Below, piece after piece: positions 1 through 64,000 of a stretch of DNA of 64,000 bases; within the stretch, counting starts at the first letter, position 1; each line of letters begins with the position of its first letter. The notes beneath the pieces are model-generated. The model was not told where the DNA came from and did not search any database. It saw nothing but the letters and a program-made list of their open reading frames with translations. The position numbers were made by a program, and so were the translations under genes. Origin of the DNA: Halococcoides cellulosivorans (GTDB lineage Archaea; Halobacteriota; Halobacteria; Halobacteriales; Haloarculaceae); NCBI RefSeq assembly GCF_003058365.1, contig NZ_CP028858.1:1488001-1552000 (forward strand), given 5' to 3'.

Positions 1-2
1 CG

Positions 3-629
3 CTGGGTGTCAGTGCGGCCGTCTACCTCGAAGAGTACGCGCCGACGACGGGGTGGGGCGGGCGGATCGCCTCCCTGATCGAGGTGAACATCGCGAACCT
101 CGCGGGCGTCCCCTCGGTCGTCTACGGCCTTCTGGGACTCGCGCTGTTCCGGAACACGCTGGGCTTTGGCACCGGGATCGTCGTCTCGGCGTCGGGGACG
201 CTCGGACTCCTCATCCTCCCGATCGTCATCGTCTCGGCCCAGGAAGCGATCCGGTCGGTCCCCGACTCGATCACCGACGCCTCCTACGGCATGGGCGCCA
301 GTCGCTGGCAGACGCTGCGGACCGTCGTCCTCCCCGAGGCCGTCCCCGGGGTGCTCACGGGAACGATCCTCGCGATGGCGCGCGCGATCGGTGAGACCGC
401 CCCGCTGGTGATCATCGCCGTCGCGACGACGACCTACACCGCCCCCGAGGGCCTGTTCTCGGCGGCGACGGCGCTCCCGCTCCAGATCTTCGCCGCACGG
501 AGCAACGTCGATCCCGCGTTCCGCCACGGAATCGTTCCGGCGACCGCCGTCGTCCTGTTGGTGCTCATGCTGGCGATGAACGCGACGGCCGTCCTCATCC
601 GGAATCGCTACGAACGAGACCCCCGATAG
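3..629 (+). CDS. pstA: PstA, phosphate ABC transporter permease (5' partial)
   Basis: Membrane permease subunit of the high-affinity phosphate importer. The frame is already open at the window edge, so the N-terminus is missing and about 208 residues are visible. Several hydrophobic helices are seen (for example [11 protein letters not shown] and [16 protein letters not shown]). Between them lies the cytoplasmic EAA-type loop ([19 protein letters not shown]) that docks on the ATPase. It ends 4 bp before pstB, consistent with one operon that continues into two PhoU-type regulators. The family call rests on the loop and the context; PstC and PstS would be expected upstream. Confidence 0.93.
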
Positions 630-633
630 AGCA

Positions 634-1464
634 ATGTCACACCACGACTCACCGACGATCGAAACGGCTGTCGAGACCAGTGAACCACCGACCACTCGGC
701 CCGAGACGGCCGACCGTACGGCCATCGAAGCGCGTGGCCTGAGTGTCAGCTACGGCGACGAACAGGCACTGCAGGCCGTCGACCTCGAAATCCCCGACCA
801 GCGTGTCACGGCGATCATCGGCCCATCGGGCTGTGGGAAATCCACGTTCCTCCGGTGTCTCAACCGAATGAACGACCTCGTCGAGACGGCGACCGTCGGG
901 GGCGAACTCCTGTTCGACGGGACGGACGTCTACGGGGAAGCGATCGATCCGGTCGCGCTCCGGCGGCAGATCGGGATGGTGTTTCAACATCCCAACCCGT
1001 TCCCGAAGTCGATCTACGACAACGTCGCCTACGGCCTGCGGATTCAGGGCCAGACCGACGACCTCGACGGTCGCGTTCGAGAGGCGCTCGAACGGGCGGC
1101 GCTCTGGGACGAAGTCGAGGGCCAGTTGGACAAGAGCGCGCTCGATCTCTCGGGCGGGCAACAACAACGCCTCTGTATCGCGCGGGCGATCGCGGTCGAT
1201 CCGGACGTCCTCTTGATGGACGAACCGGCCTCGGCGCTCGATCCGATCGCGACCGGGAAAATCGAGGACCTCATCGAGGAACTCGCCGCAGACTATACGG
1301 TCATCATCGTCACCCACAACATGCAACAGGCCGCACGCATCTCCGATCGGACCGCCGTCTTTCTCACCGGCGGCGAACTCGTCGAGTACGGCGACACCGA
1401 ACAGATCTTCGAGGACCCCGCGAGTCAGCGCGTCGAGGACTACATCACCGGGAAGTTCGGGTGA
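634..1464 (+). CDS. pstB: PstB, phosphate ABC transporter ATPase
   Basis: Cytoplasmic ATPase that powers phosphate import through PstA/PstC. The 276-residue protein has Walker [10 protein letters not shown] (residues 63-71), the signature LSGGQQQR (about 172-179) and Walker B LLMDEP (about 193-198), followed by the H-loop in [10 protein letters not shown]. The PstB-typical [11 protein letters not shown] after Walker A separates it from other importer ATPases. An acidic 30-residue N-terminal extension precedes the ABC core, as often in haloarchaea. The ATG lies 4 bp after pstA, and phoU starts 4 bp after its stop. Confidence 0.96.
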
Positions 1465-1468
1465 TACC

Positions 1469-2146
1469 ATGCCACGTCGTGAGTACCAGAAGTCCCTCGA
1501 CGACCTCCGTGCCGACGTGCGAGCGCTCGCTGACCTGGTCGTGTCCAGACTCGATCAAAGTCTCGATGCCCTCGAAGGCGGCAATCGCGAGGCGGCGCGG
1601 GCCGTCATCGACGGCGACGACGAGATCAACGACCGATATCTCGACCTCGAAGCGGACTGTATCGATCTGTTCGCGCTCCAGCAACCCGTGGCAAGCGACC
1701 TGCGATTCGTCGCGGCGTCGTTCAAGATCTGCACTGACCTCGAACGCATCGGTGATCTCGTCGCGAACCTGGGCCAGTACGCCCTCGCCGCGGACGGCAC
1801 GATAGCGGCGGTCGATCTGGGGACGATCGGGCGCGAGGCCCACGCGATGGTCACCGACGCGATCACCGCCTACGACACCGAGGACGTCGCCGCCTGTCGG
1901 CAGATCGCAGCGCGCGACGACGAGATCGACGCGCTCTGTCAGCGCGCGAGCGAGCGGGTCGTTCGTGACCTGATCGAGCGGCAGGCGACCGCCGACGGGA
2001 CGCCGTGGGACGTCGAGCGAGCGCTCGACGACGTCTCGCGCGTGTTACTCACGATCCGTGATCTCGAACGGATCGCTGATCACGCTGTCAACGTCACCGC
2101 GCGGACGCTCTTTCTCGTCGAGAGCGATCCGGAGTTGATCTACTGA
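1469..2146 (+). CDS. phoU: PhoU, phosphate signalling/transport regulator
   Basis: Soluble PhoU protein of 225 residues, the usual length. Two three-helix-bundle repeats are visible, each with the family motif around ICTDLERIGDLVANL (about residues 88-102) and IRDLERIADHAVNV (about 196-209), where the Glu/Asp positions bind metal clusters. PhoU family members restrain the Pst transporter and Pho signalling when phosphate is plentiful. Its position directly behind pstB fits. The stop codon shares one base with the start of the next gene (TGATG), so the two are probably translationally coupled. Confidence 0.93.
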   Translation: MPRREYQKSLDDLRADVRALADLVVSRLDQSLDALEGGNREAARAVIDGDDEINDRYLDLEADCIDLFALQQPVASDLRFVAASFKICTDLERIGDLVANLGQYALAADGTIAAVDLGTIGREAHAMVTDAITAYDTEDVAACRQIAARDDEIDALCQRASERVVRDLIERQATADGTPWDVERALDDVSRVLLTIRDLERIADHAVNVTARTLFLVESDPELIY

Positions 2147-3153
2147 TGGAGACCAGAAAGATCCAGCAGGTCGGCAGCGGAACGTTCACCGTCTCCATCC
2201 CCGCGGACTGGGCGGCCGCCCACGACATCGAGGCGGGATCGACGGCCTACCTGTACACCCATCGCGACGGGTCGCTCGTGGTGCGCTGGAACGAACGAGA
2301 CCAGAGCGACCTCGCGACGACCGACATCGAGGCGAGTGGCCTGGATCCGGCCGCGACCGCACGCACGCTCGTCACCGCGTATGGAGCGGGCTTCTCGACG
2401 ATTCGACTCCACGCTCCGGGGGGCCTCTCCGACGCCCAGCGGCGTGCGGTCCACACCCGGGCCCGCGATCTCACCGGGGTCGAGGTCACCGACGAATCCG
2501 CTGAGGCCGTCGTCGTCCGCGGCCTGTTGAACACCGGCGACGTCTCCGTCCGCCAATCCACGATTCAGTTGCAGTACGTCACGCTCTCGATGTTCGAGTC
2601 GGCGCTGGACTGTCTCACGGGCGAGACACCCTCACAGCACGTCGTCGACCGCGACGACGACGCCGATCGGCTGTTCTGGCTGCTCGCCCGGCATTTCAAT
2701 CGATCGCTCCAGAACATGATCGAACTCGATCGACTCGGCCTCACCCGCTCGGAACTGTTCACGTATTTCGCGACGGCGCGGCAGTTCGAACGGATCGCTG
2801 ATCACGCCGTCACGATCGCACGGTCCGTCGACCACCGCGATCACAGCGTCTCCGAGGCGCTGGCGACCGAGACCAGAGCGCTCGGGATGGACGCCCGCCA
2901 GGTCGTCGAGACGGCCTCGAAGGCGATCGTCGACGATCGGGCGTCGGGACCGCACGACTCGATCGAGGCCGCCGAGCGGGTCGTTCGAGCAGCGCGACGG
3001 CTCGACGACACGCTGATCGATCGGGCCCCTCGCGACGCGTCTCTCGTGGCGCGCGTGCTCGATAGCGTGATTCGCACGGCGGAGTGTGGCGCCAATATCG
3101 CCGCGCTGGCACTCCGACGGTCGCTGGCCGAAGACTCGGGCCCCAGATCGTGA
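2146..3153 (+). CDS. AbrB-type DNA-binding domain fused to PhoU domains, phosphate regulator
   Basis: Protein of 335 residues. The N-terminal ~50 residues (METRKIQQVGSGTFTVSIPADW) look like an AbrB/SpoVT swapped-hairpin DNA-binding domain. The rest carries two PhoU-like helical repeats, including FATARQFERIADHAVTIARS (about 205-224). This architecture occurs in archaea as a phosphate uptake regulator. Fusing a DNA-binding module to PhoU suggests it turns phosphate status directly into transcriptional control, which is inference. It is the last gene of the pst operon and is coupled to phoU by a one-base overlap. Confidence 0.88.
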   Translation: METRKIQQVGSGTFTVSIPADWAAAHDIEAGSTAYLYTHRDGSLVVRWNERDQSDLATTDIEASGLDPAATARTLVTAYGAGFSTIRLHAPGGLSDAQRRAVHTRARDLTGVEVTDESAEAVVVRGLLNTGDVSVRQSTIQLQYVTLSMFESALDCLTGETPSQHVVDRDDDADRLFWLLARHFNRSLQNMIELDRLGLTRSELFTYFATARQFERIADHAVTIARSVDHRDHSVSEALATETRALGMDARQVVETASKAIVDDRASGPHDSIEAAERVVRAARRLDDTLIDRAPRDASLVARVLDSVIRTAECGANIAALALRRSLAEDSGPRS

Positions 3154-3213
3154 TCGCCGCGCCGCCCGGGCAACTGCGCTGCCCCGAGCAGTCCCAGCCC
3201 CGGGCGGCGAGAC

Positions 3214-4035
3214 CTACTCGTGGGCCCAGAACTCGTCGGTGACGGTGACTTCCCGTTTGAACAGCGGCACCTCGTCTTTCAGTCGGTCGATGCCGTCCTC
3301 GACGGTCTCGAACGCTTCCCGGCGGTGGTCGGCCAACACGACGACGTAGACGACGTCCTCTCCGGCGTCGACGACGCCAGTCTCGTGGTGGAGGAAGACC
3401 TCGTAGACGCCGTCGCGGGCGGTCAACTCCTCGCGAATCGCGGCCATTCGCTCGTCAGCGACCGTCTCGTAGCGCTCGAACTCCAGCCACTCCGTCGGGT
3501 CGTCGTCGGCGTCGTCGAGCGTCCGGACTCGGCCGGTGAACGTCGCGATTGCGCCCGCCCGGTCCGCGTCCGGCGACGCCTTCGCGCGGGCGACCAGCGA
3601 TTCGAGTGTCTCGTACGGGTCGACCGCCTCGGTGGCGTCGATCACGGCGTCGAGGTCGACGTCGTCGGCGGTCTCGCCCGCGGCGATCACGGTCTCGGCG
3701 TCGGCGTCACCCAGGGCGACCGTCGGCAGTGTCGCCGTCCCGTACCCCTCGACGAGCGCGTACCGACAGTCGACGGCGAGGCGATCCAGCGCCTCGGTCA
3801 GCGACAGTTCCTCGCCGGTGGCGAACCAGTCGCCGTCGTCCGTCAGCCCGTAGGTTTCGGCCGCGCCGGCCGTCCGGTGGCGGGCCGTGTCTGTCCCGTC
3901 GGTGTCGAGAGTCGGTTCACACGCGATGTGTTTCACCGTCCCGACCCGGCCCAGGTCGGCAAGGCAGTCGGCCAGACGCTCGATCAGCGTCGTCTTGCCC
4001 GCGTCCGACGGGCCGACGACACGGATGACCTTCAT
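3214..4035 (-). CDS. MobB-MoaE fusion (molybdopterin synthase large subunit with GTPase domain)
   Basis: The 273-residue protein starts at the ATG giving MKVIRVVGPSDAGKTT; upstream in-frame codons look non-coding. Residues 1-130 are MobB-like, with P-loop GPSDAGKT and a VEGYG motif, a domain that promotes molybdenum-cofactor guanylylation. The C-terminal ~140 residues are MoaE, the large subunit of molybdopterin synthase that takes sulfur from a MoaD-type thiocarboxylate. It shows HHETGVV, VLADHRREAFE and the KxxxPxxK-like DEVPLFKRE containing the catalytic lysine. It is divergent from the moeA gene at 4119 with 83 bp between them. The small partner is probably SAMP1 at 10496-10768. Confidence 0.9.
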   Translation of the reverse strand: MKVIRVVGPSDAGKTTLIERLADCLADLGRVGTVKHIACEPTLDTDGTDTARHRTAGAAETYGLTDDGDWFATGEELSLTEALDRLAVDCRYALVEGYGTATLPTVALGDADAETVIAAGETADDVDLDAVIDATEAVDPYETLESLVARAKASPDADRAGAIATFTGRVRTLDDADDDPTEWLEFERYETVADERMAAIREELTARDGVYEVFLHHETGVVDAGEDVVYVVVLADHRREAFETVEDGIDRLKDEVPLFKREVTVTDEFWAHE

Positions 4036-4118
4036 CGGCGGCGGTTCGACCGGGAGCCATTTGGGGCTACTGAAGCCCGAAGAGGTAGCCTCTTTTCGCC
4101 GGCCGTCCAGGCGGAGAC

Positions 4119-5978
4119 ATGGCTCGCCGCGAGTTTCGCACGCTCGACCCGCCCGAGAGCGCCCACGACGCACTCGCCGCACTGGATCTGACCACCGGGA
4201 TCGAGTCGGTACCGCTCGCTGACGCGCACGGGCGAGTCCTCGCAGAGCGCGTCGACGCGCCCCTCGACGTCCCGGGGTTCGACCGGGCGGCGATGGACGG
4301 CTACGCGGTCCAGGCCGCCGCGACGTTCGGCGCGAGCGAGGCCGACCCCGCGACGCTGTCGATCGCCGGCGCGGTCCGGGCCGGGGAGGCCCCCGACGTG
4401 ACGGTCGCGTCCGAGACGGCCGTCCAGGTGGCGACCGGGGCGGTGCTCCCGCCCGGCGCCGACGCCGTCGTCCCCGTCGAGCGAACCGTCGAGAGTGAGT
4501 CGACCGTCGAGGTCGTCACGGGCGTCGCGCCCGGCGACAGCGTCACGTATCGCGGCGCCGACATCGCCGCCGGCGATCGCGCGCTCGGGCCCGGAACGGT
4601 CCTCGGGCCGCGACACGTGGGCCTGCTCGCCGCGCTCGGCCGCGAGCGGGTGCCCGTCCGGGGCCGTCTCGACGTGGCCGTCGTCTCGACCGGCGAGGAA
4701 CTGGTGCAACCGGGGGCGACCCCCGACCACGCCGCCGGCCAGATCTACGACGTGAACGGCCACGCGATCGGTGCCGCCGTGAGCGCGGCCGGTAGCCGGC
4801 CGACACACGTTCCACGCCCCTCCGACGACCCGGACCGACTCGAAGACGCGCTCGCTGACGCGGCGAGCGAGGCCGACCTCGTCGTCACCTCGGGATCGAC
4901 GAGTGCGGGGACCGCGGACCGCCTCTACGGACTCGTCGAGGACCACGGCGAGGTGCTCGTCCACGGCGTCGCGATCAAGCCCGGCCGACCGCTGTTGATC
5001 GGGCGCGTGTTCGGGACGCCGTACGTCGGCTTGCCGGGCTATCCGGTCTCGGCGCTGTCGGTGTTCCGCACGTTCGTCGCGCCGGCGCTGCGCGCGGCGA
5101 CCGGCCGACCCACGCCCGAGACGGCGACACGCGAGGCGACGCTCGCGACGCGGGTCCGGTACGACGGCGGTCGGCGCCGCCTCGTCGCCGTCGGGGTGGT
5201 CCCCGACGGTGCGGGCGGCCACGTCGCCTACGCCCCCGCGAAAGGCAGCGGTGCCACGACGACGCTCGTCGAGACCGACGGCGTCGTGGTCATGCCCGCC
5301 GAGACGTCCCTGCTCGCGGCCGGCGAGACGGTCACCGTCGACCTGTTCGACGAGACACCGGTCCCCGCGGTGCTCGGCGTGGGCGACACCGATCCCGCGT
5401 TCGGGGCGCTGTTCGACGAGGCCTCGACCGGCCGGTTTCTCGCCCGGAGTGTCGACGACGCCGTCCGGTGGTTCGAAGACGACGTTCCGGACCTCCTGGT
5501 CGCGCCGACCGACGCCCTCGACGCGGTGGCCCCCGACCCCGTCGATCGCTGGGCGCGGACGTGGGGGCTGATCGTCCCGGCCGGATCGCCCGCCGAAATC
5601 GACGGCCTCGCCGCTCTCACCGACGTGCGATTCGCCAACCTCGCGGAGTCGCTGTCGCTCCGGGAGGCTCTCGACGCCCGCCTCGCCGACGCTGTCGAGG
5701 CCCCCGAGCGCGCCATCGACGGCTATCACCGCGGACTGCCGGGCATCGAATCGCCGGCCCGCAGCGTCGCAGCGGGCCGGGCCGACGCCGGTCTCGGCCT
5801 GCGGGCGACGGCCGAGCGCCTCGGTCTCGGATTCGTCCCGATCGGCACCCAGACGCTCGGCGTCGCCGTGAATCCCGATCGAGCGGGCAAATCGAGCGTC
5901 GAGCGGGTCACCGATCGACTGGCCGATCGCCTCCCGGACCTGCTGGCCGAGCGGCCCGGCTACGACCCCGTCGAGTGA
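4119..5978 (+). CDS. moeA1: MoeA molybdotransferase with C-terminal periplasmic-binding-like domain
   Basis: The 619-residue protein has two parts. Residues 1-~400 are a full MoeA, which inserts molybdate into adenylylated molybdopterin. Visible motifs are FDRAAMDGYAV, GAVLPPGADAVVPVE, TGEELVQPG, SGSTSAG and GLPGYPVSAL. Residues ~410-619 resemble a type-2 periplasmic-binding/LysR-substrate-type fold, seen in archaeal and some bacterial MoeA-related proteins and thought to sense or hold molybdate. There is no signal peptide, so it acts in the cytoplasm. A second, single-domain MoeA lies at 8283-9518, so the two probably specialise, possibly for molybdate and tungstate or for different steps (inference). 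Confidence 0.92.
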   Translation: MARREFRTLDPPESAHDALAALDLTTGIESVPLADAHGRVLAERVDAPLDVPGFDRAAMDGYAVQAAATFGASEADPATLSIAGAVRAGEAPDVTVASETAVQVATGAVLPPGADAVVPVERTVESESTVEVVTGVAPGDSVTYRGADIAAGDRALGPGTVLGPRHVGLLAALGRERVPVRGRLDVAVVSTGEELVQPGATPDHAAGQIYDVNGHAIGAAVSAAGSRPTHVPRPSDDPDRLEDALADAASEADLVVTSGSTSAGTADRLYGLVEDHGEVLVHGVAIKPGRPLLIGRVFGTPYVGLPGYPVSALSVFRTFVAPALRAATGRPTPETATREATLATRVRYDGGRRRLVAVGVVPDGAGGHVAYAPAKGSGATTTLVETDGVVVMPAETSLLAAGETVTVDLFDETPVPAVLGVGDTDPAFGALFDEASTGRFLARSVDDAVRWFEDDVPDLLVAPTDALDAVAPDPVDRWARTWGLIVPAGSPAEIDGLAALTDVRFANLAESLSLREALDARLADAVEAPERAIDGYHRGLPGIESPARSVAAGRADAGLGLRATAERLGLGFVPIGTQTLGVAVNPDRAGKSSVERVTDRLADRLPDLLAERPGYDPVE

Positions 5979-6027
5979 GCGCTCACCGACCGCGGTGGGA
6001 CGCCGCAGTCGGCACCCGACCGCCGAC

Positions 6028-7068
6028 TCAGCGTTTGATCTTCTCGACGACGCGGACGTCGTCGATCGACGTCTCGGGGTACTGTCCATCGGCGTCTTTC
6101 TCGGCGGCCTTGACCATGTCCCAGACGACGTCGAGCCCCGTCGTCACCCCCTCCAGGGCCTCCATCTCACAGCCGGTCGGGCCGACCGTCTCGACGGCGA
6201 CCGTGAGTTCGACGGCCCGGTCCGCGAGGTCGAACGCGACGTCGACGTTCGTGATCGGAATCTGGTGACAGAGCGGGATCGTCTCCCAGGTGTGCTTGAC
6301 GGCCTGGATCGCGCCGACGCGAGCGGTCGCGAGGACGTCGCCTTTCTCGATGTCGTGCTCGCGAATCGCATCGACGGTCGCGGCCTGGAGGGTGAGTCGC
6401 CCGCGGGCGACCGCGCGGCGCTCGCTGTCGGCTTTCGATCCGACGTCGACCATCTGGGCGGCCCCCTCGTCGTCGACGTGGGTGAGATCGCCGGCGTCGA
6501 TAGCTCCGTCGTCGGGACGGTGAACGTGCCCGTCCGCACCCGCGTCGTGGTCGTCGCCCGCTGCCAGACCGACGACGTGGCCGACGACGGGGACGACGAG
6601 GTCGCTGGTCCCGAGGTGCGCGGCGTTCTCGCTGCCGGGCAGGCAAAACACGGGCGTCCGATCGACGATGCCGGCCGTCGCCCGCGTGAGCATCCCGTGA
6701 GGACCGACCTCGTCGACCGATCGCGCGCGGAACTGCTCGCCGAACCCCGGAATCGACCGATCGAAGCGGGGTTCGAGCGCCTCGGGGGTCACGTCGTCTG
6801 CGGTGAGTCCCGTCCCGCCCGTCGTGACGACGGCGTCGACGCCGTCGAGGAGGGCCGCGACGCGCTCGCGGATCGCAGTCACGTCGTCGGTGACGATGTC
6901 ACGCCGCCCCACGGTGTGGCCGGCCGATTCGAGCGCCGCCACGACGGCGTCGCCGCTGGCGTCGGTCTCGGGCGTCCGCGTCGAGGAGACGGTCAGGACG
7001 CCGACGGCGATCGTCTCGCGGTCGGCCGCGTGGTGGTCGTTCGAGTCCGCCCCGGAGTCGTCGGTCAT
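6028..7068 (-). CDS. MoaB-MoaC fusion: molybdopterin adenylyltransferase plus cyclic pyranopterin monophosphate synthase
   Basis: The 346-residue protein joins two normally separate Moco enzymes. Residues ~18-175 are a MoaB/MogA domain, with VGVLTVSSTR, the nucleotide motif TTGGTGLT and FCLPGSENAA. After a His/Asp-rich linker (about 175-195), residues ~205-346 are MoaC. The linked MoaC carries MVDVGSKADSERRAVARG, IEKGDVL, IPLCHQIP, GCEMEALEGV and VWDMVKAAEKD, so the known catalytic His, Glu, Asp and Lys positions are all present. MoaC acts first in the pathway with MoaA (the next gene upstream), while MoaB acts late. Bacterial fusions usually place MoaC first, so this order is unusual. The gene lies 43 bp after moaA on the same strand. 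Confidence 0.92.
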   Translation of the reverse strand: MTDDSGADSNDHHAADRETIAVGVLTVSSTRTPETDASGDAVVAALESAGHTVGRRDIVTDDVTAIRERVAALLDGVDAVVTTGGTGLTADDVTPEALEPRFDRSIPGFGEQFRARSVDEVGPHGMLTRATAGIVDRTPVFCLPGSENAAHLGTSDLVVPVVGHVVGLAAGDDHDAGADGHVHRPDDGAIDAGDLTHVDDEGAAQMVDVGSKADSERRAVARGRLTLQAATVDAIREHDIEKGDVLATARVGAIQAVKHTWETIPLCHQIPITNVDVAFDLADRAVELTVAVETVGPTGCEMEALEGVTTGLDVVWDMVKAAEKDADGQYPETSIDDVRVVEKIKR

Positions 7069-7111
7069 GACTACGGGGTCGGCGGCAGTGGTGAAAACAG
7101 GTCGGATCGCC

Positions 7112-8152
7112 TCAGTCGTCGTCCGCGACGACCCGCTCGACGTAGCGGTCGTTCCGCACCCACTCGCCCTCGGATTCGACCATGTACTCGCCGTAGAACG
7201 GCACGCGATTGGCGACGGTCTCGCGGAACGCCGCCTCGATCTCCGCGCGTGTCATTCCGCCGGTCGATCGGTGGTCGTCGTGGCGGTTGAGACAGCCCTT
7301 GAACTGGCCGTCGTGTGTGACGCGAACGCGGTGGCAGTTGGCACAGAAATCGGTGTTCTCGACGGGATCGACGACTTCGACCATCCCCTCACCCGAGGCC
7401 GGCGCGTCGGGGCCGGCCGATTCGATCGACGGCGGGGCCGCCTCCTCGCGCTCGGTGACGTAGTACCGACGCCGGCCGTGCATCTCCCGGCGCTCGACGC
7501 GTGTCGCGCGGTCGGCCAGCCAGTCGTGGACCCTCGCGATGTCGATTGCCCACTCGGGGTGGCCCGCGATTTCGGGCATGTACTCGATGAGTTGGAGTTG
7601 GAGGCCGTCGGTGGCGGCGACGAAATCGACCATCTCCGGGACGTACCCGGCCGTCGGCTCCATCACGACCATGTTGAGTTTGACCGGCGCGAGGCCGGCG
7701 TCGAGCGCCGCTTCGACGCCCTCGATGACAGTGTCGTACGCGCCGCTCTGGGTCAACTCCGCGAACGCCTCCCGGTCGAGCGCGTCCTGTGAGACGTTGA
7801 CGCGTTCGAGGCCCGCGTCCGCGAGCGCCGCGGCCCGCCCGGGCAGGAAGCTTCCGTTGGTCGTGACCGAGACGTCCATCTCCTCGGGGACGCGCCGGAC
7901 GATCTCAGCGAGGTCGTCGCGGAGCATCGGCTCCCCGCCGGTGAACTTCACGGTCTCGACACCGAACGCCCGCACCACGTCGAGCAGGCGGATCACCTCG
8001 TCGGCAGTCATCTCGTCGTCCTGGGGCTCCATCGGTCCGCGCGTGTCACCCAACCCCTCGTTGTGGCAGTACTGACAGTCGAAGTTACATCGGTCTGTCA
8101 GCGACACGCGGATGCCGGTGACCGACCGCCCGTGGTCGTCGTCGAGGGGCAC
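7112..8152 (-). CDS. moaA: MoaA, GTP 3',8-cyclase
   Basis: Radical-SAM enzyme that starts molybdopterin synthesis from GTP together with MoaC. The 346-residue protein has the SAM cluster motif CNFDCQYC (Cys22, Cys26, Cys29), then [11 protein letters not shown], and the second iron-sulfur site as FCANCHRVR followed by GCLNR. Translation appears to start at a GTG giving [10 protein letters not shown]. The C-terminus reads VERVVADDD and lacks the Gly-Gly tail described for many bacterial MoaA proteins. It precedes the MoaB-MoaC fusion, so the two enzymes of the first pathway step are made from one transcript. Confidence 0.95.
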
Positions 8153-8282
8153 GGCTCAGCGTTCCGTCCGTACGGTGTTAAGGGTTGGTCCACCACCGAT
8201 CGCTGCCGGGCGTCGCTCGGTCCGCCGCTCCGGGTCGTCCAGAGAGCGGGGGCTTCTTGCCCGGGGTGGCCCCAGTCGAGCC

Positions 8283-9518
8283 ATGAGCGACGGTGGCTTC
8301 CACGACGTGATGGCCCTCTCGGACGCGCGCCAGCGCCTTCTGGAGCGATGTCAGCCACATTCCCGACGCGACCAGATGGCCGTCGAAGACGCCGACGGCC
8401 ACGTCCTCGCGGAGGCCGTGCGGGCGGCCCGGGCGGTCCCCCACTACGATCGAGCGGCGATGGACGGGTTCGCGGTCCGGGCGGCCGACACCTTCGGCGC
8501 GAGCGAGCGGTCTCCCGTGACGCTCTCGCTGGCGGACGGCCGGGTCGAAGACGGCGAAGCCGTCCAGGTCCACACGGGGAGTGCGATGCCCACGGGGGCC
8601 GACGCGGTCGTGATGGTCGAGCAGACCGAGCGGCGCGAGGGCACGCTGCTGGTCTCCGACGCGGTCGCCGCCGAAGAAAACGTCGCCCCGACCGGCGAGG
8701 ACGTCGCCCGAGACGCGCGACTGTTTGCGGCCGGCCATCGACTCTCGCCCTCGGATCTCGCCTTGCTCAGGACGACGGGTCACGACACCGTGTCCGTCGT
8801 CGATCCGCCCCGGGTGAGCGTGGTGCCGACGGGCGAGGAGGTCGTCCCGGCCGGGAGCGATCCGGCGCCGGGCGAGGTCGTCGAGACGAACGGACTGCTG
8901 GTCTCGACGCTGGCCGAGCGGTGGGGGGCCACCGCGACCCATCGCGACGTCGTCACCGACGACGAGACCGCGCTGCGGCGGGCGATCGAGGCCGACACCG
9001 ATCACGACGTGATCGTGACGACCGGCGGATCGTCGGTCGGTGAGCGCGATCTCGTCGCGGACGTCGTCGAAACGGCCGGGTCCGTCCTGGTCCACGGCGT
9101 GGCGATCCACCCCGGCCACCCGGTCGGGGTCGGCGTCGTCGACGAGACGGTCGTCGTCATCTGTCCCGGCTATCCGGTCTCCTGTCTGGTCGCGGCCGTC
9201 CAGTTCCTGCGCCCCGCGATCGCCGCCCTGGAAGGGGTCGAACCGCGACCGCACCCCACGACCCGCGGTCGATTGGGCGCGAAGATCCGCAGTCGGCCGG
9301 GCCGGCGGACGTTCGCTCGCGTTCGAGTCACCGATCGGTCGGCGGACGACCTGCCCACCGTCGAACCGATCCGGACCGGCGGTGCCGGCGTGCTGTCGAG
9401 TGTCACGACGGCCGACGGCTGGGTCGTCGTCCCCGAATCGCGCGAGGGGATCCCCGCCGAGGAACGGGTCGCCGTCCAGGAGTGGGAGCGCGTCCCGACG
9501 CGCCCACGGTCGGAGTGA
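8283..9518 (+). CDS. moeA2: MoeA molybdotransferase, single-domain paralogue
   Basis: The 411-residue MoeA starts at the ATG of MSDGGFHDVMALSDA; earlier in-frame codons translate to an arginine-rich non-coding stretch. Family motifs are YDRAAMDGFAVRAADT, GSAMPTGADAVVMVE, PTGEEVVPAG, TTGGSSVGERD and ICPGYPVSCL. It inserts the metal into adenylylated molybdopterin. Unlike the paralogue at 4119 it has no extra binding domain. It is divergent from moaA with 130 bp between them, which probably holds both promoters. Confidence 0.93.
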   Translation: MSDGGFHDVMALSDARQRLLERCQPHSRRDQMAVEDADGHVLAEAVRAARAVPHYDRAAMDGFAVRAADTFGASERSPVTLSLADGRVEDGEAVQVHTGSAMPTGADAVVMVEQTERREGTLLVSDAVAAEENVAPTGEDVARDARLFAAGHRLSPSDLALLRTTGHDTVSVVDPPRVSVVPTGEEVVPAGSDPAPGEVVETNGLLVSTLAERWGATATHRDVVTDDETALRRAIEADTDHDVIVTTGGSSVGERDLVADVVETAGSVLVHGVAIHPGHPVGVGVVDETVVVICPGYPVSCLVAAVQFLRPAIAALEGVEPRPHPTTRGRLGAKIRSRPGRRTFARVRVTDRSADDLPTVEPIRTGGAGVLSSVTTADGWVVVPESREGIPAEERVAVQEWERVPTRPRSE

Positions 9519-9648
9519 CGGACGACGGCGACTGATCTTGGGACCGTGACGACCGACGGCGACGGATCTGGGGGCGGCCGTTCGAGGGGGACGCGTCGGT
9601 TGTCGGCCCACCAGAGCGCTTTTCTCCGCCAGCGACGACCGCTGTCGT

Positions 9649-10476
9649 GTGAGTGGACTGGACCTCGACGCCGCGGCGCTCGACCGGTACTCCCGGCAGA
9701 TCATCATGGACGAGATCGGGGTCGAGGGCCAGGCGGCGCTGTGTGAGGCGTCCGTGCTGGTGGTCGGGGCCGGCGGCCTCGGATCGCCGGCGATCGCGTA
9801 CCTCGCGGGCGCGGGCGTCGGTCGACTCGGGATCGTCGACGACGACGTCGTCGAGCGCTCGAACCTCCACCGGCAGGTGATCCACACCGAGGCGGACCTC
9901 GACCGGCCGAAAGTCGAGAGCGCCCGCGCGTTCGTCGCCGCGCGGGCCCCCGAGGTGACCGTCGAGACCCACGAGACGCGCCTCGACCGAGACGCCGTCG
10001 CGGCCCTCGTGGCCGAGTACGACCTCGTCGTCGACGGGTCGGACAACTTCGCGACGCGATTCCTCCTCAACGACGCCTGCACGCTCGCAGACACCCCCGT
10101 CTCCCACGGTGCCGTCTACCGTTTCGAGGGGCAGGTCACGACCGTCGACGGCGGCGCGCCGTGTTACCGCTGTCTGTTCGAGGAGGCACCCCCGGCGGAC
10201 GCGGTCCCCGACTGTGCGACGGCGGGCGTGCTGGGCGTCCTCCCGGGAACGATCGGCACGATTCAGGCGACCGAGGCGATCAAACTCCTCCTCGACTACG
10301 GCGAGTCGCTCGCGGGGCGGATGATCGCGTACGACGCCGAGCGGTTGTCGTTCGACGAGATTCCGTTCGCGCCGAACCCCGACTGTCCGGTCTGTGGCGC
10401 CGACGCAGTCGACAGTCTCGACGAGATCAGCTACACCGATCGCTACGGCATCGAGACCACCGACACCCCGTGTTGA
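9649..10476 (+). CDS. ubaA: UbaA, E1-like SAMP/MoaD-activating adenylyltransferase
   Basis: The 275-residue ThiF/MoeB/HesA family protein starts at GTG (MSGLDLDAAALDRYSRQ). It has the ATP loop VVGAGGLGSPA, DGSDNFATRFLLND, the catalytic cysteine in DCATAGVLG (about Cys189), and two zinc-binding pairs CYRC (172/175) and CPVC (246/249). In haloarchaea this single E1 adenylates ubiquitin-like SAMPs for protein conjugation and for sulfur transfer to molybdopterin and tRNA. It converges on the SAMP1 gene, whose stop lies 20 bp beyond its own, giving a physical link between activator and substrate. Confidence 0.93.
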   Translation: MSGLDLDAAALDRYSRQIIMDEIGVEGQAALCEASVLVVGAGGLGSPAIAYLAGAGVGRLGIVDDDVVERSNLHRQVIHTEADLDRPKVESARAFVAARAPEVTVETHETRLDRDAVAALVAEYDLVVDGSDNFATRFLLNDACTLADTPVSHGAVYRFEGQVTTVDGGAPCYRCLFEEAPPADAVPDCATAGVLGVLPGTIGTIQATEAIKLLLDYGESLAGRMIAYDAERLSFDEIPFAPNPDCPVCGADAVDSLDEISYTDRYGIETTDTPC

Positions 10477-10495
10477 GAACGGCGACTGCCGACCG

Positions 10496-10768
10496 TCAGC
10501 CCCCGCTCACGGGGGGCAAGAGTGCGAGTTCGTCGCCGTCTGCGACCGGTTCGTCGAGGCCGTCGCCGGTCGCGACGTCCGTGCCGTTGACGAGCACGCT
10601 GACGTGGTCAGCGACGGTCGACCCGTCGAGGACTCGCTCGCGGAGGGCCGGCCGACTCGCGACCAGCGCGTCGAGCGCGTCGTCGACGGTCGCCCCGTCG
10701 TCGAGTGTGATCGTCACCTCACGCTCGCCGGCAACGTCCGCGAGGTCAGCGAACAGTCGCCATTCCAT
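10496..10768 (-). CDS. samp1: SAMP1/MoaD ubiquitin-like small archaeal modifier protein
   Basis: The 90-residue beta-grasp protein starts MEWRLFADLADVAGE and ends LALLPPVSGG with the C-terminal Gly-Gly needed for adenylylation, thiocarboxylation and isopeptide attachment. The start was set at this ATG because the N-terminus matches the known haloarchaeal SAMP1 pattern, and upstream codons look non-coding. SAMP1 serves both as a protein modifier and as the MoaD sulfur donor to MoaE. Its neighbours UbaA (activator) and the MobB-MoaE fusion (acceptor) support both roles. Its upstream region (309 bp) is shared with the divergent arsR. Confidence 0.92.
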   Translation of the reverse strand: MEWRLFADLADVAGEREVTITLDDGATVDDALDALVASRPALRERVLDGSTVADHVSVLVNGTDVATGDGLDEPVADGDELALLPPVSGG

Positions 10769-10942
10769 ATGCGCGATCGGGGCGCGATCGGAAAGACCGT
10801 TCCGGTCGTGTCGGTCTCGACACCCGTCCGCCGTCGGCAACGCCGCGTGTGCCGGCGCCCGTCCGCCGTCGGAGGCGCCGCGTGTTCCGTGACTCGTCGA
10901 CTCGGTCGACGGCCGGCCAGTCCAGCCCCGACGCCGAGAGAT

Positions 10943-10965
10943 ATTGTCGCGACAATTCAATTGTC
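10943..10965. promoter_or_regulatory. Overlapping inverted repeats (operator candidate)
   Basis: ATTGTCGCGACAAT (10943-10956) is a perfect 14-base palindrome. GACAATTCAATTGTC (10951-10965) is a perfect 7-1-7 inverted repeat sharing its left arm with the first. The result is three ATTGTC/GACAAT half-sites in 23 bp. It lies about 113 bp upstream of arsR and 175 bp upstream of samp1, so the target gene and the binding protein are unknown. Confidence 0.5.
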
Positions 10966-11046
10966 TCTGTCAGAGATTACCCAGATAAACCGTTATAGAC
11001 CGCTCGAACGGCGATCGAGCGGCAGTCCCCGGTATTCTTCGACAGC

Positions 11047-11067
11047 CTTAATTGAGTGTCTATTCAA
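11047..11067 (+). promoter_or_regulatory. arsR core promoter with dyad between TATA and start codon
   Basis: CTTAATT at 11047-11053 is centred about 28 bp before the arsR ATG, the spacing expected for a haloarchaeal TATA element on a leaderless transcript. TTGA (11052-11055) and TCAA (11064-11067) form a short inverted repeat that overlaps and follows it. This is a fitting place for ArsR to block transcription when arsenite is absent (inference). Confidence 0.45.
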
Positions 11068-11077
11068 GTCTTCGTCG

Positions 11078-11497
11078 ATGAATCACGCGACGGATCGACT
11101 CCGGCGATACATGGAGGACGAACTGGGCGAGTGCCGGGACGACGACGTGGAGGCGCGTCTCGAAGAACTCGGATCGCTGGAACGGGCCATCGGAGACCAG
11201 CTATCGAGCGACCTCGACGTCCTCTCGGCGCTCGCGAGCGAGACCCGCTATACGCTCGTGCGGGCGCTCGTCGCCGCCCGCGAGGAGTTGTGCGTCTGTG
11301 AACTCCAGGGGCTGGTCGATGTCAGCGAGAGCGGGTTGAGTCACGCGCTCTCCGAACTCGTCGAGGCGGGACTACTCACCGGTCGGAAGGACGGCCGCTG
11401 GAAGAAGTATCGGGCGACGAACCGGGCGATCGCGATCGTGACCGTCCTCGACGGGAGCGTCGGGTCGGACGCGACCGCCACGGAGGACCAGCGATGA
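11078..11497 (+). CDS. arsR: ArsR-family arsenic-responsive repressor
   Basis: The 139-residue protein has a winged-helix domain at about residues 45-120. The alpha-3 metal motif ELCVCELQG gives the Cys-x-Cys pair used by ArsR proteins to sense As(III)/Sb(III). The recognition helix reads VSESGLSHALSELVEAGLL and the wing is RKDGRWKKYRAT. The ATG at 11078 gives MNHATDRLRRYMEDEL. Its stop overlaps the acr3 start by 4 bp (ATGA), so it heads the arsR-acr3-arsC operon and probably regulates it. Confidence 0.92.
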   Translation: MNHATDRLRRYMEDELGECRDDDVEARLEELGSLERAIGDQLSSDLDVLSALASETRYTLVRALVAAREELCVCELQGLVDVSESGLSHALSELVEAGLLTGRKDGRWKKYRATNRAIAIVTVLDGSVGSDATATEDQR

Positions 11498-12678
11498 GCG
11501 CGGTCGAGCACGACCACGGGCCCGACTGTGGCTGTCCGGACTGTGGCGACCCACGGTCGATGGATTTCCTCGACAAGTACCTCACCGTCTGGATTTTCGG
11601 CGCGATGGCGATCGGGGTCGGCCTGGGCTATATCGCCCCGGGCGTCACGGGACCCATCCAGGAGTTCCACCTCGTCGAGATCGGGTTGATCGCGATGATG
11701 TACCCGCCGCTGGCGAAGGTCAACTACGGGCAGTTGCCACGCGTGTTCGCCCAGTGGCGCGTCCTGGGCCTGAGCCTGATCCAGAACTGGCTGATCGGCC
11801 CGACGCTGATGGTGGGGCTCGCACTGATCTTCTTCGGTGGGATCGTGCCCGGACTGCCCGCGCGCCCCGACTTTTTCCTCGGGCTGGTCTTCATCGGGAT
11901 GGCGCGGTGTATCGCGATGGTGCTGGTCTGGAACGACCTCGCTGATGGATCGAGCGAGTACGCCGCAGGACTGGTCGCGTTCAACAGCGTCTTCCAGATC
12001 CTGACCTACGGGGTGTACATCACCGTCTTCGCGCTCGTGTTGCCCGAAGTGCTCGGGCTGGAGACACTGACCGCGGGGATCGACGCGTTCGAGATCACGG
12101 CCAGACAGGTCTTCGAGGCGATCGCGATCTTCCTGGGGATCCCCTTCGCCGCGGGGATCGCCTCGCGGGTCGTTGGCACCCGCACGAAAGGCACCGAGTG
12201 GTACGACGAGTCGTTCGTGCCGACGGTCGATCCGCTCACGCTGATCGCGTTGCTCTTTACGGTGATCGTGATGTTCGCGATGCAGGGCGAGCGCATCGTC
12301 GGCCAGCCGACCGACGTACTGTTGATCGCCGTGCCGTTGACGATCTACTTTATCGTGATGTTCGTCGTGAGCTTCGCGATGGGCCACCGGATCGGTGCGG
12401 ACTACTCCACGACGACGGCGATCGGGTTCACCGCCGCCTCGAACAACTTCGAGTTGGCCATCGCCGTCGCCGTCGCGGTGTTCGGCGTCGGATCGAGCGT
12501 CGCCTTCACGACCGTCATCGGCCCGCTGATCGAAGTGCCGGTCCTGCTATCCTTGGTCTACGTCGCGCTGTGGCTTCAGCGGACCATCGACTGGCGCGGG
12601 CACACGACTGGACAACTCGATAGCACGACACCGACGAGCGCTGCGGACGACACCGACCCCGACACGGAGGACGACTAA
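11494..12678 (+). CDS. acr3: Acr3 arsenite efflux permease
   Basis: The 394-residue membrane protein has about ten transmembrane helices. It carries the Acr3 hallmark cysteine in helix 4 (ARCIAMVLVWNDLA) and the conserved glutamate in FTAASNNFELAIA of helix 9. It exports arsenite using membrane potential or proton force. The cytoplasmic N-terminus adds a small Cys cluster (DCGCPDC, about residues 10-16) that could collect arsenite for export, which is inference. It overlaps arsR by 4 bp and is followed 1 bp later by arsC. Confidence 0.95.
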   Translation: MSAVEHDHGPDCGCPDCGDPRSMDFLDKYLTVWIFGAMAIGVGLGYIAPGVTGPIQEFHLVEIGLIAMMYPPLAKVNYGQLPRVFAQWRVLGLSLIQNWLIGPTLMVGLALIFFGGIVPGLPARPDFFLGLVFIGMARCIAMVLVWNDLADGSSEYAAGLVAFNSVFQILTYGVYITVFALVLPEVLGLETLTAGIDAFEITARQVFEAIAIFLGIPFAAGIASRVVGTRTKGTEWYDESFVPTVDPLTLIALLFTVIVMFAMQGERIVGQPTDVLLIAVPLTIYFIVMFVVSFAMGHRIGADYSTTTAIGFTAASNNFELAIAVAVAVFGVGSSVAFTTVIGPLIEVPVLLSLVYVALWLQRTIDWRGHTTGQLDSTTPTSAADDTDPDTEDD

Positions 12679-12679
12679 C

Positions 12680-13123
12680 ATGACAGAAGCGGCTGATCCA
12701 ACGGATACGACTCGAATCGCCTTCGTTTGCGTCCAGAACGCCGGTCGTTCGCAGATGTCGACGGCGTTTGCCGAACGCGAGCGCGCAGAGCGCGGCCTCG
12801 AGGATCGCGTCGAGATCCTGACCGGTGGGACTCATCCGGCCGACGCAGTCCACGACGAGGTGGTCGCCGTGATGGACGAACGCGGAATCGACCTCTCGGA
12901 TCGGACGCCACGGGCGGTGACGACCGACGAACTCAGTTCGTGTGACGTCGTCGCGACGATGGGCTGTTCGACGCTCGACGTGAGCGCGGTCAGTGACGAC
13001 GTGGACGTTCGGGACTGGGCCCTGGCCGATCCGGACGGCGAGGACCTCGATCGCGTCCGCGAGATCCGCGACGAGATCGAACGGCGGGTCGGCGCGCTGT
13101 TCGACGAACTCAGCGCCGAATAG
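12680..13123 (+). CDS. arsC: ArsC-type arsenate reductase / low-molecular-weight phosphatase family
   Basis: The 147-residue protein has the CX5R active-site loop CVQNAGR (Cys17-Arg23) and the motif GTHPADAVHDEVV. A second cysteine occurs in TMGCSTLDVS (about Cys95), matching the first resolving cysteine of thioredoxin-linked arsenate reductases. A further cysteine seven residues on is not seen, so the electron donor may differ from the classical plasmid enzyme. It would reduce arsenate to the arsenite that Acr3 exports. It is the last gene of the arsR operon. Confidence 0.85.
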   Translation: MTEAADPTDTTRIAFVCVQNAGRSQMSTAFAERERAERGLEDRVEILTGGTHPADAVHDEVVAVMDERGIDLSDRTPRAVTTDELSSCDVVATMGCSTLDVSAVSDDVDVRDWALADPDGEDLDRVREIRDEIERRVGALFDELSAE

Positions 13124-13253
13124 GGGCCCGCCGGCCGAGAACGTCGTCCGGATCGGCGTGGCGATCGATCGCTCGTCGGTCGGGAGTCACCGTCGAGCAA
13201 ACCACCCGAGATGTCCGATCGTTTGCAGTCAATATTCGGGTGGGACAGCCATG

Positions 13254-13260
13254 TTATATA
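13254..13260 (+). promoter_or_regulatory. TATA box of the Cys-pair lipoprotein gene
   Basis: TTATATA lies 25-31 bp upstream of the ATG at 13285, in an AT-rich island that stands out from the GC-rich surroundings. The spacing predicts an essentially leaderless transcript and an independent promoter for this gene, separate from the arsC operon. Confidence 0.6.
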
Positions 13261-13284
13261 CTCGATGCACATATAATATTTATT

Positions 13285-15099
13285 ATGGATGAGCGCGCCC
13301 GTTCGACTCTCGACACAGACGATCACGTCGACACGCCCCCACAGACGACGCGACGCGCGGTCCTCACGGCGGGTGGGACGATCGCACTCGGGGGTCTCGC
13401 CGGCTGTGTTGCGGTCGATGGGCTTTGGGATCGAGCCAGTGAGCGAGCGATCGGGACCACGTCGGCGTCGCCAGCCAGTTTCTACAGCGGTGGCGCAATC
13501 GACGACGTGACGGCGTACAGAAGCGGTCCGATCGACGTCCGGTTCGTCCCACCGACGCTGCGAGCCGAGTCGCGACGGATCGACATCGACGGCTGGAGCA
13601 CCAGCGCGGCCACGAACGCACAGGACTACAACTCCTCGCGGTCGAACAAGCCGCGGACGACCTACTGGCCCGATCCCGATTCGGACGGCGACGGAATCTC
13701 GACGCTCGTGACCGTCCTCGACATCGAGCGGTCGCTGGTGGTCTATGCCGACGCCGCCATCGGGGCCATCGAAGAGCGGTCGGCCGACGACGCGACGGCA
13801 GCCCTCGACGCGTTCGTCGACGCGACGACGGCGGTCCAGGCGGCCCTCGACGGCTGTCCGACCGAGCTTTGCAGGACTGTTTCCGACCACGCGGACGGCC
13901 GGAAAGATCTCGCCCGGGACGCGACCGACGCCGTGAGCGCGGGCAGGTGGGACAGCGCGCGGCGATCGATCCAGCAGGCCCGGCGGATCGTCCAGAGCGA
14001 TATCGACCGCATCCACGACGACCTCGACAGCGATGGCGACGGACTCCCGGACGCCACGAAGTCCCTCTACGAGTACCTCGACGGAGAGCCGACGATCGCA
14101 GAGCAGTTCGTCGTCAGTCTCCCGGACACCCGCGTTCCCGACGGCCCGGCGCTCGAATCGGAACTCACGCCCAAGCGCGTGCTCGAATATTTCACCGGCG
14201 ACCGCAACGCCGAGGGCTGTGCCGACAGCGACAGGGCCGCCGCGGTCCATCGGGACCTGGCCTGTCGTGACCTCCTCACCGCGACGATCGCACTCGATGG
14301 GGGCGACCTCGACCAGCATCGAGACATCGACACGAAAGACATCCGACGCGGCGTCGCTGCCTTCGGAACCACGAGCGGTGTCGTCGTCACCGGCGCGTCG
14401 CCAGCGGCCGCGGTCGCCGAGCCGATGGCCCGGGTCACGAGTGACTGCTGTGCGGCGGACACCTGCTGTTTCGATTACGATTCCTGGGGCGAGGAGATCA
14501 CCGCCGGAGCGGCGACCGTGACCCCAACCTTCGTCGTCCCCGTGGTCGCGACGCCGCCAGACTGCCCGTCTCCGATCCCCGCGCTCTTGTACGTGCGCCG
14601 GATCCGCCACGACGACCAACTGCTCTACGTCGGCGGGTGGCACATCGACGACGGCGCGCTCTACGAGAACAGCGCGACGCTACTGGTCGCCGACGGCCCG
14701 AACGTCGTCGCCGGCGTCACGCGCTCGGACATCGAAGACGGCGCTATCGACCTCGTGAAAATGGCAAGCGACGACAGAGTCGTTCGGAAAAAGCCCGGGC
14801 GGACGAAATACGCGACCGCGACGGTGACCGGCCGGTACGACCCGGACGCCGAGTACCTTCCGGCAGGGGCTCACTCGGTGTGTCGATCCGACGGAGACCT
14901 CTACTGCTGGGGCGTGCAGTCTCGGGAAGCACTCGCGACCCACGACACGACCGACTGCGACGACCGGGACCCCGACGTCCGCCCGTCGGCCGTCACGACG
15001 GCGCTCGACGCTCCGGTCCTCCACCTCGTCGAGGCTGGGGACGCATCGAACGACGTGAAGTTCAAAGCGGGGGCCGAGCTGTCGAAATCGGTCAATTAG
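13285..15099 (+). CDS. Tat-exported lipoprotein of unknown function with Cys-pair motif, in arsenic island
   Basis: No family is recognised for this 604-residue protein. The N-terminus has a twin-arginine motif (TRRAVLTAGG), a short hydrophobic core and a lipobox LAGC, so it should be exported folded and anchored by lipid at the outer membrane face. Two calcium-loop-like stretches occur, PDSDGDGIST and DLDSDGDGLPD (thrombospondin-3/EF-hand style). A cluster CC-AADT-CC (Cys388, 389, 394, 395) resembles a thiol site for soft metals or arsenite, and more cysteines are scattered. The start was chosen at 13285 rather than an upstream GTG because of the TATA spacing. It sits between arsC and arsM, so a role in arsenic resistance is suspected but unproven. 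Confidence 0.75.
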   Translation: MDERARSTLDTDDHVDTPPQTTRRAVLTAGGTIALGGLAGCVAVDGLWDRASERAIGTTSASPASFYSGGAIDDVTAYRSGPIDVRFVPPTLRAESRRIDIDGWSTSAATNAQDYNSSRSNKPRTTYWPDPDSDGDGISTLVTVLDIERSLVVYADAAIGAIEERSADDATAALDAFVDATTAVQAALDGCPTELCRTVSDHADGRKDLARDATDAVSAGRWDSARRSIQQARRIVQSDIDRIHDDLDSDGDGLPDATKSLYEYLDGEPTIAEQFVVSLPDTRVPDGPALESELTPKRVLEYFTGDRNAEGCADSDRAAAVHRDLACRDLLTATIALDGGDLDQHRDIDTKDIRRGVAAFGTTSGVVVTGASPAAAVAEPMARVTSDCCAADTCCFDYDSWGEEITAGAATVTPTFVVPVVATPPDCPSPIPALLYVRRIRHDDQLLYVGGWHIDDGALYENSATLLVADGPNVVAGVTRSDIEDGAIDLVKMASDDRVVRKKPGRTKYATATVTGRYDPDAEYLPAGAHSVCRSDGDLYCWGVQSREALATHDTTDCDDRDPDVRPSAVTTALDAPVLHLVEAGDASNDVKFKAGAELSKSVN

Positions 15100-15111
15100 G
15101 GTCAGGCCCGC

Positions 15112-15948
15112 TCAGCGCGTCGGTTTCCGCGCCTCGATCGTCGCAGAACGGATATACTCGCTCGGATCGTGGTCGTCGTCCCACTCGCTGATAAAGGCCG
15201 CACTGTCCGCGTTCGGCTCGACCCGAATATCGACGAATCCAGCGTCCGCGAGCAGGTCCTCGACGGTTTCGACGGTCGAGGCCCCGGCGACACAGGCCGC
15301 CAGCGAATCCGGATCAGAGGCGATGTCCTCGGGCAGCGGCGCGGTCTTCACCACATCGGAGACGGCAAGTCGACCGCCGGGGGCAAGTGCGCGAAACGCC
15401 TCCGCGAACACCTGGTCTTTGGCCGGCGAGAGATTGATCACACAGTTCGAGATAACGACGTCGACGCTCGCGTCAGCCACCGGTAGGTGCTCGATCTCGC
15501 CCAGTCGGAATGCGACGTTCTCCCCGTCGGTGTCTTCGGCGTTGGCCCGGGCTTTCTCGACCATCTCGGGAGTCATGTCGACGCCGATGACCTGGCCCTC
15601 CGGCCCGACTTCCCGGGCGGCGAGAAAGCAGTCGAAGCCCGCCCCCGAGCCCAGGTCGAGCACCCGCTCGCCCGCCGACAGATCCGCGATCGCTTTCGGG
15701 TTCCCACAGCCGAGACCGAGATCCGCACCGTCCGTGACCGCCGCGATGTCTTCGGGGGAATACCCGAGTCGTTCGCTGTCCGTGCCAGTCGTGTCCTCAC
15801 AGCACGCGTCGTCGCTCGTCGCCCCCGTCCCCGAACAGCAGGACCCACCGTCGTCGCTCGCGACCTCGGCGTAGCGGTCCCGGACGAGACGGCGCTGGGC
15901 GTCTGCATCACGATTCTCGGCCGATCGCTCCGACGGTGTGTCACTCAT
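15112..15948 (-). CDS. arsM: ArsM, arsenite S-adenosylmethionine methyltransferase
   Basis: The 278-residue enzyme methylates As(III) using SAM. The SAM site is VLDLGSGAGFDC, and the UbiE-like core follows. The three arsenite-binding cysteines of the family can be placed in LGLGCGNP, ISNCVINLSP and LAACVAGAST. An N-terminal Cys-rich stretch (GSCCSG and DACCED) is additional. It overlaps the upstream arsR2 by 4 bp, so regulator and enzyme are co-transcribed. Its 3' end converges on the lipoprotein gene with 12 bp between the stops. Confidence 0.95.
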   Translation of the reverse strand: MSDTPSERSAENRDADAQRRLVRDRYAEVASDDGGSCCSGTGATSDDACCEDTTGTDSERLGYSPEDIAAVTDGADLGLGCGNPKAIADLSAGERVLDLGSGAGFDCFLAAREVGPEGQVIGVDMTPEMVEKARANAEDTDGENVAFRLGEIEHLPVADASVDVVISNCVINLSPAKDQVFAEAFRALAPGGRLAVSDVVKTAPLPEDIASDPDSLAACVAGASTVETVEDLLADAGFVDIRVEPNADSAAFISEWDDDHDPSEYIRSATIEARKPTR

Positions 15949-16313
15949 TGATGTCGAAGTGCGTCGAGGCAGTCGAGAAGCTGTTCGGCGTCGTCAGTCA
16001 CACCGTAGTATCGCCAGGACCCCTCCTTTCGACGGGTGAGAAGTCCGGCCGCGGACAATCGTGAGAGTGCCTGGCTGACCCCGCTCTGAGAGATCCCGAC
16101 CGCCGATTCGAGATCGCAGACACACACGTCGCCGTCGGCCGCGCGAATGCGACGGACGAGTTCGTACCGCGTGTCGTTGCCCAGTGCCGAGAGCATCTGG
16201 ACGTCTGCGTCGATCGTGTCCGTATCGACCGCAGGAACGGTCGTACAACACGCCTCGCCGCCTGTATCGGCATCGTCGGGGCGGACCCCAGCCTCGCTCG
16301 TTTCGGAACTCAT
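15945..16313 (-). CDS. arsR: ArsR-family arsenic-responsive repressor, second copy
   Basis: The 122-residue winged-helix repressor has the metal motif DVCVCDLESA (Cys-x-Cys in alpha-3), recognition helix ISQSGVSQALSRLSAAGLL and wing RRKEGSWRYYGVT. It also has a Cys pair near the N-terminus (EACCTT). It precedes arsM with a 4-bp overlap and faces the permease gene across a 192-bp AT-rich region, so it may control both. It differs clearly from the first ArsR at 11078, suggesting separate control of efflux and methylation arms. Confidence 0.92.
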   Translation of the reverse strand: MSSETSEAGVRPDDADTGGEACCTTVPAVDTDTIDADVQMLSALGNDTRYELVRRIRAADGDVCVCDLESAVGISQSGVSQALSRLSAAGLLTRRKEGSWRYYGVTDDAEQLLDCLDALRHQ

Positions 16314-16317
16314 AGTA

Positions 16318-16350
16318 GCATATGATGATATAAGCAGATGTAAATATATC
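16318..16350 (-). promoter_or_regulatory. arsR2-arsM promoter with imperfect dyad
   Basis: Read on the minus strand, GATATATTTA (16341-16350) lies about 28-37 bp before the ATG and is a good TATA element. Between it and the start is the imperfect dyad GCTTATATCATCATATGC (16318-16335), a plausible ArsR operator. Confidence 0.5.
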
Positions 16351-16432
16351 GATTGCGATCGTGGACGCCGTCTCGATCACCAGCAGCAGGGTTGGCTTCC
16401 ATCGCGACCTCCGTCGTTCACGACCATTTCTA

Positions 16433-16464
16433 TTTCAACCCGTTTTGAAACCGATGCGTATATG
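16433..16464 (+). promoter_or_regulatory. Perfect inverted repeat and TATA element upstream of the DUF318 permease
   Basis: TTTCAACCCGTTTTGAAA (16433-16450) is a 6-6-6 inverted repeat (TTTCAA/TTGAAA). A TATA-like GTATATG follows at 16458-16464, and a further TTTGAAA half-site is at 16486-16492. The GTG start at 16506 has a purine/GT-rich GGTGGTG just upstream that may serve as ribosome site. The TTCAA-type half-sites echo the TTGA/TCAA element in front of the first arsR. Confidence 0.5.
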
Positions 16465-16505
16465 AGCAGCGGTGTTTTAGATTAGTTTGAAATGGTGGTG
16501 ACGCA

Positions 16506-17672
16506 GTGACCGCAGTCGAACTACTCGTCCAAGTACTCCGGGCAGGTGTCGACGAGACGCTGTCCTACCTGACGTTGCACGTCGTCACGTGCCTGGTGCC
16601 GGCCTTCTTCATCGCGGGAGGGATCTCAGCGATCCTCTCGGATCACTTCGTGACCAAGTACCTCAGCGCGGACGCCCCGAAACTCCACGCCTACACGCTC
16701 GCGTCGGTGTCGGGCATCGCGCTCGCGGTGTGTAGCTGTACGATCCTCCCGATGTTCGCCGGCCTGTACAAGAAGGGTGCGGGAATCGGCCCCGCGACGG
16801 CCTTCCTGTTCTCGGGGCCGGCGATCAACGTGCTGGCCGTCGTGTTCACCGCGAGTGCACTGAGTCTCCCGCTCGGTGGGGCAAGGGCCTTTTTCGCCGT
16901 GACGATGGCCGGTGCGATTGGCCTGACGATGGCCGCGGTCTTCGGGGAACCCGAAGGCGAGAGTCCGGACGGACGGCCCGTCGCCACCGACGGGGGAGTC
17001 GTCACCGAACGCGACCGGCCGCTCTGGGTGACGGGCGGCTTTTTCGGCAGCCAGGTCGCGATCCTATTGATCGCCGCGACGGGACTGCTGACCTGGACGG
17101 TCAAAGCGCCGCTGCTCGCGCCGCTGTTCGCTGTCCTCGGATACTTGCTCTGGACCCAGTTCGATCGGAGCGAGATCGACGCGTGGCTCGAAGAGACGTG
17201 GTTTTTCACGAAGACGATCTTCCCACTGCTGATCGCCGGAACCTTCGTGATCGGGATCATCGGTGCGATCGCGGCGATCGCCCAGGGGATGGGGCCCCTG
17301 GCGACGGTCACGACCGACGCTGGCGAGACGTTCGCGGCCCACCAGGTCGCGCCGGGCCTACTCACTCAGGGGATCTTCGGTGAGACGACCGTCCTCTCGA
17401 CCGCGCTCGGGGCGGTCATCGGCGCAATCCTCTACATGCCGACGCTGCTCGAAGTGCCGATCATCGGCTCGCTGTTCGGGTACACCAACGGCCTGATGGC
17501 CGACGGGCCCGCACTCGCACTCCTGCTCGCGGGCCCGTCGCTGTCGCTCCCGAACATGCTGGTGATCTGGAAGACCATCGGCACGAAACGGACGGCGCTG
17601 TACGTCGCGCTCGTCGCCAGCGCGGCCACGATTGCAGGCCTAATCTGGGGCCTGATCATCGCCCCCATTTGA
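16506..17672 (+). CDS. DUF318/UPF0718-type permease, ArsP-like
   Basis: The 388-residue polytopic membrane protein (about eight to ten helices) starts at GTG. It has the family signature AVCSCTILPMFAGLYKKG followed by FLFSGPAINVLAV, and a repeat of the inverted-half signature in LLAGPSLSLPNMLVIWK near the C-terminus. Members of this family include ArsP, which exports trivalent organoarsenicals, and others annotated for metals. The Cys-x-Cys in the signature is suited to thiophilic substrates. Next to arsM, export of methylated As(III) is the obvious hypothesis. A CPRC thioredoxin-like gene follows at 17736. Confidence 0.85.
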   Translation: MTAVELLVQVLRAGVDETLSYLTLHVVTCLVPAFFIAGGISAILSDHFVTKYLSADAPKLHAYTLASVSGIALAVCSCTILPMFAGLYKKGAGIGPATAFLFSGPAINVLAVVFTASALSLPLGGARAFFAVTMAGAIGLTMAAVFGEPEGESPDGRPVATDGGVVTERDRPLWVTGGFFGSQVAILLIAATGLLTWTVKAPLLAPLFAVLGYLLWTQFDRSEIDAWLEETWFFTKTIFPLLIAGTFVIGIIGAIAAIAQGMGPLATVTTDAGETFAAHQVAPGLLTQGIFGETTVLSTALGAVIGAILYMPTLLEVPIIGSLFGYTNGLMADGPALALLLAGPSLSLPNMLVIWKTIGTKRTALYVALVASAATIAGLIWGLIIAPI

Positions 17673-17735
17673 CATATCGCTCTCGAACACCCACGGAAAC
17701 CACACCACACGACTCCACACGACACACCACAACCC

Positions 17736-17972
17736 ATGAACATCGAAGTCATCGGCCCCGGGTGTCCCCGGTGCCAGAAAACCGCGACGCGTGTCGAACA
17801 GGCAATCGAGCGACTCGATCGTGACGCCTCGATCGAGAAAGTCGAGGATCAGATGGCCATCATCGACCGTGGCGTGATGCACACGCCCGCCGTCGCCGTC
17901 GACGGTGAAATCGAAATCGAAGGCGAGATTCCCGCCGTCGACGAGTTGGTCGAGGTGTTCCAGTCGGCGTAG
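17736..17972 (+). CDS. Thioredoxin-like small redox protein (CPRC), permease partner
   Basis: The 78-residue single-domain protein has a thioredoxin fold active site GCPRCQK (Cys10-x-x-Cys13) and the cis-proline motif HTPAVAVDGE. It matches the short redox-active disulfide family often encoded beside DUF318 permeases. It could pass thiol-bound substrate to the permease or keep its Cys-x-Cys reduced (inference). It lies 63 bp downstream of the permease, same strand, with an AC-rich spacer. Confidence 0.88.
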   Translation: MNIEVIGPGCPRCQKTATRVEQAIERLDRDASIEKVEDQMAIIDRGVMHTPAVAVDGEIEIEGEIPAVDELVEVFQSA

Positions 17973-18015
17973 CACCGCACTCCCGATTGTGGACGCGAAC
18001 GTGGTCAGCGGCCAC

Positions 18016-19131
18016 TCAGCGGACGGCCTCGGTCGCGGCCCGCATCGCTTCGAGTGCCTCTTTGATCGACTCGACGTCGGTCGCATACGAGATGCGCGCG
18101 TGGCCCGCGCCGCTCGGCCCGAACGCCTCGCCGGGCACGACGATCACGTCGCGTTCGAGGACGGCCTCGACCCAGCCCTCGGGGACTTCTGGCATCGCGT
18201 AGAACGCCCCCTCGGGCGTCGGTGTGCGCAACCCCATATCCGAGAGCCCATCGAGGACGACGTCACGACGGCGTTCGAACGCCGCGACCATCTCGTCGAC
18301 GGCGTCCTGAGTCCCGGTCAGCGCCGCCTCGGCGGCGAACTGGGCGGGCGCACTCGCACACGCCTGGACGTACTGGTGGGCACGAAGCATGCGCTCGATA
18401 CGGTCGTGGTCTGCGGCGACCCACCCGAGTCGCCACCCCGTCATCGAGTACGTTTTCGAACAGGCGTTGACCATCACGACGTTCTCGCCGTCCGCCATCG
18501 GTGAGTGGTGATCGACGCCGTAGCGGATGCGCTCGTAGACCTCGTCGGTGAGACAGACAATATCGTGTTCGTCTGCGATCCGGGCGAATGCCTGCATATC
18601 GGCCTCGCTCTGGACCGCTCCCGTCGGGTTCGCGGGGCTGTTGACGACGAACATCGCCGTCTCCGGGGTGATCGCATCCTCGACGGCGGCGGGGTCGAGC
18701 GAGAGGTCGTCCCGGACGGGGACCGTTCGGGGCGTGGCGTCCGCGAGTCGCGTCAACGCTTCGTAGGAGACGAATCCCGGATCGGGGATCAGCACCTCCT
18801 CGCCCGGGTCGACGTGCGCGGCGATCGCGAGATAGAGTGCTTCCGACCCCCCGGCAGTGACGATGAGATTCTCGGGGTCGACCGCGAGATCGTGTTCACG
18901 GTCGTGATAGTCGGCGATCGCCTCGCGGAGTTCGGGCCGGCCCTTGTTCGAGGTGTAGGCGTCGGCCTCGCCCGCTCGAATCGCGTCGCTGGCGGCCTCG
19001 TGGACGTGATCGGGCGCCGGGAAGTCTGGCTGACCGAGTCCGAGGTTGATCGAGTCCTCGCTGGCGGCCTCGAACACCTCACGAATCCCCGAGATCGACA
19101 CCTGCTCGACGCGGGTCGCGAATCTGGACAT
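18016..19131 (-). CDS. Pyridoxal-phosphate-dependent aminotransferase, class I/II
   Basis: The 371-residue cytoplasmic fold-type I aminotransferase starts at MSRFATRVEQVSISG. The PLP lysine is in NACSKTYSMTGWRLG (about Lys229); other motifs are LGLGQPDFP, TAGGSEALY, NSPANPTGAV and the C-terminal arginine region GHARISYA. It resembles archaeal aspartate/aromatic aminotransferases, but substrate cannot be told from sequence. It converges with the thioredoxin-like gene and looks monocistronic. Confidence 0.9.
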   Translation of the reverse strand: MSRFATRVEQVSISGIREVFEAASEDSINLGLGQPDFPAPDHVHEAASDAIRAGEADAYTSNKGRPELREAIADYHDREHDLAVDPENLIVTAGGSEALYLAIAAHVDPGEEVLIPDPGFVSYEALTRLADATPRTVPVRDDLSLDPAAVEDAITPETAMFVVNSPANPTGAVQSEADMQAFARIADEHDIVCLTDEVYERIRYGVDHHSPMADGENVVMVNACSKTYSMTGWRLGWVAADHDRIERMLRAHQYVQACASAPAQFAAEAALTGTQDAVDEMVAAFERRRDVVLDGLSDMGLRTPTPEGAFYAMPEVPEGWVEAVLERDVIVVPGEAFGPSGAGHARISYATDVESIKEALEAMRAATEAVR

Positions 19132-19270
19132 GACCGTCGATCGGCGTCGATCCGGCATAGGGTTGGTGATCGGTGACGGCGAGAGACGGCGTCGAGACGA
19201 CAGCGAGGAGAGCGACGATCGAGTGGCGATCGAATAGCGGTCGAATGACGATCGAGTGGCGATCTGACGA

Positions 19271-20329
19271 TTAGCGCCGCTCACGGGCGCGATCGACGAC
19301 ACGTTCGAGTCGATCCAGATCCGGTTCGTAGTCCTCCGGGAGTCGAACCGGCAGATCGTCAGTGTCCCGCTCGGCGAGCAATCGAGCGAGCCGTCCGGGA
19401 TGCTGTTCGGCGATCTCCCCACGATCGAGGTCGGTCGCGGCGAGCACCGCTGCGTCGTCTGCGGTGGCGCCCAGCACCATCATGCGGGCCCGCTCGACGA
19501 GGTGGTCCGTTCGATCAGGCGGCAAATCGACGCGTCTGGCGAGTCGTCGCGGATCGGCGTCGGCCAGATCGCCGACGCGCTCGACGTCGCCGTCCGCGAG
19601 GCGTTCCTGGAGACGATCACCGACGCCCTTGACCGCGTGAACGGGTTTGCGCGACCACTCCGTGGGCTCACGCTCGGGTCGCTCGTCGTCCGTCCGCCCG
19701 TCGTCGGTATTCGAGTCACCGTGGCTCGGCCCATCCCCGTCGTCTTCGGGCAACAGGATCGGATGCTCGTAGGTCTGGCCGTCGGGCCCACTCGACGCTC
19801 CAGACTGATCGTCCGAGCCCTGAGACTCCTCGATGGGGGGCAGATCGCCCGCATCGACGGCGTCCTGGAGGCTCTCGACGACCGACGGGTCGAGTCTGGC
19901 CCCGAGGTCGTCCCAGGTCAGTCCCGGCACCGGACTGGCCGCCGCGGGGGAGTCCTCGCCGCCGTCACCGGTGCGAGTCGGCAGTTTCCCACCAGGGGAC
20001 AGCTGTAGGCGGAAGCTCCCGCCCGTTCCGCCGGGGACGATCGAAAGCTGGTCGGATCCGTCGCCCGACGCGCCGGTGTCACCGAGGGTTGGGAGGTTTC
20101 CGAGTCCGCCGCCGAGCCCTCCGCCACCTGGACTATCACCGCTCTGTCCACCCTGACTGTCGTCGGACTCTTCGGGAGTTTCGACGCCGAACGGGACCTC
20201 GACTTCGACATCGGCGACCCTGAGCGACGGCTGGTCGTCGGGGCGCTCGTCGTTGCGGGCTTCGATCTCGTCGACCGCCTGCTGGAGGTCGCGCTGTACC
20301 AGATTCATGACCGCACCGATTCGTGGCAT
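19271..20329 (-). CDS. Uncharacterised protein with trypco2-like N-terminus and helix-hairpin-helix C-terminus
   Basis: The 352-residue protein is the third gene of an unknown operon. The N-terminal ~50 residues have a helix followed by LRVADVEVEVPFGVE, similar in shape to the trypsin-co-occurring domain 2 pattern (weak, by eye). Residues ~55-225 are a low-complexity Gly/Asp/Ser-rich linker including GGGGLGGGLGNLP. From ~228 to the end are helix-hairpin-helix type repeats (VHAVKGVGDRLQERL), which usually bind DNA or mediate protein contacts. It starts 1 bp after the preceding gene's stop. Function unknown; no signal peptide or membrane segment. Confidence 0.8.
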   Translation of the reverse strand: MPRIGAVMNLVQRDLQQAVDEIEARNDERPDDQPSLRVADVEVEVPFGVETPEESDDSQGGQSGDSPGGGGLGGGLGNLPTLGDTGASGDGSDQLSIVPGGTGGSFRLQLSPGGKLPTRTGDGGEDSPAAASPVPGLTWDDLGARLDPSVVESLQDAVDAGDLPPIEESQGSDDQSGASSGPDGQTYEHPILLPEDDGDGPSHGDSNTDDGRTDDERPEREPTEWSRKPVHAVKGVGDRLQERLADGDVERVGDLADADPRRLARRVDLPPDRTDHLVERARMMVLGATADDAAVLAATDLDRGEIAEQHPGRLARLLAERDTDDLPVRLPEDYEPDLDRLERVVDRARERR

Positions 20330-20330
20330 G

Positions 20331-20993
20331 TTACTTGAAGTGCATACTCGTCGAGAGTTCGCCGACGGCGTCGCCGTTCAGCCCCGCCGGCGGGGCAGCG
20401 GCGTCGATCACCGACGCGTCGAGCTGATCGTCGAACGCGACTTTCACGTCGAGGTCGATGTCCTCGACGACCGGTTCGGGCACGCCACCGCTGGCGACCC
20501 GCTGGAGGGCGTCTTTCCGTGGCTGACCGATCTCGGTCGCGATCGCCTCGCGGACACGCTCGACCGCGGCCTCGGTGAGAAAGGCCAGCCCGTTACGGAC
20601 CTCCAGAGTCGCCTCGCGATCGGCCAGCAGGTCGACGCCCAGCTCCGCGAGGGCGTCGTAGCTCCGGGCTCGATCCGGAGGGACGAACTCGGGATGGAGA
20701 AAGACCTCGTTCGGTCGGATCGCAGAGTGACCGGGCTGCCAGGTCTCGAGATAGCGATCGAGCGCGTCGCCCGAGAGCGCGTCGCCCAGGAGATCGCGCG
20801 GCGGTTCGTCGAGCGGCGGACATCGCTCGGCCAGCACGGCCCGCACCTCACGCTCGTCGGCGAACGCCGCGGGCGGATCGTCGAGTCGGGCTTCGAGGTC
20901 CGCGAGGCTGGCCGCCGTGCGGCGCTCGCCCGCGAGTGCGCCCGCCGCGCCGTCCTCGACGAGCCGTGAGAGCACCGTCGAGAGTCGCCCCAT
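20331..20993 (-). CDS. Uncharacterised 220-residue protein, middle gene of three-gene operon
   Basis: Not recognised. The N-terminal two thirds are predicted mostly alpha-helical and acidic. The C-terminal part contains VVEDIDLDVKVAFDD, which resembles DVEVEVPFGV in the downstream protein, and ends LSTSMHFK. There is no signal peptide or membrane segment. It is 3 bp from the upstream gene's stop and 1 bp from the downstream start, so all three are surely co-expressed. The conserved, non-repetitive composition argues that it is a real gene. Confidence 0.82.
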   Translation of the reverse strand: MGRLSTVLSRLVEDGAAGALAGERRTAASLADLEARLDDPPAAFADEREVRAVLAERCPPLDEPPRDLLGDALSGDALDRYLETWQPGHSAIRPNEVFLHPEFVPPDRARSYDALAELGVDLLADREATLEVRNGLAFLTEAAVERVREAIATEIGQPRKDALQRVASGGVPEPVVEDIDLDVKVAFDDQLDASVIDAAAPPAGLNGDAVGELSTSMHFK

Positions 20994-20996
20994 CGA

Positions 20997-21824
20997 TCAC
21001 TCGCTCTCGCCGAAGCCACCGCCTTCGTTCGGGCGGAGTGGCTGGTAATCGCCGCGGATGTTGATCTCGACGCGGCCCATGATGTCGACCGAGGCCTCAC
21101 TGCTCGACATCTCGCGTTTGGTCATCGTCGAGACCGACGTGTTGTGGTGGTTGGCGTACCCACCGACGTTGAACGACCCGAGCGAGAGCCCGGCGTTGGC
21201 TCCCGCACTGGTCGACGAGCGGTCGTACTCCGTGTCGGTCTGGCGGGTGTACTCCGAAGCGTTGGTATTGAAGTTCAGCTTCGTCTCGATCGTCCCGTCG
21301 TCGACGACGACACGGACGATGCCCTGCGAGACGAGGTCTTTCAGGGCTTCGAGGCGCGGGCCGGCGATGTCACGGCGGACGCACTTGCGGATCGTGGTCA
21401 CCTGTTCGCCACTCAACTCCAGGGTCGGCTCCTCGCCCTCGGAGCCGCTCGCGTCGTCGGGAGCGGGAAGCGTCAGATTGAGTTCCTCGGCCTCGTCGCC
21501 GAGTTTTCGGTTCAGAATCTCGAGATCGGTCTTCGTCAACGTTCCGGGCTCGTCGGTCGTGCCGACCGCCGTCGTGCCGGATTCCTCGCCGGGGAACTTG
21601 CCGATCAGCCAGTCGGTGACGTCGCGATCGATCACCGCCTCCTGTTCGAACTCCGAGACCGACATCGACACCTTCTCCACCAGATCGGCGTACGCCTCCT
21701 GCTGGCGAATCATCGAGGTGACGATGGCGTTGAAGGTGTCCTCGATCAGTTTCGAGGTGAACTCGGGGAACTCGATTTCGTCGAGGCGCGTGGCGTTGTC
21801 GACCGCGTCGGATGCTGGTGGCAT
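20997..21824 (-). CDS. Uncharacterised 275-residue protein, first gene of three-gene operon
   Basis: The start at MPPASDAVDNATRL is fixed by the composition change just upstream and by TATA-like TATACCTATA on the minus strand (21861-21870). Residues ~10-75 form a predicted helical domain (FPEFTSKLIEDTFNAIV, then EAYADLVEKVSMSVSEF). An acidic linker follows, and residues ~150-275 are beta-rich. That part has a Ser/Gly/Asn-rich section (SLGSFNVGGYANHHN) and the strand VEINIRGDYQPL. The layout recalls bacterial DUF2589-type proteins by eye only. It has no export signal. It heads the operon with the 220- and 352-residue proteins and is divergent from a LiaF-like membrane protein. Confidence 0.82.
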   Translation of the reverse strand: MPPASDAVDNATRLDEIEFPEFTSKLIEDTFNAIVTSMIRQQEAYADLVEKVSMSVSEFEQEAVIDRDVTDWLIGKFPGEESGTTAVGTTDEPGTLTKTDLEILNRKLGDEAEELNLTLPAPDDASGSEGEEPTLELSGEQVTTIRKCVRRDIAGPRLEALKDLVSQGIVRVVVDDGTIETKLNFNTNASEYTRQTDTEYDRSSTSAGANAGLSLGSFNVGGYANHHNTSVSTMTKREMSSSEASVDIMGRVEINIRGDYQPLRPNEGGGFGESE

Positions 21825-21860
21825 GAACTGTTCCTCGAACGACCACTCGACGGGCGGTCT

Positions 21861-21870
21861 TATAGGTATA
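21861..21870 (-). promoter_or_regulatory. TATA element of the three-gene operon
   Basis: TATACCTATA on the minus strand lies 37-46 bp before the ATG at 21824, in a 225-bp divergent spacer. A short untranslated leader is implied. Confidence 0.45.
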
Positions 21871-22049
21871 GACGTATCGGCAATTTCGGCAAAGGCTGCC
21901 GACGCGCGTGCCGGTCGCAGGATGCGGGCCCCACGACCGACGAGACGGCGACGACGGTCGAATCGACAGGCCGACGAGGCCAGCGAGACGAGGAAGACGG
22001 CCGATATATGGGGTGCAATTTTACAGTGGAGTGGAGACTCACATCTCGT

Positions 22050-22739
22050 GTGACACGAACTCTCCTGAGCCGGATATCGACCGGCGGACTGATCGTCCTC
22101 GTCGGACTGGCACTGCTCGCTCGAACGACCGAACTGTTCGACGCGGGACTGGTCTGGACGTGGCTGCCCGCGCTGTTCGTCGTGCTTGGCGTGTGGGCAC
22201 TTCTCGCCAGCCAGTTCCGCAACCTGACCGGGCCGGTGATGGTGATTGCCGTCGCCGGGGCGGTTCTCGCGCGGAATCTCGACGTGATCAGCGACGCCAC
22301 GCTCGGTCGGTGGTGGCCACTGCTCGTCGTCCTCTTCGGCGTCTTGCTCGTCGTCGGCCGCTCTCGGCGCCGTCGGTCGAGCCCCGGGGCCACGACCGGC
22401 GAGGTGAGCGTGCTGAGCGTTCTCGGCGGGAGCGAACGCCGGATCGGCCCGACGTTCACTGGCGCAGAAGTCCTCTCGGTGTTCGGGGGGTCGGAACTCG
22501 ATCTGCGGGAGACGGACGTGCCGACCCCGCCGGCAGTTCTCGACACGATCACGCTCTTTGGCGGAACCGAACTCCGCGTGCCCAGCGACTGGGTGGTTCA
22601 GATCGACGCGCTCGCGCTGTTCGGCGGGATCGAAGACGATCGACAGGCTCCGAGCGACGGCCCCGCGAGGACCGAGGAGGGCCCCGACCTCGTGATTACG
22701 GGGCTCGTGCTGTTCGGCGGCCTCGAAATCTCTCACTGA
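22050..22739 (+). CDS. LiaF-like membrane protein with FGG beta repeats
   Basis: The 229-residue protein from a GTG (MTRTLLSRISTGGLIVLVG) has about four transmembrane helices in the first 100 residues (a LiaI/LiaF-type toast-rack membrane domain). After a basic RSRRRRS boundary comes a soluble C-terminal domain. The latter has five strand-turn repeats of the type LSVFGGSELDL / ITLFGGTELRV / LVLFGGLEI, typical of the LiaF C-terminal fold. An upstream in-frame ATG at 22008 lies inside a TATA-like GATATATG (22003-22010), so the GTG is preferred. LiaF proteins act in envelope-stress sensing in bacteria; here the role is unknown. Confidence 0.8.
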   Translation: MTRTLLSRISTGGLIVLVGLALLARTTELFDAGLVWTWLPALFVVLGVWALLASQFRNLTGPVMVIAVAGAVLARNLDVISDATLGRWWPLLVVLFGVLLVVGRSRRRRSSPGATTGEVSVLSVLGGSERRIGPTFTGAEVLSVFGGSELDLRETDVPTPPAVLDTITLFGGTELRVPSDWVVQIDALALFGGIEDDRQAPSDGPARTEEGPDLVITGLVLFGGLEISH

Positions 22740-22743
22740 GCAC

Positions 22744-24168
22744 TCACTCGTTTTCGAGCTTTTCGACGGCCTCTTCGAGGTTGTTGACCATCTGAGCTTG
22801 CTCTTCGTTGGCGGCGTAGATATTCTGAGTTTCGCTGGCGACGCGTTCGGCCTGATCGGCCACCTGATCGACGACAGAAGCGACCTCTTCGGCGCTGGCG
22901 GCCTGATCGTCGGTCGCCTCTGCGACCTCTTCGATGCCCCGAGAGGCTTCTTCGATCGCCTCGACGATTTCGTCGAGGGCAGACATCGTCGCTTCGGCCT
23001 GGTCGATCCCGGCGTCGACCTGTTCGCGCGCCTGATCGAGACTCGTGACGGTCTCGGTCGTATCGGTCTGAATCCCTTCGATCATCGACTCGATCGTCGA
23101 GGCGTTGTCCTGGGCGTCTTCGGCCAGGTTCTTCACCTCGTCGGCCACGACGGCGAACCGCTCGCCCTGCCCGCCGGCCTGAGCGGCTTCGATGTTGGCG
23201 TTCAAAGCGAGCATGTTGGTCTGATCCGCGATGTCGTTGATCACCTCGACAATTTCGTCGATTTCGTCGACACGTCCCTTTAGATTGTCGAGGTCGTCGG
23301 CCAGGTCGACGAACGCGGAATCGATGTTCTCCATCTCGTCGATCGCCGCGTCGGCCGTCTCGGATCCATCGCGAGCGCGCTCTTGGGCAGAGTCACTCGT
23401 CGCGGCGACCTCCTCGGCGCTAGAGGCAACTTCCTCGATCGACGCGCTCAGAGTGCTGATCTCGTTGGCGACCTCGTCCATCGAGTCGGTCATCTCCTGT
23501 GCGCCCGAACTGATCTCGTCGGAACTGGAGGCCACGTCGTCGGCGTTCTGGCTGAGTTCACCGATCGAGTTCGACACTTCATCGGCGGCGGCTTTGACGT
23601 GCGAGATGTCTTTGAAACTCTCGGTGATGCCGACGACCTCGCCGCGATCGTCGGTGATCGCCTCACTGACGAGCAGCGTCTGTCTGGTCTCGCCGTTGGG
23701 CAGTTCCTTCTCGACTTCGACCTCGACGCGGCGTTCGTTTCCCTCCATGATCTGGCGCATCGTGCAGTTTTCGGTGCCACAGAACGCGCCCGACATCTGA
23801 TTCATGCACTTGAGATCCTGACGATCGCAGTCGACGCCAGTCCACTCGGTCATCACGCGATTCTGTTTGACGACGTTCAGATCGCCGTCGATGACGCGCT
23901 GGGCCGATCCAGAGGTATCGTACAGTTGGTCGGGATCCTCTTCGAGGACGATTTCGACGTCGGGGAGGTCTTCCTCGACGGGGCCGGCCGGGTCGTTCGG
24001 AACGGAAGCCATCTGAGTCCCACCGTCGGACTCGATAGAAGTCGACCCGTCGGGCGATGGCGATTCGTCGGGGTTCTCGGTGTCGGGACGTTCGGGACGG
24101 GTTTCGGACGTGTCGGCCGGAGTGCCGACGGCGTCGAGAATCGATTGGAGGGACAGTCGGGGGACCAT
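22744..24168 (-). CDS. Soluble methyl-accepting chemotaxis-type transducer with Cys-containing PAS domain
   Basis: The 474-residue protein starts MVPRLSLQSILDAVG. It has no transmembrane segment, so it senses cytoplasmic signals. Residues ~70-190 form a PAS domain with four cysteines in a C-x5-C-x7-C-x4-C arrangement (DCDRQDLKC then FCGTENC). Residues ~195-474 are a long coiled coil with the conserved CheA/CheW-binding hairpin INDIADQTNMLALNANIEAA. Methylation-type Glu/Gln pairs are present. The cysteines may bind a cofactor or respond to redox (inference). The LiaF-like gene converges from the other side. Confidence 0.92.
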   Translation of the reverse strand: MVPRLSLQSILDAVGTPADTSETRPERPDTENPDESPSPDGSTSIESDGGTQMASVPNDPAGPVEEDLPDVEIVLEEDPDQLYDTSGSAQRVIDGDLNVVKQNRVMTEWTGVDCDRQDLKCMNQMSGAFCGTENCTMRQIMEGNERRVEVEVEKELPNGETRQTLLVSEAITDDRGEVVGITESFKDISHVKAAADEVSNSIGELSQNADDVASSSDEISSGAQEMTDSMDEVANEISTLSASIEEVASSAEEVAATSDSAQERARDGSETADAAIDEMENIDSAFVDLADDLDNLKGRVDEIDEIVEVINDIADQTNMLALNANIEAAQAGGQGERFAVVADEVKNLAEDAQDNASTIESMIEGIQTDTTETVTSLDQAREQVDAGIDQAEATMSALDEIVEAIEEASRGIEEVAEATDDQAASAEEVASVVDQVADQAERVASETQNIYAANEEQAQMVNNLEEAVEKLENE

Positions 24169-24254
24169 GAATACTCGATCGAGATATACGACAGACCGAC
24201 AGAAGGGTGCGCTCGCTAAACTGTAAGGGGGTCTCGAACGTCGACCCTCAATAG

Positions 24255-27173
24255 TTAGGTTCCAGACTCGTCGGGGCTCGACACGCCGTCGTCGAAAACC
24301 GCATCGAGAACGGTCCCGAGAGCCTGGCGGAGGTGCTGGTGGAACGTCGGTCCGGCGATCTGAAGATCCTCGGCCACCTGTTCGCCACTCGCCTCCCGGG
24401 GCCACTCGAAGTAGCCACGGCTGTAGGCGATTGCGAGCACCTCTCGCTGTCTGTCGGTGAGGTCGGCGAGGAGGTGGTCCGGTGGGTCGCGCTGGACGTC
24501 AGAGCGCTGGGCGAGGACATCGACGTCGGCGAGGCGATCGGCAAGAGCGTCGATCACCGTCTCGATTCGATCGGCACTGGGCACGTGCAGGCTGATCGCG
24601 ACCTGCTTCCCGATCGGATCGAAACCAGCGATCGCCACGTCGTGGTCCCGACAGACATCGAGCAGTGGTGACGAATCGACGACGAGTTCGATATTCGAGC
24701 CGTCATCCGTCCCCTCACCCGATCCAAGGTGCGTTACCCGATCGACCATCGGAAGGTCCCACTCATCGAGCGCAGTCTCGGGGTCGTCGGTCCGCCCGAT
24801 CAACCGATAGCCCCCCGACGGGCGCTCGACGACCGTCGAGAGGGAAATTTCGCGGTCGATCAGGCGATCGAACAGCGGATCACCCGCGACGGCGACCGAC
24901 AGTTCGACCCGACCACCGGATCGAAACGCGCGCCGCCGCTCGACACAATCGATGGCGTACGCGACGACGTGTCCGAGATCGGTCAGCATCGCCTGCTCGT
25001 CGGCGTGGAACTGATTCGGTCGCCGACCGTAAACCTCCAGAACACCGCGGCGGGAGTTCTCGTGAGTCAGGGGGACGCAGGCGATCGACTGATAGCCCGC
25101 CTCGATGACACCCTGCCGCCAGTCGTGTGGCCCGTCGGCGTCGAGGACGGTCGAGGTGACGACGACCGTATCGTCCTCGATCGCGCGCTGACACGGTGGC
25201 CCGCCCGCCAGGTCGGCACCGACAGCCGAGTCGCCATGGCACGCCAGATCACCGCTTTCTGGATCACGATCGACGACGGCGGCCGACCAGTCCTCGACGG
25301 CGGAGAGTCGATCGACGACGGCCGATTCGATCGCTCGGCGCGTGGACGCGCCGAGGATCGCCTCGAGGACGTCTCTGATCACGGTTTCGATGCGTTCGAT
25401 ACGATCGAGACGGTCGTGGGCCCGATCCAGATCGGCCGTCGTTCGTTGGAACGAGTCACGAAGGCTGGCGATCTCGATCGCCCGATCGACGTGACGCACC
25501 AGCGTGTTCAGGAGCGTCTCTTCGAATGCGATCGGCGCGAACGACGCTGGCCGAACCGAGACGATGGCCCCGAACCCGGCGATCGGAACGACGATCTGGA
25601 TACAGTCGTCGTCGATCCACGGCGATCCTCGCACTCCAGCGGCGGCCGTCCGATTCTCGCTGGCCAGAAACCCCTCCCAGACCGGATCCGATCCCGATCC
25701 GATCCGGGCGGGTGGATCGGCCATACCGCACTCGATACCAGTCCGTGCCGCGCGGAACAGTGCGCCCGCCGACTCGTCCCATCGATACACCACGACCGAG
25801 GGGCCGTCACGGATGGATTCGAGCGCCGAGATGATCCGGCGGGGCACGTCCCCGACATCCTCGGCATCGAACAGCGATCGCGACACATCGTACAGGGCGA
25901 CGAGTCGATCCCGCTGATGGCGCTGGCTGAGGAGATAGCCGATTTCCTGACCCAGAAGCCGTGCGAACGATCGTTCGCGTTCGCTCACGGGCCGATCGCG
26001 GGCGACTGGACTGCCGAAACAGACCGTTCCCCACAGGTGACCCTGGAGGACGACCGGCGCGCCGACGTAAGCCTCCAGCCCCGTCGCCTCGACCGCCGGA
26101 TCGTCCCCCAGTCCGAGCGCCCCGACGTCGTGAATCGCGACGACGCCACCACTCGACTCAACGTTCCGACAGAACGTTGCATCGATCGGCAGGCGTGACC
26201 CCCGTTCGAACGCTGCGTCCCCAGAGAGGTGTCGCACCTCGACGGTCGACTCGCCAACGTCGGCCACGAACCCGACATCCAGTCCCAATCGCTCGCGACC
26301 GATATCGAGCAATCGTTCGATGGTCTCCTCGAAGGGCTGATGAAGATCCGTCACGGCCTCGTTGACCGCCCGAAGCGCCTCCTCGTTCCGTTCGATTTCG
26401 GTTTCTCGATCGACGACGCTACTCACGTCCTGAATCGCGCCCCGGACGTGCGTGACGGTCCCGTCAGATTCGACCGGTTCACCCACGGTCCGAACCCATC
26501 GATCGGTCTCCTCGCTCTCGATGCGGGCCTGCAGGTCGAAGCCGACTCCCTGCTCGGTCGCCCACTCCAGCGCCCGTTCGATCCGGTGGCGATCCGCAGT
26601 GTGAAACGTATCGAGCGCTTCCTCGAAAGACGGATTTTCGTCGTCCGTGCGTCCGTGCAGTCGGTACTTCTGGTCGGTCCAGTGAACGCGCCGGTCGCTC
26701 ACGTCGTACTCCCAGGCCCCCACGTCGAGCAGTCGGTGAGACAGCTCGTAGAGATCCGTCCGCCGACCCGGTCCGGGCGGTCCGTCGGGACCGTCCGATC
26801 GATCGCGCGCTCGATCGAGACAGCGGTCCAGCCGGTGGGCGAACAGGTCATCGCGATCCGGATCGGTCCAGTCGAGTACCGCCGTCGCCCCCGCATCGAT
26901 GGCCGCACTGGCCCCACCGTCGTGGACGATGGCGAGAACCGGAACAGCGCCGACCGAATCGATCGTCGAACAGTGGTCGTCTGCGGGGCAGTCCACGACA
27001 GCAGCGTCGACCCGCTCGGCGGACAGCCCCGTCTCCGGATCCGCGCCCGTCTCGACAATCGTGGCTGTGGACTCGACGAGGTCGGAGATTTCGCCCGCCC
27101 GAGACGAATCGGGGCTGAGCACAGCGACACGACCCCGAGGGCGGGGTTCTTTCGGCGGTCGTTCGGGAGACAC
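24255..27173 (-). CDS. Bacterio-opsin-activator-type regulator: receiver-like, PAS, GAF domains and HTH-10
   Basis: The 972-residue cytoplasmic regulator starts at GTG (MSPERPPKEPRPRGR). In order: a receiver-like domain (~15-125) with a VVD at the phospho-acceptor position but no clear conserved lysine; PAS (~150-265) around GAWEYDVSDRRVHW; GAF-type domains (~290-430, ~445-590, ~620-770); a bacterio-opsin-activator domain; and a C-terminal HTH-10 (LTDRQREVLAIAYSRGYFEWPR, shown here in part as REVLAIAYSRGYFEWPR). Such Bat-like proteins switch on target genes in response to light, oxygen or redox. It lies 86 bp upstream of the soluble transducer on the same strand, suggesting a shared input. 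Domain borders are approximate. Confidence 0.88.
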   Translation of the reverse strand: MSPERPPKEPRPRGRVAVLSPDSSRAGEISDLVESTATIVETGADPETGLSAERVDAAVVDCPADDHCSTIDSVGAVPVLAIVHDGGASAAIDAGATAVLDWTDPDRDDLFAHRLDRCLDRARDRSDGPDGPPGPGRRTDLYELSHRLLDVGAWEYDVSDRRVHWTDQKYRLHGRTDDENPSFEEALDTFHTADRHRIERALEWATEQGVGFDLQARIESEETDRWVRTVGEPVESDGTVTHVRGAIQDVSSVVDRETEIERNEEALRAVNEAVTDLHQPFEETIERLLDIGRERLGLDVGFVADVGESTVEVRHLSGDAAFERGSRLPIDATFCRNVESSGGVVAIHDVGALGLGDDPAVEATGLEAYVGAPVVLQGHLWGTVCFGSPVARDRPVSERERSFARLLGQEIGYLLSQRHQRDRLVALYDVSRSLFDAEDVGDVPRRIISALESIRDGPSVVVYRWDESAGALFRAARTGIECGMADPPARIGSGSDPVWEGFLASENRTAAAGVRGSPWIDDDCIQIVVPIAGFGAIVSVRPASFAPIAFEETLLNTLVRHVDRAIEIASLRDSFQRTTADLDRAHDRLDRIERIETVIRDVLEAILGASTRRAIESAVVDRLSAVEDWSAAVVDRDPESGDLACHGDSAVGADLAGGPPCQRAIEDDTVVVTSTVLDADGPHDWRQGVIEAGYQSIACVPLTHENSRRGVLEVYGRRPNQFHADEQAMLTDLGHVVAYAIDCVERRRAFRSGGRVELSVAVAGDPLFDRLIDREISLSTVVERPSGGYRLIGRTDDPETALDEWDLPMVDRVTHLGSGEGTDDGSNIELVVDSSPLLDVCRDHDVAIAGFDPIGKQVAISLHVPSADRIETVIDALADRLADVDVLAQRSDVQRDPPDHLLADLTDRQREVLAIAYSRGYFEWPREASGEQVAEDLQIAGPTFHQHLRQALGTVLDAVFDDGVSSPDESGT

Positions 27174-27238
27174 ACCGGACCCAAACGATGCCGGACGGTT
27201 AACAGTTACCTATTTTTCAAGTATTTCTGATATTCAGG

Positions 27239-28186
27239 TCATTCGCCAGTCACGTCGGCCAACCCATCGATCGGCCGATCGGGCGTCAACTCGTCGAGTT
27301 CCGGTGGTGCGCCGAGTTGAGCGTCGAAGTCCTCCGGATCGCGGAGTTTGGTCCGCCCTCGATGGACCGCGATCTCGTCGTTCAGATGGAGTTTGATCGC
27401 TTCGAGCAACGCTTCGGCCTCCAGGGGTTGGCCACGACGTTCGAGGTCTTCGACCTCGGCATCGGGCGGCACGTTGAACGCGCGCTGGCAGATGATCGGG
27501 CCCTGATCGAGATCGGTCGTCACGTAGTGGGCCGTCACGCCCGCGATCCGGACGCCGTCCTCGATGGCCTGCAGATACGCACTCGCGCCCGGGAAGGAAG
27601 GCAACAGCGACGGGTGGACGTTGATGATCCGAGACTCGTACCGGAAGACGACTTCCGGCGAGAGGATGCGCATGTAGCGTGCGAGGACGATCAGGTCCAC
27701 GTCGTACTCTGCGAGGAGGTCGAGGATCTCGCTCTCGTCGGGCGTGCCTTTCTCGTCGCCCACGTCGTGAAAGGGCACGTCGTACTGGTCGGCGAGTCCT
27801 TCGAGATCGCTGTGATTGCCGATGACCACCTCGACGTCCGCGCCCAACTCCCCGTCGGCCCAGGCGTCGAAGATGGCCTCCAGACAGTGCGATTCTTTCG
27901 TGACGAGCACGGCGATGCGCTGGGTCTCCCGTTCTTCGGGGAAGCGAACGGTGATGTCGACACCCAAATCGTCGGCCAACGCCTGGATGTCCTCCCGGAG
28001 CGTGGCCTCCGTACAGACCATCTCCCGGGTGTCGACCAGCATCGTCATCCGGAACAGTCCCTCACGGACGGCCTGGTCGAGGTCCTCGATGTTGGCCCCG
28101 CGCTCAAAGAGTAGCGAGGTCACCTCAGCGATCAGTCCGGTGTCGTCGTCACCGACCACCGTGATTTCGGTGAACTGGTCGGTCAC
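27239..28186 (-). CDS. purU: PurU-type formyltetrahydrofolate deformylase
   Basis: The 315-residue protein starts at GTG (MTDQFTEITVVGDDD). Residues ~5-85 form an ACT-type regulatory domain (DTGLIAEVTSLLFERGANI). The rest is a formyltransferase-fold domain with the catalytic Asn/His in INVHPSLLPSF and Asp in TTDLDQGPII. The enzyme releases formate from 10-formyl-tetrahydrofolate and is thought to balance C1 pools and supply formate for purine synthesis. It is longer than bacterial PurU owing to a C-terminal ~25-residue acidic tail (PPELDELTPDRPIDG). Confidence 0.9.
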   Translation of the reverse strand: MTDQFTEITVVGDDDTGLIAEVTSLLFERGANIEDLDQAVREGLFRMTMLVDTREMVCTEATLREDIQALADDLGVDITVRFPEERETQRIAVLVTKESHCLEAIFDAWADGELGADVEVVIGNHSDLEGLADQYDVPFHDVGDEKGTPDESEILDLLAEYDVDLIVLARYMRILSPEVVFRYESRIINVHPSLLPSFPGASAYLQAIEDGVRIAGVTAHYVTTDLDQGPIICQRAFNVPPDAEVEDLERRGQPLEAEALLEAIKLHLNDEIAVHRGRTKLRDPEDFDAQLGAPPELDELTPDRPIDGLADVTGE

Positions 28187-28309
28187 GATTGGGCCCCCAC
28201 GCGTCGGTACATGCCACCGAGTTGTGGGTAACCGGCACAAAGGGTTTCGCTTTCGGGTGGCCCCGATCGTGGGTGGGCCAACCGACGTCCGCTCTCGATC
28301 GGGTCTCGA

Positions 28310-28699
28310 TCAGTACGACTGGACGTCGAGGCCCTCGACGCGGTCGAAGTGATCGACGTTTCGGGTCAGCACTGGTTCGTCTTCAGCCATGGCTGTGGCG
28401 GCAATGAGACAGTCTTCGCGATCGATTCGCTCGCCGCGATTCACGAGCTGGCCGGACAATTTTCCGGCCTTCCGCGCGATGGCCTGATCGGCGTCGACCA
28501 CGTGTTTCGAATCGAGAACGTCGAGAATCCGCTGTTCGGAGCCATTCGCCGTCGAGCGGACGACGCCCTCGTACAGTTCGAGCACCGTGATCGCGGCGAC
28601 CTTCTGTGGGCGTGACTCGGCTTCGATCAGCTCCAGTCGGCGGAGGGCGTCTTCGTCACCACGGAGCACGTCGACGACGAAGGATGTATCCTGGATCAT
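28310..28699 (-). CDS. vapC: VapC-type PIN-domain toxin
   Basis: The 129-residue PIN ribonuclease begins MIQDTSFVVDVLRG. Acidic metal-binding positions are seen in DTSFVVD (Asp4), VLELYEG (Glu about 43), RIDREDCLIA (Asp about 96-99) and VLTRNVDHFDRV. It overlaps the antitoxin gene by 4 bp, the standard antitoxin-first order. The likely target is RNA, but which one is not readable from sequence. Confidence 0.92.
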   Translation of the reverse strand: MIQDTSFVVDVLRGDEDALRRLELIEAESRPQKVAAITVLELYEGVVRSTANGSEQRILDVLDSKHVVDADQAIARKAGKLSGQLVNRGERIDREDCLIAATAMAEDEPVLTRNVDHFDRVEGLDVQSY

Positions 28700-28929
28700 T
28701 CGAACTCCTCGGCGAGTCGGTCGCGTCGCTCGCGCGATTGCGCTCGACCCTCCTCGATTGTGTCTTCGATGTCGGTCGCCTCCTCCTCGGAGAGGATTCC
28801 GGCGACCTCGGTCCAGGATCGCTCGCCCGCGAGTCGCTTGACCGTGTCGCTGAAACTCTCGCCCGCTTTCTTCTGAGCCTTGAGTCGCTCGTAGGCTTCC
28901 TCGTCGAGCGAGATGGTCTTGGTCGCCAT
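28696..28929 (-). CDS. vapB: VapB-type antitoxin
   Basis: The 77-residue protein starts MATKTISLDEEAYERLKAQK, a haloarchaeal VapB N-terminus for DNA binding and dimerisation. An acidic C-terminal tail (EEATDIEDTIEEG and EEFE) would neutralise VapC. The ATG lies directly behind a palindrome and TATA element, which supports this start and autoregulation by the VapBC complex. Confidence 0.88.
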   Translation of the reverse strand: MATKTISLDEEAYERLKAQKKAGESFSDTVKRLAGERSWTEVAGILSEEEATDIEDTIEEGRAQSRERRDRLAEEFE

Positions 28930-28937
28930 CGTAATAC

Positions 28938-28963
28938 ACAGTACTGTATGCACAGGTATAAAT
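28938..28963 (-). promoter_or_regulatory. vapBC promoter with palindromic operator
   Basis: ACAGTACTGT (28938-28947) is a perfect 10-base palindrome, and further outward bases partly match. On the minus strand it lies between the TATA element ATTTATA (28957-28963) and the antitoxin ATG at 28929, so a bound VapBC complex would cover the transcription start. Confidence 0.6.
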
Positions 28964-29017
28964 GTCGAGGACCGATCGGAGGGCGGTGGAGTACTCTGAG
29001 CGCCGCCGACTCCAGCG

Positions 29018-30112
29018 TCAGTCACGCCCGAGAACCGCCCGGAACCGCTCGCCTGCGGGGTCGTCGCGCTCGATGGCGTCGAGAATCGGGTCGCTCAACC
29101 ACTCCGAATCGACGTATCGATCGTGGACCGGGAGCCGCTCGTCGAGCGAGACGCCCCCGGCGTCGGCGATGGCCCGAAGTCGGTCGACCGCCGGCCACGC
29201 GTGGTCGGGGTTGACGTGGTCGTCGGTGACCGGCGAGACGCCGCCGAGGTCGTCGATCCCACAGTCGAGCAGTTCTTCGGCCGGGAGCAGATTCGGCGGG
29301 ACCTGCACGCTCACGTCCTCCGACAGCGCGACACGCGCCATCGCGACGACGCGGCGCATGGTCTCGCTATTTGGCGTCGCACCCGACCAGCGGTCGTTCT
29401 CCCGCACGGGTTGGACGATCACTTCTTGAATGTGGCCGTGGCGGTCGTGCATGGCGGCGATGGCGGCAAGCGATCGCGCTCGATCGCGCCAGTCCTCACC
29501 GATGCCCACCAAAATGCCAGTCGTGAACGGAACCCCCATCTCGCCCGCGAGATCGATCGTGCCGAGGCGACGTGCGGGGACCTTCCCGCGCGGACCGTCG
29601 TGAGCGCGGATTCGGGCGGTCGTTTCGAGCATGACGCCCATCGAGGCGTTCAGATCGGCGACCGCCGCGAGTTCCGCACGGGTCTGATCGCCGGGGTTCG
29701 CGTGCGGGAGCAAGCCCTCGTCGAGGGCGATTGCACAGGCCCGCCGGAGGTAGTCGTGGATCGTCTCGTACCCCCAGGAGTCGAGCGTGGCGTGGAGGTC
29801 CCCATACCGCTCGTCGGGATCGTCACCGAACGTGAACAGCGCCTCCGTACAGCCAGCCTCGGCCCCCTGCCGGCAGATCTCGCGAATGTCCGATTCGTCG
29901 AGCAGCGTCGCCTGGCCCGGCGGGTCGTAGAACGTACAGTACGTACAGGTGTACCGACACGCCGTCGTCAGCGGGACGAACACGTTGCGCGCGAAGGTGA
30001 GCCGATCCGCCGGGGCGACGTCGTCGGGACTGACCGCACAGAGCGCGTCGACGGTCCGATCGTCGACCAGTCGCTCGGGATCGATGCGTGGACCCGGACG
30101 CGTCGCTGGCAT
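29018..30112 (-). CDS. cofG: CofG, FO synthase subunit 1 (F420 biosynthesis)
   Basis: The 364-residue radical-SAM protein has the cluster motif CRYTCTYC (about Cys52, Cys56, Cys59), then FTFGDDPDERY. It carries the CofG-type sequences LPHANPGDQT, MGVMLETTARI, IQEVIVQPVREN and VPPNLLPAEELLDCGIDDLG. With CofH it makes the deazaflavin FO, the chromophore of F420. CofC, which acts later in the pathway, is encoded 2.2 kb upstream on the same strand, with a MATE-TetR pair between them. CofH is not in this window. Confidence 0.95.
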   Translation of the reverse strand: MPATRPGPRIDPERLVDDRTVDALCAVSPDDVAPADRLTFARNVFVPLTTACRYTCTYCTFYDPPGQATLLDESDIREICRQGAEAGCTEALFTFGDDPDERYGDLHATLDSWGYETIHDYLRRACAIALDEGLLPHANPGDQTRAELAAVADLNASMGVMLETTARIRAHDGPRGKVPARRLGTIDLAGEMGVPFTTGILVGIGEDWRDRARSLAAIAAMHDRHGHIQEVIVQPVRENDRWSGATPNSETMRRVVAMARVALSEDVSVQVPPNLLPAEELLDCGIDDLGGVSPVTDDHVNPDHAWPAVDRLRAIADAGGVSLDERLPVHDRYVDSEWLSDPILDAIERDDPAGERFRAVLGRD

Positions 30113-30176
30113 GGATCGTCGTTCGCCCGAACGGGCGAAAAGCTGTCCGTCCCGGCCCGACCTGTCGCGATCGCGG

Positions 30177-31664
30177 TCAGTCCTCGACGATCGGTTCGAA
30201 GCGATCGTCCGTCTCCCTTTCAGCGTCGGTCTCCGCCGTCGTCTCGTCGCCAGTGTCGCTCACTCCGGTCCCACGGGCATCGCCGTCTCGCCAGGTGCCG
30301 CGGCTGAACCAGCCCAGTGCGATCACCGCGCCGACGACGTTCGAGACGACGAACGCGATCCAGATGCCCGTCTCTTCGAGCGGCGTCATCGCGAGGACGG
30401 CCGCGACCGGGAGGCGCACCCCGGCGAGGACGCCCACCGCGATGATCGCCGCGATCACGGTCTTGCCCGCGCCACGGAACCCACCGCCAAAGGCTCGCAT
30501 GATCCCGATACAGCCGAAAGAGAGCGCAGTCACGCGCAGGAAATCCGTCCCGACGTCGACGACGGCGGGGTCGTCGGTGAACACCGCGACGATCGGGCGG
30601 GGGACCAGAAAGATCGCAACACCGACCGCCGAGAGCACGGCAAAGAGCCCACCCGCCGCGAGGTAGTTCGCCCGGGCCGCCCGATCTGGCTGCCCCGCAC
30701 CGATGTTCTGGCCCGTCATCGTCTCGACGCCACGGGCGACCGCGACCGCAGGCAGGAAGATGACCGAGAACACCCGCGTGCCGATCCCGTATCCCGCGAC
30801 GACTTCCGTCGAGAACAGGCCGACGACCACGAGCAAGAGGTTGACCGAGACCGCTCGGCCGGTGCCCTCGATCGACGCCGGAATCCCGAGACGGAGGATC
30901 GTCCGGAGATAGGACAGATCGGGGATCATGTCGCGCGCCCGGATGCGGACGCCACGCCACCCCGAGGCCATGATCGCGATGCCGACGAGCATCGCGAGAC
31001 TCCGCGAGAACACCGTCGCCACCGCCGCGCCCTGGATGCCCATCTCGGGGAACGCGACCGTCCCCACGAGCGGGGCGGCCTCCACGAGCGTCCAGCCGTT
31101 GATGAGAAACGGGTCGAGCGCGACGTTGAGCACGACCGTCCCGAACATCACGATCATCGGTGTGATCGTGTCGCCGACCCCGCGCATCAGGGAGATGAAC
31201 ACGAAGAAGCCGAACATGAACGGCAGGCCGAGCGCGATCACCTGCATGTACGCGGTCGCGCCAGGCAAGACCGTGGGCGACGCACCGAGGAGATCGAGGT
31301 AGGGTCCGACGAACGGATAGCCGACCAGTCCGACGACCGCAGAGACGCCGATCGCGAAGGTCACCGTCTGAGACGCGGCGTACTCGGCCTCGCGTGGCTC
31401 GTCGGCCCCGGTATGCTGGGCGACCAGGATCGATCCCGCGACGGCCAGGCCCATCCCCAGCGAGATGAGCAAAAACACCATCGGAAACGCAAACGAGATC
31501 GCCGCGAGTGCCTCCGTGGAGTACTGGCCGAGCCAGTAGGTGTCCGCGAGGTTGTACGCCGTCTGGAGCAGGTTCGTCACGACGATCGGTGCCGACAGCA
31601 CGACCAGCGGTTTGAGAATGCCGCCCTCGGTGAGATCGACCTGCCCGAACGTCGACTGACTCAT
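30177..31664 (-). CDS. MATE-family multidrug efflux protein
   Basis: The 495-residue membrane protein has about twelve helices in two homologous halves. The N-terminal half starts LKPLVVLSAPIVVTNLLQTAYNLADTYWLG-like (the MATE signature around APIVVTNLLQTAYNLAD), and the second contains TLRLGIPASIEGTGR-type sequence. A charged cytoplasmic tail rich in Asp/Thr/Glu closes the protein. It exports drugs in exchange for Na+ or H+. It overlaps the upstream TetR gene by 4 bp, so repressor and pump are one operon. Confidence 0.92.
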   Translation of the reverse strand: MSQSTFGQVDLTEGGILKPLVVLSAPIVVTNLLQTAYNLADTYWLGQYSTEALAAISFAFPMVFLLISLGMGLAVAGSILVAQHTGADEPREAEYAASQTVTFAIGVSAVVGLVGYPFVGPYLDLLGASPTVLPGATAYMQVIALGLPFMFGFFVFISLMRGVGDTITPMIVMFGTVVLNVALDPFLINGWTLVEAAPLVGTVAFPEMGIQGAAVATVFSRSLAMLVGIAIMASGWRGVRIRARDMIPDLSYLRTILRLGIPASIEGTGRAVSVNLLLVVVGLFSTEVVAGYGIGTRVFSVIFLPAVAVARGVETMTGQNIGAGQPDRAARANYLAAGGLFAVLSAVGVAIFLVPRPIVAVFTDDPAVVDVGTDFLRVTALSFGCIGIMRAFGGGFRGAGKTVIAAIIAVGVLAGVRLPVAAVLAMTPLEETGIWIAFVVSNVVGAVIALGWFSRGTWRDGDARGTGVSDTGDETTAETDAERETDDRFEPIVED

Positions 31665-32242
31665 CGATCGCCCCCGGGCGTCCAGTCGAGTCGATCCGCG
31701 AGATCGACCTCGATCGTCGCTCGCGTCGTCGCGGGATCCTCGTCGAGTGCGACCGCGCGAACGAGTGCGCCGTCGATCGCCGTTACGACGCTCCGCGCGA
31801 CGGTATCGGGGTCGGCCGCCGCGAACTCCCCGGCGTCGACCCCCTCCCGAACGGCCCCGGCGACCGCCTCGTGAAGGCGGTCGTCGAGGGCGCGAAATCG
31901 CCGTCGATAGTCGGGTTCGTAGGGGGCCCGCGCCTTGAGTTCGACCAGTGCCGTGCCGAACCCACCGTCCGGGCCGCCCGCCGGGTCGAAGACGGCGTCC
32001 AGAACGCCCTCCAGACGGCGCTCGGGCGGCGCGTCGGCGTCGGGAAGCCTGGCTTCGAAACGGTCGATTCGATCGTCGAGAAACGCGGCCAGCAGTGCGG
32101 CTTTCGTGTCGTAGTGGTAGTGGATCGCCGCCGAGGACACCGCGGCCTCGTCGGCGATATCCTCGACCGTGAGATCCGCGAGGCCGTGCTCACAGAGAGC
32201 CCGGCAGGTCGCCTTCATGATCTCGTCGTCCGGGTCGTCCAT
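31661..32242 (-). CDS. TetR-family transcriptional repressor of the MATE pump
   Basis: The 193-residue regulator has an N-terminal helix-turn-helix (about residues 20-55, LTVEDIADEAAVSSAAIHYH followed by YDTKAALLAAF). The ligand-binding C-terminal domain is all-helical. A TetR-like dyad lies 12 bp upstream of its ATG, so it probably represses itself and the pump until a drug binds. The inducer is unknown. Confidence 0.92.
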   Translation of the reverse strand: MDDPDDEIMKATCRALCEHGLADLTVEDIADEAAVSSAAIHYHYDTKAALLAAFLDDRIDRFEARLPDADAPPERRLEGVLDAVFDPAGGPDGGFGTALVELKARAPYEPDYRRRFRALDDRLHEAVAGAVREGVDAGEFAAADPDTVARSVVTAIDGALVRAVALDEDPATTRATIEVDLADRLDWTPGGDR

Positions 32243-32253
32243 ATCGAACTTAC

Positions 32254-32267
32254 TGACTGGTCAGTCA
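32254..32267 (-). promoter_or_regulatory. TetR operator candidate
   Basis: TGACTGGTCAGTCA is a perfect inverted repeat (6-bp arms, GT spacer) 12 bp before the tetR start codon. Its sequence and position fit binding sites of small TetR repressors. Confidence 0.65.
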
Positions 32268-32319
32268 AAAGCCCGGCGCGAGAGGCCGTCTCGTGACAGT
32301 CGACCCCACGCACACTCAG

Positions 32320-32934
32320 TCAGGAACGCTCGACGGTGACGCGTCCGCCGTCGGCGCGGAGGGTGACGCCGTGAGTGCGGAGCCACTCGTGGACCCGACC
32401 GCTGCCGTGCAGCAGGACTTCCACCAGATCGCTCGGTTCGTCGATATCGGTCGCGAGACGCATCGAATCGACCGTCGTAGTGGACGCGCCGACCGCCCGA
32501 GCGGCCGCGCGGTGGTCCCGGCAGGAGACACCGTGGTAGTCGACCCGAACGTCCGGTTCTCGCACGAGCAGCGCGTTCGTCCCACCGCCGCGTCCGGGGG
32601 CGACCACCACGTCGCCCGACGTCGCGCGGAAGCGATCGAGTGCGTTGGGCGTGAGAATCCCGAGATCGGCCATCACGATCGCACACGGGCGTTCCCAGTC
32701 GTCGAGGACGCTATTTACCGCCGCCGACAGCGAGCGGTCGTCGACGCGGACGGTCGCGTCCGACCGATCGACCGGTGCGGTCGCGAGCACCGTCGGCTCG
32801 AAGCCCGCCGCGTGGAGCGCCTCGACGACGTGATCGAGCATGACGTCCGCAAACGCGCGGCGCTCGTCGGCGTCGAACAGCACGGACAAACGGGTTTTCG
32901 GGTCGCGAGCGTCGAACGGAACGATTGCGCGCAT
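32320..32934 (-). CDS. cofC: CofC, 2-phospho-L-lactate guanylyltransferase (F420 biosynthesis)
   Basis: The 204-residue nucleotidyltransferase has the N-terminal motif MRAIVPFDARDPKTRLS (nucleotide binding, with the lysine-threonine-arginine signature) and VMADLGILTPNALDRF. PGRGGGTNALLVR and ATDIDEPSDLVEV follow. It activates phospholactate (or phosphoenolpyruvate in some lineages) with GTP for transfer to FO. The next gene upstream stops 3 bp before it, so it may be read from the cetZ transcript. Confidence 0.92.
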   Translation of the reverse strand: MRAIVPFDARDPKTRLSVLFDADERRAFADVMLDHVVEALHAAGFEPTVLATAPVDRSDATVRVDDRSLSAAVNSVLDDWERPCAIVMADLGILTPNALDRFRATSGDVVVAPGRGGGTNALLVREPDVRVDYHGVSCRDHRAAARAVGASTTTVDSMRLATDIDEPSDLVEVLLHGSGRVHEWLRTHGVTLRADGGRVTVERS

Positions 32935-32937
32935 CCG

Positions 32938-33684
32938 CTAGCCGAGACGGTCGTAGTCGTCTTGCTGGGAGCGCCAGTAGTAGATGCCGCCCACGAGTGC
33001 GAAGATCACGAGGAGCGCGACGACCCCGATCGCGACGTTGCGCATCATCTGGCCCTGTTGGGCCCCGCTCCGTGCGCTGTCCGCCAGGCTCTGGGCGTTC
33101 TCGAAGTTCGCGTTCTCGAACGACGAGACCGCACCCTGGAAGTCGCTGCCAGCGGCGCCGGCATCGGCGGCAGCGTCGATCGCGTCGCGCGCATCCGAAC
33201 TCTCGGCGGTGTAGTGGTGGATCTCGTCGGCGTACAGTTCGTTCTCGTTCTGGCCGGTGACCGAGGTCAACTCGATCGCGGTGAACGTCTGGGCCGGATC
33301 GTAGCTGTACTCCTCGACCGCGGGAACGGTCCCGGTGATCGAGACGATCACGCGCTCGTAGTTCTGATCGCCCGCGATCTCGGCCTCGAAGGACTGACTC
33401 CCCTCGACGAACGAGGTGTCACTCTCGCCGCTGGGTTTGACCATCTCGATGTCCCAGCCGGTGACGTTTTCGAGTTCGGTCGTCCCGTTGAGCGTCCAGC
33501 TGGTCGAATCGGAGTACAGCTCCGTGATCTCGTATTCGATCGTGACTTCAGTCCCGACTTCGGCCTCGTCGGGGCCCTGTGACTCTTCGATGGTGACCGC
33601 CGCGGCGGTTCCGACCGCGGACAGCGCGACGATCACGACCGCCAGCAGGGCGAGCCCTTCAGAACAACGGATCGAGTTCATCAT
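32938..33684 (-). CDS. Uncharacterised membrane-anchored protein overlapping cetZ
   Basis: The 248-residue protein has an N-terminal signal or transmembrane segment (LALLAVVIVALSAVGTAAAV), then an acidic, beta-rich extracellular region (~35-170). A helical stalk rich in Ala/Asp (~170-215) is followed by a C-terminal transmembrane helix (VAIGVVALLVIFALVGGIYY) and the short cytoplasmic tail WRSQQDDYDRLG. No known family is recognised. Its first 26 bases lie inside the 3' end of cetZ in another frame, so translation should be coupled. A membrane partner for CetZ is a reasonable inference. Confidence 0.85.
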   Translation of the reverse strand: MMNSIRCSEGLALLAVVIVALSAVGTAAAVTIEESQGPDEAEVGTEVTIEYEITELYSDSTSWTLNGTTELENVTGWDIEMVKPSGESDTSFVEGSQSFEAEIAGDQNYERVIVSITGTVPAVEEYSYDPAQTFTAIELTSVTGQNENELYADEIHHYTAESSDARDAIDAAADAGAAGSDFQGAVSSFENANFENAQSLADSARSGAQQGQMMRNVAIGVVALLVIFALVGGIYYWRSQQDDYDRLG

Positions 33685-34834
33685 CGTCGTCTTCCACCAG
33701 TTGTTCCAAGTGCTCTTCGCTTTCGGCCCGGATCTCGTCGATGTTGTCCTGGGCCTCGATCGCCACCTGCTGGAGTTCCTTGATCCGCGGAACGTTGTGA
33801 ACGCCGCTCAGCAGGATGACCGACGCGACGAATCCCGAGTCCGAGACGGGGTAGTCGCCACCGCGGACCTCCATCGATCCGGTCTGCTCTTCGAGCCATT
33901 TGCGCCCGCGCTCGATCCCCTTCCGATTGAGGTGCCTGGGTGGGCCAGAGAGGACGAGCAGCGCACGCTCGGCCCCGGTGATCTCACAGGGCAGCGTCAA
34001 CCGACCGAGCGCGGCCTTCCGGACGAGCGACGTGATGCGATTCGTCGTGTTCGCCGAATCCATGCTGTCCTCGCCCTCGCCGGTGATCTTCGAGAGCAGG
34101 CCGTTGGAACTCTGAGCCTCGACTTCCTCGGCGGCGTAGCCGACCGTCGAGACGCCACCGCTCGCGAGGGTGTTGATGATCTCACTGCTGTCGACGACGC
34201 TCTCTGCGACTTCACCGTGAGATTCCACCTCGCCCGCACCGAACAGGATGCCGAAGCGTGTCACGATCTCGTCGTTGATCTGTTCGTAGCCCGATTCGAC
34301 GGACTCGCCAGTCTTGCGCCAGGCGTCGTTGTCGAACACGAGGAGGTTGTCGACCTCACGGACGAACGTCTGGAACGATCGGGCGGCGTTGAGAGTGTAG
34401 ATCCCACCTTCGTCGCTGCCCGGGAGCACGCCGAGTCCGTAGACGGGTTCGGTGTAGATCCGCTTGAGGTGTTTCGCCAGCACGGGCGACCCACCCGATC
34501 CCGTCCCGCCGCCGAGACCGGCGACGATCATGAACGCGTCGACCTCGTGGACCGGAATGTTGTCGACCGCGCCCTGGATCTCGTCGATGTCCTCCTCAGC
34601 GATCTCCGCGCCGAGTTCGTTGTCCGCGCCGACGCCGTGCCCCTTTACGCGGGCCTGCCCGATGAGGACGCGATTCTCCTCGGGAACGCGTTCTAACCCC
34701 ATCAGGTCGGCTTTGGCCGTGTTGACCGCGACGGCCGAGCGGACGATGTTGCTCCCAGTTCGCTCGTCGTATTCGAGGAACTTGTCGACGATCTTCCCGC
34801 CGGCCTGGCCGAAGCCGATCATCGCCAGTTTCAT
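33659..34834 (-). CDS. cetZ: CetZ, tubulin/FtsZ-superfamily cytoskeletal protein
   Basis: The 391-residue GTPase has the N-terminal loop IGFGQAGGKIVDKF and the tubulin signature VAGLGGGTGSGGSP (about residues 104-117). NNLLVFDNDAW-type T5/T6 regions include VREVDNLLVFDNDAWRK, and the T7-containing C-terminal domain follows. CetZ proteins control haloarchaeal cell shape and motility. The tail (EEHLEQLVEDDDDELDPLF) is acidic and overlaps the next gene by 26 bp. Which CetZ paralogue this is cannot be decided by eye. The start ATG has a clean AT-rich promoter upstream. Confidence 0.94.
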   Translation of the reverse strand: MKLAMIGFGQAGGKIVDKFLEYDERTGSNIVRSAVAVNTAKADLMGLERVPEENRVLIGQARVKGHGVGADNELGAEIAEEDIDEIQGAVDNIPVHEVDAFMIVAGLGGGTGSGGSPVLAKHLKRIYTEPVYGLGVLPGSDEGGIYTLNAARSFQTFVREVDNLLVFDNDAWRKTGESVESGYEQINDEIVTRFGILFGAGEVESHGEVAESVVDSSEIINTLASGGVSTVGYAAEEVEAQSSNGLLSKITGEGEDSMDSANTTNRITSLVRKAALGRLTLPCEITGAERALLVLSGPPRHLNRKGIERGRKWLEEQTGSMEVRGGDYPVSDSGFVASVILLSGVHNVPRIKELQQVAIEAQDNIDEIRAESEEHLEQLVEDDDDELDPLF

Positions 34835-34854
34835 GCTAGATGCTCACGTTCCAA

Positions 34855-34886
34855 GACACAAGTATTCAGCGCATAAATTTTGTGTC
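34855..34886 (-). promoter_or_regulatory. Dyad flanking a TATA-like element upstream of cetZ
   Basis: GACACAA (34855-34861) and TTGTGTC (34880-34886) are perfect 7-base inverted arms 18 bp apart. The space between holds AT-rich ATAAATTT (34873-34880), a TATA candidate on the minus strand about 40-47 bp before the ATG. A symmetric regulator could bind here. Confidence 0.4.
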
Positions 34887-34998
34887 CCTCCTCTCAGACC
34901 TGAAAACTGGGATCGGTCACCGTCCTGCGGTGGTCTCGCGACGAATAGACGAGCGTCTGGGGATGCCGTACGTGAGTGGCCGTCGAATTCCCGCCGCC

Positions 34999-36309
34999 TC
35001 AGTCGGGCAATCGATCACGGATCGCCGCCAGATCCGGCGGACTGGCGTGTTCTGCGACCCGGTATCCGGCGAGCCCGACGAGCATGAAGGTGGCCCACGC
35101 TGCGGGCTGGAGGACGGGCGCGAACTGATAGAGGGTCTCCGCCCCCAGGTATCCCCCGTCTGGCTGGGTCGTCAGCTCCACGACGTACCGGTGGATGTGA
35201 ACGAAAAACACCGAGAGCACGGGAATCCAGGCGACCCCGTCGGGGCGATCGAGTTCGTTCGCGAGCAGCACGATCGCCGGAACGATCAGGACGATGAGGT
35301 CCTGACTCTCCGATTTCGGGGCCAACAACGGGATCGCCGCGACGCCGAGTGCGAACGTGGCGTGCCGCGCGCTGACGGCATCGGCGTCGCGAGCCGCGAG
35401 CGTCAGCCCGATCACCGAGAGGATACCCAGGATCTTGACGTGGAGGGCGTACCCACCGAGCAGATACATCGGAGCGTAGGCCGCCGAGGCGTCCCAGGCG
35501 TACGGCGGCATGCCCTCGCCCCATCCCTTCCCCCACGTGATCACGTCGAGATACTGGAGGTTCTGATCGATGCCGAACAGAGTCAGCGACAGCAGACCCA
35601 GGGCCACGCCGGCCGTCATCGCCCCTGCGAAGCGCTCCCGATCGCGGAGCAGATGGGCCCCAGAGGTCGCGAAAAACAGCTTGAGACTGCTTCCAAGCGT
35701 CGTGAACGCACCGCTGGCGAACTTGAACCAGTCTCGCGTCCGCTCGCTCACCGCGCGGTCCTCGTACAGCGACCGATCGGTCTCGGCGCGCTCCTGGAAA
35801 TAGAAGGCGAAGGCGAGAAACGCGGTGACGAACGTGGCCGTCTGGGCCCACCGGAAGTTTCGGATCGCCGGCTGGAACGCGAAGATCGCGATCAACAGTG
35901 CGAACCGCTCCCAGATCCGGAGCCGATAGCCGAGCGTGCGGGCCATCGCCTCGACCCCGACCCACAGGAAGACGATCGACGTGGCCCCGAACAGCATGGC
36001 GCCCGGTGTGAACCCCGTGGTCGCGAACGGCAGAAAGTACAGTGCCGTCACCGGCGGATAGAGGAACTCTCCGAAGTAGCCGCCGTCGTCCTGAGGGACG
36101 TACATGATCTGGCCCGACTGCCAGCGATCCAACGCCGTCGTATAGGCGCTGAAGTCGTTGAACGTGTAGGGAAGACCGATCTCCATCTGCTGGAGGAAAT
36201 GCTCGACCGGGAGCCAGCCGAGAAGGGTTACGATCGTCACGACGGAGATGGCGACGAACAGTGGTCGCTCACGCCGGTATTCCCAGAGGTGACCGAGGAT
36301 CGAAGCCAT
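34999..36309 (-). CDS. GT87/DUF2029-like polytopic membrane glycosyltransferase
   Basis: The 436-residue protein has about ten hydrophobic helices. The large first extracytoplasmic loop holds FNDFSAYTTALDRWQSGQIM and FGEFLYPPVTALYFLPF, the D-x-Y and F-Y-P-P pattern of GT87-type polyprenyl-phosphate-sugar transferases. Such enzymes add sugars from lipid carriers outside the cell, for example to glycolipids or glycoproteins. The acceptor is unknown. It appears to be a single-gene unit with its own AT-rich upstream region. Confidence 0.75.
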   Translation of the reverse strand: MASILGHLWEYRRERPLFVAISVVTIVTLLGWLPVEHFLQQMEIGLPYTFNDFSAYTTALDRWQSGQIMYVPQDDGGYFGEFLYPPVTALYFLPFATTGFTPGAMLFGATSIVFLWVGVEAMARTLGYRLRIWERFALLIAIFAFQPAIRNFRWAQTATFVTAFLAFAFYFQERAETDRSLYEDRAVSERTRDWFKFASGAFTTLGSSLKLFFATSGAHLLRDRERFAGAMTAGVALGLLSLTLFGIDQNLQYLDVITWGKGWGEGMPPYAWDASAAYAPMYLLGGYALHVKILGILSVIGLTLAARDADAVSARHATFALGVAAIPLLAPKSESQDLIVLIVPAIVLLANELDRPDGVAWIPVLSVFFVHIHRYVVELTTQPDGGYLGAETLYQFAPVLQPAAWATFMLVGLAGYRVAEHASPPDLAAIRDRLPD

Positions 36310-36391
36310 TATTTGATATCTAACGATCGAGAAAAAAGATCTGACGGAACGCCGACGGTCGACGACCGAGCGGCCACCACCGCGCGAGGGC

Positions 36392-37264
36392 TCACCGGCG
36401 GTCGAGATACGCCTCGACAGTCGTCAACTCACCAGGTTCGAGGTCGAACGCCGCGATGTCGTTGTCCCGTGTCACGTTGTCGGACTGCAAGGAGCGGTAC
36501 TGATCGAGGCCCATCGGAGCGCCGGGGACCGCGTCAGCGATCGAGAGGCCGATTTTCGCGAGCGCCATCGGAATCGGAACGACGTGGGTCCGCCGCAGGA
36601 GGCGCGCCAGCGCCGCGAGCGAGAGGCGCTCGGGGCCACCGATCTCGTAGGTCTCGCCCGCGCGATCGTCGTCGAGCACACAGTCCGCGAGAATCGGCGC
36701 CAGATCCTCGACCCAGATCGGTTGGAACTGCATGCGGCCGCCACCGGGCAGCGGCGCGATGCCGGGCGGCGTAATCCGCTTCGTGAACGCGAGGAACTCA
36801 CCGCCCGCGCCGAAGACGACCGAGGGGCGGACGATCACCCAATCGCGATCGGACTCCCGGACGGCGGTCTCGGCGCGCCCTTTCGCGCGGAGGTAGGCGG
36901 TCGCGCCGTCGGGGTCGGCCCCGAGCGCACTCATCTGGACGAACCGATCGACGTCGGCCGCGGCGGCCGCCGCGAGCAGCGTCTCGGTCCCGCCGACGTG
37001 GATGCGCTCGTGGGCCGTCGCGCCGCCTCGTGGGGTGCGCAGCGGTGAGAGCGCGACGAGGTTGACGACTGCGTCTCGCCCCTCGGTAGCGGGCTCCACA
37101 CTCGACGGGTCGGTCACGTCCGCCGCGACCGTCTCGACGCCGTCGGACAGGACGCTCGGGTCGGGGTCGCGAGCCAGCGCCGCGACGTCGTGCCCGCGCT
37201 CTGCGAGGACTGTACACAGGTGGCGACCGATGAACCCGTCGCCACCGGCGACGAGGACGTTCAT
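36392..37264 (-). CDS. NAD(P)-binding epimerase/dehydratase-like (NDUFA9-type atypical SDR)
   Basis: The 290-residue protein has the Rossmann motif VLVAGGDGFIGRHLC at the N-terminus and VNLVALSPLRT. The catalytic-type region has AYLRAKGRAETAVR, with YxxxK-like Tyr/Lys. It also contains VIVRPSVVFGAGGEFL, FQPIWVEDLA and TYEIGGPERLSL. It resembles NDUFA9-type or nucleotide-sugar-epimerase relatives that bind NAD(P)H without proven epimerase activity. Start at 37264 (MNVLVAGGDG) is clear; the sequence upstream is a repeat-rich spacer. Confidence 0.88.
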   Translation of the reverse strand: MNVLVAGGDGFIGRHLCTVLAERGHDVAALARDPDPSVLSDGVETVAADVTDPSSVEPATEGRDAVVNLVALSPLRTPRGGATAHERIHVGGTETLLAAAAAADVDRFVQMSALGADPDGATAYLRAKGRAETAVRESDRDWVIVRPSVVFGAGGEFLAFTKRITPPGIAPLPGGGRMQFQPIWVEDLAPILADCVLDDDRAGETYEIGGPERLSLAALARLLRRTHVVPIPMALAKIGLSIADAVPGAPMGLDQYRSLQSDNVTRDNDIAAFDLEPGELTTVEAYLDRR

Positions 37265-37558
37265 GCCCGAGGTGACTGCCGGGCTGAAGATAAGGCTGCC
37301 GGCGACTGCGATCGGCTTCGGCGCTCGGCGGGCCGGGGGCCGGGACCGAGTCGCCGGTGAGCAGGCAAGCGAGCCACTCGCCGGTGGGCAAGCGATCCAG
37401 TCGCCGGTCGGCAGGCCAGCCAATCTTCGGTGAGCAGGCGGGCGATCCACGCGATTAAGTGGCCGGCTCACCTCCGACCGATCGATGACTGGGCAGGCCC
37501 TGGCCCACGCGTGGTCACCCCCCGGCACGCGTGCCCCTCGGTCCGGAGGCGATCGGTG
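37265..37558. other. 294-bp spacer between epimerase-like gene and rfcL
   Basis: I see no gene here. It holds the degenerate tandem repeat at 37349-37448, a GC-rich first part, and at 37450-37465 the less GC-rich GCGATTAAGTGGC that may be a promoter element for rfcL. Both flanking genes point outward, so both promoters should lie here. Confidence 0.6.
37349..37448. repeat. Four degenerate ~25-bp tandem repeats
   Basis: Four imperfect copies occur at 37349-37375, 37376-37398, 37399-37422 and 37423-37448. Each starts A-G/C/T-TCGCCGGT or ATCTTCGGT, followed by GAGCAGGCAAGCGA-like or GGGCAAGCGATCC-like sequence. Unit lengths are 27, 23, 24 and 26 bp. The copies are not identical and there are no spacers, so it is not a CRISPR array. 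Confidence 0.7.
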
Positions 37559-39007
37559 ATGGCCGACTGGACCGAGCGGTATCGCCCCACGACCCTCGAC
37601 GAGATCCGGGGCAACGACTCGGCCGTTGCCGATCTCCGAGAGTGGGCCGACACCTGGGACGATCACCGCGAAGCCGTCGTCGTTCACGGCTCGCCCGGCG
37701 TCGGCAAGACCTCCGCCGCGCACGCGCTGGCGAGCGACGAGGGCTGGCCGACCATCGAGTTGAACGCCTCGGACAGCCGCACGAAAGACGTGATCGAGCG
37801 CGTCGCGGGCGAAGCCGCCCGCAGCGGCACGCTCACCGAGGGCGAGGCGGGCCGCCGACTCGTCGTCCTCGACGAGGCCGACAACCTCCACGGTAACGTC
37901 GACCGCGGCGGGACGCGCGCGATCACGAGTCTCGTCAAGGAAGCGGAACAGCCGATGGTGTTGATCGCCAACGAGTTCTACGACATGTCACAGGGCCTGC
38001 GGAACGCCTGCCGGGACATCGAGTTCCGCGACGTCGGCGCGCGATCGATCGAACCCGTCTTGCGTGACATCTGCCGGAAGGAGGGCCTGGAGTTCGACTC
38101 GGCCGCGATCGAGACGATCGCTGAGACCAACAGCGGCGACCTGCGCGGCGCGATCAAGGACCTCGAAAGCGCCGCCGAAGGGGCGAGTGCGGTCACCCTC
38201 GACCGCGTCGTCACGAGCGATCGCGACCGATCGGAGGGGATCTTCCCGTACATGGAGTCGCTGTTCAAAGAGTACGAGCCTCAAGAGGCACTCCAGAGTT
38301 CCTACGATGTCGACGAGACACCCGACGACCTGATCAACTGGATCGAGGACAACCTCCCCAAAGAGTACGAGGGCGACGCGCTCGCGAGTGCCTACGACTT
38401 TCTCGCGAGTGCCGATCGCTGGCTCGGCCGCGTCCAGGCCACCCAGAACTACTCGTTTTGGCGATACGCCGGCGACACCATGACCGCGGGCGTGGCGGCC
38501 GCCCGCGACGATTCCGGTGGCGGGTGGACCCGGTACGGCCCACCGAGTTACTGGTCGAAACTCGGGCGGACCAGCGGGACGCGCGCGACACGCGATGCGA
38601 TCGCCCGGTCGATCGCTCACGTCGAAGGCGTCAGCCAGGCGACCGCGCGCCGAGAGGTCGTCCCCTTCCTCGCGGCGATGACCCACCACTGCCGGAATCG
38701 CGATCTGACCGTCGCGATGGCCGCCCGCTACGACATGGACGAACCCCAGGTCGCCTTTGTCACCGGCAGCGGGAAAGACACCAACAAGGTCAGCGATATC
38801 GTCGACGACGCCGTAGCGATGCGTGGCGATCCCGACGAGGACGCCCAGCGCGTCGCATCGACCGACACGGGGACCGACTCGGCCCCCCAGACCGCATCGA
38901 CGACGGCGACCGAGTCGGACGGTTCGGCCGACGCCGAGGGGTCGGCCGACGCCAACGACGAAAACGGGGCCGACGACAGCCAGACCGGACTGGGCGATTT
39001 CACCTGA
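37559..39007 (+). CDS. rfcL: RfcL, replication factor C large subunit (clamp loader)
   Basis: The 482-residue AAA+ protein starts MADWTERYRPTTLDEIRGND. It has Walker A GSPGVGKTS (about 44-52), Walker B VVLDEADN, a conserved ELNASDSRT, and sensor-type DLRGAIKDLE. The Asp/Ser/Thr-rich C-terminal ~75 residues end QTGLGDFT, a PCNA-interacting (PIP-like) tail. With RfcS subunits it loads the sliding clamp at primer ends. Translation from upstream in-frame codons is unlikely because of arginine-rich composition. Confidence 0.95.
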   Translation: MADWTERYRPTTLDEIRGNDSAVADLREWADTWDDHREAVVVHGSPGVGKTSAAHALASDEGWPTIELNASDSRTKDVIERVAGEAARSGTLTEGEAGRRLVVLDEADNLHGNVDRGGTRAITSLVKEAEQPMVLIANEFYDMSQGLRNACRDIEFRDVGARSIEPVLRDICRKEGLEFDSAAIETIAETNSGDLRGAIKDLESAAEGASAVTLDRVVTSDRDRSEGIFPYMESLFKEYEPQEALQSSYDVDETPDDLINWIEDNLPKEYEGDALASAYDFLASADRWLGRVQATQNYSFWRYAGDTMTAGVAAARDDSGGGWTRYGPPSYWSKLGRTSGTRATRDAIARSIAHVEGVSQATARREVVPFLAAMTHHCRNRDLTVAMAARYDMDEPQVAFVTGSGKDTNKVSDIVDDAVAMRGDPDEDAQRVASTDTGTDSAPQTASTTATESDGSADAEGSADANDENGADDSQTGLGDFT

Positions 39008-39062
39008 TCGCCGCCGCTCCGACCGACCGGATTTAAGCCGCGGGCGGTCGGAGCGTCGACCG

Positions 39063-39710
39063 ATGAGTACGACAGCCGCGGTCGACACGACCGACGCCGA
39101 ATCGTTCGACTGGCTCACGCTCGACGAGGACGAAGAGGTCCTCTGGGTGGGCGAACCCCACGTCGCGAGCATCGTCCCCGCGCTCGCGATCGGGGTCGTC
39201 CTCGCCGTCATCCTGATCGGCATCCCGATCATCGTCGGCGCGTATCTCGGCCGCAAGAACACCGTCTTTCTGATGACGACCGACGGCCTGTATCACAAGA
39301 AAGGCATCCTCTCGCGAGACGTCCAGAAGATCGGCTTCGAGAAGATCCAGAACATCTCCTTTTCGCAGGGCGCACTCGGCGCGTCGATCGGATACGGCAC
39401 GGTCGACATCTCGACGGCAGGCGGCAGCGGCGTCGAGATGCAGTTCCGAGGCGTCGAGGACCCCAAATCGGTCCAGGAGCGCATCAACACCCGTATCCGG
39501 CGCGCCCAGGGCCGCGACCACGACGCCGACGAGGACTCATCCGAGGACGTCCTCGACGAGATCCTCACCGAGTTGCGAGCGATTCGCGCGGCGGTCGGGG
39601 GCGACCAGGGCGATCGTCCAGCCGACATCGCCGCTGGCGAGCAGCCCACGGGCGAGGAGGCGTGGGCGCCGAAAGACGATCGGGGGCCGACCGACCAGAG
39701 CGATGAGTGA
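39063..39710 (+). CDS. Membrane PH-domain (DUF304/bPH2) protein, first of pair
   Basis: The 215-residue protein has an N-terminal acidic stretch (LDEDEEVLWVGEPH) and a membrane hairpin (~37-60, SIVPALAIGVVLAVILIGIP). A bacterial-type PH domain (~65-150) follows, with FLMTTDGLYHKKGILSRDVQKI-like pattern (GLYHKKGILSRDVQ) and IQNISFSQG. The tail (~150-215) is acidic. The family's biochemical role is unknown. It overlaps the related gene at 39703 by 8 bp, so the two are likely to be partners. Confidence 0.88.
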   Translation: MSTTAAVDTTDAESFDWLTLDEDEEVLWVGEPHVASIVPALAIGVVLAVILIGIPIIVGAYLGRKNTVFLMTTDGLYHKKGILSRDVQKIGFEKIQNISFSQGALGASIGYGTVDISTAGGSGVEMQFRGVEDPKSVQERINTRIRRAQGRDHDADEDSSEDVLDEILTELRAIRAAVGGDQGDRPADIAAGEQPTGEEAWAPKDDRGPTDQSDE

Positions 39711-40329
39711 TGACGCTCGACCCGACTGGCTGCCCGCGACGGACGAACGACTCCAGTACGTCGGTGGCCCACGGACGAAGGCGGCGATCCCGGCGGGCCT
39801 GATCGGGGCCGCATTCGTCGTGATGGGCGTCGTCGGTCTGATCGCCCCCGGGCCGATCCCTCGGGCCTGGCCGTTCACGCTGGGCGCGCTCGGCGCGATC
39901 GGACTCGGGATCGCGATGCCAGTGTGGACGGTCCTGTGGCTGAAACACACCGGGTACGTCGTCACCGAGAGCGCGCTGTACACCAAGCGCGGTATTCTGG
40001 GCCGGACGGTCACCAGCGTCGGCTTCGAGACGATCCAGAACGTGAAGACGAGCCAGAGTGTCACCGGGCGACTGTTCGATCACGGCACGATCGCCGTCGA
40101 GACCGCCGGCAGCGGCGGGACCACGTCGATGGAGGGCGAGACCACCCCCGTCGGCCCCGAACTCGCCTTCAAATACGTGAACGACCCGCGATCGATTCAG
40201 CGGCTGATCGACACGAGCGCGACGGGTAGTGAGCGTTCGGACGACCGGATCCCCGGATCGACCACCCAGTGGCAGGCCGTGCTCGACGAGGTCCGCGCGT
40301 GGCGACGCGCGGTCGAGCAGTCACAGTGA
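39703..40329 (+). CDS. Membrane PH-domain (DUF304/bPH2) protein, second of pair
   Basis: The 208-residue paralogue of the preceding protein has ATDERLQYVGGPRTKAAIPA, two transmembrane helices (~28-75), and the PH domain with ALYTKRGILGRTVTSVGFET and IQNVKTSQS. It ends with a helical segment (WQAVLDEVRAWRRAVEQSQ). The motif spacing matches its neighbour closely, pointing to gene duplication. The 8-bp overlap implies coupled translation. Confidence 0.88.
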   Translation: MSDDARPDWLPATDERLQYVGGPRTKAAIPAGLIGAAFVVMGVVGLIAPGPIPRAWPFTLGALGAIGLGIAMPVWTVLWLKHTGYVVTESALYTKRGILGRTVTSVGFETIQNVKTSQSVTGRLFDHGTIAVETAGSGGTTSMEGETTPVGPELAFKYVNDPRSIQRLIDTSATGSERSDDRIPGSTTQWQAVLDEVRAWRRAVEQSQ

Positions 40330-40374
40330 GTGGGCCGGAGCGAGACGACGAGACCGTTCGCGCCGTCCCGCGCC

Positions 40375-41073
40375 TCAGAAGTCGATCTGTTCGCAGTCCT
40401 TCCAGAACCGCCCAGATGGCGATCCGGGCCGGAATCGCGACAGCCAGACCGGGGTCTCCGCGCCTTTTTCGGGCTCTCGGGGGGCTTCCTCGCCACCGAG
40501 GTCGGTCGCGACCCAGCCCGGATCGACCGAGTTCGCGATCAGCCCCTGATCGCCGTAGGTCCGGTCGAGTTCGACGGTGAGTGCGTTGATCCCTGCTTTC
40601 GACATCCGGTAGGCCGGCATTGCCGACTCGATCGGGTCGGTCAGAATCCCCACACCCGAGGAAACGTTGACGATCCGGCCGCCCGGTCGATCGAGCAGGT
40701 GTGGGAGTGCGTGTTTGGCGACCAGCGTCGGGCCACGGAGGTTCACGTCGAGCACGTGGTCGAACGCGTCGGCCTCCAGATCGACGACGCCGTCGCCCGT
40801 GCCGCCGACGCCGGCGTTGTTGACGACGATGTCGAGGCGGTCGTTGACCGCGACGATGTCCGCGATCGCGCTCTCGATCGTCGCCTCGTCGGTCACGTCG
40901 CATTCGACGGGCGTGACGCCCTCGGGCACATCGTTGTCAGTGTCGCGCACGCCGCCGTAGACCGTCGCCGTCAGGTCCACGAGGCCGGCAGCGATCTCGC
41001 GGCCGATCCCACGGTTCGCGCCGGTGACGAGTGCGACCTGTCCAGCGAGGTCGTCGTACAGTTCGGGTGCCAT
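40375..41073 (-). CDS. Short-chain dehydrogenase/reductase
   Basis: The 232-residue Rossmann-fold oxidoreductase has the cofactor motif TGANRGIGR (about 18-26), NNAGVGG, the catalytic Ser in NVSSGVGI and YxxxK as YRMSKAG. The Asp in CDVTDEAT contacts the adenine. Absence of a clear acidic residue after the second strand (GGVRDT) hints at NADPH preference, which is inference. It ends in CEQIDF. Substrate unknown. It is flanked by the PH pair (convergent) and a MutS-like gene (same strand, 43 bp away). Confidence 0.92.
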   Translation of the reverse strand: MAPELYDDLAGQVALVTGANRGIGREIAAGLVDLTATVYGGVRDTDNDVPEGVTPVECDVTDEATIESAIADIVAVNDRLDIVVNNAGVGGTGDGVVDLEADAFDHVLDVNLRGPTLVAKHALPHLLDRPGGRIVNVSSGVGILTDPIESAMPAYRMSKAGINALTVELDRTYGDQGLIANSVDPGWVATDLGGEEAPREPEKGAETPVWLSRFRPGSPSGRFWKDCEQIDF

Positions 41074-41116
41074 ACCGGGGAAAATAGTGGCGGTGGCTTG
41101 TGGATGGCGGTCTCGA

Positions 41117-42850
41117 CTACTCCGACCAGGACGCGTCCGAGAGCGTCCGCTGGACGGCGTCGCTGCCGACGGCCTCCGCGAGCGCCATGTAGCCCGCGCG
41201 CTCGTGGCCGTCGCCCGCGTTCGCGACGAGGCGGGAGACGATGAACTCCGGGGTGGACTGGCCGATCGAATCGAAGCGGGGCTGGTAATCGACCGCGAGT
41301 TCCAGGTCCGGCGTCAACCCTTCGGCAACGATGCCGTCGATCCGTGCGGCGTCGGGCAGCGGCGCGAGGTCGTCGGCCAGGTGGGTGACGAACACGCCCA
41401 TTGCGTCGTGCCCGACCGTCAAATCGACGAGGCCGTTGAGCAGGTCCGCCGCACTCCCGGGTTCGGTGATCGCCTCGAACTCGTCGACCAGGAGGAGTGT
41501 GCGACCCTCGGCGGTCACCGGCGGGACCACGTTTTCGAGCGTCGTCTCCAGGACGCCCGCGTTGAAACTCGCGTGCCGGCGGTGGAAGACGATCCGATCG
41601 ACCAGGCCGACGGTGGCGTGTTCGGCGGGCACCGGCAGGCCCATGCGCGCGAGCACGGCGACCTGACACAGCGTTTCGAGCAGGGTCGTCTTCCCACCAC
41701 TGTTCGCGCCGGTCAGGACCGCGACGCGATCGCCCGTCGGCGGACGTGAACTGGACCGACCGGCGGGCAGATCGTGATCACCGACCGCGTAGGTGACCGG
41801 CTGGACCGTCGCGCCCGCCGCCGCGAGGTCCAGATTTCGAGCGTTCGCGACGGCCAGGCCCGCCTCGTCGGTGATTGTCGGCGCGGTCAGATCGAACGCC
41901 GCCGCGAAGCGAGCGACCGAGAGATCGAGCGCCAGATCGCCGACTGCGTCCCGGGCGCGTTCGACGGTCGCTTCGGTCTCGGCCAGCGTGTCCTCGTGGT
42001 CGGCCCGAAGGTCGGCGAGTCGCTCGTCGACGGCCGCGCGCAGGTCCGCCCGGAGCGCGTCGAGCGCGCCCGTGACGAACGCATGCGCGTCGGTCGCCTC
42101 GACCTCGGCCGCCGATCGCACGCGGTCGTGATCGACGCCGGTCTCGCTCACCACGTGATCGACGAACGCCGCGCGCACGTCGCCCGCCCGAGCGGAGTCG
42201 CGGATCGCCTCGACGGTCGTCTGGGGCGCCGCCGCCAGATCGGCGACCGAATCCCGCTGCTCCCGCAGGGTCGCGAGTCGATCGTCGCTGGGATCGCCCG
42301 CGAGCGCGGCGAGCGCTCGCTCGGCCTCGTCGAGGGCCGCGCCGTCGAGCGTATTCAGCGCCTCGACCGCCGGGCCCGAGAGGTCGATCGCGCGGAGCGC
42401 GCCGGCGGTCCGGACCGTCGCGCGGTCGCCGTCGAGTCCGCCGTCGGCGAACGCGTCGAGGACCGCGTCGCGATCGGCCTCCGAGAGGCCTTCCCACAGC
42501 GAGCGGGCGTCAGCGACGGCGGCCTGGCGGTCCTCGATCGCGGTCCGCGAGTCCAGCGGTGTGAGCACGCGCACGCGATCCGCGGCGCGATCGGAGACGG
42601 CGTATTCGGCGATCACGGCGAGCAATCCTTTGTACACCTCGCGAGCGTCACGCGTCGCGAGCAAGTCCATCGCCGCGCCGCCCGCAGCGTAGCGCAGAAT
42701 GCGTGTCACCCGGCCCGCCGACAGGCCCGCCGCGGTGAGCGTCTCGACGTCGGCCGCTTCGATGGCCTCGCGGGCCCGATCGGCCCCGAGTGCTTCGCGG
42801 AGGCGGGCGCTGGTCTTCGGCCCGATCCCCCAGTACGATTCGAGATCCAT
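41117..42850 (-). CDS. MutS-family ATPase with N-terminal helix-hairpin-helix
   Basis: The 577-residue protein begins with a helix-hairpin-helix (YWGIGPKTSARLREALG, residues 6-22). It has a helical lever/clamp region (~60-330) and a C-terminal MutS-type ATPase. The latter has Walker A LTGANSGGKTTLLETL (about 376-391) and Walker B TLLLVDEFEAITEPG. It lacks the mismatch-recognition and connector domains of MutS and has no Smr nuclease domain, so it belongs with archaeal MutS-like (MutS5-type) proteins. Recombination or repair of branched DNA is possible but unshown. Confidence 0.88.
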   Translation of the reverse strand: MDLESYWGIGPKTSARLREALGADRAREAIEAADVETLTAAGLSAGRVTRILRYAAGGAAMDLLATRDAREVYKGLLAVIAEYAVSDRAADRVRVLTPLDSRTAIEDRQAAVADARSLWEGLSEADRDAVLDAFADGGLDGDRATVRTAGALRAIDLSGPAVEALNTLDGAALDEAERALAALAGDPSDDRLATLREQRDSVADLAAAPQTTVEAIRDSARAGDVRAAFVDHVVSETGVDHDRVRSAAEVEATDAHAFVTGALDALRADLRAAVDERLADLRADHEDTLAETEATVERARDAVGDLALDLSVARFAAAFDLTAPTITDEAGLAVANARNLDLAAAGATVQPVTYAVGDHDLPAGRSSSRPPTGDRVAVLTGANSGGKTTLLETLCQVAVLARMGLPVPAEHATVGLVDRIVFHRRHASFNAGVLETTLENVVPPVTAEGRTLLLVDEFEAITEPGSAADLLNGLVDLTVGHDAMGVFVTHLADDLAPLPDAARIDGIVAEGLTPDLELAVDYQPRFDSIGQSTPEFIVSRLVANAGDGHERAGYMALAEAVGSDAVQRTLSDASWSE

Positions 42851-42980
42851 ACGCGGACCTGGGTCGCGGGGCTGAAAAGCAGGGGCGATTCCGGGCGGAC
42901 AGGCGGCCGTGGAACGATCAGATCAAAAGCTGGCGGCCTCGCGCGCGCGTGGGAGCCCACACCAGACGCGGCGTCGGCGA

Positions 42981-43472
42981 TCAGTCCCGAAAGAGGCCCC
43001 GAGCGTGCCGATAGATCGGCGTGTCGAGCCACGAACGATCGGCGGCGATCGTGTCGAGGCGATCGAGGGCGTCCTGTCGGTCGAGGGCGTTGCGCTCGAC
43101 GAGTGCTTTCAGGACGATGGGCGAGGTGACCACCTCGACAGGGGCCATCGCCTGCAGTTCCGGAAGTGCCCGATGGTCGTCGGTGAGGATCATTCCGGCG
43201 TCGATCTCCCTCACGAGTGTCAGGCAACTGGCCTCGCCGGCGTCGATCCGGGCGGTGTCGATCGATGAGTCGGCAACCGAGTGGACACCCAGTTCGTCAC
43301 GGCAATCGAGCACGGTTTCGGCCGCTCGACCCGACCGGTCGTCGTATTCGGCTGTCGATTCGAGTTCCGCGATCACCAGATCTGTCGTGTGAACCTCGAA
43401 CTCCTCGACGAGCAGCGCCATCACGTCGCCGCTGGCCAGGGAGACGAGAGCACTCGTGTCCGCGACGATCAT
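42981..43472 (-). CDS. PIN-domain protein (probable toxin nuclease)
   Basis: The 163-residue protein starts MIVADTSALVSLASG with the first PIN aspartate (Asp5). Further acids are in LVIAELEST (Glu about 37) and IDAGEASCLTL, and in ILTDDHRALP. Its C-terminal ~40 residues extend beyond the minimal PIN fold. It overlaps the upstream RHH gene by 4 bp in the usual antitoxin-toxin order. A toxin role is likely from context, although longer PIN proteins may also be RNA-processing enzymes. Confidence 0.87.
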   Translation of the reverse strand: MIVADTSALVSLASGDVMALLVEEFEVHTTDLVIAELESTAEYDDRSGRAAETVLDCRDELGVHSVADSSIDTARIDAGEASCLTLVREIDAGMILTDDHRALPELQAMAPVEVVTSPIVLKALVERNALDRQDALDRLDTIAADRSWLDTPIYRHARGLFRD

Positions 43473-43786
43473 TTCTCGTCCCGACCGAGGTCGGCGAGGT
43501 CTGCAGCGAGGTCGTCACCACGGTCGAGCAGCGCTTTCGAGGCCCGGATCGACTCCGCGTCCTGTCGTCCGACGACCGACGCGAGCACGTCGAACTCGAT
43601 CTCGTCGTCGAGAAAGAGCTCCACGACGGCTTCGGCGAACTGCTCGTCGCGCTCGGCGTCTGCGAGGTACTCACGAAGCGCCTCGGAGACGACCTCCGTC
43701 CGATTTCGGTGAGTCACTTGCGCCGCGAGATCGGCCTTCTCGACGAGTTCGTCGGGGAGCCGGAAGTTGACACGCGTCGTTCCCAT
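43469..43786 (-). CDS. Ribbon-helix-helix antitoxin-type regulator
   Basis: The 105-residue protein has an N-terminal ribbon-helix-helix (TTRVNFRLPDELVEKADLAA and RTEVVSEALREYL, residues ~3-42). An acidic helical C-terminal half (FAEAVVELFLDDEIEFDVLA) probably binds the PIN toxin. It shares 4 bp with the PIN gene. A short palindrome lies about 10 bp upstream of its ATG, fitting autorepression. Confidence 0.88.
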   Translation of the reverse strand: MGTTRVNFRLPDELVEKADLAAQVTHRNRTEVVSEALREYLADAERDEQFAEAVVELFLDDEIEFDVLASVVGRQDAESIRASKALLDRGDDLAADLADLGRDEK

Positions 43787-43796
43787 GGTCGTATCT

Positions 43797-43806
43797 GTAC
43801 GTACGT
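43797..43806 (-). promoter_or_regulatory. Palindromic operator candidate of the RHH-PIN pair
   Basis: GTACGTACGT holds the overlapping palindromes GTACGTAC (43797-43804) and ACGTACGT (43799-43806), with another GTAC nearby at 43808-43811, 10-20 bp upstream of the antitoxin ATG. Ribbon-helix-helix repressors commonly bind such short symmetric sites. Confidence 0.45.
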
Positions 43807-43846
43807 TGTACCCACAACCACTTCACCCTTTGGCTGAGGACGCCGA

Positions 43847-44758
43847 TCAGTACCGCCAGGGCACGTCCGAGAAGTCCGGGTCACGCCCTTCGAGGAAGGC
43901 GTCCCGCCCCTCTGCGGCTTCGTCGGTCCGGTAGGCCAGCCGTGTGGCCTCGCCGGCGAAGACCTGCTGGCCGATCATGCCGTCGTCGGTCATGTTGAAC
44001 GCGTACTTGAGCATGCGCATCGCGGTCGGGGACTTGCCCGCCATGGTCTCCGCCCACTCCAGCGCGCGCTCTTCGAGGTCGTCGTGGGCGACGACTGCGT
44101 TGACCATGCCCATCTCGGCGGCTTCTGCGGCGTCGTAGGTCTTCCCGAGGAAGAAAATCTCGCGGGCGCGTTTCTGCCCGACCTGTTTGGCGAGATACGC
44201 CGATCCGAAGCCGGCGTCGAACGAGGCCACGTCGGGGTCGGTCTGTTTGAATTTCGCGTGCTCGCGGGAGGCGATGGTGAGATCGCAGACGACGTGCAGC
44301 GAGTGGCCACCGCCGACGGCCCACCCCGGGACGACGGCGACGACGGGTTTGGGCATGTGTCGAATCAGGCGCTGGACTTCCAGGATGTGAACGCGCCCGC
44401 CGTCGCCGGATTCGCCGGCCGAATCGTCGCCCTGCTCAGGCTGGTTCGCTGACTCGTCGTACCCGTAGCCCGCATCGGAGCGGACCGACTGGTCGCCGCC
44501 GGCCGAAAACGCCCACCCGCCGTCGTCGGCGGGCCCGTTCCCGGTCAGGAGGACCGTGCCCACGTCGGACTGTCGCTTGGCGTGTTCGAGCGCGCGGAGC
44601 AACTCGTCGACGGTCTCCGGCCGGAAGGCGTTGCGCACGTCGGGGCGGTCGAACGCGATTCGAACCGCACTCACGTCGGTCCCGCGGTGGTAGGTCAGAT
44701 CGTCCAGGTCGAGATCGATCGGCTCCCAGTGGTCGGGATCGAACAGTGCTGAGACCAT
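43847..44758 (-). CDS. menB: MenB, 1,4-dihydroxy-2-naphthoyl-CoA synthase
   Basis: The 303-residue crotonase-fold enzyme closes the naphthoquinone ring in menaquinone synthesis. It has VRIAFDRPDVRNAFRPETV, the oxyanion-hole region WAFSAGGDQSVR and VPGWAVGGGHSLHVVCDLT. The MenB-typical FDAGFGSAYLAKQVGQKRAR and a C-terminal FSDVPWRY close the protein. An acidic insert (about residues 110-125, rich in Glu/Asp/Ser) is haloarchaeal. Start is at MVSALFDPDHWEP. Other men genes are not in this window. Confidence 0.95.
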   Translation of the reverse strand: MVSALFDPDHWEPIDLDLDDLTYHRGTDVSAVRIAFDRPDVRNAFRPETVDELLRALEHAKRQSDVGTVLLTGNGPADDGGWAFSAGGDQSVRSDAGYGYDESANQPEQGDDSAGESGDGGRVHILEVQRLIRHMPKPVVAVVPGWAVGGGHSLHVVCDLTIASREHAKFKQTDPDVASFDAGFGSAYLAKQVGQKRAREIFFLGKTYDAAEAAEMGMVNAVVAHDDLEERALEWAETMAGKSPTAMRMLKYAFNMTDDGMIGQQVFAGEATRLAYRTDEAAEGRDAFLEGRDPDFSDVPWRY

Positions 44759-44844
44759 ACGCGGGGACAGAGCCCCGAGACCAAAAGCGCTCGCCGCGTG
44801 ACGAACCGGCAGGATTAACTTCCGATCGGGGAAATCCGCGACCG

Positions 44845-45666
44845 ATGACACTCTCGATTACCGACGCGATTCGAGACGGCCTCGAAGACTTCACCAGACC
44901 GGCCGTCCCGATCGCCGTCGTCGCCTTCGCCGTGTTCAACGTCCTCTCCAGTATCACCGTTCAAACCACACTCCAAGGCATCTTCCAGACGATTCTCGGA
45001 ATCGTCGGAGTCTCACTCGATCGGATCTACGAGGAAGCCGCATCGAGCGGGGAGGTCCCCGAATCGATGGGCCCCGCCGACATATCGATCCTCCAGGAGG
45101 GCCTGGACGGCATCTTCCCGCTGGGCATCGGCGCGCTCCCAGGGCCAGTCGCAGTCCTCGCCGGGATCGTCGGCTTTCTGGTGATCGCACTGCTGGCCGA
45201 ACTCGTCTATCTGGTCGTGGTGCGGCGGGTCGCTGGCGATAGGTTCGGCAAATCGACCGTCTCACGGTTGCATTTCGTGCTCTTCCACGGCGTCCTCGCG
45301 GGACTGATCACGATGGTGCTCGTGTTCGGTGCGATCCCTTTCGCGATCGTCCCCGCTGTGATCTTCGCCGTGCTCTTTTCGTTCGTCCCCCAGATCGTCG
45401 CACTCGAAGAGGTCAACGCGTTCCGTGCGATCGCGGATAGTGTGGGCGTCGTCTGGGAGAACGCGCTCCGCGTGTTCGCGCTCGCCGTGATCGTCTTCGT
45501 GGTGACCCGGATCGCCTATTTCGTGGTCGGCGTCGTCCCGCTCGGTGCCTGGCTGTCCCAGATCGTGTACGGCCTCCTCGCGGCGGTGTTCTCGGTGCTC
45601 TGGCTGACGATCGCGACCGAAGCGTACCTCCAGATTCGGTCTGCAGAACACACGTCCGGGGCCTGA
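44845..45666 (+). CDS. Uncharacterised polytopic membrane protein
   Basis: The 273-residue protein has about six hydrophobic helices (PVAVLAGIVGFLVIALLAEL, LAGLITMVLVFGAIPFAIV and VFALAVIVFVVTRIAYFVVG among them) and few charges outside the loops. A cytosolic motif FVPQIVALEEVNAFRAIADS resembles that of haloarchaeal multi-pass proteins with no known function. It converges on herA with 7 bp between the stops and is divergent from menB. Confidence 0.85.
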   Translation: MTLSITDAIRDGLEDFTRPAVPIAVVAFAVFNVLSSITVQTTLQGIFQTILGIVGVSLDRIYEEAASSGEVPESMGPADISILQEGLDGIFPLGIGALPGPVAVLAGIVGFLVIALLAELVYLVVVRRVAGDRFGKSTVSRLHFVLFHGVLAGLITMVLVFGAIPFAIVPAVIFAVLFSFVPQIVALEEVNAFRAIADSVGVVWENALRVFALAVIVFVVTRIAYFVVGVVPLGAWLSQIVYGLLAAVFSVLWLTIATEAYLQIRSAEHTSGA

Positions 45667-45673
45667 CCGTCGA

Positions 45674-47305
45674 TCAGTCCAGCGACTGCGGGCCCGTCGA
45701 CTCACCGCCGCCGAAATCCGCCAGTTCCGATCGCGACGGCTCCTCTCGGCGGCGGTCGTAGGCCTCGCGCCACTCCTCGATCACTTCGCGACTCGACGCG
45801 CCGTGACTGGTCAGTCGTTCCCGAACCTGGATCAACGCGGGCGTGTTCATCGCGTCACCCGAGACGATCGCCTGGCCGGGTGTCAGGCCCGGGAGTTCGC
45901 GCAGCACGTCCTCGCCGGCGGCTTCGACCGACTGTTCGATGGCGTCCTGATCGGCCGGATTGTTGATCTGCATCGTAACCTGTGTGCCACACTGGCTGAG
46001 CACGTCCGGATCGATCTTCGAGGGGCGCTGGCTGACGATGCCGAGTCCGAACCCGAACTTGCGGCCCTCCGACGTTATCTTTCGCATGATCCCCAGCGAC
46101 GGCGCGTCCCCACCCGACGGCGCGAACCGATGGCCCTCCTCGAAGATAGCAAAGAGTGGGTGCTCGATCGACGACTCCCGACCGCGGACGGCGTCGAGGC
46201 GCTCACGATAGAGGCGACGCAGCAGGACCGTCGTGACGAGTTGCTGGTTCCACCGGTCGAGTGTGTCCATCTGGAGGACGGTACACTGGCCGGGGTCGAC
46301 GATGTCGTCGAGCGGGACGTTCCGCTCGGGATCGAAGAGCGCGTTGCGCTGGATCGACCGGCGGAGTCGCCACTCCAGGGCCCCGACGCTCGGATCGTCG
46401 GCCCCGTAGATGCGCTCCATCTCCGCGACGAGTTCGTCGACCCCCCAGGTCTGGCTCTCCGCGCGCTGCATGGCTCGCCACGCGGAGGCGAGGCGTTCCT
46501 GCATCCGATTGCTCGGATCGTCGAGGATCGCCATCACGTCACCGATCGTCAGCTCCGAGATCCGGACGTGGAGTCGGTCGGGGTCGAAATAGACGACGTC
46601 GGGCTCGTAGCCGTCCGCGCCCTGGAACGATTCCGCGCCTTGCATCTCCGCGAGGGTGTCGTACTCGCCGTGGGGGTCGAAGACCAGCAGCGACGCCCGG
46701 GCGTCGGGCTGCATCATCTCCTCGATCAGGACGGAGGCGGTGTACGACTTCCCGCTGCCGGTCGCTGCGAGGATCGCCAGGTGCGTCGAGACGAACTCCT
46801 CGATCGGAAGGTGAACGGTGGTCGCGCCCGCCGACCGGTTCAACAGCCAGCCCACCTCCGCGATGCCGTCGAGGGTAGTGACGTCCCGGGAGTCGGTCGC
46901 ACACCCCAGGTTCGGGAGGACGGTTTCGAGTTGGCGATCCGGCGCGATCGCGATCGGCGTGCCCGGCCGGGGCAACTGCCGGGGGTTCGCGAACGTCGTC
47001 ATGTCGGTGTCGTAGTAGCCAACGACGGTCGCGCGCAGGCGATACAGTTCGGTGTCGTCGCTCGCGCCCAGCGTCGCCGCGACGGTCTCGGGCCCGACGC
47101 CCGGATCAGCGAGGTAGCCGTCCGGGAGTCCGCGAATGAGTTCGCGATTCGTGACCCGCGCGATCACCGACCGGTCGGTGCCGTCGACCGCGACGGTGTA
47201 GGTGACGAACTCACCGGTCTTGATCGACTCCTCGGCGGGCGCGACGAAGACGAACTCGTTGGCGCCGTCGCCCGGCCCGGCGACCGTGCCGATGGGGTCG
47301 GCCAT
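45674..47305 (-). CDS. herA: HerA, bipolar DNA helicase/translocase
   Basis: The 543-residue HerA-FtsK family ATPase begins with a HAS-barrel (~1-130). It continues with a RecA-like motor with Walker A AATGSGKSYT (about 187-196) and Walker B LFAIFEEGHRFAP. An arginine-finger-type VSQRPSKIDPDVLSQCGTQ follows. With the NurA nuclease and Mre11-Rad50 it resects DNA ends for homologous recombination. It is last in the operon and shares one base with the stop of the 217-residue gene. Confidence 0.94.
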   Translation of the reverse strand: MADPIGTVAGPGDGANEFVFVAPAEESIKTGEFVTYTVAVDGTDRSVIARVTNRELIRGLPDGYLADPGVGPETVAATLGASDDTELYRLRATVVGYYDTDMTTFANPRQLPRPGTPIAIAPDRQLETVLPNLGCATDSRDVTTLDGIAEVGWLLNRSAGATTVHLPIEEFVSTHLAILAATGSGKSYTASVLIEEMMQPDARASLLVFDPHGEYDTLAEMQGAESFQGADGYEPDVVYFDPDRLHVRISELTIGDVMAILDDPSNRMQERLASAWRAMQRAESQTWGVDELVAEMERIYGADDPSVGALEWRLRRSIQRNALFDPERNVPLDDIVDPGQCTVLQMDTLDRWNQQLVTTVLLRRLYRERLDAVRGRESSIEHPLFAIFEEGHRFAPSGGDAPSLGIMRKITSEGRKFGFGLGIVSQRPSKIDPDVLSQCGTQVTMQINNPADQDAIEQSVEAAGEDVLRELPGLTPGQAIVSGDAMNTPALIQVRERLTSHGASSREVIEEWREAYDRRREEPSRSELADFGGGESTGPQSLD

Positions 47306-47958
47306 CAGACCAGCCCCCGCTGCTGGCGGGCCTGCCAGGTGACCTGCTCGTCGACGACGTCGAGGACGCGCCGCGACTCGTCGTCGAGATCCAGGCCGCG
47401 CAGGCGCTCGATCAGCGCCTCGACGACTTCCGCGCCCAGATCGCCCGCGACTTCGAGCAGGCGGTCGACGTACGCCAGGCGAAGGTCGCCGTCGACGTGG
47501 TGGAACGCCCGGACCATCGCGTCGGGACAGGCCCTGACCGTGTCGTCGACCGACAGGGTCCAGCGTGGCATCTGGTGGCTCGGATCGCTGATCGTGCCAT
47601 CGTCGCCCAGGCGAGCGGTCCCGAGCAGCGCGACGCCGGCGAGGGTGGTGCGCTCCTCGACGTATGCGGGCGTGAACTGCGCCTGGTCGTCCTGGGCGAG
47701 ACGCGGGCCCGTTCGGCCCTGATCGGGGTCGACCAGGCGGGTGTCGTAGATCACGCCCACGACGGCCCGCTGGGTCCCGTCGATCTCTGTCGCGATATAG
47801 ACTGGCTGGCCGAACTCGCGTTCGTGTGGTTCGGGCGGCCGTTCGCAGTCGCGATCACCGAACACCTCGACGGTGTAATCGAGGTGGCTGTTCGAAGAGA
47901 GGATGCTGCCGATCCGGACTGGCTCGTGGGTCGTGTCTGAGTGGGAGTCGTCTGTCAT
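47305..47958 (-). CDS. HAS-barrel-like protein in the end-resection operon
   Basis: The 217-residue protein's N-terminal half resembles the HAS-barrel of HerA (VRIGSILSSNSHLDYTVEV, FGQPVYIATEIDGTQRAVVG, VIYDTRLVDPDQG). The C-terminal half is helical (RAFHHVDGDLRLAYVDRLLEV then a Leu-rich coiled region). HerA already has its own barrel, so this is an additional, separate barrel protein. It overlaps nurA by 4 bp and herA by 1 bp. It may be an adaptor that tunes HerA-NurA assembly (inference). Confidence 0.82.
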   Translation of the reverse strand: MTDDSHSDTTHEPVRIGSILSSNSHLDYTVEVFGDRDCERPPEPHEREFGQPVYIATEIDGTQRAVVGVIYDTRLVDPDQGRTGPRLAQDDQAQFTPAYVEERTTLAGVALLGTARLGDDGTISDPSHQMPRWTLSVDDTVRACPDAMVRAFHHVDGDLRLAYVDRLLEVAGDLGAEVVEALIERLRGLDLDDESRRVLDVVDEQVTWQARQQRGLV

Positions 47959-49220
47959 CGTCGTCTGAGCTCCTTACTGCGTGCTTTCGCCGTCCATTCG
48001 AGTGGAACGTCGTTCGATTCGGCCCAGCGGCCGACCAAGCGCTGGAACTGCTGGCGATCCGCACCATCGAGCACGGCGTCGCTGTCGGCCTGCTGGAGGA
48101 TTTCGGGATAGCCCCGGCCGACGCCCGCCTCCGCGCGGACGACCGCGACGGTGTACTCGAACATCGTCTCGTAGCCCGCGGGCCCGTCTGCGCGACAGAG
48201 CCACCCCGGGAACTCGATCCGGTCGAGCGCCGACCCCGGCGGGACGTCGAGATACGAAAAGCAGATGTCGTCCTCGAAGGCGTACGCCTCGCCTCGATAG
48301 GTCGTTTCGAGGGCGTCGACGCTGCCGTCGCGTTTCGAGACGAACGGAATCGTCCGATCGCCCCAGGGGCTCGTCAGATCAGCGAGTACGTGGGCGTCTG
48401 GGACGACTCGATCGTCAGCGAACCGGTCGGGCTCCAGCAGGCGAACCATCTTCACGAGTTCGGTCGCACTCGAATCCGCGACGTAGCCCACGAGCGGCAC
48501 CTCGTGGTACTCGCTCGCGGCGATCACGCGACTCAGCGTCTCGAGATACCGATCGCGTGTCTCGGGGGCCAGCGGGTTCGCAAAGGAGGCGATCAACGGG
48601 CCGTCGTAGATCGCGACCGGCGGGCGGTCCAACTCGCCAGCGTCGCGGGCCGCCGCGAGCGCGGCGATCCGGTCGACGAGGACACAGCCCTCGTGTTCGA
48701 ACCGGGCGTGCCCGACGAGTTGGGAGTCGACGAACCGGTAGTCGCCCTCGTCGGACTCTCGCGTGATCGCGTCTGGCGTGAGCAGTCGGCCCTCGATATC
48801 GCGGTCGAGGCGACCCTCGGGGCGGTGGTAGTTGAGTGCCCACGCCGACTGGACGTACGCGAGCGGAACGGAGAACTGCGTCGTCGGCGGGAGTTGGGAG
48901 CCATCGACCGCCAGCACCGGAACGTCTTGCAGGACCTCCCGAGCCCACGCGTTGACATCCTCGTGGTGATCGAACGCGTCGCTCGCCCGATGGGGAACGA
49001 TCAAACTCTCGCTCTCATCGAACGCCGGCGTCGGGACCGCCCCCGGATAGGAGTGCTCATCGAGCGCCGCTCGAATCTCCGCGCTCGTCCACTCGGTGGG
49101 CAGGCGCTCGATGGCATCGCGATACCGGGCGATCCGGTCGGAGTCGTCGTCGAGATAGGCTTCGATCGCCCCGGCGTTCGCATCGAGTGCGGCCGCGACG
49201 CGTCGTTCGTCCAGCGCCAT
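47955..49220 (-). CDS. nurA: NurA, 5'-3' nuclease of end resection
   Basis: The 421-residue nuclease has the N-terminal active-site motif VLAVDGSQLPP (about residues 97-107), VAIYDGPLIASFANP, VPLVGYVADSSATELVK and a C-terminal Asp/His region including YTVAVVRAEAG. It is fused to a RNase H-like fold, forms a ring and works with HerA. The start shares one base with the rad50 stop and its stop overlaps the next gene by 4 bp. Confidence 0.93.
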   Translation of the reverse strand: MALDERRVAAALDANAGAIEAYLDDDSDRIARYRDAIERLPTEWTSAEIRAALDEHSYPGAVPTPAFDESESLIVPHRASDAFDHHEDVNAWAREVLQDVPVLAVDGSQLPPTTQFSVPLAYVQSAWALNYHRPEGRLDRDIEGRLLTPDAITRESDEGDYRFVDSQLVGHARFEHEGCVLVDRIAALAAARDAGELDRPPVAIYDGPLIASFANPLAPETRDRYLETLSRVIAASEYHEVPLVGYVADSSATELVKMVRLLEPDRFADDRVVPDAHVLADLTSPWGDRTIPFVSKRDGSVDALETTYRGEAYAFEDDICFSYLDVPPGSALDRIEFPGWLCRADGPAGYETMFEYTVAVVRAEAGVGRGYPEILQQADSDAVLDGADRQQFQRLVGRWAESNDVPLEWTAKARSKELRRR

Positions 49221-51931
49221 CAGTCGAGGACGACCTCCGAGGCCTGCCCGGATTTCTCGACGGAGACCGTCGCGTCGGTCATCGAGTCGAACGTGCGATC
49301 GTGGCTGATCACCGCGAGTTGCTCGAAGCTGTCGAGTCGTTTGAGCTGTGTGACGAGATTGCGCTTTTTCTGGCGGTCGAGATTCGCCGTCGGCTCGTCG
49401 AGGAAGGCCACGCCGACGGCAGCGATCTGTTCGAGGATCGCCAGCCTGACCGCGAGCGCGGCGGCCATCTTCTCACCGCCGCTGAGCGTCGAAAACGACT
49501 TTCGGACGTCGGCGTCGTGGACGACGATTTCGTAGTCGCTGGTCCACTCCAGGGTCTCGCTGGCCACGCCACGGATCGTACGGAACAGTTCGTTCGCGCG
49601 CGCCCCGATCCGCTCGGTGATGATCTCGCGGAGCTTCGGGCCCGCCTCGCGGACGTTCTCGCGGATCCAGGCGGCGAACTGTGCGTCGGCGCGGAGTTCC
49701 CGGAGGTCGTCGATCGACGCAGCGCGGTCCTCGACGAGTGATTCCAGCCGGTCGATCTCCTCGCGAACGTCGGCCAGGCGCTCGCGTTTGGTCGCGACCG
49801 TCCCGCGAGCGCGTTCGATCTCGGCGTCGAGGTCCTCGATCGTCGCCTGGAGTTCCTCGAATCGCTCGGCGTCGAACGCCTCGCGCGCGTCGTCGAGGTC
49901 GGCCGCGAGATCGCTGCGCTCGTCGTGCAGGTCGTCGAGTGTCGCGTCCAGTTGTTCGACTGTCTCGCGGCGATCCGCGACGGTCTCTGCCAGTTGTCGG
50001 TTCGCGACGAACGTCTCGTGAGCGTCCTCGGTCGCGGCGATCGTCTCCGCGACCGCGTCGAGGTCGTCGTCGAGGGTTTCGTAGTCGGCCAGTTGGGCCT
50101 CGATCGCCTCGCGGCGCTCTTCGGCCTCGGCCAACTGTTCGCGAGCCTCGTCGAGCCGATCGGGGACGTCGCCGTGTTCTTCGAGCCGGAAAACGGCGGT
50201 CTCGTAGGCCTCGTGGGCGTCTTCGAGGGCGTCGCGCTCGGCGGCGAGGGCCGACCGGTCTTCGAGGTCGTCTTCGATGGCCTCCAGGTCTTCGCGGGCC
50301 TCGCTGCGCTCCTCACACAGCGACTCGTGTTCGGTTTCGAGCGATTCGAGTTTCTCGCGGTGCAGATCGAGGGTGTCGACGCGACGCTGGACCTCCTGGG
50401 CGGCCTCGTGGCGCTCACGAAGGTCGTCGATCTCGGCCGCGAGCGTCGCCCGCTCCGTGTCGATTTCCTCAAGACGCTCCTGACGCTGGTCGATCGCGGC
50501 CTCGCGATGCTCGGCGTCGAGCGGGCGGTCACAGGTCGGACAGGGGGCGTCGACGGCGGTGTCCGAGAGGCGGTCGAGTTGGGCCTCGATGCGGTCACGC
50601 TCGGCAGCGAGGGTTTTGCGCTGCGTTTCACGCTCGCGAATCTCGCTCACGATCGAATCCGGATCGGGCGTCGACTCGCGCTCGGACTCGATCGTCTCGA
50701 CGGTCTCACGCGTGTCCGCGATGTTGGCCTCTAGACGTTCGATCTCGTCGTCCAGGTCTGCGATCCGCTCACGAAGCCGCTCGGCCTCCGCTTCGCGGTC
50801 GTCCAGCGCGTCGAGTCGTTCGTCGAGGGCCTCGTACCGGGCCCGATCTTCGGCAGTCTCCTGAATCGTCGCTCTGGCCGCGTCCAGTCGGTCAGCGACC
50901 TCCTCCAGACGCTCCACGTCGGCGTCGAGTCCCGAGATCGTCTGTTCGACGTCGTTGTGTTGCTCTCGCAGTGCGTCCCGTTCGGACTGACGCTCGGTGA
51001 GTTCCTCACGGCGCTCGACGGCCGCGACGTACCGTTGGTGATCGTCACGGGTGGCGTCACAGGTCTCGGCGGCCTCTCGGGCGGCGTCGAGTTCCTCGCG
51101 AGCAGTCGCGAGTTCACTCTCGGTGGCGTCGATCTGCTGATCGAGGCGATCGAGATCGCGGTCGAGGTCCTCGATCGCGTCCTGGCACTGGTCGAGTTCG
51201 TCGTGGGCCTCGCGTGTCTCGGCCAGCCGGGACTCGCGCTCCTCGATCGTCGCCTCGATCTCGCTGATCTCCTCACGCAGGGCGGCCGCTTGCTCGCGTT
51301 CGTCGGGCAGCGACTGCACCTCCCCGGTGAGCGTCTGGATCTCGTCGCGCACTTCGCGTTCGCGAGCCTCGATCGCGTCGGGAACCTGTTTCAGCCGTTC
51401 CCAGGACTCCTCGTAGGCCTCCAGGTCGAGCAACGCATCGAACGTGCGGGTCCGATTCGCCGGCGTCTGGGCGAAATCCGAGAGAAATCGGGTCTGGGGA
51501 ACGCCGATACAGGACTCCCAGAGACTCTGGAGCGCGTCGCCGTCCTCGACGCCGAAGCGAGCACACAGCCACTCGCGGAGTTCGGTGACCGTACCGAGAT
51601 CCAGATCGACCCACTCCTCGGTCGACGCGTCCCACCGGTGGACGCCATGAGACGAGCGGCCGGCCGATCTGGTCACGCGGAATCGCTCGACGCCGTCGTC
51701 GGTCGTCTGCTCGAAGGTGACTTCGACCGTCCCCGAACTCGCGCCCTCGCGGACGAACTCCCTATTCGTCATGGGCAGCGAGTCGAAAAGCGCGAACCCA
51801 ATCGCCTCCTGGATCGTCGACTTGCCCGCGCCGTTCTCGCCCAGGATCGCCGTCACGCCGCCGTCGAACGGCACGGTCGTCCGGCCCTCGTACGATTTGA
51901 TGTCTTCGAGGGCAATTTCGGTGATCTTCAT
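49220..51931 (-). CDS. rad50: Rad50, SMC-like ATPase of the Mre11 complex
   Basis: The 903-residue protein has Walker A ILGENGAGKSTIQEAI (about 29-44) and very long Glu/Arg-rich coiled coils on both sides of a zinc hook APCPTCDRPLD (about residue 462). The C-terminal ATPase half has the signature LSGGEKMAAALAVRLAI and the D-loop LDEPTANLD. It clamps DNA ends and controls Mre11 nuclease access. It overlaps mre11 by 4 bp and nurA by 1 bp. Confidence 0.96.
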   Translation of the reverse strand: MKITEIALEDIKSYEGRTTVPFDGGVTAILGENGAGKSTIQEAIGFALFDSLPMTNREFVREGASSGTVEVTFEQTTDDGVERFRVTRSAGRSSHGVHRWDASTEEWVDLDLGTVTELREWLCARFGVEDGDALQSLWESCIGVPQTRFLSDFAQTPANRTRTFDALLDLEAYEESWERLKQVPDAIEAREREVRDEIQTLTGEVQSLPDEREQAAALREEISEIEATIEERESRLAETREAHDELDQCQDAIEDLDRDLDRLDQQIDATESELATAREELDAAREAAETCDATRDDHQRYVAAVERREELTERQSERDALREQHNDVEQTISGLDADVERLEEVADRLDAARATIQETAEDRARYEALDERLDALDDREAEAERLRERIADLDDEIERLEANIADTRETVETIESERESTPDPDSIVSEIRERETQRKTLAAERDRIEAQLDRLSDTAVDAPCPTCDRPLDAEHREAAIDQRQERLEEIDTERATLAAEIDDLRERHEAAQEVQRRVDTLDLHREKLESLETEHESLCEERSEAREDLEAIEDDLEDRSALAAERDALEDAHEAYETAVFRLEEHGDVPDRLDEAREQLAEAEERREAIEAQLADYETLDDDLDAVAETIAATEDAHETFVANRQLAETVADRRETVEQLDATLDDLHDERSDLAADLDDAREAFDAERFEELQATIEDLDAEIERARGTVATKRERLADVREEIDRLESLVEDRAASIDDLRELRADAQFAAWIRENVREAGPKLREIITERIGARANELFRTIRGVASETLEWTSDYEIVVHDADVRKSFSTLSGGEKMAAALAVRLAILEQIAAVGVAFLDEPTANLDRQKKRNLVTQLKRLDSFEQLAVISHDRTFDSMTDATVSVEKSGQASEVVLD

Positions 51932-53676
51932 CGATCGGCCTCCGTGTAATCCGTGAGTGTCGGGCCCGCGTCCTCGGACTCACCGGTGTTCTCGGCAGCC
52001 CCGGGCGGGTCGTCGGTCGTCGTCTGGGCCGCATCGGCGTCGTCACCGTCTCTCGATTCGTCGGACGCGCTCGGGTCGCTCTCGTCGCCCGGCCCGTCGT
52101 CGCCCGTCGCCGGGTCGTCGACGGCCACGGAATCGGTCTCGTCGCCGGTGTCGGGCCCCTGACCGCCAGTGGCGGCCGTCGGCACCACGGAGTCGTCAGC
52201 CGACTCCCCGGCAGCGTCCCCGTCGTCGAACGGGTCTTCCTCGATGTCGAGGACGACCTCGTCTGCGCGATCCGGGAACAACTCGCGCCGGGCCGCACTC
52301 ACCGCGTCACGAACGTCGTCGGGGGCCTCGTCGACCTGGGCCATCCGGTGGGCACTGTCGAGCACGTCTGCGACCGCGTCGGCGTGGTCGTCGTACGGTG
52401 ACTCCCGAGCGATCGTCTCGAAGACCCGCCGTTCGAGCGCATCGGTGTTCAGCCGGCCGTCCTCGAAGACCGGTTCGTCGATGTCAGCGACCAACTCCTG
52501 GACCGACGCCGTCCGAATCCCGGTGTTCACCTGGACGTACAGCGCGCCGACCGAATCTTCGACCCAGTCCGCGAGTTCGTCCGGGCGGAACGCGCCGCGC
52601 TCGAACTGCAACGTGCCGGTAAACCGCAGATCGACGATCGGCGCTCGGGGGTCACCACGCGCCGTGAATCGGTCCTGACTGCAGTGGGCGTCGATCGCGG
52701 ACTGTTCGGCCCGGACCTGATCGTGGACCGCGCTCGTCAACGCGCCCGCCGAGTCGTGCGGCGTCACGTCGATCACGATCCGATAGTAGGGACGACGCTT
52801 GGTCGGGACGTGCTCGACCGCGAAGGCGGAACTGGGGTCTCCATCGACCTCGGCCTGCCCGTCGATCGCGCCGTCCGAATCGCTCGCGCCGTCTCCGTCG
52901 CCAGGGATCGACACCCGATAGTAGCCGTGGTCCCAGTCGTCGCTGCCCTCCCGGGTGGAGTGGGCCTCCGGCGATCCCGGATTGTAGATCCAGTCGCCCG
53001 ATTCGTAGCGCTTGTGAATGTGCCCGAGCGCGAGGTAATCGACGACCTCGCGGACCGGATCGAGATCGGTATGCGAGATGGATCCGCCGAGCGAGGGCAC
53101 CTCCTCCTCGATGCCGAAATGCGCCAGGAGGACGACCATCGCGGGGTCGCCGTGGGCCGCGTTCGTGGCGCGAATCCCGTCGGCGGCGGCGTCGAGTGCA
53201 CGAGCGGTTTTCGCACCGCGGTACTGCAACCCGAACACACGGATCGGGCCGTCCAGTCCGGCCTCGACGTCGTAGAAGCCAGCGTCCTGGCCGGGACCGG
53301 CGGGATCGTAGGGTTCGAAGGTCGTCGCGTCGGGATCGAGGTGCGCGCGCAAGAAGACGATCTGGCCGCGCTCGTGGAGGTAGTTCAGCCAGGTGACCTC
53401 GCGTGGCGTGAGGTTCTCGTCGTGATTGCCTCGCGAGACGAGTACCGGCACGCTGTCGGGAATCCGATCGAGGTCGCGCTCGATCCGATGGAGCACCTTC
53501 GGTCGGAGGTCCCGCGAGTGAAACAGGTCGCCGGGCAGGACGATCGCGTCGGGATCGTCCGCCAGCATGGCGTCGATGGTCGTGCGCGTGGTCGACAGCA
53601 TGTCGTCTGCACGTTGTTTGAGTCCGTACTGGCGGTGGCCGAGGTGTGTGTCCGCGAAGTGTGTGATCGTCGGCAT
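51928..53676 (-). CDS. mre11: Mre11, DNA double-strand-break repair nuclease
   Basis: The 582-residue phosphoesterase has the five metal motifs HFADTHLGHRQY, LPGDLFHSRD, SRGNHDENLT, LLAHFGIEEE and YLALGHIHKR. The catalytic domain reaches about residue 270, followed by the capping and Rad50-binding region. The last ~130 residues are a low-complexity Asp/Glu/Thr/Gly tail, longer than in many archaeal Mre11 proteins and probably disordered. The ATG at 53676 (MPTITHFADTH) is set by the first motif. It heads the five-gene operon. Confidence 0.95.
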   Translation of the reverse strand: MPTITHFADTHLGHRQYGLKQRADDMLSTTRTTIDAMLADDPDAIVLPGDLFHSRDLRPKVLHRIERDLDRIPDSVPVLVSRGNHDENLTPREVTWLNYLHERGQIVFLRAHLDPDATTFEPYDPAGPGQDAGFYDVEAGLDGPIRVFGLQYRGAKTARALDAAADGIRATNAAHGDPAMVVLLAHFGIEEEVPSLGGSISHTDLDPVREVVDYLALGHIHKRYESGDWIYNPGSPEAHSTREGSDDWDHGYYRVSIPGDGDGASDSDGAIDGQAEVDGDPSSAFAVEHVPTKRRPYYRIVIDVTPHDSAGALTSAVHDQVRAEQSAIDAHCSQDRFTARGDPRAPIVDLRFTGTLQFERGAFRPDELADWVEDSVGALYVQVNTGIRTASVQELVADIDEPVFEDGRLNTDALERRVFETIARESPYDDHADAVADVLDSAHRMAQVDEAPDDVRDAVSAARRELFPDRADEVVLDIEEDPFDDGDAAGESADDSVVPTAATGGQGPDTGDETDSVAVDDPATGDDGPGDESDPSASDESRDGDDADAAQTTTDDPPGAAENTGESEDAGPTLTDYTEADR

Positions 53677-53843
53677 CGTTGGATGGAGGCGGACCCGGAC
53701 CGTCTTGTGGGCCCGCCAGGTCGGACGGATCTGTGAGCCCGCGACGCATAAAGCACCGCCAACCGCGGCGGAAGTGCCTGGGGGTATCGGCCGAACCCGG
53801 GGGCCGCCAGCAGGACTTTCCGCTGAGGCGGCGATGAGCACGT

Positions 53844-54455
53844 ATGACCGACGAGCCAGTCACCGCCGACCCGCCCGACAGTCCGTTTCGCACGACGGGC
53901 GTCGATCACGTCACGATCTGGGGATCGAACGCCGAGGATACGATCGCGTTCTATCGCGACCTCCTCGGAATGCCGCTGGTGCTCCGCCAGCCGAACCTGG
54001 ACGACCGCCGCCAGACGCACCTGTTTTTCGACATCGGAGACGGGCGACTGTTGACGGTGTTCGTCAATCCCGATCGCGAGTCGAATCGCGGGCGACAGCC
54101 GACGCCGACCGGCGGGGTCCACCACCTCGCCTTCTCGGTCGATCCAGGCGAGTTCGAGGAGGTGCTCACGGCGCTCGACGACGCCGGCCACGGCTACAAC
54201 GTCTTCGACCGGGGGATCTTCTACTCGGCATACACCACCGACCACAACGGCCTCGTGATCGAACTCGCGACCGACAAGTACGACGTGCCCGCCGACCGCC
54301 GCGGTGAAGTGCTCGCGAAAGCCCAGGAAATCCGCGAGGAGGCGGGCGCGGAGTTCGCCGAGGAAGAGCATCTCGAAGCCGCACTCGACGAGTTAGGCAT
54401 CGAGGCGACCGCCGCGGAGTTGCCCGACGCCGCGACGGGTGCGGACACCCGGTAG
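53844..54455 (+). CDS. VOC-superfamily protein (glyoxalase/dioxygenase-like)
   Basis: The 203-residue protein has a two-module betaalphabetabetabeta core. Metal-ligand positions are GVDHVTIWGSN (first His), GGVHHLAFSVD (second His) and GLVIELATDKYDV (Glu). It resembles single-domain extradiol dioxygenase-like members. The C-terminal ~55 residues are an acidic helical extension (EEHLEAALDELGIEA). Substrate unknown. It is divergent from mre11 with a 167-bp spacer. Confidence 0.85.
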   Translation: MTDEPVTADPPDSPFRTTGVDHVTIWGSNAEDTIAFYRDLLGMPLVLRQPNLDDRRQTHLFFDIGDGRLLTVFVNPDRESNRGRQPTPTGGVHHLAFSVDPGEFEEVLTALDDAGHGYNVFDRGIFYSAYTTDHNGLVIELATDKYDVPADRRGEVLAKAQEIREEAGAEFAEEEHLEAALDELGIEATAAELPDAATGADTR

Positions 54456-54505
54456 TTCGGTCGGCCGCCGGCGTCCCGAATTCCTCCGCGACGAACGACT
54501 CCCAA

Positions 54506-54533
54506 AATAATATCTGTATTCAGTTTTATTATT
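54506..54533 (+). promoter_or_regulatory. AT-rich dyad/promoter of the GH5 gene
   Basis: AATAATA (54506-54512) and TATTATT (54527-54533) are perfect 7-base inverted arms 14 bp apart. They lie in a sharply AT-rich island 57-84 bp upstream of the ATG. It likely includes the TATA element and implies a leader of roughly 50 nt with a GGGGGATC-like ribosome site at 54578-54585. Confidence 0.5.
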
Positions 54534-54589
54534 GAGACATCGTCCACGCCTGTGGGCGGGAGGGGAGCAGTCCGTTTCGGGGGATCATC

Positions 54590-56512
54590 ATGACTATGGG
54601 ACACACCGACGACGGCGATCGGGATCGCGCGGAACCAACGGACGTCTCGCGGCGGCGATTCCTGCAGAGCGGGGCCGTGACGGGGGCGCTGGCGGTCGGC
54701 GCTGGGGCCGGCCTCGCGAGCGCGGCGACGAGTATCGACGACGCCTCGATCGAGTCGTTCGCGCCACTCGCGGTCGATCCGGACAACCGGATCGTGCGTG
54801 GGGACACCGGCGAGGTGTTCACGATCCGTGGCCTGAACGTGCCAGATCCAAAGCGGATGGCCATCACCGAGCAGATGCGTGGCAAGACGATGAACGGCCT
54901 GATCAACATGATCACGGACACGACGAACGGGTGGCATCCGCGGGCCATCCGAATTCCGGCCCAACCGTGCGACATCGGTGAGCACCCCATCGGGAACACG
55001 GGCCCGACCTGGGAGGAGTTCGCGCCCGAGGTCATCGAGAACGAGACCAACGAGTTCATGACGATGGATCGGACGCTTCAGCGTCCGCCGCAGCCACCGG
55101 CGTTCACTCAGGAGCAACTCGAAACGTATCTCCAAGAGTACTACGACCCCGTCGTCGAACACTGCAAGGAGCGCGGCGTCTACTGCATCGTCGACTTCCA
55201 CCGCCACTGGCACGAACAGCCGCCGGGCGACGGTGAGGGGTCGGGTCCGACCGGGATGGGGCCCGAAGGCGCCGCCGAGGCCGAGAACCACCTGCCGTAC
55301 GACAGCGAGTACACCAACTACTGGGCGTCCAACGCGTTCTACGGAACGGATCACCCGGCCTCCTGGGGCTACGTCGACCAGACGTTCCGGAACAGCATGG
55401 ACGCCGAGTACGTCACCGAGGAGATGATCGACAGCGGCGAGACGCCGTACACCCAGTGGGAGGTCAACCAGGCGTTGGTCGACGAGGCCCTGATGTTCTG
55501 GGACACCGTTGCCGAGCGGTACGCCGACGAACCCCACGTCGTCTTCGAGCCGTTCAACGAACCGACCGCGCCCGGCATCTGGGGGCCAGTCGAGGACTAC
55601 GGCGCCTACATGATGAAACCGCTGTGGCACACCTTCGTCGACGAGTTCGCCACGCCACTCATCGACACGATCCGGGAGCACACGCCGGACACCCACATCA
55701 TGATGGGGCTCCCTGGCTGGTGTCAGGCCACGCAGGCCGTCCACTGGCGACCGCTGCCCGACGATAACCTCTCGATAACGTGGCACAACTACGCGGGCCA
55801 CGGAGTCAGCAGAGAAGCAAACTGGCTCAACGAGAAGTGCGTCGGCGAGGGCTGCTGGGAGCCCGAACAATCCCAGGGCTTGCAGGAAGCGATGGACGTT
55901 CACCCCGTCGCAGTCACCGAGTTCGGGTGGTTCGACCGGGAGTACGCGGATCAGGTGCTGTACGACGACCAGATAGAGATCGACAAGTGGATCAGAGGAT
56001 CCATTCCACCCCAGCAGAGCACGGAAAGTTACGGCAAACCGTTCATCGAGGCGATGGAGTCCGACGACCGCATCTCCTGGGTCGCGTGGTGTGCCGACAA
56101 TCGCTGGCTCCCGACGATGTTCAAGCCCATCACGACGAATCAGAGCGACTTCGAGTTGACGAACGGAAACTACTACGAGACGCCCGACGACGAGTTCCCG
56201 GTCAACTGCGAGGAGTTGCCCTGCGAGTGGGAACTCTGGGACGATCCGAACATGGGCCAGTACGTCAAAGACACACTCGCCGAGCACAAAGACGACCGCG
56301 TCCCGTTCCCGAGTGAGTACAACCCGACCGACCCCGACGGTGACGGCCTGTACGAGGACGTCAACGAGAACGGGAAAGTCGATTTCAACGACGTGAACGA
56401 ACTGTTCCAGCGCATCACCGCAGCGGGGATCGAAGACGACCGGCGATTCGACTTCACCGGCGACGGCACCGTCGACGTACAGGACGTCCTCGCGCTGTTC
56501 GAGATGGTCTGA
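54590..56512 (+). CDS. Tat-exported GH5-type glycoside hydrolase with dockerin-like C-terminus
   Basis: The 640-residue secreted enzyme has the Tat signal SRRRFLQSGAVTGALAVGAG (about residues 20-39), ending near LASAA. The catalytic domain (~55-520) carries the clan-A acid/base glutamate in VFEPFNEPT and the nucleophile glutamate in AVTEFGWFD. There are also VDFHRHWHEQ and YCIVDFH patterns, suggesting a beta-1,4-glycanase such as cellulase. The last ~70 residues hold two dockerin-like calcium repeats (DPDGDGLYEDVNENGKVD and DFTGDGTVDVQDVLALF). Exact substrate is not readable. Confidence 0.88.
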   Translation: MTMGHTDDGDRDRAEPTDVSRRRFLQSGAVTGALAVGAGAGLASAATSIDDASIESFAPLAVDPDNRIVRGDTGEVFTIRGLNVPDPKRMAITEQMRGKTMNGLINMITDTTNGWHPRAIRIPAQPCDIGEHPIGNTGPTWEEFAPEVIENETNEFMTMDRTLQRPPQPPAFTQEQLETYLQEYYDPVVEHCKERGVYCIVDFHRHWHEQPPGDGEGSGPTGMGPEGAAEAENHLPYDSEYTNYWASNAFYGTDHPASWGYVDQTFRNSMDAEYVTEEMIDSGETPYTQWEVNQALVDEALMFWDTVAERYADEPHVVFEPFNEPTAPGIWGPVEDYGAYMMKPLWHTFVDEFATPLIDTIREHTPDTHIMMGLPGWCQATQAVHWRPLPDDNLSITWHNYAGHGVSREANWLNEKCVGEGCWEPEQSQGLQEAMDVHPVAVTEFGWFDREYADQVLYDDQIEIDKWIRGSIPPQQSTESYGKPFIEAMESDDRISWVAWCADNRWLPTMFKPITTNQSDFELTNGNYYETPDDEFPVNCEELPCEWELWDDPNMGQYVKDTLAEHKDDRVPFPSEYNPTDPDGDGLYEDVNENGKVDFNDVNELFQRITAAGIEDDRRFDFTGDGTVDVQDVLALFEMV

Positions 56513-56525
56513 CCGCGTGATCGGT

Positions 56526-56942
56526 TCAGTCCGACGTGTCGTGGCCCACTTCCGAGAGCCAGAACGGCTGGCTCTCCGGCCCGAATGGACCGAACTCTTT
56601 CATGTAGGGTTTGGCGTCGACGACCGGTCGTCGCTCGCCCAGATGGACGTCACCGAGGTCGATCCAGCAGTCGCCAGCGTCGGAAATCCGCCCGGTGGTC
56701 ACCGCCAGCGGTGACGGTGCGGGCCCCGCCCAGCGAAATCGATCGCCCGCGGCCGTCACGTCGTTCCACCGGGGCGGGTCGCCGTGGACGACGACGACGG
56801 CGTGCGAAAACGACTCGATGCCCCGGAGTCCCTCGCCCTCGAAGCGGTCGGCATCGAGGTCGATCCGGGCGGTCGCGTCTCCGATCGGACGGGCGCGCCC
56901 GATCGGTTCGATGTCGACGGCGACGAACGGCGACTCGGCCAT
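56526..56942 (-). CDS. TrmO/TsaA-like protein (tRNA t6A methyltransferase family)
   Basis: The 138-residue protein has the TsaA pattern VDIEPIGRARPIG at the start, GIESFSHAVVVVHGD, and the C-terminal LGERRPVVDAKPYMKEFGP (family pattern D-I-K-P-Y). Family members methylate t6A37 of certain tRNAs using SAM. The protein is shorter than bacterial TrmO (about 235 residues), lacking the C-terminal domain, as in many archaea. Start at 56942 (MAESPFVAVDIE) was chosen over an upstream ATG at 56969. It converges on the GH5 gene. Confidence 0.83.
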   Translation of the reverse strand: MAESPFVAVDIEPIGRARPIGDATARIDLDADRFEGEGLRGIESFSHAVVVVHGDPPRWNDVTAAGDRFRWAGPAPSPLAVTTGRISDAGDCWIDLGDVHLGERRPVVDAKPYMKEFGPFGPESQPFWLSEVGHDTSD

Positions 56943-57075
56943 ACGTCTCCCTGGTCGGTACGGAACCATAAACCCGGGCGACGCGTCAGACGACCGTCAG
57001 ACGAGTGGCTGTCGCCCACCCCGGATTCGGGAACCGACACATCAAAGGTCGGCCTGGGCGAGCGTTCGCCTATAC

Positions 57076-58452
57076 ATGACTGACGGGATGACGGTCCACG
57101 ACGACCGACTCGCCCGGCAAATGGACGCAGGCGAGTTCGTGCTCGCCGTCGTGACCGCGACCAAGCCCGACTTCTACAAGCAGGCCCCGGTCGTGACCGC
57201 GGCGATCGAACGCGGCCTCCCGGTGTTCGTCCTCCACACCGGCCAGCACTACGACGATCACGTGGGCCACGGCCTCAGCGAGTACGACCTCGAAGAGCGC
57301 GTCGCGGTCGATCTGGGCATCCGTGGAGGACTGACCGAGAAGACCGCACAGGTCAACCGACGGATCGGTGCGCTCGCCGAGCGCCTCGACGAGGACTGGC
57401 CGGACACGACGGTGCTGCCGATGGTCCACGGCGACACTCACGCGGCGGGGATCGTCCCGCAGGCGTGGATGTTCGCGACCAACCAGGCCGTCGCGCACAA
57501 CGAGGCCGGTCTCCGGGGGATGTCGCCCGACTACGACGACCACGCCGATCCCGCGGCGTTCGTCGACGCCCAGTGGTCCGGCGAGTGGTCGATCAATCGT
57601 GCGGAACCGTTCCCCGAGCAGTACGACACGTTCGTCGGGTCGGCGGCGTCGATCTATCAGTTCGCGCCCGTCGAGTTGAACCGCGAGCACCTCGAACGCG
57701 AGGGGTATCCCCGCGCGGTCGACGGCCGCGAGCGCATCCCCGTCGTGGGCAACTCCGTGGTCGACGCCATCGAGATGAAAGGCGACGACGACCTCGACCG
57801 GAGCGTCTTCGACGTCTATCCCGTCCTCGAAGAGCGCGACGACTGGCTCCGGGTCGACATCCACCGGCGGGCGAACCTGTTGCCCGAACGGTTCACGGCG
57901 ATCGTCGAGGCGGTCATCGCACTGGTCGAGGACGGCTACAACGTCAACTTCGTGGAGTTGCACGCGACGAAGACCGCCCTCGAAAACTACGGTTATCGCG
58001 ATCGGCTCCAGCGACTGGCCGACGAGCGCGAGAACTTCCTGTTTACCGGGCTCTGGAAGAAACACGCCCACGTCTACGAGTTCCTCCGCTCGGGGCAGTG
58101 TCTCGCGGAGTTCACCGACTCCGGCAGCATGCAAGAGGAACTCAACGAGATCGACGAGGCGATCTGTCTGACCGCACGGTACAACACCGACCGCCCGGAG
58201 ACGGTCTTCGAGGCCGAGACCAATCTGCTCGTCCCGCCGATCGGCGGCGAGTACGTCACCGATCTGATCGAGTACGTCCTGGAGACCGACAGCGTGCGCG
58301 AGCGGATTCAGACCGGGCCGAAACTCTATGGGAATGCGGTCGGCGAGACCATCGTCGACTTTCTCGACGAGCGTCGCGAGGAGGAGCCGTTCGACTGGGC
58401 GCACGAACGCGTCGGCTTCGAGAGCAGCGATCAGGACTTCGCGTATCTCTGA
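57076..58452 (+). CDS. UDP-N-acetylglucosamine 2-epimerase homologue
   Basis: The 458-residue GT-B-fold protein has VVTATKPDFYKQAPVV, the motif VLHTGQHYDDH, HGDTHAAGIVPQAW, AVAHNEAGLRGM and EFTDSGSMQEE. ARYNTDRPETVFEA is present too, matching the WecB signatures. It is longer than bacterial WecB (about 380) by internal inserts, including a segment at ~165-210. It would interconvert UDP-GlcNAc and UDP-ManNAc for surface polysaccharide or N-glycan sugars. A TATA-like CCTATACATG overlaps the start. Activity on another UDP-sugar is possible. Confidence 0.88.
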   Translation: MTDGMTVHDDRLARQMDAGEFVLAVVTATKPDFYKQAPVVTAAIERGLPVFVLHTGQHYDDHVGHGLSEYDLEERVAVDLGIRGGLTEKTAQVNRRIGALAERLDEDWPDTTVLPMVHGDTHAAGIVPQAWMFATNQAVAHNEAGLRGMSPDYDDHADPAAFVDAQWSGEWSINRAEPFPEQYDTFVGSAASIYQFAPVELNREHLEREGYPRAVDGRERIPVVGNSVVDAIEMKGDDDLDRSVFDVYPVLEERDDWLRVDIHRRANLLPERFTAIVEAVIALVEDGYNVNFVELHATKTALENYGYRDRLQRLADERENFLFTGLWKKHAHVYEFLRSGQCLAEFTDSGSMQEELNEIDEAICLTARYNTDRPETVFEAETNLLVPPIGGEYVTDLIEYVLETDSVRERIQTGPKLYGNAVGETIVDFLDERREEEPFDWAHERVGFESSDQDFAYL

Positions 58453-58462
58453 GGCGGGTCGT

Positions 58463-58918
58463 TCACTCGCCGGTCTCGCCCAGGTCGGCCAGCACGGTCG
58501 CCGGCAACTCACCGAGCGCGACGCCCTCCTGTCTGGCGTAGACCACCGCGGCGGCCTCGATCGGGACCGCGAGATCGCCCTGGAGACGATTGATTTCGGC
58601 GACGGCGGTCCGTTTCTCGACACCCGCGCTCGTCACGCGTTCGAGGACGCGTTCGAACGTCGAGCGCTGCTGGAGGATCGACTCGTCGGGGACGAACCCC
58701 TCGGGCAAGTCGACGGTGGCGGGGTCGATGTCGATCGTGAGGGTGTCGTCGTCCTGGTCGAGCAGGCCCTCCGATCGGGCGACGTCGATGACGCGCTCGG
58801 CCTGATCCGGTGAGAACCAGTCGCGATCGAGCGAGAGCGCGACGACGAACTCGCTTTTCGACATCGCGGTCGTCCCGCGATCGCGATAGGGTGCGGCGAC
58901 GGTACCTTCGAGACTCAT
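58463..58918 (-). CDS. DUF2240 family protein
   Basis: The 151-residue acidic archaeal protein matches DUF2240 by its conserved core MSKSEFVVALSLDRDWFSPD (about residues 19-38) and GFVPDESILQQRSTFERVL. The first 18 residues (APYRDRGTT) are included because family members commonly start there. No function known. It converges on the epimerase gene with 10 bp between stops and is divergent from rps8e. Confidence 0.85.
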   Translation of the reverse strand: MSLEGTVAAPYRDRGTTAMSKSEFVVALSLDRDWFSPDQAERVIDVARSEGLLDQDDDTLTIDIDPATVDLPEGFVPDESILQQRSTFERVLERVTSAGVEKRTAVAEINRLQGDLAVPIEAAAVVYARQEGVALGELPATVLADLGETGE

Positions 58919-59045
58919 CGTGCCCTCCCGACCCGGATGGGGGGCCAGCGGACTCGGAACACGCCAGATCGATCGCGTGCGTCGGGCCTAAACGCACCGG
59001 TCGCCATCCGAGGGGTTCAAGTACGGGCTGGGACTTCCTTCGACT

Positions 59046-59417
59046 ATGCAATTCCAGGGCCGTTCAGACCGGAAACGGACCGGCGGTCGTCGCCGCCCCG
59101 TTCGCGACAAGCGCAAATCCGACCTTGGCAGCGAACCGACCGAACCGCAGGTCGGCGAGCCGACACTGAAGACCATCGACGCCCACGGCGGGACCCAGAA
59201 AGTGCGTGCGATCCGCACGAACGTCGCCAGCGTCGCCGACGGCGACACCGTCGAGGAGGCCGCCATCGAGAACGTCGTCGAGAACGCCGCCAATCCAAAC
59301 TACGCGCGCCGAAACATCGTCACGAAAGGCGCGATCGTCGACACCGACGTCGGCCAGGCGCGGGTCACCTCCCGGCCCGGACAGGACGGCCAGGTCAACG
59401 CCGTCCTCGTCGACTGA
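59046..59417 (+). CDS. rps8e: Ribosomal protein S8e
   Basis: The 123-residue small-subunit ribosomal protein starts MQFQGRSDRKRTGGRRRPVR, with the S8e block and KVRAIRTNVASVAD. Its C-terminal VENAANPNYARRNIVTKGA and VTSRPGQDGQVNAVLVD are typical. Length is normal for archaea. It stands alone upstream of npdG with 55 bp between them, possibly co-transcribed. Confidence 0.96.
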   Translation: MQFQGRSDRKRTGGRRRPVRDKRKSDLGSEPTEPQVGEPTLKTIDAHGGTQKVRAIRTNVASVADGDTVEEAAIENVVENAANPNYARRNIVTKGAIVDTDVGQARVTSRPGQDGQVNAVLVD

Positions 59418-59472
59418 GCCACTGTTCGCCGCGACCGTCAGGACCTTTCCCGACAGTCTCGAACCGCGAGCT

Positions 59473-60138
59473 ATGACCATCGCGATCCTCGGTGGCACCG
59501 GTGACATCGGAGAGGGACTGACACTCAGATTCGCGCGCGACACCGATCACGACGTGATCGTCGGGTCACGCGACGCGGAGCGGGCGGCCGAGCGTGCCGC
59601 GACCTATCGCTCCCAACTCGACAAGCACGGTCGCGCCGCCGATATCGACGGGCGCGCCAACGCGGCGGCCGCGGCGGCAGCCGACATCGTCGTCGCGGCG
59701 GTCCCGCCCTATCACCTCCGCGAGACGATCGAGAGCGTCACCGACGGTCTCGACGACGAGACGGTTCTCGTGACGCCCGCAGTCGGGATGAGCCGCGACG
59801 ACGCGGGCATGCACTACGACCGGCCCGGCGCGGGCAGCGTCACCGAACTCGCCGCGAGCGCCGCGCCGGATCGCGTCGCGGTCGTCGGCGCGGCCCACAC
59901 GCTTCCGGCGGCCAGACTCGCGGATCTGGACGCCGAGTTGGGGATCGACACCGTTCTCGTCGGGCCCACGGAGCCCAAAGCCCGGGTCGCCGCCCTGTTC
60001 GAGGCGGTCGAAGGGCTTCGCCCGGTCGACGCCGGCCCACTCGCCAACGCCGCCGAAATCGAGGCGGTGACACCGCTTCTCATCAACGTCGCACAGAACA
60101 CGGACGGTCTCGACCAACTGGGCGTTCGCTTCCAGTAG
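59473..60138 (+). CDS. npdG: NADPH-dependent F420 reductase
   Basis: The 221-residue enzyme has the N-terminal NADP Rossmann motif ILGGTGDIGEGL (residues 4-15), VIVGSRDAERA, AAADIVVAAVPPYHLRE and LLINVAQNTDGLDQLGVRF at its C-terminus. It passes hydride between NADPH and coenzyme F420. The cofG and cofC genes at 29018 and 32320 in this window make that cofactor, though they are not adjacent. Confidence 0.93.
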   Translation: MTIAILGGTGDIGEGLTLRFARDTDHDVIVGSRDAERAAERAATYRSQLDKHGRAADIDGRANAAAAAAADIVVAAVPPYHLRETIESVTDGLDDETVLVTPAVGMSRDDAGMHYDRPGAGSVTELAASAAPDRVAVVGAAHTLPAARLADLDAELGIDTVLVGPTEPKARVAALFEAVEGLRPVDAGPLANAAEIEAVTPLLINVAQNTDGLDQLGVRFQ

Positions 60139-60165
60139 AAGAACTGACCGAAACCACGGCCGACG

Positions 60166-60969
60166 CTATTCGTCGTCGCGGAACCGCTCGGTCGACTCGA
60201 TCAGCGGGTGGCGGGCGTAATCGACGATTTCGACGTCGGCGATCCGGTCGACGCCGGCGTCCGCGGCGGCCTCTTCGAGTTCGAGGGCGACGTGCTCGTC
60301 GGTCTCGATGACGTACGCCTCCATCTGTTCGATCCCGAGTTCGCGGCCCGCCGTCGAGCGGTGGTGGCCGTCAGCGAGCAACAACTCGCCGTCGTTGTCG
60401 ACGACGACCAGCGGTTCGGCCAGGCCGCGCTGGAGTTCGTACTGTCGGCCCTGGAGCTCGTCGCCGTACACTTTCGACTGGGTCGGCCGCAACTCGTCGA
60501 TCGAGACGTCGCGGCGGGCCTGGTCGGTCTCGACGCCGTGGGCCTGTTCGATCGTCGATTTGAGTTCGGCAACGGTGTCGGGCGTGGCGCGCTCGATCTG
60601 GCTGCGGATGACGTCCGCGTTCGAGATGATCCCGATGAGATCGCCCGCCTCGTCGACGACGGGTAATCGCTGGATCCCCGAGCGGAGGATGACACGCGCG
60701 GCGGCGTCGACTTTCATTTCCGGCGCAGCGACGAGAAGATCCCGGCTCATCACCGTCGCGATCGCACTCTCGTCGTTGGCCAACAGGAGGTCACTCGCAC
60801 TGACGAACCCCTCGATGTGACCGTCGTCGGTCACCGGAAACCCGCTGTACTCGTCCTGGGCGGCGATTCGTTCGGCCACCGCGGCGACCGTGTCGTCGGG
60901 GTGCACCGTGGCGACCGCCCGTGTCATGTACTCCTCGACCGTCGCGGACTCGGGAGCGATCGTCGTCAT
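60166..60969 (-). CDS. CBS-pair protein fused to ParB/SerK-like domain
   Basis: The 267-residue protein has two CBS motifs (residues ~8-130; VEEYMTRAVATVHPDDTVA and RLPVVDEAGDLIGIISNADV), which usually bind adenine nucleotides. The C-terminal ~120 residues are a ParB/sulfiredoxin-like domain with DELRPTQSKVYGDELQG and LLLADGHHRSTAGREL. The DGHHR motif matches the archaeal ADP-dependent serine kinase SerK group more than chromosome-partition ParB. A nucleotide-regulated kinase or ATPase is likely. It lies convergent with npdG and starts 45 bp before the DHH gene's stop. Confidence 0.85.
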   Translation of the reverse strand: MTTIAPESATVEEYMTRAVATVHPDDTVAAVAERIAAQDEYSGFPVTDDGHIEGFVSASDLLLANDESAIATVMSRDLLVAAPEMKVDAAARVILRSGIQRLPVVDEAGDLIGIISNADVIRSQIERATPDTVAELKSTIEQAHGVETDQARRDVSIDELRPTQSKVYGDELQGRQYELQRGLAEPLVVVDNDGELLLADGHHRSTAGRELGIEQMEAYVIETDEHVALELEEAAADAGVDRIADVEIVDYARHPLIESTERFRDDE

Positions 60970-61013
60970 TCGTCGCAGGTCTGGCCGGCACCGGAATCAA
61001 TGCGTCGATCCGC

Positions 61014-62459
61014 TCACCGGGAGTCGCCGTACTCGCTGGGCGGGTCGAACACCGACTCGCTGGGGACGGCCTCCCGGTCGTCGAGTGCGAGATCACGCAC
61101 CGGCCGGTCGTCGATCGCTTCGAGAAAGCGGTCGACGATGACGCGCTCGACGATCGATCCGACGTCGTCGGCCTCGTCGCGGTCGACCAGGAGGCCGATC
61201 TCGATCTGGCCGCCGGCCATGTCGGCGTGGCCGCCCGCGCTCCCGATCCGGTCGAACGCCTCGCGCAGCGCGGTGCCGACGTCGAGGTCCGTCCCCCGGG
61301 CGCGCGCCGAGAGGTGGATCGTCCCGTCGACGAGGCCGTAGACCAGCGTGGTCGTGATATCCTCGATGCCGAGGAGTTGATCGGCGGCCTGTGCGAGAAT
61401 GTCTCGGTCGCCAGGGTCGCCCACGAAACTCGTCACGATCGATCCGTGGCGACGGCGGTTCGTGATCGCTCGGCCGATCGTGTCGAGCGCGGACGGACTC
61501 ATGCCGGGGTTCTCGATCCGCTGGAGGACGGTCAGATCGGCGGCCTCGACCAGTCGGGCAGCGGCCTCCAGATCGCGCACCGACACTTCACGACTGAACT
61601 GGGCGGTGTCGACTCGCTGGCCGAAAAGCAGCGCGGTCGCGAGCGACCGATCGAGATCGACCCCGAAATGGTCGAGGTAGTCGAGCATGAGCGAACTCGT
61701 CGCGCCGACGTCGCTGTCCAGATCGACGTACCGGGCGTCCACAGGTGCGTTCGGTGGGTGATGATCGATGACGATGTCGATCGGTGTCGAACGGTCCAGT
61801 TGGTCGTTGATACCGGGCCGGGCGTGATCGACGAGAGCGATCGCGTCGGCGTCAGCGATCGCGTCGGTCGAATCGAGTCGGCACAACTCGACGTCCAGGA
61901 GGTTGACGAACGCGCGATTTTGCTGGTGACTGATCGACCCGAAGTAGTTGATCTCGGCGGGACAGTCGAACTGCTCGGCGACAGCCGCGAGTGCCATCCC
62001 GCTCGCGATGGCGTCGGGATCTGGGGTGTCGTGAGTGAGGATCGCGAGGTCGTCGGCGGTGGCGAGGATCGGGCGGACTTTTGCGAGGTGGCGACGCCGC
62101 GGTGCGGTCGCATCCACGACCGCCGTGGCCACTGCCGCACTCGGATCGAAGACGGCATCCGTCCGAGAGGCAGCCCCGAAGCCCACCACGTGCGTGTCGG
62201 GATGTGCAGTCTTGATCGCGTCACCGACCATCTCACAGTGCTCGGTCACTGCCGCGGACTGGACCGGTTCGGGGAGGTCGGCGTACGTCGATGGGACGGT
62301 CGGGTCCGCCTGGTGGACGGTCAGATCGGCCTGCTCGATCGCCCACTCCGCGAGATCGCCGTCCTCGGTGATCAGGACGGTCTCGACGCTGGTCTCGCTC
62401 AGTCGCGAGCACAGCGCTTTCGTGTGTGCGCCCGCCCCGACTACCAGCCGCGATGCCAT
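61014..62459 (-). CDS. DHH-DHHA1 phosphoesterase with N-terminal TrkA-N-like domain
   Basis: The 481-residue protein has an N-terminal Rossmann-like segment (VVGAGAHTKALCSRL, residues ~5-120). The DHH domain has LTHDTPDPDAIASGM, ALVDHARPG and IVIDHHPPN; DHHA1 is marked by SARARGTDLDVG and AGGHADMAGGQIE. DHH phosphoesterases cleave nucleotide phosphodiesters such as cyclic dinucleotides or nanoRNA; archaeal RecJ-like members exist. The TrkA-N part may bind a nucleotide to regulate it. The exact substrate cannot be inferred. Confidence 0.9.
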   Translation of the reverse strand: MASRLVVGAGAHTKALCSRLSETSVETVLITEDGDLAEWAIEQADLTVHQADPTVPSTYADLPEPVQSAAVTEHCEMVGDAIKTAHPDTHVVGFGAASRTDAVFDPSAAVATAVVDATAPRRRHLAKVRPILATADDLAILTHDTPDPDAIASGMALAAVAEQFDCPAEINYFGSISHQQNRAFVNLLDVELCRLDSTDAIADADAIALVDHARPGINDQLDRSTPIDIVIDHHPPNAPVDARYVDLDSDVGATSSLMLDYLDHFGVDLDRSLATALLFGQRVDTAQFSREVSVRDLEAAARLVEAADLTVLQRIENPGMSPSALDTIGRAITNRRRHGSIVTSFVGDPGDRDILAQAADQLLGIEDITTTLVYGLVDGTIHLSARARGTDLDVGTALREAFDRIGSAGGHADMAGGQIEIGLLVDRDEADDVGSIVERVIVDRFLEAIDDRPVRDLALDDREAVPSESVFDPPSEYGDSR

Positions 62460-62496
62460 GGCGACCGACTCGGTTCCCTGACGCCTTCAACCCCCG

Positions 62497-62925
62497 TTAT
62501 TTCAGCCGCTCCTGGAGGACCGAGGGATGAGCGGCGCTGACACCCTCGACGGTCAGGATTTCGTCGTCGATGACCGTTCCGAGGGCGTCACCGTCACACG
62601 CCCGGACTTCGGCCATTACGGTGTGATCGCCACTGGAGGTGAACAGCGATTCGACGTGATCGACGGTTTTGAGGTCGCGAATCGCGTCGATGTAGCGCTC
62701 GCTTTCGAGGTCGATCCCGACGAGGGCGATCGATCGATCGGTGAGTTTCTTCGGGTCGACGTCGGCCGAATAGCCGACGATGACGCCCTCGTCTTCGAGT
62801 TGGTCGACGTATTTGCGGACGGTCGGCTTCGAGACGCCGGCGCGGTCGGCAATCTCCGTATACGACGCTTTGGCGTCGGCTTCGAGAATAGAGAGGATAT
62901 CCCGCGCCGTCGATTCCGAATTCAT
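62497..62925 (-). CDS. lrp: Lrp/AsnC-family transcriptional regulator
   Basis: The 142-residue regulator has an N-terminal helix-turn-helix (YTEIADRAGVSKPTVRKYVD, residues ~21-40) and a C-terminal RAM domain (SIALVGIDLESERYIDAIRD, then TSSGDHTVMAEVRA). It ends AAHPSVLQERLK. It closely fits the haloarchaeal Lrp found next to 2-oxoacid:ferredoxin oxidoreductase genes, here 68 bp downstream of porB on the same strand. It may respond to amino acids and control carbon/nitrogen genes. Confidence 0.92.
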   Translation of the reverse strand: MNSESTARDILSILEADAKASYTEIADRAGVSKPTVRKYVDQLEDEGVIVGYSADVDPKKLTDRSIALVGIDLESERYIDAIRDLKTVDHVESLFTSSGDHTVMAEVRACDGDALGTVIDDEILTVEGVSAAHPSVLQERLK

Positions 62926-62992
62926 GGCTCGATCTTTTCGATGCCCGAAAAAATACCTTGCGAACGGGGAAACGCCGGTCGGGATCGACGGC

Positions 62993-63925
62993 TCAGGTGT
63001 GCTTTTTCACGAAGTCGATCGAGCGCTCCCACTCGCCGTCTTCGAAGTACCGCTGAGCGAGGGGCTCGGCGGGCATCTCGCCCTGTTCGCGTTTCTTCTG
63101 GCCGTAGGAGGGCCGGCCGTCTTCGACGTAGAACCGACCGGTGAGGATCTCGCCCTCGTAGAGTTTGTCCTCGACCGTGCGCATCATCGCGTTCGCCTCG
63201 CCGTGATCGCTCACGTCGAAGTCGTACTCATCGGAGTCCTGAACGTCCGTGTAGGGAACGTAGGACTTGGCGTCTTTGTTCCAGGTCGGACACTGCGTGA
63301 GGAAGTCGATGTGGGCGAACCCGTCGTGTTCGATCGCTTCCGCGACGATCTCCTGGGCCTGCCGGGGGTTGGTCGCGGCCGTCCGGGCGACGTACGTCGC
63401 GCCTGCGGTGAGCGCGAGCGAGAGCGGCCGGATCGGTGATTTCGCGTTGCCCGAGGGCTGGGTCTTCGAGGTGTGGCCCATCGGCGACGTCGGAGAGGTC
63501 TGGCCTTTCGTCAGCCCGAAGATCTCGTTGTTGAACACGATATACGTCATATCGTGGTTCTCCCGGGCCGAGTGCAGGAAGTGGTTCGCGCCGATGCCGT
63601 AGCCGTCACCGTCGCCGCCCGCCGCGACGACTTCCAGATCGGGGTTGGCGAGTTTCGCGGCGCGAGCGACCGGGAGCGGCCGGCCGTGGATGGTGTGGAA
63701 CCCATAGGAGCCGAAGTAGCTGTTCAGCTTGCTCGAACAGCCGATGCCCGTGACGGTGAGCACTTCCTCGGGCGAGCGGCCGATGTCGGCCATCGCACCC
63801 TTGAGCGCTTTGAGGACGGCGAAGTCCCCACAGCCCGGACACCACGTCGGCTGGGGCTCGACGCCCGGCGTGAACTCTTCACGGTCGATCTCTCGGTCCT
63901 GGTCGATGGCGCTGAACGTACTCAT
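62993..63925 (-). CDS. porB: 2-oxoacid (pyruvate) ferredoxin oxidoreductase subunit beta
   Basis: The 310-residue TPP-binding subunit has the cluster/cofactor motif WCPGCGDFAVLKAL, GIGCSSKLNSYFG, the thiamine-binding GGDGDGYGIGANHF and NNEIFGLTKGQTSPTS. Start at ATG 63925 (MSTFSAIDQDREI) was preferred; a GTG three codons upstream (63934) would overlap the alpha-subunit gene. Haloarchaea use this enzyme to oxidise pyruvate to acetyl-CoA with ferredoxin as acceptor. The stop of the alpha-subunit gene is 1 bp before this ATG. Confidence 0.95.
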   Translation of the reverse strand: MSTFSAIDQDREIDREEFTPGVEPQPTWCPGCGDFAVLKALKGAMADIGRSPEEVLTVTGIGCSSKLNSYFGSYGFHTIHGRPLPVARAAKLANPDLEVVAAGGDGDGYGIGANHFLHSARENHDMTYIVFNNEIFGLTKGQTSPTSPMGHTSKTQPSGNAKSPIRPLSLALTAGATYVARTAATNPRQAQEIVAEAIEHDGFAHIDFLTQCPTWNKDAKSYVPYTDVQDSDEYDFDVSDHGEANAMMRTVEDKLYEGEILTGRFYVEDGRPSYGQKKREQGEMPAEPLAQRYFEDGEWERSIDFVKKHT

Positions 63926-63926
63926 G

Positions 63927-64000
63927 TTAGTCACCCGTGGCTGGGACGAAGGTGGTCGCGTCGTCGGGCGCGTCCCGGTCGCCCGCGGCGGTGTTCTCGA
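63927..64000 (-). CDS. porA: 2-oxoacid (pyruvate) ferredoxin oxidoreductase subunit alpha (3' end only)
   Basis: Only the last ~24 codons are in the window. In frame they read ENTAAGDRDAP, then DDATTFVPATGD and a TAA stop at 63927-63929. The acidic tail ending FVPATGD resembles haloarchaeal alpha subunits, and the position directly before porB supports it. The short fragment alone would not allow this call. Confidence 0.8.
   Translation of the reverse strand, partial: ENTAAGDRDAPDDATTFVPATGD

What the first reader, a model, noticed from the sequence alone, without database searches (positions are those of the whole stretch)
19271..21824. Three-gene operon of unknown haloarchaeal proteins sharing a beta-strand motif
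Three genes with 3-bp and 1-bp spacers encode a 275-residue helical/beta protein, a 220-residue acidic protein and a 352-residue protein with a trypco2-like start and helix-hairpin-helix tail. I recognise no established family. The second and third share a similar strand (EDIDLDVKVAF versus ADVEVEVPFGV), and the first has VEINIRGDY in its beta region. The Ser/Gly/Asn-rich beta section of the first recalls bacterial DUF2589-type clusters. Together they look like a multi-part complex, possibly a conflict, stress or assembly system, with DNA or partner binding through the HhH tail.
Basis: partly seen in the sequence, partly recalled or inferred. Interest (0 to 1): 0.72.

Follow-up and report, generated by a model that had tools for sequence, protein, structure and literature searches.

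The report
Mobile three-gene haloarchaeal scaffold operon
Three neighbouring genes of unknown function in a salt-loving archaeon form a real, horizontally moving operon that encodes two sister proteins and an adaptor; distant bacterial relatives sit beside protein- and cell-wall-cutting enzymes, which suggests an assembly used in microbial conflict, but its function is untested.

Summary
The three genes are real and co-directional (3-bp and 1-bp spacers). P1-P2-P3 recur in the same order in four other haloarchaeal genomes with unrelated flanks; the operon is absent from nearly all genomes searched. P1 is ~88% identical between two archaeal families whose RFC-L is only 62% identical, so the unit moves horizontally. 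P1 and P2 are full-length paralogues (profile E 1.3e-9; score 68 vs 17.9 best of 100 shuffles); P1 alone carries the Ser/Gly-rich beta hairpin. P3 has a Trypco2-like N-domain and a confidently predicted RadA-type HhH tail. P1 has bacterial relatives on Burkholderia and Tolypothrix plasmids; in Burkholderia, P1-like, an 87-aa gene and P3-like lie in the same order, in an operon with subtilase, amidase/C92/C70 and patatin genes. Haloarchaeal DUF2589 (PF11655) operons have the same plan: a paralogous pair, then a Trypco2-like gene, some with an HhH tail. The DUF2589 hint is right as an organisational analogy, but P1 is not a DUF2589 member by Pfam, and direct homology is marginal. The strand proposed as shared by P2 and P3 is not supported. 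Best reading: a soluble scaffold/adaptor assembly of a conflict-type system. Function is inferred.

The parts
20997..21824 (-). P1, 275 aa: N-terminal helical region, conserved helix-strand, Ser/Gly/Asn-rich beta hairpin, closing strand VEINIRGDYQPL
   Evidence: homologues; alignments
21261..21755 (-). P1 residues 24-188, homologous to P2 residues 9-190
   Evidence: hhalign 96.4%, E 1.3e-9, score 68.3 vs 17.9 best of 100 column shuffles
21036..21293 (-). P1 residues 178-263: two amphipathic strands flanking a Ser/Gly-rich segment; absent from P2
   Evidence: beta-moment scan; alignment; no long hydrophobic segment
20331..20993 (-). P2, 220 aa, shortened paralogue of P1 without the hairpin
20424..20969 (-). 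P2 residues 9-190, the part homologous to P1
19271..20329 (-). P3, 352 aa: Trypco2-like N-domain, acidic low-complexity linker, HhH tail
20174..20329 (-). P3 residues 1-52, helix plus strand of the Trypco2-like domain (second strand near residues 95-114, about 19988-20047)
   Evidence: P3 plus bacterial P3-like profile vs haloarchaeal gene C: E 2.4e-5, score 31.8 vs 17.1 best shuffle; Burkholderia counterpart vs PF19631 E 0.0098
19274..19657 (-). P3 residues 225-352, helix-hairpin-helix tail
   Evidence: HHH_5 residues 233-282; AF2 pLDDT 89.5, pTM 0.85; PDB fold matches to RadA/RAD51C N-terminal domains and DinB-type HhH
21859..21864 (-). TATA-like box (TATAAG) 40 nt upstream of the P1 ATG; candidate operon promoter
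   Evidence: read from sequence; weak, by eye

Best explanation
The operon encodes a soluble, three-component hetero-oligomeric scaffold/adaptor complex of the same organisational type as DUF2589 operons. P1 and P2 are paralogous structural subunits; P1 extends a Ser/Gly-rich beta hairpin that P2 lacks, which would let it self-associate or contact a partner. P3 is the adaptor: its Trypco2-like domain would dock on the P1/P2 assembly, and its RadA-type HhH tail on a long acidic linker would hold a client (DNA or a protein). The unit moves between haloarchaea as a self-contained cassette. By analogy with the bacterial operons, where relatives of P1 and P3 lie among subtilase, cysteine-peptidase/amidase and patatin genes, it most likely organises effectors in a conflict or defence response. 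Shown by sequence: the gene set, its order, transfer, P1-P2 paralogy, the bacterial P1 and P3-like relatives and (by prediction) the HhH fold. Inferred: complex formation, the docking roles and the conflict function.
For: Same three genes in the same order in window, A07HR67, G065, G402 and G754 with unrelated flanks. Rare: 2 of 146 family and 2 of 392 order genomes, counting the window's own. Horizontal transfer: P1 93%/85% (two parts) between window and A07HR67 versus 62% for RFC-L; same-family G065 has P1 46% but RFC-L 65%. P1-P2 paralogy E 1.3e-9. Bacterial P1 relatives: tblastn E 6e-12 over 91% of P1, Burkholderia 361-aa copy E 3e-22. Burkholderia order P1-like, 87-aa, P3-like (Trypco2 E 0.0098), S8, with Amidase_2+C92+C70 upstream and patatin and cyclase downstream. 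Haloarchaeal DUF2589 operons: paralogous pair A/B (E 9e-17), then gene C with Trypco2-like N-domain and, in some, HhH tail. No signal peptide or TM-like segment.
Against: No effector or peptidase gene flanks any archaeal copy examined, and the all-helical component of the bacterial operons was not found in the five archaeal genomes. P1 versus DUF2589 homology is only marginal (score 25-28 vs 19-21 shuffled, 21.9 reversed), and P1 does not hit PF11655. The P2 slot in bacteria (87/122 aa) shows no detectable similarity to P2. Complex formation was not tested; the P1 structure prediction failed (pLDDT 39). Bacterial P1 relatives were seen on only two plasmid lineages.
Confidence: 0.42

Rival explanations
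1. An effector-free structural particle or filament, not a conflict system: P1/P2 co-assemble through helices and beta hairpins, and P3 caps or anchors the assembly.
For: Paralogous subunit pair; no effector next to any archaeal copy; four P1 paralogues in one Burkholderia operon suggest a multi-subunit assembly.
Against: Patchy distribution and transfer between families are unusual for a housekeeping structure; bacterial copies sit with peptidases, amidase and lipase.
Confidence: 0.25
2. The Ser/Gly-rich P1 hairpin is a membrane-inserting hairpin, so the operon is a pore-forming effector controlled by P2 and P3.
For: Two strongly amphipathic strands around a weakly hydrophobic Ser/Gly-rich segment; the hairpin is the part missing from paralogue P2.
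Against: No structural or profile match to a pore-forming protein; no signal peptide; segment composition varies widely between homologues.
Confidence: 0.1
3. A DNA-associated complex: the P3 HhH tail binds DNA and P1/P2 load onto it, for example in repair or silencing.
For: HhH tail of the RadA, DinB and RAD51C type, with a KGVG hairpin in the window copy.
Against: Tail is net acidic (-6); Pfam HHH_5 not detected in G402; some DUF2589 gene C proteins have a charged tail and no HhH; such HhH domains also bind proteins.
Confidence: 0.13

Closest known systems
DUF2589 (PF11655) operons of haloarchaea (G154, G176, G207, G224 and others)
   Same: Tandem paralogous pair followed by a Trypco2-like gene, with an HhH tail in some; P1 and DUF2589-A share by eye the order N-helix, hydrophobic strand, Ser-rich hairpin, closing strand
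   Different: P1 and P2 do not match PF11655; DUF2589 operons have a fourth gene of about 105 aa; none of the five P1 genomes has a DUF2589 hit
Trypco2 (PF19631), adaptor domain of MoxR-vWA-VMAP conflict systems (PMC7159879, PMC10907252)
   Same: P3 N-domain resembles it, and the Burkholderia counterpart hits it weakly
   Different: Below Pfam cut-off; no trypsin, vWA, MoxR or VMAP gene recognised nearby; the bacterial relatives pair with an S8 subtilase instead
Unnamed plasmid operons of Burkholderia pyrrocinia pBPJTT and Tolypothrix/Microchaete
   Same: Homologous P1 (E about 1e-12 to 1e-22) and P3-like genes; same order in Burkholderia
   Different: Much larger operons with peptidases, amidase, patatin or alpha/beta hydrolase, cyclase and an all-helical paralogous family; no P2 similarity detected

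Membership tests
DUF2589 (PF11655) | Profile match above Pfam cut-off | tested here: not met
   No hit for P1 or P2; none in the genome
DUF2589 (PF11655) | Detectable profile-profile homology of P1 to DUF2589 | tested here: inconclusive
   Score 28.3 and 25.5 vs shuffled maxima 18.8 and 20.5, reversed 21.9; E 9e-4 and 2.9e-3
DUF2589-type operon (organisation) | Adjacent paralogous pair followed by Trypco2-like gene, HhH tail in some | tested here: met
   P1-P2 E 1.3e-9; P3 vs gene C E 2.4e-5; HhH in both
Trypco2 (PF19631) | Profile match above Pfam cut-off | tested here: not met
   P3: none; Burkholderia counterpart 16.6 bits vs cut-off 24.2
MoxR-vWA-VMAP ternary conflict system | vWA, MoxR ATPase, VMAP and trypsin or caspase effector in the neighbourhood | tested here: not met
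   Neighbours are aminotransferase, LiaF-like protein, MCP, methyltransferase, glutaredoxin, diphthamide synthase, Drg-like GTPase by eye
Helix-hairpin-helix (HHH_5) | Profile match and fold | tested here: met
   Window 19.1 bits, below cut-off; G754 orthologue 28.0 vs 27; predicted fold pLDDT 89.5, RadA/RAD51C matches prob about 1 but E above 0.2
Contractile injection system or phage tail | Sheath, tube or baseplate proteins | tested here: not met
   Only a chance-level tail-tube hit, E 0.16; no phage or viral homologues
Listed anti-phage defence systems (PADLOC) | Match to a system model | tested here: not met
   No hit for P1, P2 or P3
Any of the above | Physical complex of P1, P2 and P3 | not testable with these tools
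   Multimer prediction unavailable; P1 monomer failed

The most novel reading that the evidence does not exclude
P1/P2/P3, the bacterial S8/amidase/patatin plasmid operons and DUF2589 operons are branches of one undescribed cross-domain class of intracellular assemblies (paralogous hairpin subunits plus a Trypco2-type adaptor) that scaffold peptidase or lytic effectors, with haloarchaea carrying a stripped-down, horizontally mobile form.
Probability: 0.3. Interest if true: 0.78.

Novelty: new variant of a known kind. Interest (0 to 1): 0.52.

Why it matters
DUF2589 and Trypco2 are conserved families without a demonstrated function that I know of, and only one paper in the held library even mentions DUF2589. 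Finding the same plan (paralogous pair plus Trypco2-like adaptor with HhH tail) in two unlike operon types, with P1 and P3 counterparts beside peptidase and lytic genes in bacteria, turns three orphan haloarchaeal genes into a testable hypothesis. It also offers a minimal three-gene version that could be expressed and deleted in a laboratory haloarchaeon.

Tried and rejected
P1 structure prediction with the permitted shallow alignment gave pLDDT 39 and was not used for fold searches. Viral-contig and phage searches found nothing, so a provirus origin is unsupported. PDB sequence searches with P1, the HhH tail and a DUF2589 found no relative. The 87/122-aa bacterial genes as P2 equivalents: no similarity. 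A strand motif common to all three proteins was rejected: P1-P3 and P2-P3 are at or near shuffle level. The Fil_haemagg_2 hit of P1 (below cut-off) is taken as compositional. Mutual exclusion of P1 and DUF2589 operons (0 of 5) is expected by chance at 11 of 392. Literature searches for DUF2589 and Trypco2 gave no function for these genes. I did not send sequences outside the structure tool's stated sources.

Full report
Observation. The three genes lie on the minus strand at 21824..20997 (P1, 275 aa), 20993..20331 (P2, 220 aa) and 20329..19271 (P3, 352 aa), separated by 3 and 1 bp. The P1 frame stays open upstream, but homologues start near the same ATG. Substitutions between the window and the A07HR67 copy are concentrated at third codon positions for P1 and P2, so these are real coding genes. 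The window is part of a 2.72-Mb single-contig genome.

Conservation and transfer. P1 is rare: 2 of 146 genomes of the family, window included, 2 of 392 of the order, window included, and 3 of 171 in the family of G402. Five genomes carry it: the window, MAG A07HR67 (apparently the same as G745), G065, G402 and G754. In all five, P1, P2 and P3 follow one another in the same order, while the flanking genes differ: class I/II aminotransferase and LiaF-like protein; methyltransferases; glutaredoxin and diphthamide synthase; a Drg-like GTPase by eye. The window and A07HR67 belong to different families, and their RFC large subunits are 62% identical, yet the two parts of P1 are 93% and 85% identical and P2 78%. 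In contrast, same-family G065 has RFC-L 65% and P1 46%. The identification of the yardstick protein as RFC-L is by eye from its sequence. The cassette therefore most likely moved between families.

P1 and P2 are paralogues. A P1 profile already rang at P2 in the window's own genome (E 5.5e-4). With four sequences each, hhalign gives 96.4% probability, E 1.3e-9 and score 68.3 over P1 24-188 and P2 9-190, against a maximum of 17.9 in 100 column shuffles; the N-terminal parts alone also match (E 8.8e-5). P2 lacks P1's Ser/Gly/Asn-rich hairpin and the RGDYQPL strand.

P3. Its N-terminus (helix, strand, later strand) resembles Trypco2. P3 itself does not hit PF19631, but its Burkholderia counterpart does weakly (E 0.0098, 16.6 bits, cut-off 24.2). 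A profile of P3 plus the two bacterial counterparts matches the third gene of haloarchaeal DUF2589 operons over about 70 residues (E 2.4e-5, score 31.8 vs 17.1 best shuffle); without the bacterial sequences the match is weaker (E 3e-3). The tail (residues 225-352) is predicted with pLDDT 89.5 and pTM 0.85 and superposes on RadA, RAD51C and DinB-type HhH domains (rmsd mostly about 1-2 A over 55-60 residues, Foldseek E above 0.2). Its net charge is -6, so DNA binding is not assured.

Bacterial relatives. tblastn of P1 against plasmids found Tolypothrix/Microchaete (E 6e-12, 91% coverage) and Burkholderia pyrrocinia pBPJTT (E 2e-9, 95%). Burkholderia has four P1 paralogues; the best match to P1 is a 361-aa protein (E 3e-22). 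It is followed directly by an 87-aa gene and a 273-aa P3-like gene, which mirrors P1-P2-P3, and then by an S8 subtilase; a 1254-aa Amidase_2 + Peptidase_C92 + Peptidase_C70 protein lies upstream, and an adenylate/guanylate cyclase-domain gene and a patatin lie downstream. The Tolypothrix operon has an alpha/beta hydrolase, S8 subtilase, peptidoglycan-binding protein, P1 homologue and, at its end, a 122-aa gene and a P3-like protein with a weak TIG match. The P3-like genes of the two plasmids are homologous to each other, but their link to archaeal P3 rests on the shared Trypco2-like plan, tail and position, since P3 against the pair alone is weak (E 0.015, score 17.2 vs 12.1 best shuffle). The 87/122-aa genes show no similarity to P2. 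The all-helical family shared by the two bacterial operons was not found in the archaeal genomes.

DUF2589. PF11655 occurs in 11 of 392 genomes of the order, always as two adjacent copies. Where examined, the pair is followed by a gene with a Trypco2-like N-domain (with HhH in two of four scanned) and a gene of about 105 aa. The plan matches P1-P2-P3. Direct P1-DUF2589 homology is only marginal (scores 25-28 versus shuffled maxima 19-21, reversed 21.9), and no Pfam match exists, so I do not file P1 as DUF2589; I say only that the operon is organised like one.

Mechanism. All three proteins lack signal or membrane segments (hydropathy scan). The best-supported reading is a soluble hetero-oligomer: two paralogous subunits, one with an extended hairpin, plus an adaptor with a tethered HhH domain. 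Its probable role as a conflict-system scaffold rests on the bacterial neighbourhoods, on Trypco2's proposed role as an adaptor in peptidase conflict systems (PMC7159879, PMC10907252), and on patchy horizontal spread. No archaeal effector was found, and no complex was demonstrated. The P1 structure prediction failed, so the hairpin's role, including possible membrane insertion, remains open.

Noticed in passing
L002 8001-9504: In the A07HR67 copy both P1 (near 8288-8291) and P2 (near 8940) are frameshifted while P3 is open as far as the contig runs; assembly error or decay is not resolved.
   Followed up: partly
L030 2038-8453 and L020 434-15008 (Burkholderia pyrrocinia pBPJTT): Large plasmid operon with a 1254-aa Amidase_2/C92/C70 protein, S8 subtilase, cyclase, patatin, four P1 paralogues and two copies of an all-helical family: an uncharacterised multi-effector cluster.
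   Followed up: partly
L016-L019 (G154, G176, G207, G224): Haloarchaeal DUF2589 operons have four genes: two DUF2589 paralogues, a Trypco2-like gene with HhH or charged tail, and a conserved gene of about 105 aa (motif like FLEDDGSVTWL).
   Followed up: partly
window 11494-17672: By sequence appearance an arsenic-resistance island lies next to the operon: ACR3-like efflux pump, arsenate-reductase-like phosphatase, ArsR-like regulator, arsenite-methyltransferase-like gene and a permease.
   Followed up: no
L033 5293-6876 and L036 3359-4576: Vibrio plasmids carry paired DUF2589 genes; one copy in each is unannotated in the record.
   Followed up: no
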